From contig CP072538.1 of NCBI GenBank assembly GCA_021730105.1, positions 1 to 64,000 of the forward strand: a stretch of DNA of 64,000 nt. Direction: 5' to 3'. Each line of letters begins with the position of its first letter. Position 1 is the stretch's first letter. Below the pieces are notes generated by a model, which ran no database searches, had not been told where the DNA came from, and worked only from the letters and a program-made list of their open reading frames with translations. This document shows positions 1 through 64,000 of the stretch, piece after piece. The stretch comes from Candidatus Ruthia sp. Plio_17_S18 (GTDB lineage: Bacteria; Pseudomonadota; Gammaproteobacteria; PS1; Pseudothioglobaceae). The translations under genes and the position numbers were made by a program.

Positions 1-20
1 TTAATTTTAATTTAGCTTTT

Positions 21-1319
21 ATGTCGCAAACTTGGTCACAATGTTTAAACACACTTAGAGGCAGCATTCCCCTTTCTCAATATAGTGTATGGATACAACC
101 CTTAAAAGCACTTGAAAACAACAATACCTTGTCTTTATTAGCACCCAATCCACAGGTACTTAACTACATTAATAAACACCTTAAAGCTCAAATCAAAAGT
201 GCAGTTGCACAACACAACAAAAATCTAAAAATTTTTATCAGTATTGCGTCCAATCAAAATTCACAAAATACCCAACACACTACGCCTTTATTTGAAGATT
301 ATACGTTTGATAATTTAGTACTGGGCAATGCCAACCAAATGGCCTATGGTGCAACCAAGCAAATCGCTGAAAATATAAACACTTCACCCTACAGCCCTTT
401 TATTATTTATGGTGGCTCGGGGCTGGGAAAAACACATTTAATGCAAGCTGCTGGACACTTAGCAAAAGAAAAAAATCCAAATATTAAAGTGATTTATGTA
501 CCCTTGATGGACTTTGTTAGAAATATTACCTCTAGCCTAAGACACAACACAATTGAAAATATTAAAACTTTTTATCAGTCTGCTGATTTATTGTTGGTTG
601 ATGATATCCATTTAATTGCAGGCAAAGAAAAATCTCAAGAAGAATTTTTTCATATTTTTAATTTCCTATTCAGCGGTAAAAAACAAATTATTTTTACCTG
701 CGACCAGCCACCTAAAAATATCAAATCACTAGAGGATCGCTTAAAAACTCGATTCTCTCAAGGTCTAAACCTACATTTGACCCCACCAGAATTAGAGATG
801 CGCGCTGCTATTTTGCTTAAAAAATCACAAAACGAAAGAATTAGCATCAACTTAACAGAAGACACCGCTTTGTTTATTGCTGGTCATATTTCTTCTAATG
901 TTAGAGACCTTGAGGGAGCACTTCTTAAACTCAAAGCTTTTGTTGATTTTTCAAAAATCAACCATGATTTTATTTCTAAAGATGTTGTTGAAACGGCCTT
1001 AGGTGATTTAATCAAACCCCAAATTAAAAACATCGATATTAACGATATACAAAAAGAAGTGGCTAAACATTACGCTTTAACCATCTCTGACTTAAGCTCA
1101 AAATCCCGTAAACAACACATGGTAATTGCCAGGCAAATGGCAATATTCATTTGCCATGAACTAAGTTCTTTATCGCTAAGTAAAATTGGAAAACATTTTG
1201 GAAATCGAGATCATTCCACGGTTTTACATGCAATTAAAAAAATCAAAGAAAAACACCTAGAAAGCATTGAAATAAAGAATGATTACGAATTAATAAAATT
1301 AAAATTAGCCAACTTATAA
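21..1319 (+). CDS. dnaA: Chromosomal replication initiator DnaA
   Basis: DnaA is the AAA+ ATPase that binds DnaA boxes and opens the origin. The 432-residue protein has the expected order: an N-terminal interaction domain, a short linker, an AAA+ core with Walker A GGSGLGKTH at about residues 131-139 and Walker B LLLVDDIH at about 190-197, and a C-terminal DNA-binding domain with FGNRDHSTVLHA matching the DnaA signature. It is a little shorter than the E. coli protein, mainly in the linker. Only 20 bases lie upstream in the window, so its promoter is not visible. It is followed by an AT-rich gap with DnaA-box-like sites and then dnaN, the classic bacterial order. Confidence 0.97.
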   Translation: MSQTWSQCLNTLRGSIPLSQYSVWIQPLKALENNNTLSLLAPNPQVLNYINKHLKAQIKSAVAQHNKNLKIFISIASNQNSQNTQHTTPLFEDYTFDNLVLGNANQMAYGATKQIAENINTSPYSPFIIYGGSGLGKTHLMQAAGHLAKEKNPNIKVIYVPLMDFVRNITSSLRHNTIENIKTFYQSADLLLVDDIHLIAGKEKSQEEFFHIFNFLFSGKKQIIFTCDQPPKNIKSLEDRLKTRFSQGLNLHLTPPELEMRAAILLKKSQNERISINLTEDTALFIAGHISSNVRDLEGALLKLKAFVDFSKINHDFISKDVVETALGDLIKPQIKNIDINDIQKEVAKHYALTISDLSSKSRKQHMVIARQMAIFICHELSSLSLSKIGKHFGNRDHSTVLHAIKKIKEKHLESIEIKNDYELIKLKLANL

Positions 1320-1532
1320 ACATATTCACAGCCAACTTATCCAATCAACTGTAAAACACACTAATAACCTAAACACTTTACAAAATTTATGCACATATCT
1401 ACATTTTTTTACATAAAATACTTGATTGTTATCAACAGACTAAAACTTTATTTTTTAAAGAAAAATAACCATTATTAACATAAAATAACCATACTAATAC
1501 TAATAATAACTTCTTAATAAAAGGATTTTGTG
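1320..1532. other. Possible replication origin, dnaA-dnaN gap
   Basis: This very AT-rich gap holds one full match to the relaxed DnaA box TTWTNCACA (TTATGCACA at 1387-1395) and several near matches: ATATTCACA at 1322-1330, TTATCCAAT at 1337-1345 and TTATCAACA at 1429-1437. A gap beside dnaA with clustered boxes is a common place for oriC, but the box count is low. The other flank of dnaA lies outside the window, so the origin could be there instead. Confidence 0.4.
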
Positions 1533-2636
1533 ATGAAAACACAACTCAGCGTTAAAGAACTACTTGAACCCTTGCAAACAGTTATTAGTGTGGTTGAGAA
1601 AAAACAAACATTACCCATCCTTTCTCACGTCCTTGTCCAACTTAAAGATAATTTACTAACTTTAACCACAACGGATATGGAAATTGAGATAAGAGCTTCT
1701 CAAGTCATAAAAACCCAAGAAAAAGTTTCCTTTACAATTTATGCAAAAGATTTAATTGATATTATTAAAAAATTATCAGAAGGTACAAACATTGAATTTA
1801 TCATTGAAAGTTCTAAAATTTACATCAAAGCTAATAAAAATTCATTTGAACTTAACACTTTTAATCCTCAAGATTTTCCATCATTACCAAAAATAGAAAA
1901 CAGTAACATCATTAAAATTAAACGGCATGTTTTAAAAGATTTAATTGAAAATACTAGTTTTTCAATGGGCAGCCAAGACATTAGAGCTTACTTAAATGGT
2001 TTATATCTTGAAGTTGATAAAAATAGCATCATTGTTGTTGCAACTGACGGTCATCGACTTTCTATTGGCGAAGTAAAACAAGCAAATAACTTACCCAGTA
2101 AAAAAACAGTTATTTTGCCAAGAAAAGCAGTGCTTGAATTAACTAAGCTACTTAATAAAAATGGACATGAAGATATTAACATTCATTTGTCAGATAATTA
2201 TTTTTATCTTATTAGCGATAACACAACCATTATTAGTCGATTAATTGATGGTAATTTCCCTAACTATTTACAAGTATTACCTACATATTTTAACAATACT
2301 ATTATTATTGACCGCTTAGATTTTTTAAATTCACTGCAACAAGCATCAATTTTTGTTGAAGAGCGAACCAAAGGTGTTAAATTAGTATTTAAAGACTCAC
2401 AACTACATATTTTTTCACATTCTGAAAGAGGACAAGCTAAGACACAAATCAACACCAAAAATTTTGATAAAGAAATTGAAATTGCATTTAATATCCATTA
2501 CTTAATTTCAATTTTAGAAAAATTACACACCAATGAAATTAATATGGTGGTACCTGGTGGAGAAAATCAATCCTGTTTATTAAGTAGTATGAATGATGAC
2601 ATTTATCAATATGTTGTGATGCCTATGCGCATTTAG
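1533..2636 (+). CDS. dnaN: DNA polymerase III beta sliding clamp
   Basis: DnaN forms the ring-shaped clamp that tethers DNA polymerase III to the template. From the ATG at 1533 the protein is 367 residues, essentially the length of E. coli DnaN, and shows typical clamp sequence such as VATDGHRLSIGE in the middle domain and the C-terminal end VMPMRI. I prefer the ATG at 1533 over the GTG at 1530 because AAGGA at 1521-1525 lies 7 bases upstream of it. It sits between dnaA and the remains of recF, as in many Gammaproteobacteria. Confidence 0.97.
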   Translation: MKTQLSVKELLEPLQTVISVVEKKQTLPILSHVLVQLKDNLLTLTTTDMEIEIRASQVIKTQEKVSFTIYAKDLIDIIKKLSEGTNIEFIIESSKIYIKANKNSFELNTFNPQDFPSLPKIENSNIIKIKRHVLKDLIENTSFSMGSQDIRAYLNGLYLEVDKNSIIVVATDGHRLSIGEVKQANNLPSKKTVILPRKAVLELTKLLNKNGHEDINIHLSDNYFYLISDNTTIISRLIDGNFPNYLQVLPTYFNNTIIIDRLDFLNSLQQASIFVEERTKGVKLVFKDSQLHIFSHSERGQAKTQINTKNFDKEIEIAFNIHYLISILEKLHTNEINMVVPGGENQSCLLSSMNDDIYQYVVMPMRI

Positions 2637-2650
2637 TACTATTGATTTTT

Positions 2651-3090
2651 ATGGCTGTTATTAATCAATTAATCAACACTGGTAAAAATATTAATTTATT
2701 TCTGATAATGCGCAAGGCAAAACTAATTTAATTGAAGATATTTATTATTTGGATCATAATCGGTCTTTCAAAACTAAAGTTATTAAAGAGTTAATCAATG
2801 TAGATCATGATAGTTTTCAGCTCAATGCCATTACCGACACACATAGAATTAAATTAGAAAAATCCATAAAAAACCATCATTAACATCAATCAACAACTAT
2901 TGAAAAACACCGGTGAATTGGCACAAATACTACTCATGTAAATTATGACAACTGACAATGGTTTTATTGTCTCTGGGTGAGCAAAAAAACTCTATCAATT
3001 GTATTCTGGATAACACAAGTATTAATATTGGTTAAATTAGGCATTAATCCAATTGTACTTATTGATGACATGTCATCTGAATTAGATAAG
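2651..3090 (+). pseudogene. recF: recF remnant (DNA repair ATPase)
   Basis: RecF loads RecA at gaps through RecFOR. Fragments of it are readable in the normal recF slot between dnaN and gyrB. From 2701 the frame reads NAQGKTNLIEDIYYLDHNRS, matching the RecF P-loop region; the preceding segment starting at 2651 is in another frame. Near 2950-3090 pieces such as SLGEQKTLSIV and PIVLIDDMSSELD match the RecF signature and Walker B end. Most of the middle is gone (about 440 bases remain of an expected 1,080) and several stops interrupt it, so it cannot make a working protein. Confidence 0.88.
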
Positions 3091-3104
3091 TAAAAAATTA
3101 AAAT

Positions 3105-3141
3105 AATATTGCACATTTAAATACATTAAATGTGCAATATT
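3105..3141 (+). terminator. Strong hairpin after recF remnant
   Basis: A perfect 16-bp inverted repeat (AATATTGCACATTTAA at 3105-3120 and its complement at 3126-3141) encloses a 5-base loop, ATACA. It follows the end of the recF remnant and precedes the gyrB promoter. It may be a transcription terminator of the dnaA-dnaN-recF unit, though the T-run after the stem is short. The arms are AT-rich and perfect despite the decayed surroundings. Confidence 0.5.
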
Positions 3142-3320
3142 TTATGACTAATATTCATCATAATTTACCTTTGATTAAGGATAATAGTACAAGTATTTTT
3201 CATATTAACAAGGGTGTAATAACACCTTCATGATCTGATAATAATTATTACTATATCCCTTTAAACATAACATCATAAACAACATCAAAACTATAAATAA
3301 ACAGGATTTATCTGTTTGCA

Positions 3321-5761
<2,441 letters not shown>

Positions 5762-5800
5762 TAAAAACTAATAAAAACTAATAAAAATAAGGAGACAAGT

Positions 5801-6688
5801 ATGTCAAATAAACACCCAGTTATTGTAGTGACAGGCTCATCAGGAGCTGGAACAACCTTTGTTAAACGTGCTTTTGAGCATATTTTTAGAAAAGAAAATA
5901 TTAATCCTTTGATTGTTGAAGGGGACAGTTTTCACAAATATGATCGCGCTTCAATGAAAGCAAATGTTAAAAAACAAGAAGATTTAGGCAATAATTTCTT
6001 TTCTCATTTTGGCCCCGATGCTAATTTATTTGACAAAATCGAGCAAACTTTTAAAGATTATGGCAAAACAGGTAAGTGTGATCGTCGTTATTATTTGCAC
6101 TCTGAGGAAGAGGCCATTGAACACAACCAACGTCTAAGCACTGATTTAAACCCAGGCGAGTTTACCCCTTGGGAAAAAGTAGGTAGCGGCACGGATTTAT
6201 TATTTTATGAAGGTTTACATGGTACAGTAGTAACAAATGATGTAGATATGGCACAATACGGCGATTTAAAAATTGGAGTTGTACCCAATGTTAATCTTGA
6301 ATGGATTCAAAAAATTCATCGTGATAATGCAGAAAGAGGCTATTCAGCAGAAGAAACAGTCGATACTATTTTGCGTAGAATGCCAGATTATATTAACTAT
6401 ATCACACCACAATTCTCACAAACAGATATTAATTTTCAACGCGTGGCAACGGTAGATACTTCCAACCCTTTTATTGCCAGAGACATTCCAACACCGGATG
6501 AAAGTTTTGTAGTGATTCGCTTTAATGATTTAGACAAAACACCCGTTGATTTTATGTACTTATGTAATACGATTAACGGCTCGTTTATGTCTAGACGTAA
6601 TACAATCGTTGTTCCAGGTGGAAAAATGAGCTTAGCAATGGAAATTATTCTTTATCCAATTATTAAAAAAATGATTGAAAATAAGTAG
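5801..6688 (+). CDS. prk: Phosphoribulokinase
   Basis: This enzyme phosphorylates ribulose 5-phosphate to ribulose 1,5-bisphosphate, the CO2 acceptor of the Calvin cycle. The 295-residue protein is the bacterial octameric type: P-loop GSSGAGTT near residues 12-19, then EGDSFHKYDR and FYEGLHG, all conserved in that family. AAGGAG lies upstream of the ATG at good spacing. It is the clearest sign of autotrophy in the window. It stands apart from RuBisCO genes here; the next gene (chrA-type) begins with the very next base after its stop, so the two are probably co-transcribed. Confidence 0.95.
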   Translation: MSNKHPVIVVTGSSGAGTTFVKRAFEHIFRKENINPLIVEGDSFHKYDRASMKANVKKQEDLGNNFFSHFGPDANLFDKIEQTFKDYGKTGKCDRRYYLHSEEEAIEHNQRLSTDLNPGEFTPWEKVGSGTDLLFYEGLHGTVVTNDVDMAQYGDLKIGVVPNVNLEWIQKIHRDNAERGYSAEETVDTILRRMPDYINYITPQFSQTDINFQRVATVDTSNPFIARDIPTPDESFVVIRFNDLDKTPVDFMYLCNTINGSFMSRRNTIVVPGGKMSLAMEIILYPIIKKMIENK

Positions 6689-7996
6689 GTGCAAGCAACA
6701 AGCATCCCTTTAAAACCCAGTTTTTTTCAGTTTTTTATTTACTGGTTAAAGCTGGGTTTTATCAGTTTTGGTGGCCCTGCTGGGCAAATCTCTATGATGC
6801 ACCAAGAACTAGTAGAAAAACGTCGTTGGATTTCTGAACATCGTTTTCTACACGCCCTTAATTACACCATGGTATTGCCAGGCCCTGAAGCCCAACAATT
6901 AGCCACCTATATTGGTTGGCTAATGTTTGGTGTGTGCGGTGGGCTTGTCGCTGGAGCGCTGTTTGTATTGCCTTCTTTGTTTATTTTAAGTGCACTAACT
7001 TGGGTTTATTTAACATATGGCACGCTTAATGAAGTTGTAGGTATTTTATATGGCATTAAGCCAGCAGTGACTGCTATTGTTCTATTTGCTGCTTATCGTA
7101 TTGGCTCTAAAGCCTTATCTAACAATATCTTAAGAGTGCTAGCTGTATTGGCATTTATTGCAATCTTTACATTACAAGTGCCTTTTCCTTATATAGTTGT
7201 GATTGCAGCGTTAGTCGGCTATCTAGGCGCTAAATTTTCACCCAATACTTTTAAAATAAACGCTCATCACGAAGATGGTAAAAGCAATCACGGCGCGGCG
7301 TTGATTGATGATGACACGCCTATTCCTGAACATGCTAAATTTAAATGGTCTCGTCTATTAAGTTTTGCTGTGGTCGGTGTTGCTCTTGGTTTTTTGGTAA
7401 TGAGTTTTCTAGACAATAAAGTGCTTCATGGTATGGCTGAGTTTTTCACCAAAGTGTCACTTGTTACTTTTGGTGGGGCTTACGCCGTGTTACCTTATAT
7501 TTACCAAGGTGGTGTTGAGCAATATCAATGGCTCAACGCTACCCAAATGATGGATGGCTTAGCGCTTGGTGAAACAACCCCAGGCCCACTGATTATGGTG
7601 GTCGCCTTTGTGGGCTTTGTGGGTGCAACAGTTAATGAGGTTTTGGGTGTAGATTCAATGTTAATGTCAGGTTTTTATGGCGCTTCAGTGGCAACTTTTT
7701 TTACTTTTTTACCATCATTTTTATTCATTTTTTTAGGCGGTCCGGGCATTGAAGCCACTCGTGGTGATTTAAAATTCAGCGCCCCACTTTCAGCCGTAAC
7801 TGCCTCTGTGGTTGGTGTGATTGTCAATTTAGCCGTCTTCTTTTCTCTGGCCACGCTGTATCAAAATCAACAAATTGATTGGATTGCTCTAGCCATCACT
7901 ATTGTTGCATTCATTGCTCTATTTCGCTTTAAAATAAGCATTATGAGCGTCATTGCCACCAGTGCCATGATTGGTTTAAGTGTGTCAATGTTTTAA
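6689..7996 (+). CDS. chrA: Chromate-type (CHR family) membrane transporter
   Basis: This is a 435-residue member of the CHR family, inner-membrane proteins known for chromate efflux. It has the long two-domain form: the N-terminal half carries FISFGGPAGQISMMHQ and MVLPGPEAQQ, and the C-terminal half repeats the pattern with VTFGGAYAVLPY and LGETTPGPLIM. About ten hydrophobic segments are visible, with a charged loop rich in His and Asp between the halves. The start is a GTG directly after the prk stop. The real substrate in this organism is not known; sulfate-like oxyanions are a possibility for a sulfur-linked lifestyle, but that is inference. Confidence 0.9.
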   Translation: MQATSIPLKPSFFQFFIYWLKLGFISFGGPAGQISMMHQELVEKRRWISEHRFLHALNYTMVLPGPEAQQLATYIGWLMFGVCGGLVAGALFVLPSLFILSALTWVYLTYGTLNEVVGILYGIKPAVTAIVLFAAYRIGSKALSNNILRVLAVLAFIAIFTLQVPFPYIVVIAALVGYLGAKFSPNTFKINAHHEDGKSNHGAALIDDDTPIPEHAKFKWSRLLSFAVVGVALGFLVMSFLDNKVLHGMAEFFTKVSLVTFGGAYAVLPYIYQGGVEQYQWLNATQMMDGLALGETTPGPLIMVVAFVGFVGATVNEVLGVDSMLMSGFYGASVATFFTFLPSFLFIFLGGPGIEATRGDLKFSAPLSAVTASVVGVIVNLAVFFSLATLYQNQQIDWIALAITIVAFIALFRFKISIMSVIATSAMIGLSVSMF

Positions 7997-8068
7997 AAGA
8001 AAGCGTTTGTTAGATAAACTCGTCAATAATGTGCATTTAATTTTGTATCAACCCCCTCTTTATATATT

Positions 8069-8431
8069 TTATTCATTGATTACACAAAACCCATTACCAA
8101 AAGGATCTGCACAATAAGCAATAGAACCCCAATAGTCATTATTTCCTCCAAATTTTAGTATTTTCAATGCAAGTTCATCGACATTATTACCGAATAAATA
8201 TAAGTGAATAGGTGTCCAATGGCGTTTATAGTCACGGACAATATTGCTGCTGGATACTAGAGGACTTGTCCCAGATTATTTTTCTTACAGATATATATCG
8301 CAGTTTTCTACAGAAAGAACCACCATGTCAAAACCTTGATCAAGAACTTTATTATAGCCGATCGCTTCAACATAAAACACCGCTGTTTTTTTCAAGTTTG
8401 AAACATCAATACTCACTGAGATCTTTATCAT
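8069..8431 (-). pseudogene. Glyoxalase/VOC-fold protein, two in-frame stops
   Basis: A single reading frame of 121 codons encodes a small vicinal-oxygen-chelate protein. It starts MIKISVSIDVSNLKKTAVFY and ends with the typical CADPFGNGFCVINE. GGGA lies upstream of the ATG. Two TAA codons interrupt it, at 8285-8287 and 8276-8278, just after CDIYL; the frame then continues without a shift. Members of this fold include glyoxalases and resistance proteins; the exact role cannot be told. It is best read as a recently silenced gene. Confidence 0.8.
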
Positions 8432-8483
8432 GATATATTCCCTTTTAAAGTAGGCCTTATTCTTAGTTGTATTCAATCAGGAT

Positions 8484-10934
8484 TTATTTAACAACAATAT
8501 TGACTAATTTATTTGGCACGACAATCACTTTAACGATAGCTTTGCCTTCGGTGAATTTAGTAATATTTTCATCTGCCAATGCTTGCACTTCAACTTGTTC
8601 TTTATCGGCATTAGTACTGAGCATGAACTTGGCACGTAGTTTGCCGTTGACTTGAACAATGATTTGTACTTCGTTTTGAACCAGTGCTGATTTATCAACA
8701 CTTGGCCATGGTTCATTGATAATTGCTTTTTTGTTGCCTAATTTTTGCCATAAGTAGTGACATAGATGTGGCGCAATTGGGCTTAGGGTTTTAAGTAGGA
8801 TATGGATAGATTCTTGGCGGAGCGCCATAGAAGTTTCGCTGGTATCCTTAAATTTGGATAATGTGTTGCACAGTTCCATGAGTGCAGCAATAACGGTATT
8901 AAATAAATACCTGAGACTCATATCGTCAGTAATTTTATTAAGTGTTTGATGTGTCTTAAAGCGTATGCTTTTTTGGGTTTTATCAAGGATGTTTAAAGAG
9001 CCGATGGCGTTGTTTTCTTTGTCTTTTATAAAACCACTAACCAAGTGGTAAACCTTATTAATAAAGCGATATGCACCTTCTAGTCCTGAATCGCTCCATT
9101 CTAGGTCTTTGGTTGGTGGTGCGGCAAACAAGATGAATAGGCGCACTGTATCAGCACCATATTTTTCAATCATTTGTGCAGGGTCAACGGTATTACCTTT
9201 GGACTTGCTCATCTTAGCACCATTTTTAAGCACCATGCCTTGGGTGAGTAAATTTTTAAAAGGTTCATCGTTCTTAATCAAACCTTCATCACGCAATAAT
9301 TTATTAAAAAATCTAGCGTAGAGTAAATGTAGAATAGCATGTTCAATACCACCAATATATTGGTCCACACCGCCATTGGCCAGCCAATAGTTGGTATGCT
9401 CATCTAGCATTTTGTCGTTATTATCTTTGCAAGTGTAGCGGGCAAAATACCAAGATGATTCAAAGAAAGTATCGAAAGTATCTGTTTCTCGTTGTGCCGC
9501 CTCGCCACATTTCGGGCAAGTGGTTTGATAAAATTCTGGCATTTTTTTAATTGGCGAGCCAACACCATCAAAATTCACCTCCTCAGGTAAAATAACGGGC
9601 AAGTCGGCTTCAGGCACTGCCACTGCGCCGCAACTTGGGCAGTTAATGATGGGGATTGGACAGCCCCAATAGCGTTGGCGTGATACGCCCCAGTCCCGTA
9701 GTCTGTAGTTGGTTTTTTTGCTGCCTAAGTTTTTGTCTGCTAAGTTTTTGGCAATGCTGTTAAAGGCTTGGTCAAAGTTCATGCCGTTAAATTCGTTCGA
9801 GTTAAACAACAGTCCTTTGTCGGTCATGGCATTTTCATCAATACTTATATTTTCATTAATGACTTGTTTGATGGCAATGCCATATTTTTTGGCAAATGCA
9901 TAATCCCGCTCATCGTGTGCAGGCACACTCATAACTGCGCCTGTGCCGTAGCCCATTAATACAAAATTAGCAATCCAAATAGGCACGTCATCATTGGTGA
10001 TTGGATGCGTGCATTTTAGCCCAGAATCAATGCCCTTTTTGTCCATGGTTTCCATTGCTGCTTCTGTGGTTTCTAGGGTTTTGTACTCGTCAATAAAGGA
10101 CTGTACTTGTGGGTTATTTTTGCCTGCTTCAAGTGCAAGCGGGTGTTTACTGGCAATGGCTAGATAAGTAACACCCATGAGCGTGTCTGGACGAGTGGTG
10201 TAAACCCTAATTGCATCGGTATTGCGTCTAGGAAAATCAACCTCTAGACCAACAGATTTGCCAATCCAATTTTTTTGCATGGTTTTGACCGAGTCTGGCC
10301 AGCCATCGAGCTTATCCAAGCCATCGAGTAATTCATTGGCATAATCGGTGATGCGCATAAACCATTGTGAGATTTTTTTTCTCTCAATCAATGCATCAGA
10401 ACGCCATCCACGCCCATCAATCACCTGCTCATTTGCCAAGACGGTTTGATCAACAGGGTCCCAATTGACAATGGCATTTTTCTTATACACCAAGCCTTTT
10501 TCAAATAACTTAATGAACAGCCATTGTTCCCAGCTATAATATTTTGGGTGGCAAGTAGCGAGTTCTCGTGACCAATCATAGCCAAAACCCAGTTGGCTTA
10601 ACTGCTCTTTCATATAATCGATATTTTCATAGGTCCACTTGGCTGGCGTGACTTTGTTCTTTAATGCAGCATTTTCAGCTGGTAGGCCAAACCCATCCCA
10701 GCCAATCGGCTGCATGACATTTTTGCCTTGCATTTTTTGATAGCGAGCAATCACATCGCCAATACTATAATTACGCACATGCCCCATATGCAAGCGTCCA
10801 GATGGATATGGAAACATGCTCAAACAATAATATTTTTCCTTTGACGTGTCTTCGCTTACTTCAAAAGATTTATTGTCTTGCCAATATTTTTGAGCTTGCT
10901 CCTCAATTTGTTGAGCGTTATATTCTGAGTTCAT
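8484..10934 (-). CDS. leuS: Leucyl-tRNA synthetase
   Basis: LeuS charges tRNA-Leu with leucine. The 816-residue class I synthetase shows the HIGH motif as HMGH at residues 49-52, the KMSKS motif as KMSKSKGNT near 570, and the editing domain between them with [13 protein letters not shown] zinc-ribbon-like pair CPSCG and CPKCG lies in the insert near residues 430-475. Its start overlaps the stop of pyrD upstream by 4 bases (ATGA), so the two are translationally coupled. In many relatives lptE and holA follow leuS; here a dead VOC gene lies downstream. Confidence 0.97.
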
Positions 10935-11905
10935 AGGGTATTTTTGTTTGTGTCAGTATTACAGGCTGATATTGCAGAGTTGAGCTGTAATGTGCCCACT
11001 AAATCACCGATACTATCTAAGTTGTTTTTATTTAAATATGCACTAATACCATCATTGATTTTATGACACACTAACGGGTCGTAAAATAGTGCTGTACCTA
11101 TGCCAACAGTGGCCGCACCTGCAATGATGAATTCTATTGCATCATTAGCAGTGGTAATGCCACCTTGACCAATGATTGGTACATTGTGAGGTTTACTGAT
11201 TTGATAAACTTGGTGTACTTTTAACAAAGCGATTGGTTTAATGGCAGGGCCAGATAGTCCGCCTTGATTGTTTCCAACGATTGGTTTTTTGGTTTTAGTA
11301 TCAATACCCATACCCATAAGTGTGTTAATCACTGCTAAACCATCAGTACCTGCATCAATACAGCGCTGAGCGCTAAACGCAATGTCAGTTTGGTTGGGTG
11401 ATAATTTAGTGATGATTGGCTTTGAGGTATTTTTCCGACAAATATCAACCACTCGATAGGACATATCTGGATCATTACCAAATGCTATGCCACCTTCTTT
11501 GACGTTTGGGCAAGAAATGTTAATTTCAATTGCGTCAATATCTGTGCCATCAAAATGCTTAGTAATTTCGCCATATTCTTCAACGGACGAACCAGAGATA
11601 TTAATAATAAAACGCGTTTCAGTTTTATCTAAATTCGGCATAATGTCGTTAATCACCGCACCCGTCCCCGGATTTTGCAGCCCGATGGCATTAATCATAC
11701 CACTAGGCGTTTCGCATATGCGATGAGGGATATTGCCAAGGCGTGGCTCTAGAGTTGTGCCTTTAAGACATACAGCACCCACATCGGAGTTAGAAAATCC
11801 ATTAATCCGTGCATATTCTTCACCAAAACCAACACAGCCTGATAAAAGAACAATGGGTGAGTTTAGTGAAAGCCCGCAGAACAGATTTTTTAAGTTATTG
11901 TGCAT
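10931..11905 (-). CDS. pyrD: Dihydroorotate dehydrogenase, class 1 type
   Basis: PyrD oxidises dihydroorotate to orotate in pyrimidine synthesis, using FMN. The 324-residue protein reads as class 1 because the active-site region is [11 protein letters not shown], with cysteine where the membrane-bound class 2 enzymes have serine. The C-terminal phosphate-binding part has [14 protein letters not shown] and [12 protein letters not shown]. Class 1B enzymes usually work with an electron-transfer subunit, PyrK; no pyrK is adjacent. The gene overlaps leuS by 4 bases and is divergent from bioD. Confidence 0.9.
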
Positions 11906-11944
11906 AGATGGTATTATACATTTTTGCTGTTAAAATTATTATTC

Positions 11945-12586
11945 ATGAAAGGATTATTCATTAGTGGTAGCGGTACAAGTGTTGGTAAAACATTTATTGC
12001 CCAACATTTGATTAGGTTATTAGCAAATACTCGCAAAGTGAGTGTTAGAAAGCCAGTTGAAAGTGATTGTGAAAATAGAAATGGGCAGTTAATACCAAAG
12101 GATGCCTTGTTATTATCCAAGGCTTGTAATACTAATGAGCCAATCGACAAAGTGTGCCGATATAAGTTTGAGGCGTGTAGTAGTGCGCAAATGGCAAGCC
12201 AAGCCTTGGGGCTAGAACTTATCTTAGATGATTTGGTCGGTGTTTGTACAGCAGATGAGTTTGTTGTTGTTGAAGGGGCGGGCGGGCTACTTTCTCCAAT
12301 AGCGACACAAGCATTAAATAGTGATTTAATTCAAGCACTTGATATGCCAGTGGTGCTGGTGGTCAAAGATGAGCTGGGCGCAGTTAATCAAGCATTGCTT
12401 AGCATTAACGCAGCTCAGCGTTGTGGGATTAATATAAGTATGTTGGTGTTGAACCAAATTCAGCCTAATTTGTTACAAAATGCACAAGCAATCGCTCAGT
12501 ATACGAATATTGATATCAATGTGTTTAATCAAGACGATTTAGCGGCGTTTGAAAGCCAAGTTGAGAAATCCCTGTTAGGACTTTAG
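11945..12586 (+). CDS. bioD: Dethiobiotin synthetase
   Basis: BioD closes the ureido ring of biotin, making dethiobiotin from diaminopelargonic acid, CO2 and ATP. From the ATG at 11945 the protein is 213 residues and begins MKGLFISGSGTSVGKTF, which holds the P-loop GTSVGKT. The conserved VEGAGG loop follows near residue 107. An upstream in-frame start at 11900 would add residues unlike the family and would run into the divergent pyrD start, so I rejected it. The 3' end overlaps the sspB stop on the other strand by 4 bases. Confidence 0.93.
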   Translation: MKGLFISGSGTSVGKTFIAQHLIRLLANTRKVSVRKPVESDCENRNGQLIPKDALLLSKACNTNEPIDKVCRYKFEACSSAQMASQALGLELILDDLVGVCTADEFVVVEGAGGLLSPIATQALNSDLIQALDMPVVLVVKDELGAVNQALLSINAAQRCGINISMLVLNQIQPNLLQNAQAIAQYTNIDINVFNQDDLAAFESQVEKSLLGL

Positions 12587-12942
12587 TCAAGCAATGTTAA
12601 GTTTGGTTTTTTTTCTTCGGTTTTTTTAGTTTTAACTTCAAAAAACATGCCTTCGCCATTTTCACCAGCGTAAATGCTAGCAACCGCATTGATAGGCACA
12701 AAGATATCAACTGATTTATTAGAAAACCTTGCTTTAAAGCTAAGGTTGTCATTATTGATAACTAAGTCATGAGTTGCATTGCTATCAATATTTAGAACAA
12801 TTTTGTCTTGTTGAATGAATTGCTTTGGCACAGCCACGCCCGAATAGGTACAGTCGACTAATATGTGAGGGGTTAGCTCAGCGTCTTCCATCCATGCGTG
12901 ATAGGCTCTGATTAAGTAGGGCGTTACAGAAGGCACAGCCAT
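12583..12942 (-). CDS. sspB: ClpXP adaptor SspB
   Basis: SspB delivers ssrA-tagged proteins to the ClpXP protease. The 119-residue protein begins MAVPSVTPYLIRAYHAWMED, close to the family start, and contains the beta-rich substrate-binding core including FKARFSNKSVDIFVPINAV and SIYAGENGEGM. The C-terminal tail is short and charged, as needed to dock on ClpX, though shorter than in E. coli. It follows sspA with a gap of only 6 bases, the usual sspAB operon. Confidence 0.92.
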   Translation of the reverse strand: MAVPSVTPYLIRAYHAWMEDAELTPHILVDCTYSGVAVPKQFIQQDKIVLNIDSNATHDLVINNDNLSFKARFSNKSVDIFVPINAVASIYAGENGEGMFFEVKTKKTEEKKPNLTLLD

Positions 12943-12948
12943 TGTTTT

Positions 12949-13578
12949 TTAGTTATATTCTTTTTCGCAGTCAGTTAAGCTTGCTTTAAAGCTGTCTCTG
13001 GCAAAAAGTCTATTTGCATAATCCGTAACGGCTTTTCCTGGTGCACCTAGCTCAATATCAAACTTTTTTAAACGCCATAATAAAACTCCTAGGCAAGCAT
13101 CAACAATGGTCATGTCGTCGCTTTTGAAGAATGGTTTATAAGCAAATAAAGGCACCAATTCAATCAGGTTGCTTTTTAGGATTTTGCGTGCCTCATTAGC
13201 ATCTTTCTTGCTACCTGATTCAATAGTGTTTACCAATTCAAACCAACAACCAGGTGCTCTGGTAAATCTAAAGATAAGTAGTCTTTTTTCTGATTTTTCA
13301 ATCGGGTCTACAGGCAGTAATGGCGGGAATGGGAAACGCTCATCAAGGTATTCCATAACCACTGAAAGGTCGTATAAAACAATTCCTCTATCAAACAAAG
13401 CGGGCAGTGATTGACACGGGTTAAGCTCTAGAATTTCTTCAGGGATTTCTTCAAGTTTTAAATTTAACACTTCTCTTTCAATATTTTTCTCAGCCATGAT
13501 GAAACGCACTGCATGGGATTTCATGTCTTGTGGTGAAGAATAAAGTGTTGTTGAAGCGGGATTAGGTTTGGTTAACAT
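12949..13578 (-). CDS. sspA: Stringent starvation protein A (GST fold)
   Basis: SspA is a glutathione S-transferase-fold protein that binds RNA polymerase and helps survival under stress and acid. The 209-residue protein has the thioredoxin-like N-terminal domain with EILELNPCQSLPALFDRG and the helical C-terminal domain. It lies upstream of sspB and downstream of petC, the same neighbourhood as in many Proteobacteria. A hairpin with a T-run separates it from petC, so it may have its own promoter. Confidence 0.9.
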   Translation of the reverse strand: MLTKPNPASTTLYSSPQDMKSHAVRFIMAEKNIEREVLNLKLEEIPEEILELNPCQSLPALFDRGIVLYDLSVVMEYLDERFPFPPLLPVDPIEKSEKRLLIFRFTRAPGCWFELVNTIESGSKKDANEARKILKSNLIELVPLFAYKPFFKSDDMTIVDACLGVLLWRLKKFDIELGAPGKAVTDYANRLFARDSFKASLTDCEKEYN

Positions 13579-13603
13579 AACGACTACCTTTAAAAATAAT
13601 AAA

Positions 13604-13627
13604 AACGGAGTTTTTAAAAGCGCCGTT
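13604..13627 (-). terminator. Likely terminator of petABC operon
   Basis: On the minus strand, AACGG and CCGTT arms (13623-13627 and 13604-13608) flank an inner partly paired CTTTT/AAAA segment and are followed by a T-rich tract. It lies between the petC stop and the sspA start, the expected end of the bc1 operon. The stem is short, so this is a moderate call. Confidence 0.5.
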
Positions 13628-13657
13628 ATATAGAGTAAACTTTACTTGTATTAGAAA

Positions 13658-14527
13658 TTAATCTTTAGCGCGCCATTTGCCGTATTTAACATCTTTCCAG
13701 TATTCTTTTTTCAGTAAATAGGCAAAAATGAACAAAACAAACAAAAAGCCCAATACTTTAATACCAAGATTGAATCGTACTAGTTGAGCTGGCTCACCAA
13801 CATAGTCTAGGAAGTTGGTAATATCTCTAATATCTTGATCAAATTCTTTGCTAGATTTGTCTTGTTTTAACTGCCATAGAACATCTGGCATAGAGGCATT
13901 TTCTAGCACGTGGTTGTTTACACCAAATATACGTGAATCGTCTCTATAAAACCCACGTAAGTAAGAGTATATCCAATCTACGCCCTTTGAGCGTGACACC
14001 AAAGATAAGTCTGGGCTGTTGCCAAACCATTGGTTGGCATCAGAAACAGGCATGGCTGAAATAATTAGTGAACCTACCTTTTCATCGGTAAATATTAGGT
14101 TTTTTTCCACCTCTTTATCAGTGGCTTTTATTAAGTTCTTTTCAATTTCTTCATTAGAGATTTTTGCAAAAAAACTTTTAGCTTGGTCGAGATTAGTGAG
14201 TTCATTATCAAACGCCCTTGAAAGAGCCACAAGGTCGCCACGTTCTAGTGGCTTATTACTTAACGCAGCCACTCTTGCTTTCTCATAAGCGGCAATGATA
14301 TCATCTAAAAATAAGTCTTTTCCAATATGATTGTAGCGCATGAACTGGATTGAATGACAACCGGAGCAGTAATTCATAAATAACTTTGCACCTCTTTGCA
14401 ACGATTTTTTATCACTGATGTCAGTATTGGCATAATCTAGATGAACTTCAGTTGATGCGAATACATTAAAAGAGAAAGTTAAAATCGCAACTGCTACTAG
14501 TACTGTGTGTGATTGTTTTTTCATCAT
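13658..14527 (-). CDS. petC: Cytochrome c1 of the bc1 complex
   Basis: Cytochrome c1 passes electrons from the Rieske centre to soluble cytochrome c. The 289-residue protein has a signal peptide (residues 1-24), the haem c site CSGCH at 54-58, the NQWFGNSPDLSLVSR region, a likely Met ligand in NASMPDVLWQ, and a C-terminal membrane anchor before KKEYWKDVKYGKW. It is longer than many relatives because of a lysine- and glutamate-rich stretch around residues 120-150. It starts right after petB in the petABC order. Confidence 0.94.
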   Translation of the reverse strand: MMKKQSHTVLVAVAILTFSFNVFASTEVHLDYANTDISDKKSLQRGAKLFMNYCSGCHSIQFMRYNHIGKDLFLDDIIAAYEKARVAALSNKPLERGDLVALSRAFDNELTNLDQAKSFFAKISNEEIEKNLIKATDKEVEKNLIFTDEKVGSLIISAMPVSDANQWFGNSPDLSLVSRSKGVDWIYSYLRGFYRDDSRIFGVNNHVLENASMPDVLWQLKQDKSSKEFDQDIRDITNFLDYVGEPAQLVRFNLGIKVLGFLFVLFIFAYLLKKEYWKDVKYGKWRAKD

Positions 14528-15751
14528 TTACTCCGTTACTCTTGTTGGCACTGGTTTGATTTTTCCAATGGAAGTAAACCAAGGCATTAAGATAAAGAAT
14601 CCAAAATAAGTGACCGTAAATACTCTTGCTAGTAGTGCGTTAATTGGTGTTACTGGCTGCATGCCTAAGTAGCCAAGTACGACAAAACTAATCACAAAAA
14701 CCCCTAAGGCGACTTTATAAGGCCATGAGCGATAGCGGATTGACTTCACGCTAGATCTATCTAACCACGGCAGTGCAATTAAAATTAATAGTGCTGCAAA
14801 CATACCAACAACGCCTGGGAATTGTGAACCAAACATGGGTGGAATAGCTCTTAATACTGAGTAAAAAGGCGTTAAGTACCAAAGTGGTGCAATATGATCA
14901 GGTGTTTTAAGTGGGTTTGCCTCAACAAAATTGGCATTTTCTAAGAAGTAGCCATTCATTGCTGGAGCGAAAAACACAACAGCTGAGAAAATCATTAAAA
15001 ATACTACCACGCCCACAATATCCTTAACACTGTAGTATGGGTGAAATGGAATGCCGTCTTTAGGAATACCATTTTTGTCTTTATTTTTCTTTATTTCTAC
15101 CCCGTCTGGATTGTTTGATCCTACTGTGTGTAATGCCACAATATGCAAAAACACCAAAACAACTAACATCAACGGCAAGGCAATCACGTGTAATGAAAAG
15201 AAACGGTTTATAGCAGGATCGCCCACTGCATAGTCACCTAATATGAAGATTAGAATATCTGGGCCAAATACGGGCACCGAGCCAAATAGCGAGATAATCA
15301 CTTGTGCGCCCCAATACGACATTTGCCCCCATGGTAATACGTAGCCCATAAAGGCTTCTGCCATTAATGCAATATATAGCACTATACCCAAAATCCAAAT
15401 CAACTCACGTGGGGCTTTGTATGAGCCATAAAGCAAGCCACGATACATGTGCAAATAAATAACAATGAAAAAAGCAGAGGCACCTGTCGAGTGTAGGTAA
15501 CGAATGAGCCAACCCCAGTCAACATCACGCATAATGTATTCAACTGAAGCAAAGGCATATGCCGCATCAGGCTTAAAATGCATAGTTAAGAAAATGCCTG
15601 TTACAATCTGTATGACCAATACCAGCATGGCCAATGAGCCAAAAAAGTACCAAAAATTAAAATTTCTAGGGGTGTAATATTCTGCTAAATGCTCGTTCCA
15701 AACTTTAGTTAGTGGAAACCTTTGATCAATCCAGTTTTTGTTGTTATCCAT
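14528..15751 (-). CDS. petB: Cytochrome b of the bc1 complex
   Basis: Cytochrome b carries the two b haems and the quinol sites of the bc1 complex. The 407-residue protein begins MDNNKNWIDQRFPLTKVWNE and has eight or so membrane spans, the paired haem-ligand histidines (RYLHSTGAS in helix B and FSLHVIALP in helix D), and the Qo-site PEWY-type motif as PLWYLTPFY. I chose the start at 15751 because GGAGAATAGG lies just upstream; longer frames overlap petA. It lies 13 bases after the petA stop. Confidence 0.95.
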   Translation of the reverse strand: MDNNKNWIDQRFPLTKVWNEHLAEYYTPRNFNFWYFFGSLAMLVLVIQIVTGIFLTMHFKPDAAYAFASVEYIMRDVDWGWLIRYLHSTGASAFFIVIYLHMYRGLLYGSYKAPRELIWILGIVLYIALMAEAFMGYVLPWGQMSYWGAQVIISLFGSVPVFGPDILIFILGDYAVGDPAINRFFSLHVIALPLMLVVLVFLHIVALHTVGSNNPDGVEIKKNKDKNGIPKDGIPFHPYYSVKDIVGVVVFLMIFSAVVFFAPAMNGYFLENANFVEANPLKTPDHIAPLWYLTPFYSVLRAIPPMFGSQFPGVVGMFAALLILIALPWLDRSSVKSIRYRSWPYKVALGVFVISFVVLGYLGMQPVTPINALLARVFTVTYFGFFILMPWFTSIGKIKPVPTRVTE

Positions 15752-15764
15752 CCTATTCTCCTGA

Positions 15765-16361
15765 TTATGCTTTTGGGTCAATGCCAATTCGAATGAGAGA
15801 ATCGGCGACAAAATGATAAGGTGGAATGACCAAATTTGTTGGTGCTGGAACGCCCGCATAAACTCTGCCTGCTAAGTCAAACTTAGAACCATGGCAAGGG
15901 CAATAAAAACCACCTTTCCATGAATCTCCACCAAGATCGGCAGCGCCCAGTTCAGGTCTATAGGTTGGCGAACAGCCTAAATGGGTGCAAACGCCAACAA
16001 TAACGGCAATATCAGGATTAATTGAGCGATAAAGATTTTTAGCGTATTCTGGTTGTTGAGAAAGTTCATGACTATCAGGGTCGGTTAAGACGCTGTCCAG
16101 CGTGCTTAAATTTTCAATGGTTGTTTTGTCACGCTTAAAAATCCAAACGGGCTTTTTCCGCCACAGAACTCTAACCAACTGTCCATTATCTAACTTGCTA
16201 ATATCAACATCAACGGGCGCACCAGCAGCTTTTGCTCTTGCTGAAGGCATCCATGATGATAAAAATGGCACCAATACAAAACCAACACCTACCGCACCAA
16301 CCACGCTTGTAGCACCCGTTAAAAAGCGCCTTTTCTTTAAGTCTATCTCTTGTTCTAACAT
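15765..16361 (-). CDS. petA: Rieske iron-sulfur protein of bc1 complex
   Basis: This 198-residue protein carries the [2Fe-2S] cluster that takes electrons from quinol. The cluster motifs are CTHLGC at 125-130 and CPCHG at 154-158. The N-terminus has a twin-arginine region (RRFLTG at 11-16) followed by a hydrophobic anchor, consistent with Tat export as in other Rieske proteins. It is the first gene of petABC. A TATAAT-like box on the minus strand near 16420-16425 may be its promoter. Confidence 0.95.
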   Translation of the reverse strand: MLEQEIDLKKRRFLTGATSVVGAVGVGFVLVPFLSSWMPSARAKAAGAPVDVDISKLDNGQLVRVLWRKKPVWIFKRDKTTIENLSTLDSVLTDPDSHELSQQPEYAKNLYRSINPDIAVIVGVCTHLGCSPTYRPELGAADLGGDSWKGGFYCPCHGSKFDLAGRVYAGVPAPTNLVIPPYHFVADSLIRIGIDPKA

Positions 16362-16465
16362 AGGGTTACAATCCTTTATTTTGAATATTCGAAATAAAAT
16401 CTAATTTTAAACCACAACGATTATAATGTATATCAACTTAATGTAATAGATAATTGTTATGAGCT

Positions 16466-16771
16466 CTATTTGTTGATATTAATTTTGATTTCTATGTGTG
16501 TTATAGACTCAAGCGCTGGTATTTGTGTCAAAAGTTCTAGCAATGCCACTAATTGCTTTTGAGCTCTAAAGGCAATGGCTTGGTTATGAGTGATTAATGT
16601 TGCCTTGTTGTCTTTAATTAAACACAATTCAAGCGGTTTTAATGTGCTTGGTAAAAGCTTAGCCAGCTCAATGTTGATTTGGTTATAGACCTTTGCTTGG
16701 GCAAGTAGTTTCCCAAGTTGACCGCTGGGTACAAAACTTGCAAGATTGGTTAGGGTTTTATACTTACACAT
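16466..16771 (-). CDS. dciA: DciA-like (DUF721) protein
   Basis: This 101-residue protein resembles the DUF721 family: a compact basic alpha/beta domain with LKPLELCLIKDNKATLITHN and a helix FRAQKQLVALLELL. DciA proteins help load the replicative helicase DnaB in bacteria that lack DnaC. In many Gammaproteobacteria this gene lies next to secA, as here, divergent from it. The family match is by pattern only and the protein is at the short end. Confidence 0.6.
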   Translation of the reverse strand: MCKYKTLTNLASFVPSGQLGKLLAQAKVYNQINIELAKLLPSTLKPLELCLIKDNKATLITHNQAIAFRAQKQLVALLELLTQIPALESITHIEIKININK

Positions 16772-16823
16772 TTATATATCTATGAGAAAATAGGTTTTTT
16801 AAATTAATTTAAATATATTCTAT

Positions 16824-19502
16824 ATGAGTATTATAAATAAAGTTTTATCAAGGATTGTTGGCTCTAGAAACGATCGACTCATCAGGGTATTATATAAAAC
16901 TGTTGGTCAAATTACTGCATTAGAACCAAACATGCAAGCACTTAATGGCGAGCAACTTAAGTCCAAAACTCAAGAATTTAAAGACAGAATTAACAATCAA
17001 GAGCCCCTAGATTCAATCCTTGTTGAGGCATTTGCTGTAATTCGCGAAGCATCAATACGAGTACTAGGCCTTAGACACCATGATGTACAACTCATTGGCG
17101 GCATAGTGCTTAATGATGGCAACATCGCAGAGATGGGTACAGGTGAGGGTAAAACTTTAGTGGCAACTTTGCCTGCATATCTTAATGCGCTTAGTGGTAA
17201 AGGCGTACACATAGTTACTGTGAATGATTACTTAGCAACTCGTGATGCGCAGTGGATGGGCAAGGTGTTTGATTTTTTAGGCATGAGTGTAGGCATTATT
17301 ATCTCAAATATGTCACATGAAGACAAACAAGCAGCCTATCTGTGTGACATTGCCTATGCAACTAATAATGAGCTAGGTTTTGATTATCTGCGTGACAATA
17401 TGGCATTTACTTCTGAGCAAAAAGTGCAACGCGTGCTTAATTTTGCCATTGTGGATGAGGTGGATTCGATTTTAATTGACGAGGCTAGAACGCCTTTGAT
17501 TATTTCTGGTCCAGCAGATGATTATGCGCAAATTTATCAGGCCATTAATCACATGATTCCTAATTTTACCAAGCAAACAGAAAGTGGCGAAGGCAAGGAA
17601 ATAGTTATTGAAGTGACAGGTGATTACACCGTTGATGAAAAGCACAAGCAAGTGTTTTTGACTGATGGTGGCCACGGCAAAGCCGAGCGTTTGTTAATTG
17701 ATGCTGACGCCTTGCCAGAAGGTGCTAGTCTTTATGATGCGAACAATATTTTGCTAATGCAGCATATCAACTCAGCATTACGTGCACATATTTTATTCCA
17801 AAAAGATGTGGACTATATTGTGCAAGGTGACGAGGTTGTGATTGTTGATGAATTTACTGGCAGGACTATGCCAGGTCGTCGTTGGTCAGAAGGGATACAT
17901 CAGGCCATTGAAGCAAAAGAAGGGGTGAGCATTAAAAAGGAAACCCAAACGCTCGCCTCAATTACTTTTCAAAACTATTTTAGACTTTACGCAACACTTT
18001 CAGGTATGACAGGCACTGCCGATACTGAAGCTGTAGAATTTCAAGATATTTACGGACTGGAAACTGTGGTTGTTCCGCCTAATAAGCCATCTGCACGCGC
18101 AGACAAATCAGACCAAATTTATTTAACAACGCAAGAAAAATTTGAAGCCATTGCGCTTGATGTTGCTAATTGTCAGCAAACTGGACAGCCAGTTTTGGTG
18201 GGTACTAGTAGCATTGAAAATTCAGAATTAATTTCTGCATTATTAGAAAAAAATAACATTAAACACGAAGTTTTAAATGCCAAACAGCATGAACGAGAGG
18301 CAATTATTATTGCCAATGCTGGTAGTATTAGTGCAGTGACCATTGCGACCAATATGGCAGGTCGAGGTACGGATATTGTACTTGGTGGTAAATTGCCTGA
18401 AGAGGCAACGAATAAGCAAAAAGTCGACTGGCAAATTCAGCATGACGACGTTATTAAGGCAGGTGGTTTGCATATTGTAGGCACAGAGCGTAATGAGTCA
18501 CGACGAGTGGATAATCAATTACGTGGTCGTGCTGCGCGTCAGGGTGATGTGGGTTCAACGCGTTTTTATTTGTCGTTAGAAGATAATTTAATGCGTATTT
18601 TTGCCAGCGAAAAAATGGCCTCTATGATGCAAAGATTGGGCATGGAAAAAGGCGAGGCGATTGAGCACAAAATGGTCAATCGAGCTATTGAAAACGCCCA
18701 AAGAAAAGTAGAAGGCATAAACTATGACGCACGTAAACACCTTTTAGAATATGATGATGTTGCCAATGACCAAAGAAAAGTTATCTATCAATTGCGCGAT
18801 GATTTGATGAGTGTCAACGATGTTCAAGATCGTTTTATCAGTATTAGAGAAAAAGTCATTGAGCAGCTTTTTGCAGACTATATTTCAGCTGAATTGATGG
18901 AAGAGGATTGGGATGTTGAAGGATTACATAATGCACTAAAATCAGACTATTCAGCCGATTTTCCATTACAACAATGGCTTTATGAGGGCATTGATATTGA
19001 TGAACTGCAATCAAGAATTATCCAAGGACTCAGCATAATTTGTGACCACAAAGAAGACATGGTTGACACTGAGCTCATGCGTGAATTTGAAAAAGCAGTT
19101 ATGTTGCAAACCCTTGATCACTATTGGAAAGAACATTTAGCAGCCATGGATTATTTACGCCAAAGTGTTAATCTACGTGGCTATGCTCAAAAGAATCCAA
19201 CGCAAGAATATAAGCGCGAATCGTTTGCTATGTTTACCTCGATGCTAGACACTATTAATATTGAAATTGTTAAATCTCTATCCAGTGTCGTCATTAATGA
19301 AAATACCGATGCCTCAGATGTTGAACAGCAAAACAATGAAGGAGCGCAGGCTCAGCATGAAGAAGTTGTAACGCTGGGTGTTGATGATGCCGAATTAGAA
19401 GCTACCCAACAAAACACGTACCAAAGAGAAAAGCAAAAAGTAGGGCGAAACGACCTCTGTCCTTGTGGCTCAGGCAAAAAATATAAAAAGTGTCATGGCT
19501 AA
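16824..19502 (+). CDS. secA: Preprotein translocase ATPase SecA
   Basis: SecA is the motor that pushes unfolded proteins through SecYEG. The 892-residue protein shows Walker [14 protein letters not shown] near residues 101-113, the [13 protein letters not shown] Walker B region, the [11 protein letters not shown] helicase motif, and a C-terminal zinc site [14 protein letters not shown] that binds SecB or ribosomes. The gene ends 4 to 8 bases inside anmK, whose start codon lies within the last codons of secA. Confidence 0.97.
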
Positions 19503-20553
19503 CTACATTGGCTTAATGTCAGGCACTAGTCTTGATGGCGTTGATGGTGTTATTATCAATGAGACGGGTAGGAAAATACTAACCCAAGCCTATCTGCCCT
19601 ACCCTGATAAGCTAAAGCAAAGCCTATTAGATCTTACTCAAAATTCAAAAACCTCATTAGCAAATCTGACTAATATTGACATTCAAGTGGCGAGTTGCTT
19701 TGCTGACACAGTACACTTATTATTGCAACAAGCAGGGCTTGAGGCACGGAATATTAGAGCAATCGGCTCACACGGGCAAAGCATTTTCCACCAAGGTGGA
19801 AAGTATTCAATGCAAATTGGCCACGGTGCATTGATTGCTGAGCAGACGAGCATTATCACAGTGGCTGATTTTCGCATGCAAGATGTAGCTGCTGGCGGGC
19901 AAGGTGCGCCACTCACACCGATTTATCATCAGCATATGCTTAATGGCAAAGACGGCGTCATTATTAATTTGGGTGGCATTGCTAATATCACACACAGCTT
20001 TAATAGCGATATAATTGGGTTTGACACAGGCCCTGCTAATACATTACTAGACAACTGGATAAAAAAGAACAAGGGATTAGATTACGATCTGGATGGCGTT
20101 TGGTCGCGTTCTGGACGAGTTAATCAATTCTTATTAAACTCAATGCTTGCAGATGATTATTTCCATCAAGAACACCCCAAAAGCACAGGTCCAGAATATT
20201 TTAATTTAGATTGGCTGTCGCAACATATAAATGACACTGAGCCACCTGAAGATGTGCAAAGAACTCTAATAGAGCTCACAGTAATGAGCATTTCTGCAAA
20301 CATTCCATTAGGTGCAGATGTATATTTGTGTGGCGGCGGTGTACACAATTTATTTTTGTTTGAGCGTTTAGCTTGTCAAAACCCTGATAGCAATGTTACA
20401 TTTACTAATGATTTGGGCGTATTTGTAGATTATGTAGAAGCTGCTGCATTTGGTTTTTTTGCCCAACGAACTTTAGCAGGTTTGCCATCAAGTTTAGCGT
20501 CGGTAACAGGTGCTAAGAGCGAAAGAGTGCTGGGTGCGATTTATCAAATATAA
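19495..20553 (+). CDS. anmK: Anhydro-N-acetylmuramic acid kinase
   Basis: AnmK opens and phosphorylates anhydroMurNAc from recycled cell wall, giving MurNAc 6-phosphate. The 352-residue protein has the family start [18 protein letters not shown], a sugar-kinase ATPase fold with [11 protein letters not shown] and GFDTGPAN, and CGGGVHN near the end. I place the start at 19495, inside the last codons of secA (overlap of 8 bases), because the next residues match the family exactly. The lytic transglycosylase mltB in the same window could supply its substrate pathway. Confidence 0.94.
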
Positions 20554-20559
20554 AAAACT

Positions 20560-20607
20560 CACCTATTAAGTGTCCAAAAACTTCATTTTTTGAATACTTA
20601 ATAGGTG
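20560..20607 (+). terminator. Long hairpin after anmK
   Basis: A 21-bp near-perfect stem is formed by 20560-20580 (CACCTATTAAGTGTCCAAAAA is 21 long; its first 12 bases pair perfectly) and 20587-20607, around the loop CTTCAT at 20581-20586. Two positions are G-T type mismatches. It may end the secA-anmK transcript, but it also carries the motif repeated through this gap, so a regulatory or mobile origin is possible. Confidence 0.4.
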
Positions 20608-20940
20608 GTATGCATTAAAATCAGTATTTTTTTGGACATGGTATTATGCACTATATTGCTGATATTTTAAAAAACGATTTTGAAACGGTACCTGTTCTTA
20701 AGGCGTTATGGTTGGCACATCGTTATTTAGAGCAGTTGGCAAAAAATGGCTAGAAAAGTATAAGATTGGGCGTGAAGTTTATTATTGGTTTGGTTTGTTG
20801 ATGGATGTTAAAAATATGAAAGAACAATCGGCCAATATTGGACACTAACTGTTCAAAAAATTATATTTTTGAGCATATCAGCAATAATATGTAAAGAAAA
20901 CCCCATTTTTTGAACACTTTAAAATCACCTTTTTTGAACA
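20571..20940. repeat. Seven copies of a TTTTTGRAYA-like motif
   Basis: Between anmK and pyrC a short motif of the form TTTTT-G-purine-purine-pyrimidine-A, with one variant, recurs on both strands: 20571-20580 (minus), 20586-20596, 20627-20638, 20850-20860 (minus), 20866-20875, 20905-20916 and 20930-20940. Several form inverted pairs, for example TGTTCAAAAA with TTTTTGAGCA at 20850-20875. They flank and surround the decayed gene in this gap. Confidence 0.5.
20646..20848 (+). pseudogene. Possible Fic-family remnant
   Basis: A short frame from the ATG at 20646 reads 35 residues, including DFETVPVLKALWLAHRYLEQ, then stops at a TAG. A second frame nearer pyrC reads KYKIGREVYYWFGLLMDV and ends at the TAA before 20848. 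These two pieces resemble the N-terminal and C-terminal ends of Fic-family (AMP-transferring) proteins, with the catalytic HPFxxGNGR centre missing. The assignment rests on pattern memory and is weak; what is clear is that the gene is broken. Confidence 0.4.
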
Positions 20941-20941
20941 A

Positions 20942-21979
20942 ATGAACAATCAACAAATAACCCTAATCAAACCAGACGACTGGCATTTACACGTACGCTC
21001 AGGCGCAGCATTAAAATCAATTATTGACATGACGGCGGCGCAAATGGGCAGAGCAATTATTATGCCTAATTTAAGTCCACCTGTGACTAACGCTACTCAG
21101 GCGCGTGCTTATAAAGAAGAAATTTTATCTGCTTTACCAAAAAGCAGCAAATTTAACCCATTGATGGTCTTATATTTGACCGACAACATCATGCCTAAAG
21201 ATATTCAAGAGGCGATTGATAATGGCGTTGTAGCAGCTAAGTTATATCCTGTAGGGGCAACTACTAACTCAGATAGTGGTGTGACCAATATTGCCAAACT
21301 TTACCCAACACTGGAAAGTATGCAAAAACTAGGCATGCCACTTTTAGTGCACGGTGAAGTAACACGTAGCGAGGTGGATATTTTCGACCGTGAAGCGGTG
21401 TTTATTGATGAGGTGCTGACTCAAGTGGAGAGTGATTTTCCTGAGTTGAAAGTCGTGTTCGAACACATTACCACTAAAGATGCCGTTGATTTTGTTTTAG
21501 CAAGTCATCATCAAATAGCAGCAACCATTACACCACACCATCTTTTGGCCAATAGGAACGATATGTTGGTGGGCGGCATCAAGCCACATTACTTTTGTTT
21601 ACCAGTCTTAAAGCGAAAAAATCCGCATCAATTAGCACTATTAAACGCTGCAACTAGTGGCAATGCTAAATTTTTCTTAGGTACAGATTCTGCGCCACAT
21701 GCTAAGACTGATAAAGAATCTGCTTGCGGCTGTGCTGGCATTTTTACCGCACATTGTGCCATTGAACTTTATGCTACGGTTTTTGAACACCAAAATGCAC
21801 TAGATAAGTTAGAAGGGTTTGCCTCAAAATTCGGTGCAGATTTTTATAACTTGCCTCATAATACACAGACCATTACACTCAAAAAGAAAGATTGGACTGT
21901 ACCAGCAAGCTATCCTTTTGCTCATAGCGATATTGTACCATTTATGGCAACCCAAACACTTAGTTGGAAGCTTATTTAA
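20942..21979 (+). CDS. pyrC: Dihydroorotase
   Basis: PyrC closes carbamoyl aspartate into dihydroorotate, the step between PyrB and PyrD, both also in this window. The 345-residue protein is the class II type: metal ligands in DDWHLHVR near the N-terminus, the carboxylated lysine region [11 protein letters not shown], histidines in VHGEVT and FEHITT, and the GTDSAPH end motif. Motif repeats run right up to its start codon, so its expression signals may lie inside them. Confidence 0.95.
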
Positions 21980-22041
21980 AGTAAAGCCAAGAACGACAGC
22001 TTCCTTTTATCTTCTTTTTTGGCTTTTTCGGGTCGTGAGTA

Positions 22042-22389
22042 ATGCCAGCGCTAGCACCAGACAGAACAACTGCCTGTGCTTATGTGTTTTCATTTTTATT
22101 GCTTGATCCTAAAATAGGCGCAATTAAACATGTTAAATTTAGGCAATCAGTCCATTCAAATATACATGCCACTTTGCGTAAGTTTTGGCTTGAACAAAGA
22201 AATAAATTGGGCTTATCTCAAAGAACTTTAGCTAAAAAACTGCAAGTAGCACCACCGCTTATTTGCAATATTAAAACAGGCGATATATGCCTAGATATTG
22301 TAGAGGTAATTAAGTATTGCAAAGCTTTAGAGGTTTACCCGCACCAAGTCATTGATTTACTTGTCCAACTTGATAAGGAAAAATTTTAA
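22042..22389 (+). CDS. XRE-type helix-turn-helix protein
   Basis: The frame encodes up to 115 residues. The second half is a helix-turn-helix domain of the XRE (Cro/cI) type: KLGLSQRTLAKKLQVAPPLI is the HTH, followed by a dimer helix region VEVIKYCKALEVYPHQVIDL. The first 40 residues do not match a known domain and the true start may be later, perhaps at the TTG near 22100. It may be a lone regulator or the antitoxin half of a lost pair; a partner gene is not visible. Its target is unknown. Confidence 0.6.
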   Translation: MPALAPDRTTACAYVFSFLLLDPKIGAIKHVKFRQSVHSNIHATLRKFWLEQRNKLGLSQRTLAKKLQVAPPLICNIKTGDICLDIVEVIKYCKALEVYPHQVIDLLVQLDKEKF

Positions 22390-22399
22390 AGAAGGTTGC

Positions 22400-23308
22400 T
22401 CATAGCCCAAAAAAGTTTTTGGAATTTTTAACGTCTGACTTTATTTGTTGTTTTAGTGCTGAAAAAGAATAAAATTTTTGTTCGTCGCGAATTTTGTATT
22501 TAAATATAACATTGGCATTTTCGCCATAAACTTGGCTGTTAAAGTCAAATAAAAAGACTTCTAGTAAGATTGTTGCACCCCCAACTGTGGGACGCTTGCC
22601 AAGATTGCATACACCTCTGTAAGTCCTGCCATTTAATGCTATATTAACGGCATACACGCCTAATATCGGGCTGATTTTTCTTTTAATGGGAATATTGATA
22701 GTAGGAAAACCGATGGTTTTGCCTTGTTTTTGGCCGTGAATGATTTTTCCTGAAATTGAAAATTTTCGTCCTAACAGTTGATTTGCCAAGTCAAAATCAC
22801 CCTCTTTGAGTGATTGTCTGATTTTTGAGCTGCTGACTCTGTCAAAGTTGTGAAACACGGTGGGTGTTTTTTCTACCTCAAAATCAAAGGCTTGTAGTAA
22901 AGAAAAATCACCTGTTCGGTTGGCGCCAAAACGAAAATCATCGCCAACTAGGCAGCTCTTAACATTGAGTTTACCTAGTAATATCTGTTGAATGAAGGCG
23001 TTAGCAGAGAGTTGTGAGAATGGCGTATTAAAGTTGATTAATAAGTGCTCATCTAGTCCAAGGTTTGTAAGCAAGGCGTGTTTTTGCTTAAAACTACTCA
23101 GTGTGGCTTGCGCGTGTCCAAAAAAGTGTTGTGGCGTTGGTGAGAACGAAACAAGCACTGATGGCAAGTTCATGGATTGTGCTGTATTAACCAAGGTTTT
23201 GATAATTTTTTGATGTCCTATATGCACACCATCAAAGTTGCCAATGGTAACGACACTACCCAAATGAGGTTTTAAATTTTGTAATCCACGAATGAGTTGC
23301 ATAAGCAT
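22400..23308 (-). CDS. ribF: Riboflavin kinase / FAD synthetase
   Basis: RibF turns riboflavin into FMN and then FAD. The 302-residue bifunctional protein has the N-terminal adenylyltransferase domain with TIGNFDGVHIGHQKI and the C-terminal kinase domain with GKTIGFPTINI and GVYAVNI. A second ATG at 23302 gives MQLIRGLQNL, closer to the E. coli start, and may be the true one. FAD and FMN are needed by several neighbours, including TrxB, PyrD and the ApbE substrate. Confidence 0.94.
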   Translation of the reverse strand: MLMQLIRGLQNLKPHLGSVVTIGNFDGVHIGHQKIIKTLVNTAQSMNLPSVLVSFSPTPQHFFGHAQATLSSFKQKHALLTNLGLDEHLLINFNTPFSQLSANAFIQQILLGKLNVKSCLVGDDFRFGANRTGDFSLLQAFDFEVEKTPTVFHNFDRVSSSKIRQSLKEGDFDLANQLLGRKFSISGKIIHGQKQGKTIGFPTINIPIKRKISPILGVYAVNIALNGRTYRGVCNLGKRPTVGGATILLEVFLFDFNSQVYGENANVIFKYKIRDEQKFYSFSALKQQIKSDVKNSKNFFGL

Positions 23309-23313
23309 TTATT

Positions 23314-23756
23314 TTAGTCTAATTGGCAGAGGATGTTATCAACTGGTTTTGGTACGCCAATATTTAACTAGGATGAGGATTTGAACTCACCCTTGACATC
23401 TGGGCAGTGAATGAGTATTGGGTTGGGTGAAGCTGTGTTTAAAAATGGTTAAGCTCTTTTCTATCAAAGCTGATGGGTGAAAATCAGTTATAGCTTACTG
23501 AATATCTTTGTTATTGTCTGTACACTCTACAAAGCTCACACACAACCCACCCCAAATACCATGGTTTGGGCGTTTTTGTAAGTAGATGTTGTATTTGTCA
23601 TCTTTAAAAATTAACATGGCAATTGAGCGGGCGGATTTGTTTTTCTTTGGCTTTGGATATTTATCTTGTTTGGCATGTCTTGTGCTGCTTGCCAAGATAG
23701 ACAGTGGCGACCAAACTGGTCAAACCACTTCAGTAGTGGCTTTGAGGTTGAGCGCA
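23314..23756 (-). pseudogene. mutY: mutY remnant with large internal deletion
   Basis: MutY removes adenine mispaired with 8-oxoguanine. On the minus strand the piece KPLLKWFDQFGRHCLSWQ matches the first 25 residues of MutY. It runs directly into the C-terminal domain: KYNIYLQKRPNHGIWGGL matches the NUDIX-like part, and GVPKPVDNILCQLD at the end matches the MutY tail. The catalytic HhH-GPD core and the iron-sulfur cysteines are deleted, and frames are broken, so it is dead. It ends at the TAA complementary to 23314-23316. Confidence 0.87.
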
Positions 23757-24812
23757 CTATTTTAAATTAAGCGGGTCATGTAGATTAATGCCAGCCATAA
23801 ATGGCTTGTTAATGTCTTCATGAGTTGTTTGGTAAACGCAACCAATCCAGTTATTGATAATGACATTAGTGGCATTGCCCCAAGTGTTATTTAGGGTTTT
23901 GCTAATGAGTTGCTCAGGAAAGTCTGCAATGCTAAATTCTGCGGACAAAAGTTTGGCTTTATACTCATTGAGAACGGCTTTACTTTGCTCGGTTAAATAG
24001 TGCTCAGGGAAAGGCGGATAGTCATTTCGTGTTTTTTCCAAATAGGCAATAATATCGCGCTTGTATTCTTTTAATAGGCTAATAGTGTCGTATTCTGGAT
24101 GACCTTGGAAAAATACAATCCTTAATAAATCTTCACTAACACCCAAGTGTACACCGATTTTGCTTTCAACCAAAATTTTAACCCCAGCAACATCAAATTG
24201 CGCCTTTGAAATTTCATTAAAGCGAGAATGTGGCACATCAAAGAGTGTATTCACGCCATTCATTAAAGGGTGTTGCCTCTCTAGCACTTGGTGCGGAAAT
24301 ACACCCCAACATTTTCCACCAATGGCTTGGCGTTTTTGTCCATATCTAAATTCCAAGACAGAGTGCGTTGCTAAACATGAACATAGTGTTGAAGTAACGT
24401 GGTCGTACGACCAATCAACCACTTCTTTTAATTCTTCATAGAAAGGTGCTTTTTGCAAATTTGCTTGTTCAATGTGTGCACCTGTAATAATCAGTGCATC
24501 AAGCCCTTGGGTTTTAATATCTGTAAAAGTTTGATAATGTTGTTTGACGTGCTGACTTGTTTTTTCATCGCGTTTGATTGACGATAGTGTAAATGGATGT
24601 AGATAAAATTGTGCAATTTGATTAGAATGTCCAACAAGGCGAAAAAATTGGCGCTCGGTTGCTTCAAGTGCAGTATCTGGCATCATGTTTAATAAGCCAA
24701 TGTGCAATTCACGAATGGCTTGGTTATTTGCTCTGTCTTTTGATAGAATGGTTTCGCCCTCATCTTTAAGGCGTGCAAAAGAAGGCAAGTTTGAATGTGC
24801 AATTAGTGGCAT
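23757..24812 (-). CDS. metA: Homoserine O-acyltransferase, MetA type
   Basis: MetA acylates homoserine, the first committed step of methionine synthesis. The 351-residue protein has the MetA start (IGLLNMMPDTALEATERQF), FYLHPFTL, and the active-site cysteine in HVTSTLCSCLATHS, plus FFQGHPEYD with the catalytic His and Glu. The usual CWGAQAGL around the cysteine is replaced by CLATHSVL, so it belongs to a divergent branch; whether it uses succinyl- or acetyl-CoA cannot be read from sequence here. It overlaps the upstream P-loop gene by one base. Confidence 0.88.
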   Translation of the reverse strand: MPLIAHSNLPSFARLKDEGETILSKDRANNQAIRELHIGLLNMMPDTALEATERQFFRLVGHSNQIAQFYLHPFTLSSIKRDEKTSQHVKQHYQTFTDIKTQGLDALIITGAHIEQANLQKAPFYEELKEVVDWSYDHVTSTLCSCLATHSVLEFRYGQKRQAIGGKCWGVFPHQVLERQHPLMNGVNTLFDVPHSRFNEISKAQFDVAGVKILVESKIGVHLGVSEDLLRIVFFQGHPEYDTISLLKEYKRDIIAYLEKTRNDYPPFPEHYLTEQSKAVLNEYKAKLLSAEFSIADFPEQLISKTLNNTWGNATNVIINNWIGCVYQTTHEDINKPFMAGINLHDPLNLK

Positions 24813-25648
24813 TAGTTCATCGCTCCATAAATAAGCTCAAAGACCTCATTGGCATGCTTGCACTGATACAAATCCTCGCTGTCAATGATGTATCCATATT
24901 TTTTGGCAATGGCTTCATATTTTGGCTTGCGATGTTCAAGCAGGCGTGGAAACACCCAGCGTACAAACTCGTTTGGGTCGATTTGTGCGACATAAATTAG
25001 ATGATTTTTTTGTAGGTAAATATCCAATTGTTGTTTCAGAAAATCAGCCTGATAATACAAAGGTTTTGGGTGTGTTTGTGCACGTTCAACCAGGGCAGTT
25101 TCGTTAGTTTTACTGGCTCTAATGTAGAGAATCACCGTATTATCAGATAGAGTTTGATATACCTGTTCATTGTCTAATTCACACAGACTGCCACCCGCGT
25201 CATTAATAAAATGATTAAACCCTTGTGTTTTGGATTTTTGTATAAATTGTGGTACGTCAAGCATGGCCTTGGTCTCTGCGTTTAGGTGCATTGCTTGACG
25301 AACAACAAAAGTATCAATGGGTGTGCCGCCCAGTTCAGGATTGCCCGTCTTGCCCAAAAAAGCAGAGACTGATGATAAATTATCAAAGGTAATGTTATTT
25401 TGAATACTTATAGACTCGTTATCTAGCAGATTTCTAAGCCATTTGTCTTGTCTGACGTGACTTTTGATATTGTTTAAAATTTTATCATTCAAATACTCAG
25501 CACCAATGCGATAATCGCCAGAATAATGAAAGTATTTATCTTGATGGCTAAGGAGTTTTGCTAGGTGTGTTTTTCCCACGCCTGACATGCCTAATAGCGT
25601 TAAGCATTTGCGGTGAGAGTTTTTGAATTCGCTGACTGATAGTTTCAT
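24812..25648 (-). CDS. P-loop ATPase-like protein, unknown role
   Basis: The 278-residue protein has a clear Walker A, LLGMSGVGKTHLAKLL, near residues 18-33, and later the segment HFINDAGGSLCELDNEQVYQ. It reads as a small cytosolic nucleoside-triphosphatase or kinase of uncertain substrate. The stop of this gene and the start of metA overlap (one shared base), which suggests the two are made together and may act in the same pathway. I do not recognise a named family, so no function is given. Confidence 0.75.
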   Translation of the reverse strand: MKLSVSEFKNSHRKCLTLLGMSGVGKTHLAKLLSHQDKYFHYSGDYRIGAEYLNDKILNNIKSHVRQDKWLRNLLDNESISIQNNITFDNLSSVSAFLGKTGNPELGGTPIDTFVVRQAMHLNAETKAMLDVPQFIQKSKTQGFNHFINDAGGSLCELDNEQVYQTLSDNTVILYIRASKTNETALVERAQTHPKPLYYQADFLKQQLDIYLQKNHLIYVAQIDPNEFVRWVFPRLLEHRKPKYEAIAKKYGYIIDSEDLYQCKHANEVFELIYGAMN

Positions 25649-25675
25649 GATTTTGAGTTTGTATCAAATTCGTTT

Positions 25676-25966
25676 TTATAATAAGCCATATTGTTTAAAC
25701 ATCTCGCAAATGCCTCTAGTTGCTTGTCGGGTTCGGTGTTCGTTTTCAATCAGCCCAAAACGCACATGCAATCAATGTTTTGGTCCCAGCCAGCAATGAC
25801 TTGTACAACACCAAGTTTAAAATCAAAAGGCTCGTTTCTATCAAACGCTAGAGTCAAACTTTTTGCCATTGGTGGGCCAACCAGTGTAATGCATTGAGAC
25901 AGAATCGCCGACCTTGCAAGTCGCACCTGTGCCAGTTTCTAAATCTTGTATTTCTAAACCTGCCAT
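25676..25966 (-). pseudogene. FKBP start fused to aminotransferase end
   Basis: Read on the minus strand from the ATG at 25966, the sequence begins as an FKBP peptidyl-prolyl isomerase: GDSVSMHYTGWPTNGKKFDS, then after a frameshift EPFDFKLGVVQVIAGWDQN. Within a few bases it changes to HVRFGLIENEHRTRQATRGI and ends EMFKQYGLL, which matches the C-terminus of an AlaC-type alanine aminotransferase. The end of the FKBP gene and nearly all of the aminotransferase gene have been deleted, leaving a joined stump. It has in-frame stops and cannot work. Confidence 0.75.
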
Positions 25967-25976
25967 GTTTATTTGC

Positions 25977-26777
25977 CTAATAAGTTAATGTAATATGATA
26001 CGAGCTAAACTTTCTAATGTTTAGCACGCCTGTATCAAGCAGTAAGTATTGTCCTTTAATGCCTTGCAAAACACCTTTAATTATAGGGGTTTTACCAAAA
26101 TTTAATGAGCTAGTTTTGATAGGGTATTCTACCACAGGGTAGTTAATTTCTAGAACTTCATTGTCTAGCATGATTGCACCTAAATCATCAATTAAGTGGG
26201 ATATTTTTTTAAGCAAAGCATCGCGCATTGTGCTTAAGTCAACGTATTCCACCTCGTTTTTGAGCATTTTTAGCCAGTTAGTTTTATCACCGATATAATC
26301 TTTAAGTGCCATTTCAATTTGCCCTGATTTGAGCCGATTGCTGACCTCAAGTATTTGCAGTGCAGCAATTGCACCTTGATCAATCCAACGGCTAGGAATA
26401 TTGCTTTTACGAGTGATACCAACCTTTACGCCAGACGAATTGGCAAAATAAACAACATGCGGGTTAAAGCAATTATTCAGCCCCCATTGTGGTTCACGGC
26501 ATGTGCCAAGATGATAGTGGCAAGTTTCAGGCCTCATAATGCACAAATCACACCGGGCTAAACGTTGACAGCAAGGATAGCAAAACCCTTGAGAGTAGCT
26601 TTTATTGGTGCGTTTTTTACAATTTGAGCACACAATTACACCATTAAATTCAAGGCTGATTTGTTCGCTTATCAAATCATTCATATTGAGTAATTTATCA
26701 CCAATTGGCAATTGGTACTGTGCCACGCCACTATTTAAGTGGGCGTGCATTTTTGCAATAAGTCCATTAATTTGCAT
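25977..26777 (-). CDS. DUF2797 family protein
   Basis: The 266-residue protein matches the DUF2797 pattern: a cysteine-rich zinc-ribbon-like part (CSNC, CYPCC, CDLC and a nearby CHYH) at about residues 50-90, followed by VVYFANSSGVKVGITRKSNI, which recalls the GIY-YIG nuclease fold. Family function is not established. It is intact with a normal start beside purC, 5 bases downstream of that gene's stop, so it is probably co-transcribed with purC. Confidence 0.8.
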   Translation of the reverse strand: MQINGLIAKMHAHLNSGVAQYQLPIGDKLLNMNDLISEQISLEFNGVIVCSNCKKRTNKSYSQGFCYPCCQRLARCDLCIMRPETCHYHLGTCREPQWGLNNCFNPHVVYFANSSGVKVGITRKSNIPSRWIDQGAIAALQILEVSNRLKSGQIEMALKDYIGDKTNWLKMLKNEVEYVDLSTMRDALLKKISHLIDDLGAIMLDNEVLEINYPVVEYPIKTSSLNFGKTPIIKGVLQGIKGQYLLLDTGVLNIRKFSSYHITLTY

Positions 26778-26782
26778 GGTTT

Positions 26783-27661
26783 TTAATCTTGCATTAATCG
26801 CTGCTGAACCTCTTTGTATTTGTCAGCGATTTGTTGAATAATGGATTGTGGCAGTGTTGGTGCAGGGGGAGTCTTATCCCAACCTAGCGTTTCTAGATAG
26901 TCGCGCACAATTTGCTTGTCAAAACTTTTGGGGCTAACGCCTACTTGATAATCAGCCTTTGGCCAAAAGCGTGATGAGTCTGGCGTTAGCACTTCATCCA
27001 TTAAGGTTAATTGGTTGTGCTCATCCAGTCCAAATTCAAATTTGGTGTCAGCGATAATAATGCTACGTTCTAAAGCATAATCAGCAGCAAATTGATAAAT
27101 TTTAAGACTTGCTTGCTTGACTTGTTCAGCTAGATTGTGACCTAAAATTTCAACCGTTTTATCAAAATCAATATTGGCGTCATGTTCGCATAAATTTGCT
27201 TTTGTAGAGGGGGTGTAGAGTGCTTTAGGCAGCTTTTCGGCCAGTTGTAGGCTGGTGAGTAGTTTGATGCCACAAACCTTGCCTGTTTGTTGGTAGTCTT
27301 TCCAACCAGAGCCGATAATGTAGCCACGAACAATGGCCTCAACAGCAAGGGGTTTGAGTTTTTTGACAATAACGCCACGACCTTTGATTAGAGCCGCCTC
27401 TTTGGTATTTAGAACGCTATCAAGTGGCTCAAGAATTAAGTGATTGGGAATAATAAGCTTGGTTTTCTCAAACCAAAAATTTGCCATTTCAGTTAAGATG
27501 ATACCTTTGTTAGCAATAGGATCATCAAAAACAACATCAAAGGCACTGAGTCGGTCAGTGGTAACAACTAACATGCGTTTATCGTCAATGTCATAAATGT
27601 CTCTAACTTTGCCTCTTTGAATCAGTGGCAGGCTTAGATTTGTGCTAAATAGTGTTCCCAT
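26783..27661 (-). CDS. purC: SAICAR synthase
   Basis: PurC joins aspartate to carboxy-aminoimidazole ribotide in purine synthesis. The 292-residue protein is of the longer type: GKVRDIYDIDDKRMLVVTTD at the start, the signature LKPLAVEAIVRGYIIGSGWK, and IIIADTKFEFGLDE and LMDEVLTPDSSRFW later. It is intact and has its own upstream region divergent from the next gene. The DUF2797 gene follows closely. Confidence 0.95.
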   Translation of the reverse strand: MGTLFSTNLSLPLIQRGKVRDIYDIDDKRMLVVTTDRLSAFDVVFDDPIANKGIILTEMANFWFEKTKLIIPNHLILEPLDSVLNTKEAALIKGRGVIVKKLKPLAVEAIVRGYIIGSGWKDYQQTGKVCGIKLLTSLQLAEKLPKALYTPSTKANLCEHDANIDFDKTVEILGHNLAEQVKQASLKIYQFAADYALERSIIIADTKFEFGLDEHNQLTLMDEVLTPDSSRFWPKADYQVGVSPKSFDKQIVRDYLETLGWDKTPPAPTLPQSIIQQIADKYKEVQQRLMQD

Positions 27662-27765
27662 GAATTTATGTATAAATTGCTTAATTTAAGTGTTATTTTA
27701 ATCAATTGTGTGACTATGATTATAAATTATGACAACTTAAGCCATGGTAAAATAATTGTTAAGTT

Positions 27766-28386
27766 ATGACGCTAAGAAAAATTCTAATTATTTGCGTACT
27801 TGTACAGCATTCGGTAATTGCCTCAACGTTGTCAGAAGGCGCATTGCGACTTATTAAAATTGGCCATGAAATTGGTTCACGCGATGTGGCATTAAGAGGG
27901 CAGTCTTTATTGTTAAAAGGTGCTTTTGATTTGGGCGATTTTGATGCCATGTATGAGATTTCAAAACAAGTTCGATACGGCAGTAAATTGATGGGATACG
28001 CTCCTTTAGAGCGCGAAGCTAATGAAATTTTGATTAAATTGGTGAGAAAGAGTTATGACCCTGCTTTGTATGAGTATGCTTTAAATTTGCTTGATGGCAG
28101 TAGCGGCTTTATTAAGAATGAATTTTTGGCCTTAAATTTATTTGAAGAATCTTTTAAAGTGCATGGCAATGCAAGATCTGCACTAATGGCAGCCATTATT
28201 CGTAATGAATCGCTGGTGCCAGGCACTAAAAAAATACAATACATTAATGAGTTAATTACGTTTGCAATATTAAACCATGTCGCAGGAGCACAGGCATATC
28301 AAGAACAATACATAAAGTTAGATTATTTATCTGATCTTAATCCGCCCAATTGGCGTGTTTGGATTGATACTCAAACTACAAACTAG
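27766..28386 (+). CDS. Exported protein of unknown function
   Basis: The 206-residue protein starts with a likely signal peptide (MTLRKILIICVLVQHSVIAS). The rest is helical with repeated short alpha pairs (for example YEYALNLLDGSSGF and ALNLFEESFKVHGNARSALM), reminiscent of Sel1/TPR-type repeats, but I cannot assign a family with confidence. Its 3' end overlaps the M23 peptidase gene on the other strand by 11 bases. Base use fits the neighbours. Confidence 0.65.
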   Translation: MTLRKILIICVLVQHSVIASTLSEGALRLIKIGHEIGSRDVALRGQSLLLKGAFDLGDFDAMYEISKQVRYGSKLMGYAPLEREANEILIKLVRKSYDPALYEYALNLLDGSSGFIKNEFLALNLFEESFKVHGNARSALMAAIIRNESLVPGTKKIQYINELITFAILNHVAGAQAYQEQYIKLDYLSDLNPPNWRVWIDTQTTN

Positions 28387-29500
28387 ATAAAATTTTATTA
28401 ACCTTGATTTTAAAATCCTGCAAATTGGCACGGCTGATGCTCTTTTGTGCAGTCAGTTTATAAGTGAGAGGATCTCTTCTCTTGCCTTTGTGGTGTAGTT
28501 CATAATGTAGGTGCGGGGCTGTTGAGAGACCTGTTGAACCTACATAACCAATTATTTGATCTTTTTTAACCTTTTGGCCTTTGTACAGGCTGTTGGCATA
28601 TCTTGATAAATGTGCATAAACAGTGGTGTAATCAAAGCCATGTTGAATGATGACAGTCTCGCCAAGTGCGCCTTTTTTGCCTTTAGTGGTGATTATGCCA
28701 TTAGCAGTAGAATAAACAGGAGTGCCGTAGTTGGCTGCATAATCAACGGCTCGATGGGGGCGCCAAGTTTTTAAAATTGGGTGGTAACGCCTAAGTTGAA
28801 ATTTGGAGCTAATGCGCTTGTATTTCAATGGCGCTTTTAAAAAAGATGAATTCAAAGAGCGTCCAGAGCGATCAAAGTAACCAAAATGCCCATGTTTATT
28901 TTTATAAGCAAACGCCTCAATGGATTTGTTTTTGATAATACTTTGGTAAATGATGGCAACTGGTTTTGCACTACCATCATTAACAATGATAAATCGGTCG
29001 CCTTTTTTAAGGTCAGTATTAAAATTTAGTTGCCATGAAAGCGCTTTAACAATGAGGTTAATAGTGCTAAAACCAACTCCTGATTTTTGCGCATCAGCAC
29101 CAAAGGAGTGGTTAATATTAACCACTGTTGTGGACAAATCACTAGGTGTCTTTTTAGATTGACTGTTGAGAATAGTAGAGAAGTCATTACCGCTAAGCAC
29201 AATGTTTAGGTTGGTTTTACGGTTTAACTGATAGGTTAAGGATTTGAACTGTAGATTATTACGCAACCTAATGGTTAGCTTATGACCAATAATAAGTTGG
29301 TTGAGTTTTTTATTGTTTTTATTGGCAAAAAGCAGATTAGCAAGCAATCGATTAGACAGCCCAAGTTTGTAAAAATATTGGCTTAGTGAGTCACCACGCT
29401 TAACAGTAAAGTGATATGTGTTGTTGTCAGCATAAGCAGGCGTAGATGCCATACTAAAAGACATCAATATTAGCAATATGCTTGTATAGAGCTTACTCAT
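28376..29500 (-). CDS. M23-family cell wall peptidase
   Basis: The 374-residue exported protein is a LytM/M23 metallopeptidase like MepM, which cuts peptidoglycan cross-links to allow wall growth. A signal peptide (MSKLYTSILLILMSFSMAST) is followed by a LysM/OapA-like part (FTVKRGDSLSQYFYKLG) and a C-terminal M23 domain with zinc-ligand motifs HRAVDYAANYGTPV and HLHYELHHKGKRRDP. I chose the start at 29500 over an upstream one at 29560 because the signal peptide begins there. It overlaps the dxr end by 8 bases. Confidence 0.88.
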   Translation of the reverse strand: MSKLYTSILLILMSFSMASTPAYADNNTYHFTVKRGDSLSQYFYKLGLSNRLLANLLFANKNNKKLNQLIIGHKLTIRLRNNLQFKSLTYQLNRKTNLNIVLSGNDFSTILNSQSKKTPSDLSTTVVNINHSFGADAQKSGVGFSTINLIVKALSWQLNFNTDLKKGDRFIIVNDGSAKPVAIIYQSIIKNKSIEAFAYKNKHGHFGYFDRSGRSLNSSFLKAPLKYKRISSKFQLRRYHPILKTWRPHRAVDYAANYGTPVYSTANGIITTKGKKGALGETVIIQHGFDYTTVYAHLSRYANSLYKGQKVKKDQIIGYVGSTGLSTAPHLHYELHHKGKRRDPLTYKLTAQKSISRANLQDFKIKVNKILSSL

Positions 29501-30644
29501 ACTGCTTGATGATTTCACGGGTCGTTTCACGAGCAACAAGGTCGTTATTAACAACCTCATCTAAAGAGTTAGGCGTTGTGTGTTTCATGGTGCTTAGTGT
29601 TTGGTCAACGATTTTTGGTATGTCTAAGAAACCAATTTGATGATTAAGAAAATGCTCAACTGCAATTTCATTGGCTGCATTCATGGTAATCATGGCATTA
29701 CCGCCCTTGTTCAACGCTTCAAAAGCTAGCTTAAGGCAAGTAAATCTTTCAAAATTTGGTTGATAAAACTCTAAGGCAGGAACGTTAGTCAAGTCAAGCG
29801 CAGCAACGCCAGAGTTAATACGTTGTGGATAGCTCATGGCATATGAGATGACTGTGCGCATATCTGGATTGCCTAGTTGAGATAGTGTTGAGCCGTCTTT
29901 ATAATAGACTGATGAGTGTACAATGCTTTGCGGGTGTATCACCACATCAATTTGTTCTGGAACGATTGAAAATAAGTAATGCGCCTCAATCACCTCCAGT
30001 CCTTTGTTCATCATGGTGGCAGAATCAACCGAAATTTTACGCCCCATTGACCAGTTTGGATGTGCACAAACCTGATCTGGGGTAATGGATTTAAGTTTGC
30101 TAATCGATGTATTCAAAAACGGGCCACCACTGGCAGTTAACTGTATTTTGTTTAAGCCCGATCTGCCACTTTGTAGGCACTGGAAAATTGCGCTGTGCTC
30201 TGAATCAACAGGAATCAGTTCGGCATTAAATTCTGCCACTGCCTTCATAAAAATATCACCTGACAATACCAGCGATTCTTTATTTGCAAGCATAATGCGC
30301 TTGCCTGCTTTGGCAGCACAAAGGGCTGAGGACATGCCAGCAGCGCCCACAATAGCAGCCATAACAAAGTCGGTGTCTTGATGGGCGGCAACCTTATCTA
30401 ACGCCTGAGTGCCACTAAGTACTTGAATATCAGTGATGACTGCATTTGATAATTTTTCAGCAGACTGCTCGTCCACCATGACTGCATAATTGGGCTGGTA
30501 TTTGTTACACAACTCAAGCATTTGTTGCCAGTTGGTATTGGAGCTTAGAGCAAAAATGTTAAATTGATCAGAGTGTAAATCCACTACTGACAAAGTGCTT
30601 TTACCGATAGAACCAGTCGCACCGAGCAGGGTTATATTCTTCAT
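29493..30644 (-). CDS. dxr: DXP reductoisomerase
   Basis: Dxr makes 2-C-methyl-erythritol 4-phosphate, the committed step of the non-mevalonate isoprenoid pathway. The 383-residue protein has the NADPH fold GATGSIGKSTLSVVD at the start, LANKESLVLSG, the active-site DSEHSAIFQCL, and SMGRKISVDSATMMNKGLE. It lies after cdsA and uppS on the same strand with overlaps, so the isoprenoid carrier and phospholipid steps are made together. In many relatives rseP follows dxr; here an M23 peptidase gene does. Confidence 0.96.
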   Translation of the reverse strand: MKNITLLGATGSIGKSTLSVVDLHSDQFNIFALSSNTNWQQMLELCNKYQPNYAVMVDEQSAEKLSNAVITDIQVLSGTQALDKVAAHQDTDFVMAAIVGAAGMSSALCAAKAGKRIMLANKESLVLSGDIFMKAVAEFNAELIPVDSEHSAIFQCLQSGRSGLNKIQLTASGGPFLNTSISKLKSITPDQVCAHPNWSMGRKISVDSATMMNKGLEVIEAHYLFSIVPEQIDVVIHPQSIVHSSVYYKDGSTLSQLGNPDMRTVISYAMSYPQRINSGVAALDLTNVPALEFYQPNFERFTCLKLAFEALNKGGNAMITMNAANEIAVEHFLNHQIGFLDIPKIVDQTLSTMKHTTPNSLDEVVNNDLVARETTREIIKQYE

Positions 30645-31441
30645 ATTAAGCCAAGACCTAGTAGAAAGAATGGCGCCGCTGCTGTGAGAGAATCAATTCG
30701 GTCTAGAATGCCACCATGTCCAGGCAGAGTTTGTCCACTGTCTCTAATGTTTGAGGTGCGTTTAAATAAGCTTTCAAACAAATCGCCCAATACTGATACG
30801 CTAGCGACAACAATGGCTAATAGTAAATAACTCAAATATTGATTGGTCGCTATATTTTGATATTGTAAAAACATAACCATTACCACTAAGGCAACACCAA
30901 TGCCACCGATTACGCCCTCGATTGATTTTCCTGGACTTACTTTTGGTGCCAATTTTCTTTTGCCAACTGCCTTGCCAGTAAAATAAGCGCCAGAATCAGC
31001 ACCCCAAATAATCAGCATGAGTAGTAAGAAATAATCAGCTCCGTATTGTTGTTGTAAAGTAATTAATGCAACCCACATAGGCACTAACAATAATACACCG
31101 CTTATGATACGAACAATAAGCGGATTAAACCACAGGTTGGTTTTATTGGGATAGCTTAGTACCCAGTATAAATTAACCATCCACCATAAAATGGACAAGT
31201 AAAGTACAAACTCAATAATTTGGACATTGTTTTGGATGGTGAGTGCGCAGGCAACAATACCAACCATCAATAACAGTCTAGCAACTAAGCGCTTAAATTT
31301 AATTAAACGTGAAAATTCCCATGCGCCAAGTGCAACAAAAACCAAAAGCAACCGTGCGAAGTAGTGACTAGGCATGGAGAATATTGCCCAAATAAATAAT
31401 GGCGCTAAAACGAGCGCAGTGATGATTCTTTGTCTTAGCAT
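30641..31441 (-). CDS. cdsA: CDP-diglyceride synthase
   Basis: CdsA makes CDP-diacylglycerol from phosphatidic acid and CTP, feeding all phospholipids. The 266-residue inner-membrane protein has about eight hydrophobic segments and the C-terminal signature SLFKRTSNIRDSGQ followed by LPGHGGILDRIDSL. It overlaps dxr downstream by 4 bases and uppS upstream by 7. Confidence 0.94.
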   Translation of the reverse strand: MLRQRIITALVLAPLFIWAIFSMPSHYFARLLLVFVALGAWEFSRLIKFKRLVARLLLMVGIVACALTIQNNVQIIEFVLYLSILWWMVNLYWVLSYPNKTNLWFNPLIVRIISGVLLLVPMWVALITLQQQYGADYFLLLMLIIWGADSGAYFTGKAVGKRKLAPKVSPGKSIEGVIGGIGVALVVMVMFLQYQNIATNQYLSYLLLAIVVASVSVLGDLFESLFKRTSNIRDSGQTLPGHGGILDRIDSLTAAAPFFLLGLGLI

Positions 31442-32151
31442 GATTTTGCTTTAAGCCTTGTGCCAAAACGCCTATTGCGATTATTAAAGTTGGTGATGGC
31501 TTTGTTTAATTCAGACTCGTTAAAATCTGGCCATAGCGTTTCTGTGAAATAAAACTCACTATAAGCAATATCCCACAATAAAAAATTACTAATCCTAAGT
31601 TCACCACTAGTGCGAATTAACAAATCAACAGTTGGCTCATCGGCTAATGACAGATATTGTGAAAAGCTATCTATATTAATATTGTTGGCTTTTATATCGC
31701 CATCAATAGCTGCTTTGGCAATTTTAGCCGCTGCCTGAGCAATGTCCCATTGACCGCCATAATTGGCTGCAATCACTAGCATTAGACCAGTATTGCTAGC
31801 GAGTAGTGCTTGTGCATCAAGTGCTGTTTGTTGGATTTTGGCAGGAAATAAGGACATATCACCAATTATTTTTAGTTTGATATTGTGCTCATTGAGTTTT
31901 TTAACCTCTTGTTTAAGCACACAAAGAAATAGTTTAAATAACAAAGAGACTTCTTCAGTCGAACGGTTTTTATTCTCGCTACTAAAAGCAAACAAAGTCA
32001 GTGTGTTAATACCGCGTATTGCACAAGCTTTAACAACACCACGCACCGCCTTAATCCCTTGTTGGTGTCCTAGAGTACGGGGCAAAGAGCGTTTTGATGC
32101 CCAACGACCATTGCCGTCCATGATAATTGCGATGTGTTTAAGCGTACTCAT
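31435..32151 (-). CDS. uppS: Undecaprenyl diphosphate synthase
   Basis: UppS builds the C55 lipid carrier for cell wall and O-antigen units by cis-adding isoprene units. The 238-residue protein has the start signature IMDGNGRWASKR near residues 9-20 and SGELRISNFLLWDIAYSEFY near the C-terminus, both conserved in the family. It is the first gene of the uppS-cdsA-dxr-M23 run on the minus strand and is divergent from hisF. Confidence 0.95.
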   Translation of the reverse strand: MSTLKHIAIIMDGNGRWASKRSLPRTLGHQQGIKAVRGVVKACAIRGINTLTLFAFSSENKNRSTEEVSLLFKLFLCVLKQEVKKLNEHNIKLKIIGDMSLFPAKIQQTALDAQALLASNTGLMLVIAANYGGQWDIAQAAAKIAKAAIDGDIKANNINIDSFSQYLSLADEPTVDLLIRTSGELRISNFLLWDIAYSEFYFTETLWPDFNESELNKAITNFNNRNRRFGTRLKAKSC

Positions 32152-32238
32152 AACAAAGTCGTATTATACCCATAGCATTGCAAGCAATCAGTAAACACAG
32201 TTAATATAGAGTTGATACGTGCGGTAAAATTCATGCTT

Positions 32239-33012
32239 ATGAGTTTAGCAAAAAGAATCATTCCTTGTCTTGATGTGCGTGATGGCCGTGTGGTTAAAGG
32301 CACTAAGTTTGTTGATATCAAGGATGCAGGCGACCCAGTTGAGGTCGCTAAGCGTTATGATATTGAAGGTGCTGATGAGATTACTTTTTTAGACATTACT
32401 GCATCAATTGAGGGTAGGGACATTATGGTACATATGGTGGAGGCAATTGCTGAGCAAGTATTTATTCCGTTGACCGTGGGTGGTGGCATTCGTAAGTCGG
32501 CTGATGTGCGCGCGATGTTAAATGCAGGTGCGGATAAAGTTGCTGTTAATTCTGCTGCCATTTTTAATCCTAATCTAATTAACCAGTTAAGTGAAGAATT
32601 TGGCTCGCAATGTATTGTGATTGCAATTGATGCTAAAAGAGTGACCGAGAACCCATTAAAATGGGAAATTTTTACTCATGGTGGGCGTAAACCAACAGAT
32701 ATTGACGCTATTGAGTGGGCAGTTAAAATGACTCAAGGTGATAATGGCGCTGGCGAGGTGCTGATTACTTCAATGGATTGTGATGGCGTTAAAACAGGAT
32801 TTGATTTGTTACTCACTAAGGCAGTTTCTGATGCAGTGGATGTGCCTGTGATTGCCTCTGGTGGTGTGGGTAATTTAGAGCATTTGTCTGAAGGTGTGTT
32901 ACAAGGTGGTGCTGATGCAGTGCTGGCAGCTAGTATTTTTCATTTTGGTGACTATACGATACAACAAGCTAAACAAGCTATGCAAGAGAACGGCATAGAA
33001 ATCAGACTATAA
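32239..33012 (+). CDS. hisF: Imidazole glycerol phosphate synthase HisF
   Basis: HisF is the cyclase half of imidazole glycerol phosphate synthase in histidine synthesis. The 257-residue TIM barrel begins [20 protein letters not shown] and ends in HisF style with phosphate-binding VIASGGVGN and [14 protein letters not shown] start it at the ATG at 32239, since upstream starts at 32212 and 32233 add residues outside the family. Its usual partners hisA, hisH and hisI are not adjacent. Confidence 0.95.
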
Positions 33013-33080
33013 TACTTGGTTTTTTAGTTTCTTGGTGTTTTTAAGTGTATTATTAGGCGCTTTATAAGCATAAGATTTTT

Positions 33081-33611
33081 ATGAACTCTAAGAAAGAATT
33101 GTGGGTATTATTGGCATCCTTTGTATTACCAATTGCTTTTGGAACGGCTTTCTTTTATTTAAGTCCTACTTCTTTTACTCAACATACGGTTAATTATGGT
33201 GAGTTTGTTAATCCTATCATTGCCACTACAAAACAAGACATTGTTTTTATTGACACCCAAAGTAGCTTACAAGGTTTGTGGACACTAACCTACACAACTA
33301 AGCAATGTGATAATATTTGTATAAAGGCATTGCAAGATATGAAGACAGTTCGTATTTTGATGAATGAAGACATGCGCCGTATTCAAAATTTGCTGCTAAT
33401 GACAAACAAAGCCAAAGCGCAACAGGCAGATGTGTTAGTTGGACATGCCAGTGAAGCGCTTAATCGACAACTGAATCAGTTTCCAGCAAATAGTTTATTT
33501 TTGATTGACCCGCTTGGCAATGTGATGCTGCGTTACAATTCTAAAAATTTAGAGATTAAGCGTGTTATTAAAGACTTAAAACGCTTATTTAAATATTCAC
33601 GCATTGGCTAA
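33081..33611 (+). CDS. Membrane-anchored oxidase-associated protein
   Basis: The 176-residue protein has one N-terminal membrane anchor (residues 8-26) and an outward domain of thioredoxin-like character with GLWTLTYTTKQCDNICIKAL holding a CxxxC pair, like Sco proteins, and FLIDPLGNVMLRYNSKN. Proteins of this sort sit beside ctaA/ctaB in many oxidase clusters. It may carry copper or reduce disulfides for the oxidase, but that is inference. It overlaps the next gene's long start form by 8 bases. Confidence 0.65.
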   Translation: MNSKKELWVLLASFVLPIAFGTAFFYLSPTSFTQHTVNYGEFVNPIIATTKQDIVFIDTQSSLQGLWTLTYTTKQCDNICIKALQDMKTVRILMNEDMRRIQNLLLMTNKAKAQQADVLVGHASEALNRQLNQFPANSLFLIDPLGNVMLRYNSKNLEIKRVIKDLKRLFKYSRIG

Positions 33612-33624
33612 ACATAAACAGGAT

Positions 33625-34524
33625 ATGACAATGCCTTCAATCAGCGACTTACTAGCTTTGTGTAAACTTAAAGTAGTGGCACTGATATTGCTAACAGCAG
33701 TAGTGGGTATGTTTTTAGCTGTACCTGCGCCGTATTTACCTAATTGGTTGTTGGTGCTGAGTGCCTCAATTGGTATTAGTATGGCAGCTGCCTCAGCCGC
33801 AGTGTTTAATCATGTGGTTGATGAGCAGGTTGATGCCCAAATGTCTCGCACTAACAAGCGCCCTTTGCCACAAGGAAAAGTAAGCCGAAACCAAGCATTA
33901 GTATGGGGTGTATTTTTAGGGCTTGTTGGTCTTGGCGTTTTACAATTGTTTGTTAATACTATTACCATGGTGCTTACGTTCGTTTCACTGATTGGTTATG
34001 CCATCATTTATACCTTGTATCTTAAACGCGTAACACCACAAAATATTGTTATCGGTGGTGCAGCAGGTGCAGCACCTCCAGTGCTAGGTTGGACAGCAGT
34101 GTCTGGTACTCAAGGTATTGAGTATGCTTGTTTGTTGTTTTTAATTGTTTTTATCTGGACGCCACCACACTTTTGGGCATTGGCCATTCATCGAGTTGAG
34201 GAGTATAAAAAAGTTGGCGTGCCAATGTTGCCAGTTACACATGGACTGGCTTATACCAGAACACAGATTTTGTTATACACAGTGTTGTTGTTGTTGGTTA
34301 GTTTATTGCCTTATTTGGCAGGCATGTCAGGGCTTATTTATTTATCAGTAACAACAGCGCTGGGTATTAGATTTTTGATGTATGCGATTAAGATTTATAA
34401 CAATCCAGATGATAAAAGAATTGCTTGGCGTACCTTTATGTATTCAATTAATTATTTAATGTTGTTATTTGTCGCACTATTATTTGATCATTATTGGCTA
34501 ATATTGCCTTGGGAGGTTTTTTAA
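33625..34524 (+). CDS. ctaB: Protohaem IX farnesyltransferase
   Basis: CtaB (CyoE) attaches a farnesyl tail to haem B to give haem O, which CtaA turns into haem A. The 299-residue inner-membrane protein has the UbiA-type substrate motif NHVVDEQVDAQMSRTNKRPL, followed by a second acidic region near HRVEEYKKVGVPML, with about eight spans. The start could be TTG at 33604, ATG at 33625 or ATG at 33631; AGGA at 33620-33623 best fits 33631. It lies with the other oxidase-assembly genes. Confidence 0.93.
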   Translation: MTMPSISDLLALCKLKVVALILLTAVVGMFLAVPAPYLPNWLLVLSASIGISMAAASAAVFNHVVDEQVDAQMSRTNKRPLPQGKVSRNQALVWGVFLGLVGLGVLQLFVNTITMVLTFVSLIGYAIIYTLYLKRVTPQNIVIGGAAGAAPPVLGWTAVSGTQGIEYACLLFLIVFIWTPPHFWALAIHRVEEYKKVGVPMLPVTHGLAYTRTQILLYTVLLLLVSLLPYLAGMSGLIYLSVTTALGIRFLMYAIKIYNNPDDKRIAWRTFMYSINYLMLLFVALLFDHYWLILPWEVF

Positions 34525-34716
34525 ATGAAAGGGTTGGGGCAAGTATTTAAAGCGGTAACATCTGCCATGATTGGTGTGGGTAAAAAAGAAGACTTGGCTA
34601 AGGACTTTGCACGCACTGAAAAACAAGGTCCGTGGGATTATATTGTTGTTGGGCTGGTTATGACCTTTGCTTTTATTGGTTTAATAATAGTGGCTGTTAA
34701 GTTGGTATTGCCTTAG
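34525..34716 (+). CDS. DUF2970 small membrane protein
   Basis: The 63-residue protein starts directly after the ctaB stop. It has a charged N-terminal part with FKAVTSAMIGVGKKEDLAKD and a single C-terminal membrane span (YIVVGLVMTFAFIGLIIVAV). This layout and the location among cytochrome oxidase genes fit the DUF2970 family. Its function is not known. Confidence 0.75.
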   Translation: MKGLGQVFKAVTSAMIGVGKKEDLAKDFARTEKQGPWDYIVVGLVMTFAFIGLIIVAVKLVLP

Positions 34717-35457
34717 TCAAGCGTTTTAATAACGACATCAAGTGCAATTGCCATTTTTTTAGCGTGGTGTGGATTGGTTAATAATCCAGTTAATTGAAGG
34801 TCGGGATTCAACAATAAATAACTAGTGGTGTGATTAATTAAGTAACGACTGTCCATGTTCATAGAATTGTGACTACTATGGCTCTTATTAGATCTTTGTT
34901 TTGTTTGTGCCACTTCATGATAAACACCTAGTGCTTTTGTTATTTTGTTCAAAGGACCCTTCCTTGGCGCTAAGGCCTATAAACTCTTTGTTAAAACGTT
35001 GCGTAAAAGCAGATAAATTGCCTATATCGCGTTTTGGATCAACAGAGATAAAAACAACTTGCAGTTTGTCTGCTAGTTTCATTAATTTCAGCGTTTGGTT
35101 AAGTGTGGACAGGTCTATTGGACACACATCTGGGCAAGAGGTGTAGCCAAAATATAGAATTATCCACTTATTTTTACTTATCTCAGATAGCGTTATTTTA
35201 TTGTTATTATCACCAATTAATGCAAATTTATCTTTCATAGATTTTGGACTAGAATACAAAGAAACACTAGGGTAAACTTGTTCTTGCAACTTCGTAAGCT
35301 TATTAGTATTGGGCGAGGCAAGTAAAAAGTAAGCTAAGATAAGCATAACGGCACTTAGTCCAAGGAGCAAATTACGCGTTCTTTTAATTGTCGTGCAGTC
35401 CTTTTTATTACTACAAGCGATAAATTGTTTGTTATTATGCTTTATTGAGTTTTTCAT
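34713..35457 (-). pseudogene. Sco1/SenC copper chaperone, one-base frameshift
   Basis: Sco proteins deliver copper to the CuA site of cytochrome oxidase. The first frame (start 35457) has a membrane anchor and FGYTSCPDVCPIDLSTLN, with the copper cysteines of the CxxxC motif, then SVDPKRDIGNLSAF. After GLSAKEG the frame breaks. A second frame carries on with NKITKALGVYHEVAQ and YLINHTTSYLLLNPD, which holds the copper histidine region. Dropping one G from the CCC/GGG run at 34957-34959 restores a single frame; the span is 3n+1 bases. It may be a young pseudogene, a slippage-read gene or a sequence error. Confidence 0.75.
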
Positions 35458-35478
35458 AGAGGTGCCTTTTGACAGTTT

Positions 35479-36450
35479 TTATGTCGGTACTTTAAAAATT
35501 TTATGCACAAGCTTAATAATGCTAAGTAACAACAATAACGCTACTGTATTATGCAAAACCGCTATTATTATTGGCAATGAAAGGACGACATTAAGAATGC
35601 CAAACGTGACTTGTGTTGTTAATAAAACAGCAATTAATATTAAATTTGACTTTAGGTGGTCGTAACGTCTCAATAAATAAATAAGTAGCAGTATGAGTGT
35701 AGTGGTTATTAGGGCGCCAATACGGTGAATCATTTGAATGGCAGAACGTGCTGGGTTTTCCAATATGCCGTATTCGTAATCGACACCCAATGGACCCCAG
35801 TATAATGCACCAGAAAAATCCATATCGGGCCACCAATCGTTCAAGCATTTTGGAAAGTATTCACCACAAGACAATGCTGCATAGTTGGTGCTAGTCCAAC
35901 CACCCAAGGCAATTTGCAGACTCAGTGCACCCAGTACAATTAGTAATATAAATTTATGTTTTTTTATAGTGTGTTGGTAGGTTGCCGGCGGTTTGCTTTG
36001 GTTAAGCAGCATCCAAATCAGCAATGTAGTCGTTACAAAACCACCTATTAAATGCAAAGTGACAATGCCAGGATGCACTAGTAGAGTAACTGTCCACATG
36101 CCAAATGCGCCTTGCAGCATGACAAAAAAGGCACTAAAACCAGGTAGTTTTAATGACTGATGGCGCTGTGGATTGCCTTTTAGTACCAAAAAAAACAAAA
36201 CAAGTATTGCCAGCCCAAGTATGGAGGCAGCATATCGATGTATCATTTCTTTCCAGCCTTTTGCAGCCTCTAGTGGACGTGAAAACCCTTGAATGGTAGT
36301 GCCGTCTTTAACATCAGGAATGCTTAATTGACCATAACACCCTGGCCAGTCTGGGCAACCTAATCCAGCATCGCTTAGGCGCGTATAGGCACCTAAAATA
36401 ACAACAATAAATGCTAAGATAATTGAAATTTGTAGTATTTTTATAAACAT
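35479..36450 (-). CDS. ctaA: Haem A synthase (COX15 type)
   Basis: CtaA oxidises haem O to haem A for aa3 oxidase. The 323-residue protein has eight membrane spans and the family motifs GCPDWPGCYGQL near the N-terminus and conserved histidines in EMIHRYAAS, VTLHLIGGF and QMIHRIGAL. It is separated from the frameshifted sco1-type gene by only 21 bases and follows a terminator-like hairpin, so ctaA and sco1 may be co-transcribed. Confidence 0.94.
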   Translation of the reverse strand: MFIKILQISIILAFIVVILGAYTRLSDAGLGCPDWPGCYGQLSIPDVKDGTTIQGFSRPLEAAKGWKEMIHRYAASILGLAILVLFFLVLKGNPQRHQSLKLPGFSAFFVMLQGAFGMWTVTLLVHPGIVTLHLIGGFVTTTLLIWMLLNQSKPPATYQHTIKKHKFILLIVLGALSLQIALGGWTSTNYAALSCGEYFPKCLNDWWPDMDFSGALYWGPLGVDYEYGILENPARSAIQMIHRIGALITTTLILLLIYLLRRYDHLKSNLILIAVLLTTQVTFGILNVVLSLPIIIAVLHNTVALLLLLSIIKLVHKIFKVPT

Positions 36451-36462
36451 TTATTACCGTCA

Positions 36463-36496
36463 AAACCCCTTGGTGTAAAATACACAAAGGGGTTTG
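36463..36496 (-). terminator. Strong hairpin between DUF2189 gene and ctaA
   Basis: AAACCCCTT (36463-36471) pairs with AAGGGGTTT (36487-36495), with a further inner pairing of GTGTA and TACAC. On the minus strand it lies after the DUF2189 stop and before the ctaA start and ends in a short T-run. It fits a terminator that separates the two genes. Confidence 0.6.
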
Positions 36497-36537
36497 AAAA
36501 AGTGTTACTAAAAAAAGCCGAGCGTTTTAATTGGTTG

Positions 36538-37362
36538 TTATTCCATCTCACCAATCATAGATTTATAAGCATGCCAAGTGGCGTGAGCCAATATCGGGAC
36601 AGCAACCACCATGCCTATAAAATATGGCGTTAATAAACTTGCTAAAACAATAACACCAACAATTGGCACCCATATTAGCATTACAATTTTATTGGCTAAT
36701 GCGGTTCTAATACTAGCATGGGCAGCTGTGAATGGGTCAACATCTTGGTCCAATACCATAGGAAAAGAAAACCAACTAATCATGAAAGATATCCAAGCAA
36801 TAGCAGCAGTGAAAAGGCCATAAACAATTAAAAATAATGGGTTATGGAAACTGGTAATATCAGCCAAAATAGCCTCCATAATTGTTTGATTTTGGTTAAC
36901 AAAAGTGTCTGAGTTAAGCACCGCATAAATAAGTGGGGTAAACACCATCCACATAATCGCCAGTACAATCAAAATAACAGATAAAAACAGTGAAGGGCAA
37001 GAGCCATTGGCTTTGAAAGCGGATTTAATAACCATGAATATAGATCCAAGAGAAAGATTCTCTCCGGCAGATAAACGCTTTGAGGCGTCATACATGGCCA
37101 TGGCGGAAATAGGGCCAAATATAATAACAACAATGGCTAATAAAGGTGCTGAAATGTCACCAAGTGACGGTGAGTTTGATAAAAAATCCCAGTAAAGATA
37201 GGTAAATGAAGTAAATAATGCGCCATAAAATAATGCTAATGCTGGGCACTTCATAAAATCTTCTGCACCTTGCTTTAGCCACATAAAAGGCGCACCATAA
37301 CTAACGTGTTTAATATGGGCTTTTTTATTTAGGCCTTTAGCCATACGCTGTGTTGGTAGCAT
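36538..37362 (-). CDS. DUF2189 membrane protein
   Basis: The 274-residue protein has about six membrane spans and starts MLPTQRMAKGLNKKAHIKHV. A good ribosome site GAGGAG lies 7 bases before the ATG at 37362, so I use that rather than an upstream start at 37392. The sequence DFMKCPALALFYGALFTSF and the QDVDPFTAAHASIRTALANK loop match the DUF2189 family. The family is commonly found beside cytochrome oxidase genes, but its function is unknown. Confidence 0.8.
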   Translation of the reverse strand: MLPTQRMAKGLNKKAHIKHVSYGAPFMWLKQGAEDFMKCPALALFYGALFTSFTYLYWDFLSNSPSLGDISAPLLAIVVIIFGPISAMAMYDASKRLSAGENLSLGSIFMVIKSAFKANGSCPSLFLSVILIVLAIMWMVFTPLIYAVLNSDTFVNQNQTIMEAILADITSFHNPLFLIVYGLFTAAIAWISFMISWFSFPMVLDQDVDPFTAAHASIRTALANKIVMLIWVPIVGVIVLASLLTPYFIGMVVAVPILAHATWHAYKSMIGEME

Positions 37363-37576
37363 GTTTAATCTCCTCAATAGGTGTAATGTCATCTACATTA
37401 AAACAGACCTTTTTATATCTGTCAAGAAAATAGTTGAATAATCGACACAAATCAAGGAAATTTATTATTATTTGTGAATGAGAAAAATAATTGTGTATCA
37501 TGGTGGCAGTTTTCAGTACAACAACAACGCATTGAAAACCTATGATATTTGTTTATTTTTTTAGGGGTGGAGATTT

Positions 37577-38686
37577 ATGAGCAAACTGACGTCTCGCTTG
37601 GGCGGTTTGATTGCAACGGTGTCAGCAAATGCATTTGCTGAGTATGGTTTTAACATGACACAAGGAGTTACCTCGATTAGTCGTGATATTTATGGCTTGC
37701 ACATGATGGTATTTTGGATTTGTGTTGCTATTGCCATTATTGTATTTGGCGTTATGATCTATTCGCTAATTGTGCATCGTAAATCTCAAGATGCAGTAGC
37801 TGCAAATTTTCATGAAAGTACAAAGGCTGAGCTACTTTGGACAGGCATACCCATTATCATTTTAGTATTAATGGCAATTCCTGCTTCAACTGTATTGATT
37901 GATTTGGAAGATACTTCTAAAGCAGAAATGACCATTAAGATTACAGGGCATCAGTGGAAATGGCAATATGATTACCCTAAAGAAGGCATCAGTTTTATTT
38001 CTAACCTTAAACAAGACTCTAAAGATGTCATTTATTCTGGCAATAGGTATAAGAATTATTTATTAGAAGTAGACAACAACTTGGTGTTACCAGTAGATAC
38101 GTCTATTCGTTTTTTAATTACCTCAAATGATGTTATTCACAATTGGTGGGTGCCTGATTTTGGCGTGAAACAGGATGCCAACCCAGGTTTTATCAATGAT
38201 GCATGGGCGAAGATTGATGAGATTGGTACCTACCGTGGTCAGTGTGCTGAGCTTTGTGGTAAAGACCACGGCTTTATGCCAATTGTGGTTGATGTGGTTT
38301 CCAAGGCAGACTATGCTAAGTGGGTATTAAAGCAACAAGCAGCTAAAGCGGCAACACTTGCCAAATCAAGTAAAACTTGGCGTGAAGATGAGTTAATAAG
38401 CCTAGGTCAAAAAGTTTATAACACGAACTGTTCTAGTTGTCATGGTATTACCGGTAAAGGTATCCCCGGTGTTTTTCCAGCACTTAAAGGCAGTCCTATT
38501 GCAACTGGTGATATCAAAGAACATATTAGTATTGTTTTGCACGGAAAAGCTGGAACAGCAATGGCTAGTTATAAAAATATACTAGGAGATGCTGATATTG
38601 CAGCGGTAATCACTTTTGAAAGGTCTGCTTTTGGCAACCAAATGGGCGATTTAATTCAGCCAGCACAAATTAAAGCGGCGCGATAA
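37577..38686 (+). CDS. coxB: Cytochrome c oxidase subunit II with haem c domain
   Basis: Subunit II takes electrons from cytochrome c through its CuA site. The 369-residue protein has a signal and two membrane spans, the CuA ligands in QCAELCGKDHGFM near residues 221-233 with HNWWVPDFGV before, and an extra C-terminal cytochrome c domain with CSSCH near residue 285. The fused haem c makes it the caa3-type form. GGGGTGGAG lies just before the ATG. It heads the coxBA-ctaG-coxC run. Confidence 0.95.
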   Translation: MSKLTSRLGGLIATVSANAFAEYGFNMTQGVTSISRDIYGLHMMVFWICVAIAIIVFGVMIYSLIVHRKSQDAVAANFHESTKAELLWTGIPIIILVLMAIPASTVLIDLEDTSKAEMTIKITGHQWKWQYDYPKEGISFISNLKQDSKDVIYSGNRYKNYLLEVDNNLVLPVDTSIRFLITSNDVIHNWWVPDFGVKQDANPGFINDAWAKIDEIGTYRGQCAELCGKDHGFMPIVVDVVSKADYAKWVLKQQAAKAATLAKSSKTWREDELISLGQKVYNTNCSSCHGITGKGIPGVFPALKGSPIATGDIKEHISIVLHGKAGTAMASYKNILGDADIAAVITFERSAFGNQMGDLIQPAQIKAAR

Positions 38687-38710
38687 TTAAAGGACATAGG
38701 AGAGAATATC

Positions 38711-40315
38711 ATGACAACAGCAATTGCTCACACTGACGGCCATCACAGCCCTGAAAAAGGCTTAATGAGGTGGATTAAAACAACCAACCACAAAGATATT
38801 GGTTCACTGTATCTATGGTTTGCATTTACCATGGTGCTCATTGGTGGCGCAATGGCAATGGTCATTCGTATGGAGTTATTCCAACCAGGTATACAGCTGA
38901 TTGAGCCACAATTTTTTAATCAGATGACAACCATGCACGGTTTGATTATGGTATTTGGCGCCATTATGCCGGCGTTTGTTGGTTTGGGTAACTGGCTTAT
39001 TCCAATGATGGTGGGTGCGCCTGATATGGCGTTGCCACGGATGAATAATTGGTCTTTTTGGATTCTGCCATTTGCTGGCGGTATTTTATTAAGCACGTTT
39101 TTTATGGAAGGTGGTGCGCCTGCATTTGGCTGGACGTTTTATGCGCCATTATCAACAACGTTTGCACCAGACAGTACCGATTTCTTTATTTTTGCAGTAC
39201 ATTTATTAGGCTTTTCATCCATCATGGGCGCAATTAATATTATTGCAACCGTACTTAATATGCGTGCACCAGAAATGAAGCTCATGGACATGCCACTATT
39301 TGTATGGACATGGTTAATTACCTCATTTTTGCTGATTGGTGCGATGCCAGTACTTGCTGGTGCTGTCACCATGATGTTAACAGACCGTAATTTTGGTACG
39401 GCATTTTTTGATGCAACAGGTGGTGGTGACCCAGTATTATTTCAACATATCTTTTGGTTTTTTGGTCATCCTGAGGTTTATATTATGATTTTGCCAGCAT
39501 TTGGCGTGGTTTCACATATCATTCCAACCTTTGCGCGCAAGCCTTTATTTGGTTATTCATCGATGGTTTATGCCACCGCATCTATTGCATTTTTATCCTA
39601 CATTGTGTGGGCGCACCATATGTTTTTAACTGGTATGCCAGTTGCAGGTGAGTTGTACTTTATGTACGCCACCATGCTCATTGCTGTGCCAACCGGGGTT
39701 AAGGTGTTTAACTGGGTGTCAACCATGTGGCGAGGTTCTATGACCTTTGAAGCGCCAATGTTATGGGCGATTTCATTTGTATTCCTATTCATGATTGGCG
39801 GTTTTTCTGGCTTGATGTTGGGCATTGCACCAGCTGATATTCAGTATCACGATACTTATTTTGTGGTTGCACACTTTCATTACGTGTTGGTGACAGGTGC
39901 GTTATGGTCTATTATTGCAGCAACCTTCTACTGGCTGCCTAAATGGACAGGGAAAATGTACAACGAAACTTTGGCAAAGGTGCATTTTTGGTGGGCGGTT
40001 ATTTCGGTGAATGTGTTGTTTTTCCCTCAGCACTTTTTAGGACTGGCAGGCATGCCTAGGCGTATCCCTGATTATTCATTGCAGTTTGCTGATTTTAATA
40101 TGATTTCTTCTATTGGTGGTTTTGCGTTTGGTGCATCATTTATTCTATTCACTTATATTGTGATTGATTGTATTCGTAACGGTAAGCCAACAGATGCTCG
40201 CCCTTGGGAGGGTGCCAAAGGTTTAGAATGGACCTTAGAGCCTAAGGCGCAGTACCATAGTTTTAATACGCCACCAACAAGAGCATTAATTGAGCAAGAA
40301 TCTCAGCACTCTTAA
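38711..40315 (+). CDS. coxA: Cytochrome c oxidase subunit I
   Basis: Subunit I holds haem a and the haem a3-CuB centre where oxygen is reduced and protons are pumped. The 534-residue protein has twelve or so spans, the CuB region [17 protein letters not shown] with the His-Tyr crosslink type, and [11 protein letters not shown] with the two axial histidines. GGAGAG lies before the ATG. The stop overlaps the next tiny gene's start. Confidence 0.97.
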
Positions 40316-40413
40316 TGGCAAATAAAAACAATCAGGGTGTGGCAATTACCGTAGCAATTACTAGTGCTATTGCAATAGGTGTATTTATAGCAACCATTGT
40401 ATTGTATGGCTAA
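40315..40413 (+). CDS. Tiny membrane protein in oxidase operon
   Basis: A 32-residue protein starts on the ATG that overlaps the coxA stop (TAATG) and ends inside the start region of ctaG. It has a short polar start ([10 protein letters not shown]) and one membrane span (VAITSAIAIGVFIATIVLYG). Small single-span proteins between coxA and ctaG are known in other Proteobacteria as cytochrome oxidase small assembly proteins; this position and layout fit, but the match is by placement rather than clear homology. Confidence 0.65.
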   Translation: MANKNNQGVAITVAITSAIAIGVFIATIVLYG

Positions 40414-40939
40414 AATGGAGAGCAAGAAAAAGATAACAAAAAAGTTTTGGACAAAACTGATCCTAGCGCCAATATTGATGTTTTTCTTTGCTTACGCCAT
40501 GGTGCCTATTTATGGTGTGTTTTGTGAAATTACTGGATTTAACGGCGCAACTGGCAGAGTAGATAGTGAACAGACGTATGTTGTAGATGAGACGCGCAAA
40601 ATTGAGGTCAGTTTTTTTGCCATGACAATGAATGGCTTTCCAGTCCAGTTTGGGCCTAAAGTAAGCACAATGGAGGTCATACCTGGTAAATTTTATACCA
40701 CTAGTTATATTGCCAAAAACAATACTGATGAGATTGTTATTGGGCAAGCAGTTCCTAGTGTTGCACCGACAGGTGCCGCCGCATATTTTAAAAAATTAGA
40801 GTGTTTTTGTTTTAATAAACAAGTGTTTAAGCCGTATGAGCAAGTTGAGATGACATTGCGATTTGTGATTGAGCCAGAATTGGACGAACGTATTAAAGAT
40901 GTGAGTCTGTCTTATAATTTTTTTAAACTTAATAGCTAA
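40406..40939 (+). CDS. ctaG: Cytochrome oxidase copper chaperone CtaG (Cox11)
   Basis: CtaG inserts copper into the CuB site of subunit I. The 177-residue protein has one N-terminal span (PILMFFFAYAMVPIYGVFCE) and an outward domain ending in the copper motif ECFCFNKQ near residue 132. Starts at 40406 and 40415 are both possible; it overlaps the tiny upstream gene by a few bases, so translation is probably coupled. Confidence 0.92.
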   Translation: MAKMESKKKITKKFWTKLILAPILMFFFAYAMVPIYGVFCEITGFNGATGRVDSEQTYVVDETRKIEVSFFAMTMNGFPVQFGPKVSTMEVIPGKFYTTSYIAKNNTDEIVIGQAVPSVAPTGAAAYFKKLECFCFNKQVFKPYEQVEMTLRFVIEPELDERIKDVSLSYNFFKLNS

Positions 40940-40953
40940 AAAAAGGGAGAAAT

Positions 40954-41838
40954 ATGAACGAACAAGAATATTATGTGTCAAGTGGCACCTATTGGCCTAT
41001 TATCGGCTCAATTGGTGTCGCCACTCTATTTGTAGGTTTTGCTAATCAAATGCATGGTGCTAGTTGGGGCGGGTCAATCATGGCTTTGGGGTTTGCTATT
41101 TTGGTGTTTATGATGTTTGGCTGGTTTGGTCAAGTTGTTAAGGAAAGTACTAGCGGCATGTACAACAGCCAAGTTGATCGCTCATTTCGTTGGGGCATGA
41201 GTTGGTTTATTTTTTCTGAAGTGATGTTTTTTGCCGCCTTTTTTGGGGCGTTATTTTATGCAAGGCAATTATCAGTCCCGTGGCTGGGTGGTGCAGATAA
41301 CAATATGTTCACCCCAGAGTTATGGGACGGTTTTAGTGCAACATGGCAGCAAATTGTCTTTAATACGCCAGGCGCAACGCTACAATCAGGCACGGCGGTT
41401 TCTGTGCCAACACAATTGGTCGATACTTGGGGCTTGCCAGCACTTAACACTGCATTATTATTACTATCAGGTGTTACTTTGACGTTTGCACACCATGCAT
41501 TGCGCGCGGATCATCGTAATAACATTATTGGCTGGTTGGTTGCCACCATTGTTTTAGGCGTTTTATTTTTAGGTTTTCAAATCACCGAGTATGGACACGC
41601 ATATCATGATGGTCTAAAACTAACCTCTGGTATTTACGGATCAACGTTTTATATGCTAACTGGTTTTCATGGTTTTCATGTAACAGTGGGCGTGATTATG
41701 TTAACGGTTATTCTTTATCGTGTGCAAAAAGGACATTTTAGTGCAGACAATCATTTTGGATTTGAAGGCGTTGCTTGGTATTGGCATTTTGTAGATGTGG
41801 TTTGGCTGGGTTTGTTTATCTTCGTATACTGGTTGTAA
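40954..41838 (+). CDS. coxC: Cytochrome c oxidase subunit III
   Basis: Subunit III stabilises the oxidase and its oxygen path. The 294-residue membrane protein has seven spans, with typical RWGMSWFIFSEVMFFAAFFG and TGFHGFHVTVGVIMLTVIL. AAAAAGGGAG lies before the ATG. A strong terminator follows, ending the coxB-coxC transcription unit. Confidence 0.95.
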   Translation: MNEQEYYVSSGTYWPIIGSIGVATLFVGFANQMHGASWGGSIMALGFAILVFMMFGWFGQVVKESTSGMYNSQVDRSFRWGMSWFIFSEVMFFAAFFGALFYARQLSVPWLGGADNNMFTPELWDGFSATWQQIVFNTPGATLQSGTAVSVPTQLVDTWGLPALNTALLLLSGVTLTFAHHALRADHRNNIIGWLVATIVLGVLFLGFQITEYGHAYHDGLKLTSGIYGSTFYMLTGFHGFHVTVGVIMLTVILYRVQKGHFSADNHFGFEGVAWYWHFVDVVWLGLFIFVYWL

Positions 41839-41856
41839 TTAGTTATAGAGTTGAAA

Positions 41857-41880
41857 AAAAGACCCCGTTTGGGGTCTTTT
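41857..41880 (+). terminator. Rho-independent terminator after coxC
   Basis: A perfect 10-bp stem, AAAAGACCCC at 41857-41866 and GGGGTCTTTT at 41871-41880, encloses the loop GTTT. The T-rich 3' arm runs on into TTTTC. It is the clear end of the coxBA-ctaG-coxC unit. Confidence 0.88.
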
Positions 41881-41901
41881 CTTATTACGTAGGAAGTATT
41901 A

Positions 41902-42123
41902 ATGACACAAATTATTATCATTATTATTGTTGCTATTTTAATAGCGCTAGGTTCAGGCTTATTGGGTATGCTTAGAGGCGGGTCATCCGGTTCAGATAAA
42001 ATGTTTAAATCACTAGTGATACGCGTAGCCTTGTCTTTGTTTTTGTTTGTCTTAGTTATGTTTGCCGCATTTATGGGCTGGATAGAACCAAATGCGACTA
42101 TGATGGCTGGTTCCCATACTTAA
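41902..42123 (+). CDS. Twin-span membrane protein (DUF2909)
   Basis: The 73-residue protein has two membrane spans (residues 3-24 and about 40-60) joined by a short loop with MLRGGSSGSDKMFKSLVIRV. This twin-span form and the place between coxC and SURF1 fit DUF2909. The stop is followed directly by the GTG start of the SURF1 gene. Function unknown; probably oxidase assembly. Confidence 0.75.
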   Translation: MTQIIIIIIVAILIALGSGLLGMLRGGSSGSDKMFKSLVIRVALSLFLFVLVMFAAFMGWIEPNATMMAGSHT

Positions 42124-42825
42124 GTGACTAAACGTACCATTTTTATGCCTTCAGTTTTAATACTCTTAAGTATTTATGGGCTAGTGTCGTTAGGATTTTG
42201 GCAGCTTGAGCGTGCTGATGAAAAACGCGCCATTGAGCATGAAGTTGTATTGGCGCAACAAAGCCCAGTCCAGTTAGTAACGAGTGTAGACGAGTTATTA
42301 AGTAAAGAACATTATCAAGTTTTACTAAAAGGTCATTATGACACCAATAAACAGTTTATCTATGACAATCAAATTGTTAAAGGTAACGCTGGTTATTATG
42401 TACTCACGCCATTCGTTTTAAGTGATAAAACTGCTATCTTAGTAAATCGAGGCTTTGTGCCTTGGTATGGAAAGCGCGAGCAATTGGCTGATATCAAACT
42501 AGATAATTTGCCAAGAGCTGTTAAAGTGGGGTTGATTAAGCCTGTTGAGCGCATTAAACTCAAGCAACAATCAATCAAGTCAAATTTTCCGATATTAATC
42601 CAATCTTTGAATTTGGACGAACTGTCTACGCTATCTGATTATCAAATTGTTGCGATGTTGGCACGTCTTGATGTTAAAGCCAGTGATGGTTTTTTTAGGC
42701 AATGGCAACCTTTTTACGGCAGTATCGACAAACATCTAGGCTATGCACTGCAATGGTTTTTAATGGCCTTGGTGTTAGGTATTATTGCCTTAAGATTGTT
42801 GATAAAAAAAAATAAGAAAAATTGA
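42124..42825 (+). CDS. SURF1-family oxidase assembly protein
   Basis: SURF1 helps assemble aa3 oxidase and place haem A. The 233-residue protein has spans at each end and the family motifs GFWQLERADEKRAIEHE and ILVNRGFVPWYGKREQ in the outward domain. It starts with GTG right after the DUF2909 stop. Its stop codon lies inside the FNR site used by the next operon. Confidence 0.88.
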   Translation: MTKRTIFMPSVLILLSIYGLVSLGFWQLERADEKRAIEHEVVLAQQSPVQLVTSVDELLSKEHYQVLLKGHYDTNKQFIYDNQIVKGNAGYYVLTPFVLSDKTAILVNRGFVPWYGKREQLADIKLDNLPRAVKVGLIKPVERIKLKQQSIKSNFPILIQSLNLDELSTLSDYQIVAMLARLDVKASDGFFRQWQPFYGSIDKHLGYALQWFLMALVLGIIALRLLIKKNKKN

Positions 42826-42863
42826 TTTATATCAAGTAACCGTGATACATTTGACTGTATCAT
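42822..42863 (+). promoter_or_regulatory. FNR-type site and promoter of ccoNOQP
   Basis: TTGATTTATATCAA at 42822-42835 is a perfect TTGAT-N4-ATCAA palindrome, the binding site of FNR/ANR, the oxygen-sensing regulator. A -10 like TATCAT lies at 42858-42863; a start near 42870 would put the site centre at -41.5, the standard class II activator position. Low-oxygen activation of cbb3 oxidase by FNR-type proteins is well established in Proteobacteria, so this predicts micro-oxic induction. Confidence 0.85.
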
Positions 42864-42940
42864 AAGCGCTAGTGTAGAATTCAAACCTATTTCTTTTATT
42901 AAAGAATCAGGGTATTAACTAAAAATAAAGAGGACTATTG

Positions 42941-44359
42941 ATGAATTTAACAGAAAAGTATAATTTGGGCGTTGTTAAATGGTTTACCATTATGGCATCT
43001 GTTTACTTAGTGGTAGGTACACTGCTTGGTGTCTACATTGCCTCTGAACTGGCCTTCCCATTTCTTAATGATCTAGGCACAGATTTGCCTTATTTTCAAT
43101 TTGGTCGATTGAGACCCTTGCATACCAATGCTGTTATTTTTGCTTTTGGTGGTTCAGCATTGATGGCATCGGCTTTTTATATTGTACAGCGCACTAACCA
43201 AACCAGCCTTTGGTCCAATAAAATGGCTTGGTTTACGTTCTGGTCATGGAATATAGTGATTGTTTTAGCGGTCATTACGCTGCCTTTAGGCTTAACCCAA
43301 TCTAAGGAGTATGCAGAATTAGAATGGCCGATTGATATCTTAATGACCTTGTCATGGGCTACCTATTTATATAACTTTATTATGACCATTCACATTCGTG
43401 ATCGCAATAAAGTGCCACACGTTTATGTGGCTAACTGGTTCTTTTTGGGCATGATGGTTATGGTTACTTATCTTCATGTGGTTAATAATTTATCCATTCC
43501 AGTGAGTGCGTTCAAATCTTATTCAATTTTCTCTGGCGTACAAGATGCAATGATTCAGTGGTGGTGGGGTCATAATGCTGTTGGTTTTTTCTTAACAGCA
43601 GGGTTTTTAGGTATTATGTATTATTTTGTACCGAAACAGGCTCAGCGCCCCATATATTCTTATCGTTTGTCGGTGATTCATTTTTGGGCGCTGATGTTTG
43701 GTTATGTTTGGTTAGGTGCGCACCACCTTCAATATACAGCATTGCCAGATTGGGCAGGTTCATTGGGTGCAACAATTTCACTAGCCATGATTATCCCATC
43801 ATGGGGTGGCGCACTTAATGGTATCTTGACGTTATCAGGTACTTGGGATCGTTTGCGTGAAGACTACATTTTGCGTTTCTTGATTATGTCTTTAGCATTT
43901 TATGCCATGAGTACATTTGAAGGTCCAGTGATGGCAGCAAAGACAGTTAATGCCTTGTCACATTACACAGATTGGACGATTGGTCATGTGCATTCTGGTG
44001 CATTGGGTTGGAATATTATGGTGGCAGCAGGTGCGATGTATCATATGATTGAGAAAATCTATAATGTGAAAATGTCACAAAAACTCTTAGGTATTCATTT
44101 CTGGGTGCATACGATTGGCACGGTGGTTTATATTGTGGCGATGTGGGTATCAGGCATCATGCAAGGCTTGATGTGGAGAGCATATGATGAGTACGGTACA
44201 TTGGCTTATACGTTTGCCGAATCAGTATCAGCCATGCATCCTTATTATGTCATGAGAGCTGCAGGCGGTGCATTGGTATTAATAGGGGCGATTATCATGC
44301 TAATTAATATTGTGACAACCATTCGTAGATCAGGCGCTGGTCAAACGGCTAACGCATAA
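42941..44359 (+). CDS. ccoN: cbb3 oxidase subunit I (CcoN)
   Basis: CcoN is the haem-copper subunit of the high-affinity cbb3 oxidase. The 472-residue membrane protein has typical CcoN sequence: [18 protein letters not shown] with an axial histidine near the start and [18 protein letters not shown] carrying the CuB region. AGAGGA lies 6 bases before the ATG at 42941. It lies behind an FNR-type site, and is the first of ccoNOQP. Confidence 0.96.
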
Positions 44360-44373
44360 AGAAGGAACGGATT

Positions 44374-45105
44374 ATGGCAAATAAAAACGTAAAAGAAAGT
44401 TTACAAGTTAAGCTAGAAAAGAATATTTTTGGCATGTATTTGTTTATGGCATTATCATTGTCGTTAGCAGGTATTGTAGAAATTGTTCCTTTGTTTACCA
44501 ATCCTGAAGCGGTCAAGGACGAAGTGATTGCAGCTGACGGCAGTATAAAAAGTTTATTATGGCTTCGTTCTGAAGGACAAGCGCTGTCTGATTGGAAATA
44601 TGGTGATGGTGTAAGGCCCTTAACCGCTTTAGAATTGGCAGGTCGTGATATTTATCAGCGCGAAGGTTGTTATTTATGTCATTCACAAATGATACGTCCA
44701 TTTAGAGATGAAAAAGAGCGCTATGGCCATTTCTCTTTAGCGGTAGAGTCAAAGTATGACCACCCATTTCAGTGGGGCTCTAAAAGAACAGGCCCTGATT
44801 TAGCGCGCGTTGGCGGTAAATATTCCGATGAATGGCATATTTTGCATTTACGTCATCCACAAGCGGTTGTGCCAGAATCAGTCATGCCAAAATATCGTTT
44901 TTTAGAAAGCGCTTTGGTTGATGGTGAAACAATTGCCACACATATGAGCGGCTTGTCTAAAGTCGGCGTGTCTTATACGCAAGCAGATATTGCACAAGCA
45001 CCAGCTTCTGTTGAAGGCAAGAATGAAATGGATGCAATGGTGGCTTATTTGCAATCTTTAGGTAATATGATTAAATTTGAAGACGGTGTTACTTACAGAG
45101 AATAA
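44374..45105 (+). CDS. ccoO: cbb3 oxidase subunit II (CcoO)
   Basis: CcoO is the monohaem cytochrome c subunit of cbb3 oxidase. The 243-residue protein has one N-terminal span and the haem site CYLCH at 99-103 within [20 protein letters not shown], the family signature. GAAGGA lies before the ATG. The stop overlaps the ccoQ start. Confidence 0.95.
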
Positions 45106-45245
45106 TGACTTTAGTTGACAAAATTGGTGCTGTTGTGGCGATTGTTATATTTGTGTTATTAGCGATTGCTTATTTTTACGCTTTTAGACCAAAAAATAAG
45201 CAAAAATTTGAAGACCTGCGCAACTTTGTAAATGACAAAGATTGA
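45105..45245 (+). CDS. ccoQ: cbb3 oxidase small subunit CcoQ
   Basis: A 46-residue protein starts on the ATG overlapping the ccoO stop (TAATG). It has a single span (VVAIVIFVLLAIAYFYAFRP) and a charged tail (KNKQKFEDLRN), the layout of CcoQ, which stabilises the complex. Its place between ccoO and ccoP makes the call firm. Confidence 0.88.
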   Translation: MTLVDKIGAVVAIVIFVLLAIAYFYAFRPKNKQKFEDLRNFVNDKD

Positions 45246-45265
45246 GTTAAGAGGATAAAAAGATA

Positions 45266-46168
45266 ATGAGTGAACATAAAAATCCATTCCCAGGTGAGAA
45301 TAATACAGGGCATTTTTGGGACGAAGAAAACGACATTAGAGAGCTAAATAATCGCCCGCCAAGATGGTACATGCTGTCTTTATATATTGGTACACTTGCT
45401 ATTGTGGTTTACACACTGTACTACCCAACCATTCCTTGGTTTGGTGAGCACAACAAAGGCTTTGCCAATTGGACACAAATTAGCGAAATGAACGAAAGTG
45501 TTGCTCAATTAGAGACTTATCGTGAAAAAAGATTTGCCGATACTGAAAAAGCCATTACTGAAAAATCATTAGAAGAAATTGTACTTGATGGTGAGTTAAG
45601 AACTTATGCCATTAAGACAGCTAAAGTTTTATTTGGCGATAATTGTGCAGCTTGTCATGGTGCAGCCGGTCAAGGAAATGTAGGCTTTCCTGTTTTGGCT
45701 GATGATGATTGGCTATACGGCGGTAAGTTAGCACAAATTAGCACAACCATTGCTAACGGCCGCAAAGGCAATATGCCGGCACGCATGTTGGGCATCTCAG
45801 ATGCTGATGCAAGTACACTGGCCACTTTTTTAATTGAAACAGGTAAGGGTAAAAATGGCAATCCTGATCCAGCTTCTAAGGCCTTATATATGAGCAAGGG
45901 CTGCATTGCTTGTCATGGTCCTGATATGAAAGGCAATCAGTTATTAGGTAGTGCCAATCTAAGTGATGGTATTTATCGCTTTAAAGCAGACGACCAGCAC
46001 GCATCAGTCGTGCGTACAATCTTGCATGGTGTGGGCCAAGTAAGTGATCCATTAACGCAAGACGCTGTTATGCCAGCATTTGGTCATTCAAGTGTTATTG
46101 ATACTGTTCAAATTAAAAAACTTACTGTTTATGTGCACCAATTAGGTGGCGGTGTTGCCGTTCAATAA
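45266..46168 (+). CDS. ccoP: cbb3 oxidase subunit III (CcoP)
   Basis: CcoP is the dihaem cytochrome c subunit that receives electrons. The 300-residue protein has an N-terminal span (about 34-53) and two haem sites, CAACH at 127-131 and CIACH at 213-217. The N-terminus, NTGHFWDEENDIRELNNRPP, is typical of the family. A terminator follows at once. Confidence 0.95.
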   Translation: MSEHKNPFPGENNTGHFWDEENDIRELNNRPPRWYMLSLYIGTLAIVVYTLYYPTIPWFGEHNKGFANWTQISEMNESVAQLETYREKRFADTEKAITEKSLEEIVLDGELRTYAIKTAKVLFGDNCAACHGAAGQGNVGFPVLADDDWLYGGKLAQISTTIANGRKGNMPARMLGISDADASTLATFLIETGKGKNGNPDPASKALYMSKGCIACHGPDMKGNQLLGSANLSDGIYRFKADDQHASVVRTILHGVGQVSDPLTQDAVMPAFGHSSVIDTVQIKKLTVYVHQLGGGVAVQ

Positions 46169-46175
46169 AACACTT

Positions 46176-46205
46176 AACGCCTCTACTATGAGGCGTTTTT
46201 TATTT
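46176..46205 (+). terminator. Rho-independent terminator after ccoP
   Basis: AACGCCTC (46176-46183) and GAGGCGTT (46190-46197) form an 8-bp stem with loop TACTAT, followed by a T-rich tract. It ends the ccoNOQP unit. Confidence 0.85.
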
Positions 46206-46230
46206 TTAAATTATTTATTAGCTTTGTAGG

Positions 46231-46236
46231 TATAAT
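46231..46236 (+). promoter_or_regulatory. -10 box before tRNA-Thr
   Basis: A perfect TATAAT lies 12 bases before the tRNA, in the setting GGTATAAT that is also seen before tRNA-Phe and gyrB. The -35 region is weak. It follows the ccoP terminator, so the tRNA has its own promoter. Confidence 0.55.
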
Positions 46237-46248
46237 TCCCCCTTTAAT

Positions 46249-46324
46249 GCCGAAGTAGCACAGTTGGTAGTGCAACTGATTTGTAATCAGTAGGTCGCCA
46301 GTTCGAGTCCGGCCTTCGGCACCA
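46249..46324 (+). tRNA. tRNA-Thr (anticodon TGT)
   Basis: A full cloverleaf of 76 bases with an encoded CCA end. The acceptor stem pairs GCCGAAG (46249-46255) with CTTCGGC (46314-46320); the anticodon stem ACTGA/TCAGT encloses loop TTTGTAA with anticodon TGT, reading ACA. The T-loop GTTCGAGTC is normal. Confidence 0.93.
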
Positions 46325-46650
46325 TATCAAGTCTAAACTAATAATAACCACAGTTTCTACATCATATAGGTTGATAGCAATCCTGCAAAAAGCAAAGAAT
46401 GGTTATTCATTGCTGATTAAATGCAAGGTCAGCTCTTTTGACAACCGCTTCATCAGGCCCATCAAAATAATGCACCTATTTGAGCATTTGCTTGTGATGA
46501 TAAGCGGCTTTTTCTTTGTTGTCTTGTTTAATATAAATAAGGCATTAACGGAAAATCCAGTTAGCGCCAATATAAAAGCCAAGCATAAATAGTGCGTTAG
46601 TAAGTCTGTCTTATTAAGCAGACTGTAAGCAGATTTAACAGTGAGTGCAA
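46325..46650. other. Unassigned sequence, probably decayed
   Basis: No intact gene is seen. Short hydrophobic frames occur on both strands (for example a frame with LFEHLLVMISGFFFVVLFNI on the plus strand), but none has a convincing start or family match. It lies next to the broken O-antigen ligase-like frame, so it is probably the worn-down tail of that gene. Confidence 0.4.
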
Positions 46651-47037
46651 CTAGCCATAGTAAAAACCAAGCAATAATACTTGAGACGGCATAAAAAACA
46701 ATTTTTTAACTGTATTTTCATACAGCATAAACATCAAGGCAAGTGGCAAGGTCATTACTAGAAAATGCGCGGCCATGTTTTTATTGCCAAAGGTTGAAGC
46801 AGGTGGTATCGCTTGTCTAATAAAGGACTGAATTTCAATATGATGAGGAAAATAATATTGGATTAGCTCCATAATACTCACCAGTACCACAACAAAAACA
46901 ATGGAGAGTAAAAAGTGCTTAATTTCAAATTCGTTGTTAAAATTATTCACCACTAAGAACAGTGCTAACCCCATTAGCAAATACTGAGTGATAAAATATT
47001 GTGCAGAATAAGTATCTATCAAGTACATAAACCCCAA
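46651..47037 (-). pseudogene. Fragment of O-antigen ligase-like protein
   Basis: A 128-residue minus-strand frame has four or so membrane spans and the segment PPASTFGNKNMAAHFLVMTL, which resembles the Wzy/WaaL/PglL ligase pattern of glycine, asparagine and aromatic residues between spans. Proteins of this group are 400-600 residues, so this is a fragment; it ends abruptly and has no matching C-terminal half. PglL-type enzymes glycosylate pilins, which fits the pilus remains beside it. The subfamily is not certain. Confidence 0.55.
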
Positions 47038-47063
47038 TTCACACTAAGCAATAAAGCCAATAA

Positions 47064-47433
47064 TTGGAAAATAAAATTGGGTTTGAACAACTTCAAACCC
47101 TGGTTCATTGTCTTGTTTCAAGCCCAAAGTCAACGTTGGTTAAAATTAATACGACTTTGGTAGAAGAAACTCAAAATTACACTTACAAAGCGTTTGACTA
47201 CAGGCACACGCTGATGCTAAAAGCAACCATTGCATTAAGTGCAGAAAGGTTTTTTGCGTGCATTGCTTGAAAAGATCTTGCCGGGCTGGAAAGTGAAGGC
47301 GCCCAAGCAGTTAAGACTGATAAAAATTGATTCAGTCATACAAACCACACGCAAACAAGCAGTAAATGATGTGCTTAGTCAAGTGAAAGCACAGGCTAAT
47401 TTTTATGAGAAGATCAGTCCAACCCTATTCTAG
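47064..47433 (+). pseudogene. Unidentified broken gene
   Basis: Two overlapping frames (residues such as KAFDYRHTLMLKATIALSAE, then RALLEKILPGWKVKAPKQL and QAVNDVLSQVKAQANFYEK) look like parts of one protein joined by a frameshift around 47245. I do not recognise the family. It lies between the ligase-like fragment and a secretin pseudogene and is probably part of the same lost surface-structure cluster. Confidence 0.4.
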
Positions 47434-47439
47434 TTACTT

Positions 47440-48648
47440 ATGAAAACTAATATTCTAATATTGCTTGTAAAGCGTTTTTCGATTTTATTAATGGTTTGAC
47501 TGAGTGCTTGCACTTGGGATGATTTTAGGCTTAATGCACTGAATCAAATTGACCAAAAGGCTAAGAACAGCGTGGAAGAGCTTTCCCCTGAATTTAATCA
47601 TTCGCACCGTAGAAGCTATATTAGCGTCACCACAACGCAAAATGCCATGTTGGAACATATCATATCGCACCTACCGGTTGGTAATATTAGCTTTTAAGCT
47701 GATATTACCAAAAGCTTATACTGTGGCAGAAGATGTCCAAGTTAATATTGATTCAACAGTAGATGTTGCAATTGACAACATGACTTATAAATAATACTTT
47801 GAACTGTTGCCTTCTAAAACAGGTTATCTAATTTCACTTACAAATGATAATAACATCACCATTTCATCAGCAGATTATAAGCGCTGTAATGTGGCAGCAT
47901 TGGTTTCAATGCCTTATGTAGACTGCAATGCAAAAGCAGGCAGTGCAGGTGGTTCTAGTTCACTTAAATTTGAAAAAAGTGACGAAAAATTGTTAGAAGG
48001 ATTAAAGGAAATTTTAGGCGGCTCAGGTGTTATTGTTGACAACCGTCGCTTGGGCGAAATTTACTCCTTAGGCGAATCACAAAAATTAATTGCTGCTGAT
48101 AAGTGGATGCAGCGCATTATTGCTAGTAGTCAAAGGCAAATTTTGCTGGATGTGGCCGTGCTAGAAGTTTCTGTGGATGGTGTGTTGCTAATGGTCTCAA
48201 TTGGAAAACTATTTATGATGAAGGCGGCTCTTCATAATTTAGTATAGAGTGTGTTGCTAATCAAACATTAACACCAACCATTAAAACTATTGATGTGGGT
48301 ATTAATATTGCCGTGACAGCGCGACTTTTGGACAATAATGAAATAGCTAGTAGAGGTGGGGTGCCAGTCATTAGCTAGCTACAACCATTAGAAACACTCT
48401 TTATTGATGCTGGTGGCAATGCTATTAAAACACCTAGAATTGCCTTACAAGAACTTTCCACTCAAGTCATTACCAAATCAGGACAGCCGATTCATTTGGG
48501 TGGCTTGATTACTGAAAAAATAGTTGAGCCTGCTTCAAATGTTCCAGGGGCAATAGGGCGAATTTTTAATTTGCTTTTTCAAAGCGTGGAAACATAACTT
48601 GAGAAAAAAGAAATTTTGTTGATTATTATCACACCAACTGAAGTTTAA
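47440..48648 (+). pseudogene. Secretin remnant (MshL/PilQ/GspD type)
   Basis: Secretins form the outer-membrane ring for type IV pili or type II secretion. Fragments in order: a lipoprotein-like start (ILLMV, stop, LSACTWDDF), LPSKTGYLISLTNDN, GGSGVIVDNRRLGEIYSLG with an N1-type domain, QILLDVAVLEVSVDGV, and the secretin signature TPRIALQELSTQVITKSGQP followed by IHLGGLITEK and a tail LLIIITPTEV. At least three frameshifts and several in-frame stops break it. The lipobox and size match MshL of MSHA pili best. Confidence 0.85.
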
Positions 48649-49060
48649 ATCCTGATTTTATGGCTTATTTGGCTAATCAAACCGTTGCAATAGCCAATAA
48701 AAAAGTATTATTGCTATTGAACAATTATGGTCCAAAAAATAGAAACAGCCTTGTCACACAAGGGTTTTCTTTTTTTGTTCATCATTCGGAACTACACGTT
48801 ATCAGAAAGGCACACCCTAAGCGAGACATCTATGGGTTTTGGCAGTTGATATTTTTATCTAAGCAAATTGAGTTAAGTAAGGGCAGTGGATTTTTTGTTG
48901 TTTATAAAGAAAACAAGTGACACAGATGGTTTTTTTCTTTACTACAGTCGGGTTAAATCAGAGTTTGTTACAGGTACTGTTATTAATAACAGTACGATTG
49001 GTGCTTTTGCGCAAGATTGGTCTACTGCAAGTATTGTACGTCTAAATATTGAGTTAATTA
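48649..49060 (+). other. Broken frames, possibly MshI/PilM-like
   Basis: Two short plus-strand frames are seen. The first holds LLLLNNYGPKNRNSLVTQGF; the second holds SDTDGFFLYYSRVKSEFVTG and DWSTASIVRLN. The second might be the start of a pilus-assembly ATPase-fold protein of the PilM/MshI type, judged by position before a PilN-like piece, but the sequence alone is not enough. Nothing in this stretch looks functional. Confidence 0.3.
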
Positions 49061-49372
49061 ATGATACTATTGCCTGTTGAAAAGCAGCTACTTAAACAAA
49101 AACTTTATCAAAAAGTTGCTTTGCAGAATGTCGCTGTGATTAGTGTTGTTGCCTCTGTTTTCTTTTTCTCACACGAGTTATTTTTTGATGCGGCTAATGA
49201 GCAAAAAACAACTGACTAAAAAACTAAGACAGCACCCAACTGCGCTTCGCCTTGCCCAACAAGCGCTTAAAAAATTACAACAAACTAGAATGACACAAAC
49301 CATATCAGCAGAACCGCCACAATTATTGCAATCGCTTTCTATACACCTCGGGGCTTAAAATTGAATTGTCAT
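49061..49372 (+). pseudogene. PilN/MshI-like fragment
   Basis: A frame from the ATG at 49061 reads MILLPVEKQLLKQKLYQKVA, then a membrane span (VISVVASVFFFSHELF), the layout of PilN-type pilus-assembly proteins. It stops after EQKTTD at 49219, while another frame carries on with RQHPTALRLAQQALKKLQQT and ends near 49358. The protein is therefore broken. Confidence 0.5.
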
Positions 49373-49378
49373 TAGAAT

Positions 49379-49963
49379 AAAACAAGCTGTCAATGAATTT
49401 TGACCGCCTGAGTCCTTGGGTGTCCATGTTGTCTGATGAGATTTTTCAAATTGATCAAGACAAAAATAACAAAGTGAGCATACGTTGGCCAAAATAAAAG
49501 CAGCATTGTAAGAAAAGTTATTAGATCCCAATAATTGGGTTTATCTCAGTGGCGTTATGCCTGTTGTTCTAGCAATTACTTGGCTTACTTACACAGCGGA
49601 TGCTAATTATGATAAATTAAACAAGTTGGAAAAAAGAATTCAATCAGCAACAATACAAAAACAAGGTGTTAATCAATTCATTCAAAGTTGGCAGCACAAG
49701 AAACGTTTGCCTCTTTTGGAAGGTAGATTAGAATACGCCCAGCTTTATTTTGGCTTGTACGATTTAAATTTAACCATTGAGGATAAGATAAGACCAGCAA
49801 CGGTATTTATCAAAACGTTATTATTAATGGTAAAGCGGCTAGTATTTTACTAGCTGTGCATGCTTTGGACACTATTAAGCCGCCCATTGAGTATAAAAAT
49901 ATTGCCATTGAAGATGAGGCGGCAGCATTACATTTGATTATTTTAGGGATGAATCATGAGTAG
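49379..49963 (+). pseudogene. PilO/MshJ-like fragment
   Basis: Pieces of one protein are spread over frames: FDRLSPWVSMLSDEIFQID, then LDPNNWVYLSGVMPVVLAIT with a membrane span, NYDKLNKLEKRIQSATIQKQ coiled-coil-like sequence, and a last part with NGKAASILLAVHALDTIKPP. Stops and shifts separate them. The membrane span plus coiled coil resembles PilO or MshJ, but the call depends on context. Its last codons overlap the start of the next frame. Confidence 0.5.
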
Positions 49964-50342
49964 TATAAAAATAATATTAAGCATATCTGTATTGGTGTCA
50001 AGTTGTGGTGTGCTTGCAAAACTTAATGTTGATGGTGAGATAGAAAAGCTGCGTTCACAATATAAAAAAAAGTGAAAACAAAACAACATCATTAAAACAC
50101 TAAATGCAGAGCAAGAGTTAATTAATTCTTATGTGGCTATTGTGGCGGCTCGTCGACAGTGCGATAAACTGGGCGTAGACTGTAAAACAAGACAAGAAAT
50201 AAAAAGCATATAAAAGCAATTGATTAATATATAGGAGAAACAAGTCCTTATTAATGCCTGTGTTGATTTAGACAAAACCAAAGCACGGTGTAAGCGATTG
50301 GGTATTGATTGTGAGATGGGCAAAAAGAAGAAAAAAGCGTGA
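49956..50342 (+). pseudogene. Lipoprotein-like gene with three in-frame stops
   Basis: One reading frame of 129 codons starts with a lipoprotein signal (MSSIKIILSISVLVSSCGVL; lipobox VSSC). It holds stops at TGA, TAA and TAG but never changes frame. After them come two related units with paired cysteines, ARRQCDKLGVDCKTRQ and TKARCKRLGIDCEMGK, each preceded by a LIN-type segment. This is a decayed gene, probably of the lost pilus cluster (the place where MshK-like lipoproteins occur). I cannot name the family. Confidence 0.5.
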
Positions 50343-50692
50343 GCATAAAGCCTGGAAAAGTGCTAGGTTTGCCAAAATTACTTGGCTATTTCGACAATAA
50401 GGTTTTATTTGCTAACGGCAAAGGCGATGTTACATTATACCAAGTGGATGATGAAGCTTCATGGACTGCTGCTGGTGGCAACTATTAAGGTCAGGGCTAT
50501 ATTATTGGTTCAGATGCAACAAATGCTCGAGCTGCCAACCAAACACCAGCAGGTGTTGGCGCTACAGTATTCGCAAATGTTGTTCTTACTAATTCCGGTG
50601 CAGCTGCTGGCGTAACTACTGGTGGTGCTCACACTTTAAATGCTGCTGCTGGTCGATATATTGAAATGATGTATGTTATGCTTCGTCCATAA
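50339..50692 (+). pseudogene. Broken gene, one in-frame stop, unknown
   Basis: A frame of 118 codons begins with a GTG overlapping the previous stop. It reads KPGKVLGLPKLLGYFDNKVL, has one TAA at 50486-50488, then continues QGYIIGSDATNARAANQTPA and GVTTGGAHTLNAAAGRYIEM to its end. The alanine- and glycine-rich second half differs in composition from nearby genes. It could be a pilin-like or outer-surface protein, but I recognise no motif. It is noted as unknown. Confidence 0.45.
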
Positions 50693-50792
50693 TGAAGACT
50701 ATTTCTTAGTTATTTGCGTAAATTTGTTTGACTTACGCCATTTTTTACAAGTGAAAGCAAGACTTTCACCCTTTTTAAATTTGGAGTAAATT

Positions 50793-51365
50793 ATGCCTTG
50801 GTATCTGATTCAATATCTTGATCAATACGGGCGCAAGCGTCGTATTGAAGTTGAAGGTGTGGATGATGCTGACGCCATTCAAAACTCAAGAATTGATGAA
50901 AATCAAATTCTTAAGGCTACTCAATCGATGGTCATCTCGGGTCAAGAGATTTGCCCCTATCTGTTCAAGAACTCATTCTATCGCAAATTCGTGCCTTGGT
51001 TTATTCTGGCCAAACCGTCAATAGCGAGATTGAACACATGTTCAGTCGCATTGGCGCGCTGAAGAAAAAGAAAAAAGAAATTACCTTTTTATTAGAATCT
51101 AGTTTGATGGTTGAGCGACATACTCTCAGCCATGGGTATTAGTAAAGCCTCGGTAGCATTGGTACGTGCTGGTGAAAGTTCAGGTAAGCTTAAAGAGACG
51201 TTGGACTCTACTTTGCAATACGCCGTTGCAGAAAAGGAAATCAAAGAGCAAGTCAGTTCACCTTTTACCCAGGAGTTAACAGTTATCCTGTTGGCTTTCG
51301 GCATGGTGATGGGCTTGCCGAATATGATTGCCCCTACCTTAAACATTAATGAAAGCATGGCTTGA
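50793..51365 (+). pseudogene. MshG/PilC-type inner-membrane platform remnant
   Basis: The type II secretion F family forms the inner-membrane platform of pili. The start is intact (MPWYLIQYLDQYGRKRRIEV with EGVDDADAI), typical of MshG-like proteins. It then shifts frame through LSVQELILSQIRALVYSGQ and EIEHMFSRIGALKKKKKEIT, with a later piece VALVRAGESSGKLKETLDS, a conserved F-domain segment. Most membrane spans are deleted: about 570 of 1,200 bases remain. It is dead. Confidence 0.82.
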
Positions 51366-51404
51366 TTTAGACACCAATATTATAACGAATATTTTGATGT
51401 ATAT

Positions 51405-52409
51405 TTTTCGTTACAATGCACAAATCATTTGCTTGAGTGAGAAATTACAAAGTGTGTTTAATTTTTCTGATGATGTTGAATACTCTATTGAAGTTGACCC
51501 TCGAGGGATTGATGAAGACACAATTAAGGCATTAGCACGAACTAGATTTAATAGCATTAATTTGGGTGTGCAAGGTTTTAATGTTGATGTGCAAAAGGCG
51601 GTTAATCGCATCCAGAGCTTTGAACAAACTAAAGAAGTGATGGGTTTAAGTCCACAAGTATTGAGTTGATTTATGGGCTGTCTAAGCAATCGTTACAAAC
51701 TTTTGAAACGACGCTTAATCAAGTTGCGCAATTGCGTCCCGACCATATTTCATTATTTAACTATACTCACTTGCCAGAGCTATTTAAACCACAACGTCGT
51801 ATTGATGTTTTCATGTTGTCATCAGTTGATTAAAAGCTAGCTGTTTTTAAATATTCGATGGATTGTTTATTAAGCCAAGGCTATGTGTATATCGGCATGG
51901 ACCATTTTTCTTTGCTAGAAGACCCACTAGCAATTGCACAAAATAAGGGGCAGCTGTATCTAAATTTCCAAGGTTATTCTACTCATGTACAGTGTGATAT
52001 TATTGGCTTGGTGCTTAGTGCAATTGGGCAGGTAGGTGATAGTTTTTCTCAGAATGAAAAAAACATTGAGCAATATTACCAAATGATTGATGCGGGGGAA
52101 TTACCCATTATCAAAGGTCAAATTATTAATCAATACAATAAGATTAGACGTTTGGTGATTATGGACTTGACTTGCCATTTTGAGTGAAGTTTTACTAAAA
52201 CCAAACAAACTTTTAATATTGTATTTACAGATTATTTTGCAGGTAGTAGCTTGTCTGAGTTGAGTGAAATGGCTGAGGATGGCTTGCTTGAAATAACAAA
52301 CCGTTCAATTAAGATAATGAATAAAGGTCGATGATTGATTCGTAACATTTGCATGATGTTTGATGCATACCTTGCTTTGAGCAAAACTCAGTTTTCAAAA
52401 ACTACCTAA
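51405..52409 (+). pseudogene. hemN: hemN remnant (oxygen-independent haem step)
   Basis: HemN decarboxylates coproporphyrinogen III without oxygen. The remnant begins near NAQIICLSEKLQSVFNFSDD and matches E. coli HemN from about residue 120 on: EYSIEVDPRGIDEDTIKALA, SINLGVQGFNVDVQKAVNRI, LFNYTHLPELFKPQRRID, GYVYIGMDHFSLLEDPLAIA, and the end RNICMMFDAYLALSKTQFSK. The N-terminal radical-SAM part with its iron-sulfur cysteines is missing, and several stops and shifts break the rest. Oxygen-dependent HemF would have to replace it. Confidence 0.88.
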
Positions 52410-52983
52410 GTATGTCAAATTCTGGCGCAAGGTTTAGCTCAAAAGCGTTTGTTTTAATGTTTGGATTTATGGTAACTGAATTAAAAGTAACTAAAATTGT
52501 TTGATCCAGCTCATTATTAAGGGTAATGGCTTGTAGTGTGCTATCTTTAAAACCAAAACTCAATTGGTTGGCTTTCTGGGTGCTATACCAATCAATCTTA
52601 TCTTTTGTATGTGTGTATTGTGGCGTATGGCTGATATCGCTAGGTCGATTAATAAGCCAATATAGCGGCGTTTGTGTTAAGTCAGTTGTTTGCATTAAAC
52701 TGGCTTGTTCTAATTCAATATCAACTAGCCATAACCCAGTATTATTTAACAGTAGTATTTGCTCATTTGGTATTAGCGTATGCCAAATGAGTTGTTGTGG
52801 GCGCTTAAATAATAAAGTACCAGAAGAGTTGGCTAACAGTGCGCCTGTATTACTATAAGTGCTTTGTGTAAAGTTGGCACTTAAACGTTCAAATGAGTTG
52901 AAAAAATTAGAAAACTCATGATTGCTATTAGCAAAGCTAAAGCTATAAAATATAAGTATTAGAGTGCTTAAAAACTTAGTCAT
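52402..52983 (-). CDS. lolA: Outer-membrane lipoprotein carrier LolA
   Basis: LolA carries lipoproteins across the periplasm to the outer membrane. The 193-residue protein has a signal peptide (MTKFLSTLILIFYSFSFANS) and the LolA core with ANFTQSTYSNTGALLANSSG and GTLLFKRPQQLIWHTLIPNE. Its stop overlaps the last bases of the hemN remnant. It follows ftsK with a small overlap, the common ftsK-lolA order in Gammaproteobacteria. Confidence 0.9.
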   Translation of the reverse strand: MTKFLSTLILIFYSFSFANSNHEFSNFFNSFERLSANFTQSTYSNTGALLANSSGTLLFKRPQQLIWHTLIPNEQILLLNNTGLWLVDIELEQASLMQTTDLTQTPLYWLINRPSDISHTPQYTHTKDKIDWYSTQKANQLSFGFKDSTLQAITLNNELDQTILVTFNSVTINPNIKTNAFELNLAPEFDILR

Positions 52984-55261
52984 TAGTATTAATGGATTCA
53001 GGTGCTAACACTTGGCGATTACCAGCGCTGTTCATACTACTTACTACGCCACTGGCTTCCATGTCTTCAATAATACGTGCTGCACGGTTATAGCCAATAC
53101 GCATGCGACGTTGTAGGCTAGAGATTGAAGCGCGACGTGATGAGGTGACAATTTGTACTGCCTCATCATACAAGGCATCAAGTTCACCTGAGGCGCTTGA
53201 AATGCTGTTTGAGTCTTGTGAATCATCTGACTCACTATGGGCGTTGAGAATGCCGTCTAGGTAGTTGGTTTCGGAGTTTTCTTTTAAGAAATTAACCACG
53301 CGTTCAATCTCGCCATCATCAACAAAAGCACCATGCACACGAGTAAGGTGTGACATGCCTGGTGTCATATAGAGCATATCGCCCATACCAAGTAATTGTT
53401 CAGCGCCACCTTGGTCAAGAATGGTGCGCGAATCAACTTTTGAAGAAACTTTAAAAGCAATGCGTGTGGGTATGTTAGATTTAATCAGACCAGTAATAAC
53501 ATCCACACTTGGGCGCTGCGTGGCAATGATAATGTGAACGCCTGCAGCTCTAGCTTTTTGTGCTAAACGCACAATGAGTGCCTCAACACGTTTAGCCTTG
53601 GCACGGTCCTCTTGGGCGAGTGCACCAAGCATATCGGCGTATTCATCAATCACCAACATAATCAGCGGTAATGCCTCTAACTCAGGTGCTGTTTCATCTC
53701 CATCGGCAGTGTTTGAATTAAATGACGGGTCAAGCAGTGGCTCACCTTTATCCTTAGATTTTTTGAGTTTCTCATTAAAGCCTTCAATATTACGTACGCC
53801 AAACTTGGCTAATAATGCATAACGACGTTCCATTTCATTAACACACCACCACAAGGCAGAAGCAGCTTGGTTCATGTCTGTGACAACAGGCGTGAGTAAG
53901 TGTGGAATATCAGCATAACAAGCCAGTTCAACAATCTTAGGGTCAATCATAATAATGCGCACTTCTTCTGGCTTGGCTTTGAAAAGCACACTTAAAATCA
54001 TAGCGTTTAGCCCAACTGATTTACCCATGCCAGTTGCACCAGCAACGAGCAAGTGCGGCATTTTTGCTAAATTGGCAACAATAGGAATACCATTAATATC
54101 TTTACCCAGACCCATGGTTAGGGCAGAGTGAGATTTGATAAAATTTTCAGAAGCAAGGATTTCTTTAAGGCTAATCATTTCACGCTGTGCATTCGGAATT
54201 TCCAAGCCAATAACAGGCTTGCCTGGGATAACATCAACAATACGCACACCTTCAACCAACATAGCGCGAGCCAAGTCTTTGTTAAGATTCATAATTTGAC
54301 TTACTTTAACACCAGGTGCAAGTGATATTTCAAATTGAGTAACTACAGGGCCGGGGGTAACCGTAGTTACTGACACAGCAAAGCCAAAATCTTTAAGCTT
54401 GATTTCAACTTGGAGCGACATGTCTTCCAATGCTTGTTTAGAATAGCCTGTGGTATGTTCAGTTGGCTCGTCAAGCAAATCTAGGCTTGGTAAACCAGTA
54501 ATGGTTGCAGTATTAAATAAGTTGGAAGGGGTGACTTTCTTAATGCTTTTATTTGACTTTTCCTTTCCTTTCTTTATTTGGGTAAGCACACCGGGTTTGG
54601 CGTTTGATTGTTTAGGAGTGGTAGAAACATTTATAGCTTTTTTGGCTCTAGCCTGTATTCTAATGTCACGTATTTTTGTAAAAATACGATTCAACGCGTT
54701 GCCAGTAGAGGAAAAAATAGCAATCCATGAAGTGCTACTGGCAATACTAAAACTAATCATCATAATACTGAGATAGATAATGAGTGCCGCAGAGCCAAAT
54801 AAAACACCAAAATAACGATGCATGATAATGCCAGTATAACCACCAGAGGCGCCTGTGTTTGCTAAGTTTTGAGTTAAAAATGCCGTACTAAAAGCAATCA
54901 ATGCAATAAGTGCGATAAAGCGAAAGGCGGTTACTGAGTATTTTGGCTTTTTTTGATCGGTGTGTTTGTGAATATTCCAACCTAGCCATATGAATGAGAT
55001 TGGTATTAAATAGGCGCTATAACCTAAGATAGATAAAGAAATATCACTTAAATAAGCGCCAAATACACCCGCAAGATTGGCAATCGGTGCAACCAGAGCA
55101 ACATCACCCGACCAAGGGTTTTCGTTAGCAGAGTAGGTCAATAAGGAGGATAAAAAAATAAGACCCATGGCACTCAAAAAGATAAACAGCATTTCACTGG
55201 CTATTTTGGTGCTAGGTTTTTGTGGGTATCTTTTTGTGCTTATTTTGTTATTCTTTTTCAA
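52976..55261 (-). CDS. ftsK: DNA translocase FtsK
   Basis: FtsK pumps DNA at the septum and helps resolve chromosome dimers. The 761-residue protein has about four membrane spans at the start, a short linker (the long proline-glutamine linker of E. coli is missing), Walker A GATGMGKSVGLNAM near residue 407, Walker B IMLVIDEYADML, and the C-terminal gamma domain with SISSLQRRMRIGYNRAARII that reads KOPS sites. It overlaps lolA by 8 bases. Its upstream gap is shared with trxB. Confidence 0.95.
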   Translation of the reverse strand: MKKNNKISTKRYPQKPSTKIASEMLFIFLSAMGLIFLSSLLTYSANENPWSGDVALVAPIANLAGVFGAYLSDISLSILGYSAYLIPISFIWLGWNIHKHTDQKKPKYSVTAFRFIALIALIAFSTAFLTQNLANTGASGGYTGIIMHRYFGVLFGSAALIIYLSIMMISFSIASSTSWIAIFSSTGNALNRIFTKIRDIRIQARAKKAINVSTTPKQSNAKPGVLTQIKKGKEKSNKSIKKVTPSNLFNTATITGLPSLDLLDEPTEHTTGYSKQALEDMSLQVEIKLKDFGFAVSVTTVTPGPVVTQFEISLAPGVKVSQIMNLNKDLARAMLVEGVRIVDVIPGKPVIGLEIPNAQREMISLKEILASENFIKSHSALTMGLGKDINGIPIVANLAKMPHLLVAGATGMGKSVGLNAMILSVLFKAKPEEVRIIMIDPKIVELACYADIPHLLTPVVTDMNQAASALWWCVNEMERRYALLAKFGVRNIEGFNEKLKKSKDKGEPLLDPSFNSNTADGDETAPELEALPLIMLVIDEYADMLGALAQEDRAKAKRVEALIVRLAQKARAAGVHIIIATQRPSVDVITGLIKSNIPTRIAFKVSSKVDSRTILDQGGAEQLLGMGDMLYMTPGMSHLTRVHGAFVDDGEIERVVNFLKENSETNYLDGILNAHSESDDSQDSNSISSASGELDALYDEAVQIVTSSRRASISSLQRRMRIGYNRAARIIEDMEASGVVSSMNSAGNRQVLAPESINTND

Positions 55262-55274
55262 TGTGGTTTATAAT
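55245..55274 (+). promoter_or_regulatory. trxB promoter
   Basis: TTGTTA at 55245-55250 and TATAAT at 55269-55274 lie 18 bases apart, a good sigma-70 promoter, 33 bases before the trxB start. The -35 box lies inside the start of ftsK on the other strand. Confidence 0.6.
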
Positions 55275-55298
55275 ATTTCTAGTATCCATAAAGTATAA

Positions 55299-56249
<951 letters not shown>

Positions 56250-56266
56250 TAAACTTTTTTTAAAGG

Positions 56267-56272
56267 TATAAT
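56267..56272 (+). promoter_or_regulatory. -10 box before tRNA-Phe
   Basis: TATAAT at 56267-56272, in the setting GGTATAATT, lies 29 bases before the tRNA-Phe gene. A T-rich stretch upstream may act as a weak -35 or UP element. Confidence 0.5.
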
Positions 56273-56301
56273 TTTCATTTTTTGCCCAAAAAAGGCATAA
56301 A

Positions 56302-56377
56302 GGCCACATAGCTCAGTTGGTAGAGCAAGGGACTGAAAATCCCTGTGTCCCTAGTTCAATTCTAGGTGTGGCCACCA
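56302..56377 (+). tRNA. tRNA-Phe (anticodon GAA)
   Basis: A full 76-base cloverleaf with encoded CCA. The acceptor stem is GGCCACA (56302-56308) with TGTGGCC (56367-56373). The anticodon stem AGGGA/TCCCT encloses the loop CTGAAAA with anticodon GAA. D and T loops are normal. It follows trxB. Confidence 0.94.
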
Positions 56378-56387
56378 TATTTAACTA

Positions 56388-56410
56388 AGCGCACCGATGT
56401 GCGTTTTTTG
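56388..56410 (+). terminator. Terminator after tRNA-Phe
   Basis: CGCAC (56390-56394) and GTGCG (56399-56403) pair around the loop CGAT, with further G-T and A-T pairs below and a run of T behind. It ends the tRNA-Phe transcript. Confidence 0.7.
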
Positions 56411-56556
56411 TTAAAGTCAGCCAGAAAAATCCCATTCTACGCAAGCCATTATTTTATTGTTTATGCAATTCAAAGACATTGGTTGTTACGTGTACTATAA
56501 GTTTAAAAAGTAGCAGGCAATGATGTTTAATATAATTATTTTATTATATAATAAGT

Positions 56557-56584
56557 TTGCAATATTATTATTTCATGATATAAT
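56557..56584 (+). promoter_or_regulatory. Strong promoter with no gene behind it
   Basis: TTGCAA at 56557-56562 and TATAAT at 56579-56584 are 16 bases apart, and TG plus one base precedes the -10, giving an extended -10 promoter. No open frame starts downstream on this strand, so it may drive a small RNA. Confidence 0.6.
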
Positions 56585-56590
56585 ACTCAC

Positions 56591-56705
56591 ATGTTGCCAC
56601 TCCACATTAAGAATTACTCTCTCCTCAAGAGATAAGGTGGCGACATACTCATTTATATAGAATATGTTTGTTAAAAAACTCATATGTCTATTATCAGACA
56701 TAATT
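56591..56705 (+). ncRNA. Candidate small structured RNA
   Basis: From the expected start near 56591 the RNA would fold at once: a 10-bp stem pairs 56591-56600 (ATGTTGCCAC) with 56637-56646 (GTGGCGACAT), enclosing a smaller hairpin (TCTC/GAGA around CTCAA at 56620-56632). A second 7-bp hairpin lies at 56683-56702 (TATGTCT and AGACATA around ATTATC). I do not recognise it as 6S, SRP, RNase P or tmRNA. The evidence is a promoter and a fold only. Confidence 0.4.
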
Positions 56706-56756
56706 TCACACCCTTAAGACCTCTTTGTTTTTATCTACTAGCGTAGTATTTCAGGA

Positions 56757-57231
56757 CTAATGTAGTCTTGTTTGGAAGATTGGAGAGTTTCTCTCATTGT
56801 CAAGTAAATTAGTATCAAGTCTTGATATTTCGTACAAACTCTTAATCATTTCTAAGGCACCTTCGTTGGTTGAGACTTTTTGCAAGCCTAAGCCTGATAA
56901 ATAACCCTGACACCACTGTATTAGCGTGTTGGCTTGTGCGCCCTAATCTTTCCTCATCATCAGCAATGAGTAATTGAAAATCTAGAGTTTCATCACTCAG
57001 TTGTAACAATGCTTTATTAAAGATTTGTTCCAATGCTTCATGAGCAGATTTTTCATTAAGATTATTTAAATCAATACTCACCAGCACTTCATTGAGCCAA
57101 TCATCAAGACTAAGGTTAGGCTTGACGCAAGCAAAGCCACATAAAATGCCATGTGCACTAGAGATGGTATCGTCTGTATTTAGATGATATGGTGTGGTTT
57201 TTAATTGTTCAAAATTAAGTTTATTGCTCAT
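56757..57231 (-). pseudogene. ygfB: YgfB (UPF0149) protein, one-base frameshift
   Basis: UPF0149/YgfB proteins are small helical proteins of uncertain role. The start (MSNKLNFEQLKTTPYHLNTD), SSAHGILCGFACVKPNLSLD and LIADDEERLG match the family. The original frame then ends at 56842. A frame one base over carries on with QANTLIQWCQGYLSGLGLQK and VSTNEGALEMIKSLYEISRL to a stop at 56757, exactly the family C-terminus. Removing one G from the CCC/GGG run at 56941-56943 rejoins them; the span is 3n+1 bases. It overlaps the pyrB start by 4 bases. Confidence 0.75.
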
Positions 57232-58190
57232 GACTTGTTGGCAAGAATTTGCATGACTGCCATACGTACTGCAATGCCATTAGTGACTTGTTGTAAGATG
57301 ATTGATTGATTGCCATCAGCCACGCTTGAGTCAATCTCAACACCACGATTAATTGGGCCTGGGTGCATCACAATAGCATTTGGTTTTGCCAATGCTAGGC
57401 GTTTTGGTGCGAGTCCAAAATTATCAAAGTATTCTTGTTCGTTGGGAATGTCGGCTTCAATCATGCGTTCTTTTTGTAACCTTAATACGATTACCACATC
57501 GCAATCTTTCAGTCCCAGCTCAATGTCATCAAAATGTTTAATTGCTGCACAAGGTGCTAAATCATATTGTAAGACTTTTGGGGCAATGAGGCGGATATCA
57601 GTCGTACCTAGCGTTTTAAGTGCTTGAATATCAGAGTGGGCAACCCGTGAATGAATGATATCACCAACAATAGCGACTGATAAATTCTCAAATTCTTGTT
57701 TATGTTGGCGAATGCTGAGCATATCAAGCAGTGCTTGGGTTGGGTGGGCATTAATGCCATCACCTGCGTTTAGAATAGAGACATCTTTTAAATGTTGCGC
57801 CACGTGGTGTGGCAGGCCGTTTTGTTTATGGCGAATCACAAACATATCAATTTGCATGGCTTTAAGTGTGCGCATGGTGTCAAGCAAATCTTCATTTTTT
57901 TTGAGCGCTGAGTTGGCAAGGTCAACGTTAATGACATTGGCACTACTGCGCATTGCGGCAACCTCGAATGTATTACGCGTACGTGTTGATGGCTCAAAAA
58001 ATAAATTAGCAATAGACATATCATCTAGTGCTTTGGATTTTCTTAAATTGCCAGAGGTATCAATTAGGCTATCGGCTTTATCGAGAATGTGCGTTAAGTG
58101 CTGTTTAGAAAGACCTTCAAGACCTAATAGATGAATTAATTGATCAGAATCATCTAGTTGGGTGTGGTTACTAATCAAATCTTTTTTCAT
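57228..58190 (-). CDS. pyrB: Aspartate carbamoyltransferase
   Basis: PyrB joins carbamoyl phosphate and aspartate, the first committed pyrimidine step. The 320-residue protein has the carbamoyl phosphate motif FFEPSTRTRNTFEVAAMRSS and HPTQALLDMLSIRQH, and the end region PNAIVMHPGPINRGVEIDSS. No pyrI regulatory gene is adjacent, so it is of the unregulated or PyrC-associated kind. It overlaps ruvX upstream by 20 bases, indicating coupled expression. Confidence 0.95.
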   Translation of the reverse strand: MKKDLISNHTQLDDSDQLIHLLGLEGLSKQHLTHILDKADSLIDTSGNLRKSKALDDMSIANLFFEPSTRTRNTFEVAAMRSSANVINVDLANSALKKNEDLLDTMRTLKAMQIDMFVIRHKQNGLPHHVAQHLKDVSILNAGDGINAHPTQALLDMLSIRQHKQEFENLSVAIVGDIIHSRVAHSDIQALKTLGTTDIRLIAPKVLQYDLAPCAAIKHFDDIELGLKDCDVVIVLRLQKERMIEADIPNEQEYFDNFGLAPKRLALAKPNAIVMHPGPINRGVEIDSSVADGNQSIILQQVTNGIAVRMAVMQILANKS

Positions 58191-58599
58191 TAAGCCATGT
58201 TTGTAATATTAACTGTGATGATTGTTTGTCGACATCGCCACGATGTGCGTTGTGATGATGATGATTGTATTTTAAAATTTTTTTGGCCTCATTCGAGGAT
58301 AAATATTCATCGATAAACTCAACTTCAATTTGGTAGCGATTTTTTAACTTTTTGCCAAATGATGTGGCAATAAAAGTCATTATCTGTTCTTTGCCTTGTT
58401 GGTCAAATGGCAAGCCAACAATGAACTGGTTAATGCTATGAGCACCAACAACGTCATCAAACGCAGCCCAATTGGTTGAACCATTTTTATGGTGTTTAAT
58501 CACCTCAATACCAGTTGCTTGCATGGTTAAACTATTAGCAATTGCAACACCAGTGCGTTTGGTGCCAACGTCAAACCCCAAGTAAGTGCTAATACTCAC
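58171..58599 (-). CDS. ruvX: YqgF/RuvX Holliday junction resolvase-like protein
   Basis: RuvX (YqgF) has an RNase H fold and processes the 5' end of pre-16S rRNA. The 142-residue protein starts with GTG and has TYLGFDVGTKRTGVAIANS with the first catalytic Asp, and EFIDEYLSSNEAKKILKYN with further acidic residues. It overlaps mltB upstream by 4 bases and pyrB downstream by 20, the common gammaproteobacterial order. Confidence 0.92.
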   Translation of the reverse strand: MSISTYLGFDVGTKRTGVAIANSLTMQATGIEVIKHHKNGSTNWAAFDDVVGAHSINQFIVGLPFDQQGKEQIMTFIATSFGKKLKNRYQIEVEFIDEYLSSNEAKKILKYNHHHHNAHRGDVDKQSSQLILQTWLNEKRFD

Positions 58600-59780
58600 T
58601 GAAGTTGTAATAATAATTGATAGCCAACGTAGCTATCAATTGGCAAATTGTTTGCTCTTTGGTAGGCTCGCGTTGCATGACGAGTTTTAGGTCCTAGTAT
58701 GCCATCAGGTTCACCTGTATCAAAGCCAAGTTGATTTAGTGCGTTTTGAATCTGTTTGACATCATCCCGACTCAGTGAAGGCTCGGTAATTGATTTTGCA
58801 AATAATTGATTTGCTCCAATTAAACGATCAGACAAATGCCCCACAGACAGTGCATACAAAATTGAACGATTCCACCTAAGAATGGCGTGAAAATTTTGAT
58901 AAACTAAAAACGCTGGGCCGTTATAGCCCATAGGCAATATGAGCGAAGCTTGCATGTTTGAATTGGGTAGATTGGTGTTATCAATTGTACGCACACCTAA
59001 TGTTTGCCATTCATTGACTGTCTTTTTAGTGCTTAAACTCGCCAAACGATAATTAAAAATTTTAGGAATGTTAACTTCACGACCCCAGCGTTCGCCTTGG
59101 CGCCAACCAATTGTTTTTAGAAAATGTGCTGCACTTGCAAAAATATCCGCTTGTGTGTGCCATAAATCAATCTTTCCGTCAGTGTTAGCATCTATAGCGT
59201 AAGCGGCAACATTGGTGGGCATAAACTGCATGTTTCCCATTGCACCTGCCCAAGAACCTTGGGCGTTTAAAGGCAATCTTTTCTCATCAATCAATTTGAG
59301 TAAAGTTAATAATTCATGGGTAAAAAACTCACGTCGGCGCTTGTCAAAACTCAGTGTTGCAAGTGAGCGGATTAGGTGCATTTTGCCAACATTTTTGCCA
59401 TAATTGGTTTCCAAACCCCAAAAAGCCACAATAATTTGCGATGGTACGCCGTATTTTATATAATTCTCTTGTAGGAACTGTTGATGTTGTTGAAGCTTTA
59501 CCACGCCTTTATCACGCCTATTTTGACTCACTCTTGAGTTTAGGTAATGCCAAAAATTAAGGTTAAATTCTGCTTGATTGCGGTCATATTCTAATACTTT
59601 TGGATTTGGTGTTAAATCATTAAAAGCGTCATTAAGTGTGGCTTGCGAAATGCCTAATTTTGTGGCTTGCGAGCGAATATCACTTAAGAATTGTGCAAAA
59701 CTATGCGTGTTGGATGAGCCTTGGGTATCATCTGCATATACAAAGGATGTCAGTAGCAAACAAAAAATAACTCTTAACAT
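58596..59780 (-). CDS. mltB: Lytic murein transglycosylase, MltB type
   Basis: The enzyme cleaves peptidoglycan glycan strands to give anhydroMurNAc ends, the source of the AnmK substrate. The 394-residue protein has a signal peptide (MLRVIFCLLLTSFVYAD), the SLT_2 catalytic domain with IIVAFWGLETNYGKN holding the catalytic Glu, GAMGNMQFMPTNVAAYAID, and a C-terminal peptidoglycan-binding domain (NALNQLGFDTGEPDGILG). Expected periplasmic. Confidence 0.9.
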   Translation of the reverse strand: MLRVIFCLLLTSFVYADDTQGSSNTHSFAQFLSDIRSQATKLGISQATLNDAFNDLTPNPKVLEYDRNQAEFNLNFWHYLNSRVSQNRRDKGVVKLQQHQQFLQENYIKYGVPSQIIVAFWGLETNYGKNVGKMHLIRSLATLSFDKRRREFFTHELLTLLKLIDEKRLPLNAQGSWAGAMGNMQFMPTNVAAYAIDANTDGKIDLWHTQADIFASAAHFLKTIGWRQGERWGREVNIPKIFNYRLASLSTKKTVNEWQTLGVRTIDNTNLPNSNMQASLILPMGYNGPAFLVYQNFHAILRWNRSILYALSVGHLSDRLIGANQLFAKSITEPSLSRDDVKQIQNALNQLGFDTGEPDGILGPKTRHATRAYQRANNLPIDSYVGYQLLLQLQ

Positions 59781-59792
59781 GTCAAAATTATA

Positions 59793-60719
59793 ATGCCTAA
59801 ATTGTTGATAATTTTTATCTTTTTGTTTTTAAGTGCTTGCAGTGTTGATGAAACAACACAAACCATCACTGGCACTACAATGGGTACTAATTATAGTATC
59901 AAAATCAGCAATCATCATGTTTTAAAATCAATCATTGATAAACGTCTTGGTGAGATTGAGCAAGTATTTTCCACTTGGAATGAAGCCTCTGAGCTTTCAC
60001 AATTGAACGCAGCACCGATTAATCGATGGATAAAGGTATCAGACGAGTTGTTTTGTGTTTTAAGTCAGGCAAAAAAAATACACACGCAAACTCAAGGTTT
60101 TTTTGATTCTGGCATGGGTCGTTTAATTAATATTTGGGGTTTTGGTACAATCAAAGTACAGGAGAGGCCCAGTCGAGAGAAAATAGCTCAAGCGTTGGCA
60201 ATGTCATCTATTGAATATTTGCGCTTGAGTAGTTCACGAGTTAAAAAACTTAAAGATATGCATATTGATTTATCTGCCATTGCCAAGGGCTATGGTGTGG
60301 ATGTAGTGGCAAATATGTTAATCAAGCAAGGGCTTAAAAATTTTATGGTGGAAATTGGTGGCGAGGTGATGGCTCAAAGCCAGTGGACAATTGGCATTGA
60401 AAAGCCAAATAATAGCATGCCGATTGCCATTGAATTGAAAAATCAAGCTATTGCCACCTCAGGTGATTATCGCAATTATTTCAAATGGCAAGGCAAAAAA
60501 TATCAACACATTCTAAACCCTCACACAGGCCTGCCCGCTAATACTGACCTAAGTTCTGTTAGTGTAATTCACAATAGTGCTATGATGGCAGACGCTTATG
60601 CAACTGCAATGATGGCGATGGGCAGTCAAAAGGCTAAAATACTAGCACAACAACTTAATTTATCAGTGGTGTTTATTTTGAGCCAGCAGTATGATTTCAA
60701 AGTGCTGAAAATTCATTGA
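59793..60719 (+). CDS. apbE: FAD:protein FMN transferase ApbE
   Basis: ApbE attaches FMN to a threonine of flavoproteins such as Rnf or Nqr subunits. The 308-residue protein has a lipoprotein signal (lipobox LSAC, Cys16), GTTMGTNYSIKISN, the FAD region DLSAIAKGYGVDVVANMLIK, VEIGGEVMA, and HILNPHTGLPANTDLSSVSV. It lies divergent from mltB. The target protein is not in the window. Confidence 0.92.
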   Translation: MPKLLIIFIFLFLSACSVDETTQTITGTTMGTNYSIKISNHHVLKSIIDKRLGEIEQVFSTWNEASELSQLNAAPINRWIKVSDELFCVLSQAKKIHTQTQGFFDSGMGRLINIWGFGTIKVQERPSREKIAQALAMSSIEYLRLSSSRVKKLKDMHIDLSAIAKGYGVDVVANMLIKQGLKNFMVEIGGEVMAQSQWTIGIEKPNNSMPIAIELKNQAIATSGDYRNYFKWQGKKYQHILNPHTGLPANTDLSSVSVIHNSAMMADAYATAMMAMGSQKAKILAQQLNLSVVFILSQQYDFKVLKIH

Positions 60720-60785
60720 AACAACGTTTGAGTATTTACACTGAAAATTGCCAGTGTTTATTTTCTAATTGATTAAAATAAAAAC

Positions 60786-62032
60786 ATGCCTAACCATAGA
60801 CCACTTGCTGAAACGTTAAGGCCAAAAAGCTTAGATGATTTTTTTGGCAAATCACATTTACTCAACACCCATTTCGCCAAGCGATTGATAGCCAACGATT
60901 GCAATCAATGGTTTTATGGGGACCATCAGGTACGGGAAAAACCACGTTAGCAAGGATTATCGCCAGTAAAGTTAAAGGACGTTTTGAGCAATTAAGTGCC
61001 ATATTAGACGGAGTAAAAGAATTACTAGCCGTGGTTGAAAATGCTAAAAAATTCCAGCAAATCGGCAAATACACACTACTATTTGTGGATGAGATTCATC
61101 GCTTTAATAAGGCTCAGCAAGATGGGTTTTTGTCACATATTGAATCAGGTTTACTGGTGCTAATTGGGGCAACGACTGAAAATCCTTCTTTTGAAATTAA
61201 TAAAGCATTACTTTCACGTTTAAGTGTTTATACACTAAGTGTGCTGAACGCACAGGAGCTTGAGCAAATATTACAAAGAGCGTTCAAGCATGAGTTGTTA
61301 ACTTTGCCGGATGAGACACTTAGAATGCAAATTATTAGAGCAAGTAATGGTGATGCACGTCGGTTGATTAATATTGTAGAGCACATTTCTTTGTCGGGAT
61401 TAACCTCATTGAATGCTGAATCTCTCAATCAATTATTACAAGATAAAACCAGTATCTTTGACAAGGGTGGTGATATTTTTTATCAACAATTATCTGCTTT
61501 TCATAAATCAGTACGTGGCTCGTCTCCTGATGGGGCTTTGTATTGTATGGCAAGAATGTTGGTTGCTGGGTGCGATGTAAAAAACGATTGCCAGACGTTT
61601 GTTGGCAATTGCCTCAGAAGATATTGGCAATTCTGATCCACGTGCGCTAGAAATTACGCTGAATGCTTGGGATATCTTTGCACGTGTGGGCGATAAAGAA
61701 GGCAATCGAGCCATTTTGCTCAAGCTGTGGTGTATTGTGCAGTTGCGCCCAAATCTAATGCCGTGTATACAGCATTTAACCAAGCGATGGCTGAGGCCAA
61801 AGAAACGCCAGATTTATCTGTACCAAAACATTTGTGCAATGCACCGATTCAGTTGATGGATGAATCAGGCTATGGAAAAGAGTATCGCTATGCACATGAT
61901 GAACCTGATGCGTTTGCACGTGGACAGACCTATTTTCCCAGTGAATTGGGAGAACAAACTTATTATCAGCCTAGTAATCGAGGTTTAGAGATTAAAATTG
62001 GTGAAAAATTGAAACAACTAAGAGGTTTGTAA
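60786..62032 (+). pseudogene. rarA: RarA (MgsA) helicase-like gene, three one-base shifts
   Basis: RarA is an AAA+ protein that acts at stalled forks with RecA. Three frames follow the family end to end: MPNHRPLAETLRPKSLDDFF; then LQSMVLWGPSGTGKTTLARI with the P-loop and LLFVDEIHRFNKAQQDGFL; then [20 protein letters not shown], and finally [20 protein letters not shown] to the stop. The breaks fall at a CCC run (60868-60870), an A6 run (61579-61584) and a T4 run (61714-61717), each fixable by one base. No other stops are seen. It may be a young pseudogene. Confidence 0.82.
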
Positions 62033-62424
62033 TGAGTGTTTTTACCACAGTTCTAGCAATTGGTATCGGCGCAACTATTGGTGCTAGTATGCGTTATTAT
62101 TTAACCCAATTAATGAACGCCACACTTGGTTCAGGTTTGCCTTATGGTACTTTAGGAGTGAATGTCTTGGGATCGTTTTTGGCAGGCATGTTGGCGGTGA
62201 TTGTGCTTGAAGAAGCTGATTTACATGAGGCATATCGGTTGATGTTACTGATTGGCTTAACTGGATCGCTAACAACCATGTCAACCCTGTCTTGGGAATC
62301 TATTGAAATGATTAGTCTTGGGCATTATGTACAAGCAGGGCTCAATATTTTACTTAACGTTGCTCTATCTTTGTCTGCTGCTGGTACGGGTGTGGCATTA
62401 ACTCGATATTTGTTGATTCATTAG
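62032..62424 (+). CDS. crcB: Fluoride ion channel CrcB
   Basis: CrcB (Fluc) exports fluoride. The 130-residue protein has four membrane spans and the family motifs GATIGASMRYYLTQ, YGTLGVNVLGSFLAG and GLTGSLTTMSTLSWE. It begins on the overlap with the rarA stop (TAATG). No fluoride riboswitch is apparent upstream, as the rarA coding region fills it. Confidence 0.93.
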   Translation: MSVFTTVLAIGIGATIGASMRYYLTQLMNATLGSGLPYGTLGVNVLGSFLAGMLAVIVLEEADLHEAYRLMLLIGLTGSLTTMSTLSWESIEMISLGHYVQAGLNILLNVALSLSAAGTGVALTRYLLIH

Positions 62425-63383
62425 TAACGATTAGTGCTAATTTTTTGTTCAATAACATCAAGCAATTCACCTGCGACATTAAGGTTAAATTGCGCATCTA
62501 GCTCGCGAATGCAAGTCGGACTGGTAACGTTAATTTCCGTAATGTAATCACCAATAACGTCTAGCCCAACAAACATTAAGTCTTTGGCTTTAAGTGTGGG
62601 CGAGATTTGTTCGCATAGATATCTGTCCCTACCACTTAATGGTTGTCCAACGCCTTTAGCACCAGCAGCAAGATTGCCTTTAAAACTACCCTTGGCAGGA
62701 ATGCGAGCAAGTGCATAATCGACTGGTTTGCCATTAATCAACAAAATACGTTTGTCACCCTTGTCAATGTCGGGTAAAAATGCTTGAGCCATGATTGGGC
62801 ACTTGCCGTTGCTTGTTAGGCGTTTTAATACGACATCTATGGTTGTATCATGCGTTTCAAATTTGAAAATATCACGCCCACCCATGCCATCAAGTGGTTT
62901 AATGACAGCAGTATTTTGCGTTTTAATAAAGCCTTTAATCTTGTCTTGATTGGCGCTAACTAGTGTTTTGGGCATGCAATGTGGAAAATTAAGGGCAAAT
63001 AATTTCTCATTAGCATCGCGCAAGGATTGGGGCTTATTAACGACTAATACGCCTTTATTTTCAACTTGCTCCAATAAATAAGTGCTGTAAATATAGGTCA
63101 TATCAAAGGGTGGGTCCTTGCGCATTAAAATGACGTCAAATTCATCAAGCACCATGATTATATTGGTTTCTTTTTCAAACCAATGATTAAGATTGTCGCT
63201 AACTGTGGTTTTTGCACAATCGGCAAATACTGAACCATCTTGAGCGAACAAATCAGCAGTATCAAAAGTGTAAATCTCCCAGCCTCGTTTTGATGCTTCT
63301 AGCATCATGGCTAAGGAGGAGTCTTTTTTTGGATTAATAGTGCTGATATCATCCATCAATACGGCAACTTTTATTTTTTTCAT
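62421..63383 (-). CDS. gshB: Glutathione synthase
   Basis: GshB joins glycine to gamma-glutamylcysteine, finishing glutathione. The 320-residue ATP-grasp protein has RKDPPFDMTYIYSTYLLEQ, the ATP loop PLDGMGGRDIFKFE, and the metal-binding end VIGDYITEINVTSPTCIREL. Its 3' end overlaps the crcB end by 4 bases on the opposite strand. The partner gshA is not in the window. Confidence 0.95.
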   Translation of the reverse strand: MKKIKVAVLMDDISTINPKKDSSLAMMLEASKRGWEIYTFDTADLFAQDGSVFADCAKTTVSDNLNHWFEKETNIIMVLDEFDVILMRKDPPFDMTYIYSTYLLEQVENKGVLVVNKPQSLRDANEKLFALNFPHCMPKTLVSANQDKIKGFIKTQNTAVIKPLDGMGGRDIFKFETHDTTIDVVLKRLTSNGKCPIMAQAFLPDIDKGDKRILLINGKPVDYALARIPAKGSFKGNLAAGAKGVGQPLSGRDRYLCEQISPTLKAKDLMFVGLDVIGDYITEINVTSPTCIRELDAQFNLNVAGELLDVIEQKISTNRY

Positions 63384-63400
63384 ATTGAAATATTATAGTG

Positions 63401-63406
63401 TATAAT
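63401..63406 (+). promoter_or_regulatory. -10 box before initiator tRNA
   Basis: TATAAT at 63401-63406 lies 14 bases before the tRNA. A convincing -35 at correct spacing is not seen, so the assignment rests on the perfect -10 and the position. Confidence 0.45.
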
Positions 63407-63419
63407 TTGCACCCTTTAG

Positions 63420-63496
<77 letters not shown>

Positions 63497-63504
63497 GTTA
63501 AGTG

Positions 63505-63532
63505 CTCTTTTATTATTTTGTTAATAAAAGAG
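63505..63532 (+). repeat. Inverted repeat after initiator tRNA
   Basis: CTCTTTTATTA (63505-63515) and TAATAAAAGAG (63522-63532) form an 11-bp stem around the loop TTTTGT. It lies between the tRNA and a stronger hairpin, so it may help process the tRNA 3' end or act with it as a terminator. Confidence 0.55.
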
Positions 63533-63541
63533 TTGATTAAG

Positions 63542-63565
63542 ACCCCCTTTCTAGGGGGTTTTTGT
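63542..63565 (+). terminator. Terminator between initiator tRNA and rimP
   Basis: ACCCCC (63542-63547) and GGGGGT (63554-63559) form a 6-bp GC-rich stem around TTTCTA, followed by TTTTTG. It looks like a standard intrinsic terminator or attenuator between the tRNA and the rimP-nusA-infB operon. Confidence 0.75.
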
Positions 63566-63596
63566 TATGCACAGAAAGGCGAATGAGTAGAAAAAT

Positions 63597-64000
63597 ATGG
63601 CAAGAGTGACTGACAAAATTACCCATTTAATTGAGCCTGTTATTAAGGATATGGGCTATGAATTGGTGGGCATTGAATATGTTGCTAGCGGTAAACATAG
63701 TATCTTAAGGGTTTTTATTGATACAGATAAAGGCATTGGCATTAATGATTGTGAAAAAGTCTCTCATCAATTGAGTAGTATTTTTGATGTCGAAGAGCCG
63801 ATTAGTGGCCAACATACCCTAGAGGTTTCATCGCCTGGTATTGAACGCCCATTGTTCCATAAGGGGCATTATCAGCGTTTTTTAGGTGCTGATATTAAGT
63901 TGCGTATGGTTAGGCCAATTGACGGACGGCGTAATTTTTTTGGTGCGATTGGTCGTGTTAGTGAGGTTGATAATACGATTGAGCTGGTCGATGAACTAGG
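63597..64000 (+). CDS. rimP: Ribosome maturation factor RimP (partial)
   Basis: RimP helps assemble the 30S ribosomal subunit. The frame starts at the ATG at 63597 (MARVTDKITHLIEPVIKDMG) and runs off the window at about residue 134, so only the front is visible. The N-terminal domain shows YELVGIEYV and LRVFIDTDKGIGINDCEKVS, and VSSPGIERPLFHKGHYQ matches the family. nusA and infB are expected to follow, as the tRNA-fMet-rimP start is the usual operon head. Confidence 0.9.
   Translation, partial: MARVTDKITHLIEPVIKDMGYELVGIEYVASGKHSILRVFIDTDKGIGINDCEKVSHQLSSIFDVEEPISGQHTLEVSSPGIERPLFHKGHYQRFLGADIKLRMVRPIDGRRNFFGAIGRVSEVDNTIELVDEL

Follow-up and report, generated by a model that had tools for sequence, protein, structure and literature searches.

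That vesicomyid symbionts have lost mutY is already in print, as the original prediction for the locus studied here had stated. The relevant passages (PMC3202245, PMC5310779) concern only clade I ('Candidatus Vesicomyosocius okutanii' and relatives) and 'Candidatus Ruthia magnifica', and in these cases recA and mutY are both gone. In 'Ca. R. magnifica' a passage of PMC3202245 places mutY (Rmag_0017) at 21165–22172 and describes a truncating G-to-A change. The main text of either paper names neither mutM nor mutT, and among the papers searched none combines mutM with vesicomyid. Reciprocal loss of mutM and mutY is described in passages on symbionts of insects, namely Blochmannia (PMC4389277) and the Sodalis symbionts of lice (PMC11137140), and the latter cites a 25–75-fold stronger double mutant. 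Neither set of passages mentions thioautotrophic clam symbionts.

We identified a further mutY remnant in the genome of Candidatus Ruthia sp. Plio_17_S18 (G000), a single contig of 1,231,801 bp, within its bases 1–64000, the 64,000-nucleotide stretch analysed here (the window). Judging by its genus neighbours, this organism would be a clam symbiont. The remnant lies on the reverse strand between an intact upstream neighbour, metA (homoserine O-succinyltransferase; 23757–24812, reverse strand), and an intact downstream neighbour, ribF (riboflavin kinase/FAD synthetase; 22400–23308, reverse strand). We conclude, with a probability of roughly 0.93, that this is the mutY pseudogene of a vesicomyid-type clam symbiont, in which a 562-nt deletion took the whole adenine-glycosylase core and smaller lesions broke the rest. 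The loss is an ordinary event of genome reduction, well documented here; its kind is known, and the case itself is new and arose independently. We found no report of it for this lineage; a paper on vesicomyid symbiont genomes in Proc. R. Soc. B may contain some of these findings. On the other side of ribF, between it and a pyrC-like gene, the window also holds a 115-aa open reading frame (22042–22389) with a helix-turn-helix-like stretch, these names being given by eye.

The coordinates originally given for the locus (23314–23756) hold exactly. The remnant was aligned to six intact mutY genes of genus relatives, all in the same metA-mutY-ribF slot, which leaves no doubt about its identity. Its 5' part (23666–23757, reverse strand) retains codons 1–30, which correspond to the first helix and to positions 4–30 of the mutY model TIGR01084, and begins at a GTG start at 23757 that overlaps the metA stop. 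The core-deletion junction at 23665/23666 (reverse strand), mapped through this alignment, marks the loss of codons 31–218 and a shift of frame. What follows (23314–23665, reverse strand) is the linker and NUDIX-like C-terminal domain, with a NUDIX_4 match of 24.8 bits and a TIGR01084 match, ending at the old TAA stop (23314–23316). The alignment places further lesions in this 3' part: a CAA-to-TAA nonsense change at MutY codon 276 (23495–23497, reverse strand); a deletion of 17 nt that shifts the frame, placed approximately at 23424/23425 (reverse strand), where an ACCCA/CACCCA repeat lies; a CAG-to-TAG nonsense change at codon 324 (23368–23370, reverse strand); a 6-nt deletion; and a 3-nt insertion in a GT repeat. 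The original prediction had described a clean view of how mutY was lost, which overstates the case, since the core deletion stands among at least six lesions, any of which may have come first.

Compared with two intact genes, those of relatives G007 and G011, the core deletion removes 562 nt, starting inside codon 31 and reaching codon 218 of 341. This length leaves a remainder of 1 when divided by three, so that the two ends of mutY now lie in different frames, and translation begun at the GTG start loses the frame past the junction and ends at 48 aa. The original prediction, a MutY first helix joined straight to the NUDIX-like domain with the core removed, is thus borne out for the loss of the core but not for a join in a single frame. 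MutY of G007 aligns with the catalytic-domain structure of E. coli MutY (1kg7) over query residues 3–223 (E=2.3e-70), and the codons lost in G000 encode in G007 the SEVMLQQTQ segment, the LPGIGESTAG helix-hairpin-helix and four cysteines. This span would include the two catalytic residues, Glu and Asp, and the four cysteines that hold the Fe-S cluster. The HhH-GPD core that carries these residues, by which a MutY is recognised, is therefore deleted in G000. A MutY is further recognised by a full-length TIGR01084 match above the cut-off of 286.5 bits. In a whole-genome search the remnant matches positions 200–264 with 23.1 bits (E=2.9e-5) and positions 4–30 with 12 bits (E=0.09), and with scores only this high it is a pseudogene and not a MutY.

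The deletion brings GCCAAACAA against GATAAATA. Short direct repeats at its ends, which the original prediction had raised, come down to a microhomology of three bases (CAA) common to both, and long direct repeats were rejected as its cause on the same ground. A 7-nt word, CAAGATA, is common to both sides, near but off the deletion ends, and the post-deletion sequence of window 23300–23800 contains no direct repeats of at least 12 nt. By an arithmetic estimate, shared sequence of at least 3 nt is expected at about 6% of random breakpoints. The deletion may have arisen by short-homology slippage or end joining.

The remnant still contains two readable open reading frames, of 66 aa (23495–23695) and 48 aa (23611–23757), which could be taken to mean that it is a trimmed but useful small protein, either a C-terminal NUDIX-like fragment standing alone or a short peptide from the helix. 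However, the longer frame requires a TTG start, is out of the original frame before the junction, and spans only positions 3–27 of the 113 in NUDIX_4 before it stops at the new nonsense codon. The shorter one is partly out of frame, and beyond both lie the 17-nt deletion and the second nonsense codon. We therefore give a retained small protein very little credence, and the remnant would have been left without any function. Counts of nonsynonymous to synonymous changes in its 143 shared codons (10, including the stops, to 9, against 15 to 11 in functional relatives; p=0.77) show no relaxed constraint, in a test that has no power.

An intact mutY elsewhere in the genome, named in the original prediction as the observation that would speak against it, was not found. 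A six-frame search of all of G000 with the mutY model, which is positive in 14 of 14 control genomes, returned no second mutY but only the remnant and one 60-bit match; this is nth (TIGR01083, 273 bits), the only strong HhH-GPD match. The locus thus has the features of a vesicomyid-lineage mutY pseudogene: the metA-mutY-ribF slot, an intact homologue in relatives and no other functional copy. The sequence comes from one assembly only, and the locus could be an assembly or sequencing artefact in an organism with an intact mutY. Against this stand six lesions of differing kinds in one gene with both neighbours intact, and a mutation spectrum, described below, that agrees with mutY loss, so that we consider an artefact highly improbable.

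Within the genus we compared G000 with eleven relatives (G001–G011), in each of which metA and ribF adjoin in the same way. The slot holds an intact mutY of 344–348 aa, scoring 348–355 bits (cut-off 286.5), in G002, G004, G007, G008, G010 and G011. Names that we infer are Ca. Ruthia sp. Cpac_8_S14 for G002, Ca. Ruthturnera sp. Tsphm01 for G004 and the MAG CSMAG_640 for G008. The mutY of G003 has an in-frame TGA, and in G001, G005, G006 and G009 the slot holds only scattered AT-rich debris. G001 we take to be probably Ca. V. okutanii. G006 and G009 would be Ca. Vesicomyosocius sp. Pext_18_S21 and Ca. Vesicomyosocius sp. Agig_15_S12. We identify G003 with 'Ca. Ruthia magnifica' on the strength of the position of its mutY, 21351–22160, set against the coordinates and the truncating change published for Rmag_0017 and given above. 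In G008 (L068, C98) about 185 extra bases separate metA from mutY. This stretch carries AAGAGACCTTTGTATC at one of its ends and the reverse complement of that sequence at the opposite one, and may be a small mobile insertion.

Trees were built from window-region genes, with 27 genes (8,542 aa) and with 34 genes (11,753 aa). Both place G007 as the sister of G000 with a support of 100/100 (SH-aLRT/UFBoot); a two-gene tree gives the pair 90, or 65 on codon positions 1 and 2. The branch to G000 is longer than that to G007 (0.040 versus 0.025). This pair groups with G002, G010 and G011, all of which have mutY, at UFBoot 56 and 70 for the wider group, and G003 groups with clade I at 91 and 71. Between metA and ribF, the sister G007 still carries its mutY intact. 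The gene was therefore lost in the G000 lineage after its split from G007, separately from the published losses in 'Ca. R. magnifica' and clade I. A single ancestral loss shared by all three could be argued from their belonging to one genus and from the clustering of clade I with G003, which may share an early event. However, G000 sits beside G007 within a group whose other members (G002, G007, G010 and G011) all carry an intact mutY, and the alignment reveals no inactivating lesion common to G000 and either clade I or G003, each of which has lesions of its own. A shared loss is accordingly most improbable. In the sister genome we also observed two copies (C1:693383–697640 and within 964549–973313) that match window positions of about 30114–34377 at 94–95%, a duplication of about 4.3 kb.

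In clade I, whose mutY loss is published (PMC3202245), deletions have likewise degraded the gene between metA and ribF, mutM has been kept, and mutT is lost or degenerate. In contrast, G000 belongs to another clade, carries other lesions, retains much of the MutY C-terminal domain and a GC content still at about 37–38%, and has an intact recA. 'Ca. Ruthia magnifica' also has a broken mutY (Rmag_0017, PMC3202245), an intact mutM and a raised G:C-to-T:A share. It differs from G000 in that what broke its mutY was a nonsense change together with small deletions, in that no more than a remnant of recA is left, and in that mutT is intact. A full-length recA above the cut-off is present in 7 of the 12 genus genomes, including G000 (568.8 bits), is missing from clade I and is a remnant in G003. 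Earlier published losses of mutY coincided with loss of recA, and so the effects of the two are hard to separate. G000, without mutY but with recA intact, forms a matched pair with its mutY-carrying sister G007, in which the effect of mutY is measurable apart from that of recA.

Without MutY, an A mispaired with 8-oxoG would stay in place, and oxidised G:C pairs would turn into T:A after replication. We counted changes at four-fold degenerate sites in genes of a 384-kb portion of G000 and their orthologues in stretches of G007, G011 and G010. For the comparison of G000 with G007, the outgroup state was that on which G011 and G010 agreed, and 62 of 68 candidate genes were used, six having been excluded because their identity was too low or their divergence too high. 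The changes in G000 and G007, respectively, were 44 and 14 for G:C to T:A, 192 and 142 for G:C to A:T, 9 and 3 for G:C to C:G, 171 and 140 for A:T to G:C, 23 and 11 for A:T to C:G, and 14 and 10 for A:T to T:A. The share of G:C-to-T:A changes is thus 0.097 in G000 versus 0.044 in G007 (p=0.0054; gene-bootstrap difference 0.019–0.088), and with all genes kept p is 0.006.

In the same 62 genes, G:C-to-T:A changes unique to a branch number 44 of 453 in G000, 14 of 320 in G007, 14 of 477 in G011 and 31 of 564 in G010. The share in G000 exceeds that of G007 and G011 pooled, both of which have mutY (28 of 797; p=1.2e-5); in G010, which lacks mutM, it is intermediate (p=0.08 against the same pool). 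As G011 may group with G002 and G010 (UFBoot 52 and 68), the control of G007 against G011 with G010 as outgroup is not strictly polarised, which leaves the unique-change counts for G000 unaffected. A corresponding excess is seen in G003 against G011 with G002 as outgroup (53 versus 6; p=2.2e-6; 29 of 32 genes). The rise in G:C-to-T:A substitution expected of MutY loss, as originally predicted, is therefore present on the G000 branch.

The excess might instead come from another cause, such as a degenerate mutT or a general increase in rate, since other transversions are also up about 1.9-fold in G000 relative to G007, and against G007 alone G:C to T:A is not in significant excess over them (p=0.25). 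The Nudix-ThiE (MutT-like) fusion of G000 (C1:1146976–1147866; L225:1977–2867) is an open frame with an in-frame 33-nt deletion (11 residues) between ACGCAA repeats, and in its Nudix box GFWELPGG has become GFWGLHVG and RELKEEL has become RELKKEL. This alignment comprised G000 and three of the seven relatives with mutT (G007, G004 and G011), G003, G010, G002 and G008 being left out. The altered Glu is presumably a metal ligand of MutT, and cleaning of 8-oxo-dGTP has probably been lost in G000 as well. However, loss of mutT is expected to raise A:T to C:G, and this class is not significantly up (share 0.051, versus 0.034 and 0.050; p=0.29 and 1). Moreover, measured against other transversions in the G007 and G011 pool, the G:C-to-T:A excess is specific (p=0.0028). 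We thus regard another cause as unlikely, if less so than the alternatives above, and retain loss of MutY as the explanation; part of the shift in spectrum may still stem from the degenerate mutT.

The original prediction also held that the loss would push the genome further to AT. This stands to a slight degree only: GC at four-fold sites (52 genes) is 0.332 in G000 versus 0.341 in G007 and 0.343 in G011 (0.317 in G010), while total GC in the fetched stretches shows no drift to AT, at 0.374, 0.375 and 0.374 for G000, G007 and G011. The counts imply an equilibrium four-fold GC of 0.256 in G000 and 0.288 in G007. The mark of MutY loss is present, yet the genome is not visibly AT-richer so far. 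Most AT-ward changes are G:C-to-A:T transitions (192 of 236 in G000 and 281 of 334 in G003), which MutY is not known to prevent. Because the G:C-to-T:A mark is present while GC has barely moved and AT-ward change is mostly G:C to A:T, these results temper the published view of mutY loss as a main driver of low GC in vesicomyid symbionts.

The loss of mutY would be tolerated in G000 since mutM stays intact (296 bits). An intact mutM is found in 9 of the 12 genus genomes. It is broken by deletions in the other three, G002 (C1:691819–692558, L217), G010 (C1:210134–210280, L218) and G008 (C70:8460–8582, L219), all with mutY. G002 and G010 share a deletion of about nt 554–635, G010 also lacks about nt 170–508, and in G008 the deletion is a different one, spanning about nt 53 to 717. 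Within the genus, mutM has thus been lost twice and mutY two or three times, depending on whether the losses in G003 and clade I go back to one early event. A mutT match above the cut-off is present in 7 of 12 genomes, with no match in G001, G005 and G009 and a broken fragment in G006. From these gene states, mutM seems to be the one 8-oxoG repair gene still intact in G000, as in clade I.

As in Blochmannia and louse Sodalis, one 8-oxoG glycosylase is gone and the other kept, here in thioautotrophic clam symbionts rather than in insect hosts. No genome of the genus lacks both mutM and mutY (0 of 12; p=0.09), nor does any of the 49 family genomes, out of 83, that are at least 90% complete (p=0.086, the species not being independent; p=0.12 for the 47 left when two unclear genomes, G035 and G061, are removed). 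These counts are only suggestive of mutual exclusivity. Among genomes less than 90% complete, neither gene is above the cut-off in G015, G018, G025, G027, G064 and G074, all that G072 shows is a mutM fragment of 31 positions, and in G082 mutM is missing and mutY is interrupted by an in-frame TAG. Genera g5 and g8 each have two incomplete genomes, neither gene being found in any of them, and the rule may fail outside the genus. We put at even odds the proposal that clam symbionts lose MutY (three lineages, mutT following in two) or MutM (two deletions) but never both, double loss making an intolerable mutator. If true, the constraint seen in insect symbionts would extend to autotrophic symbionts of the sea, and each loss could be read from the mutational mark that it leaves in their genomes. 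An apparent mutY core deletion in G035 may only reflect a run of N at its locus (L294, C47). Near the N-terminus, the open frame at this locus carries three QASHSSPLGG repeats.
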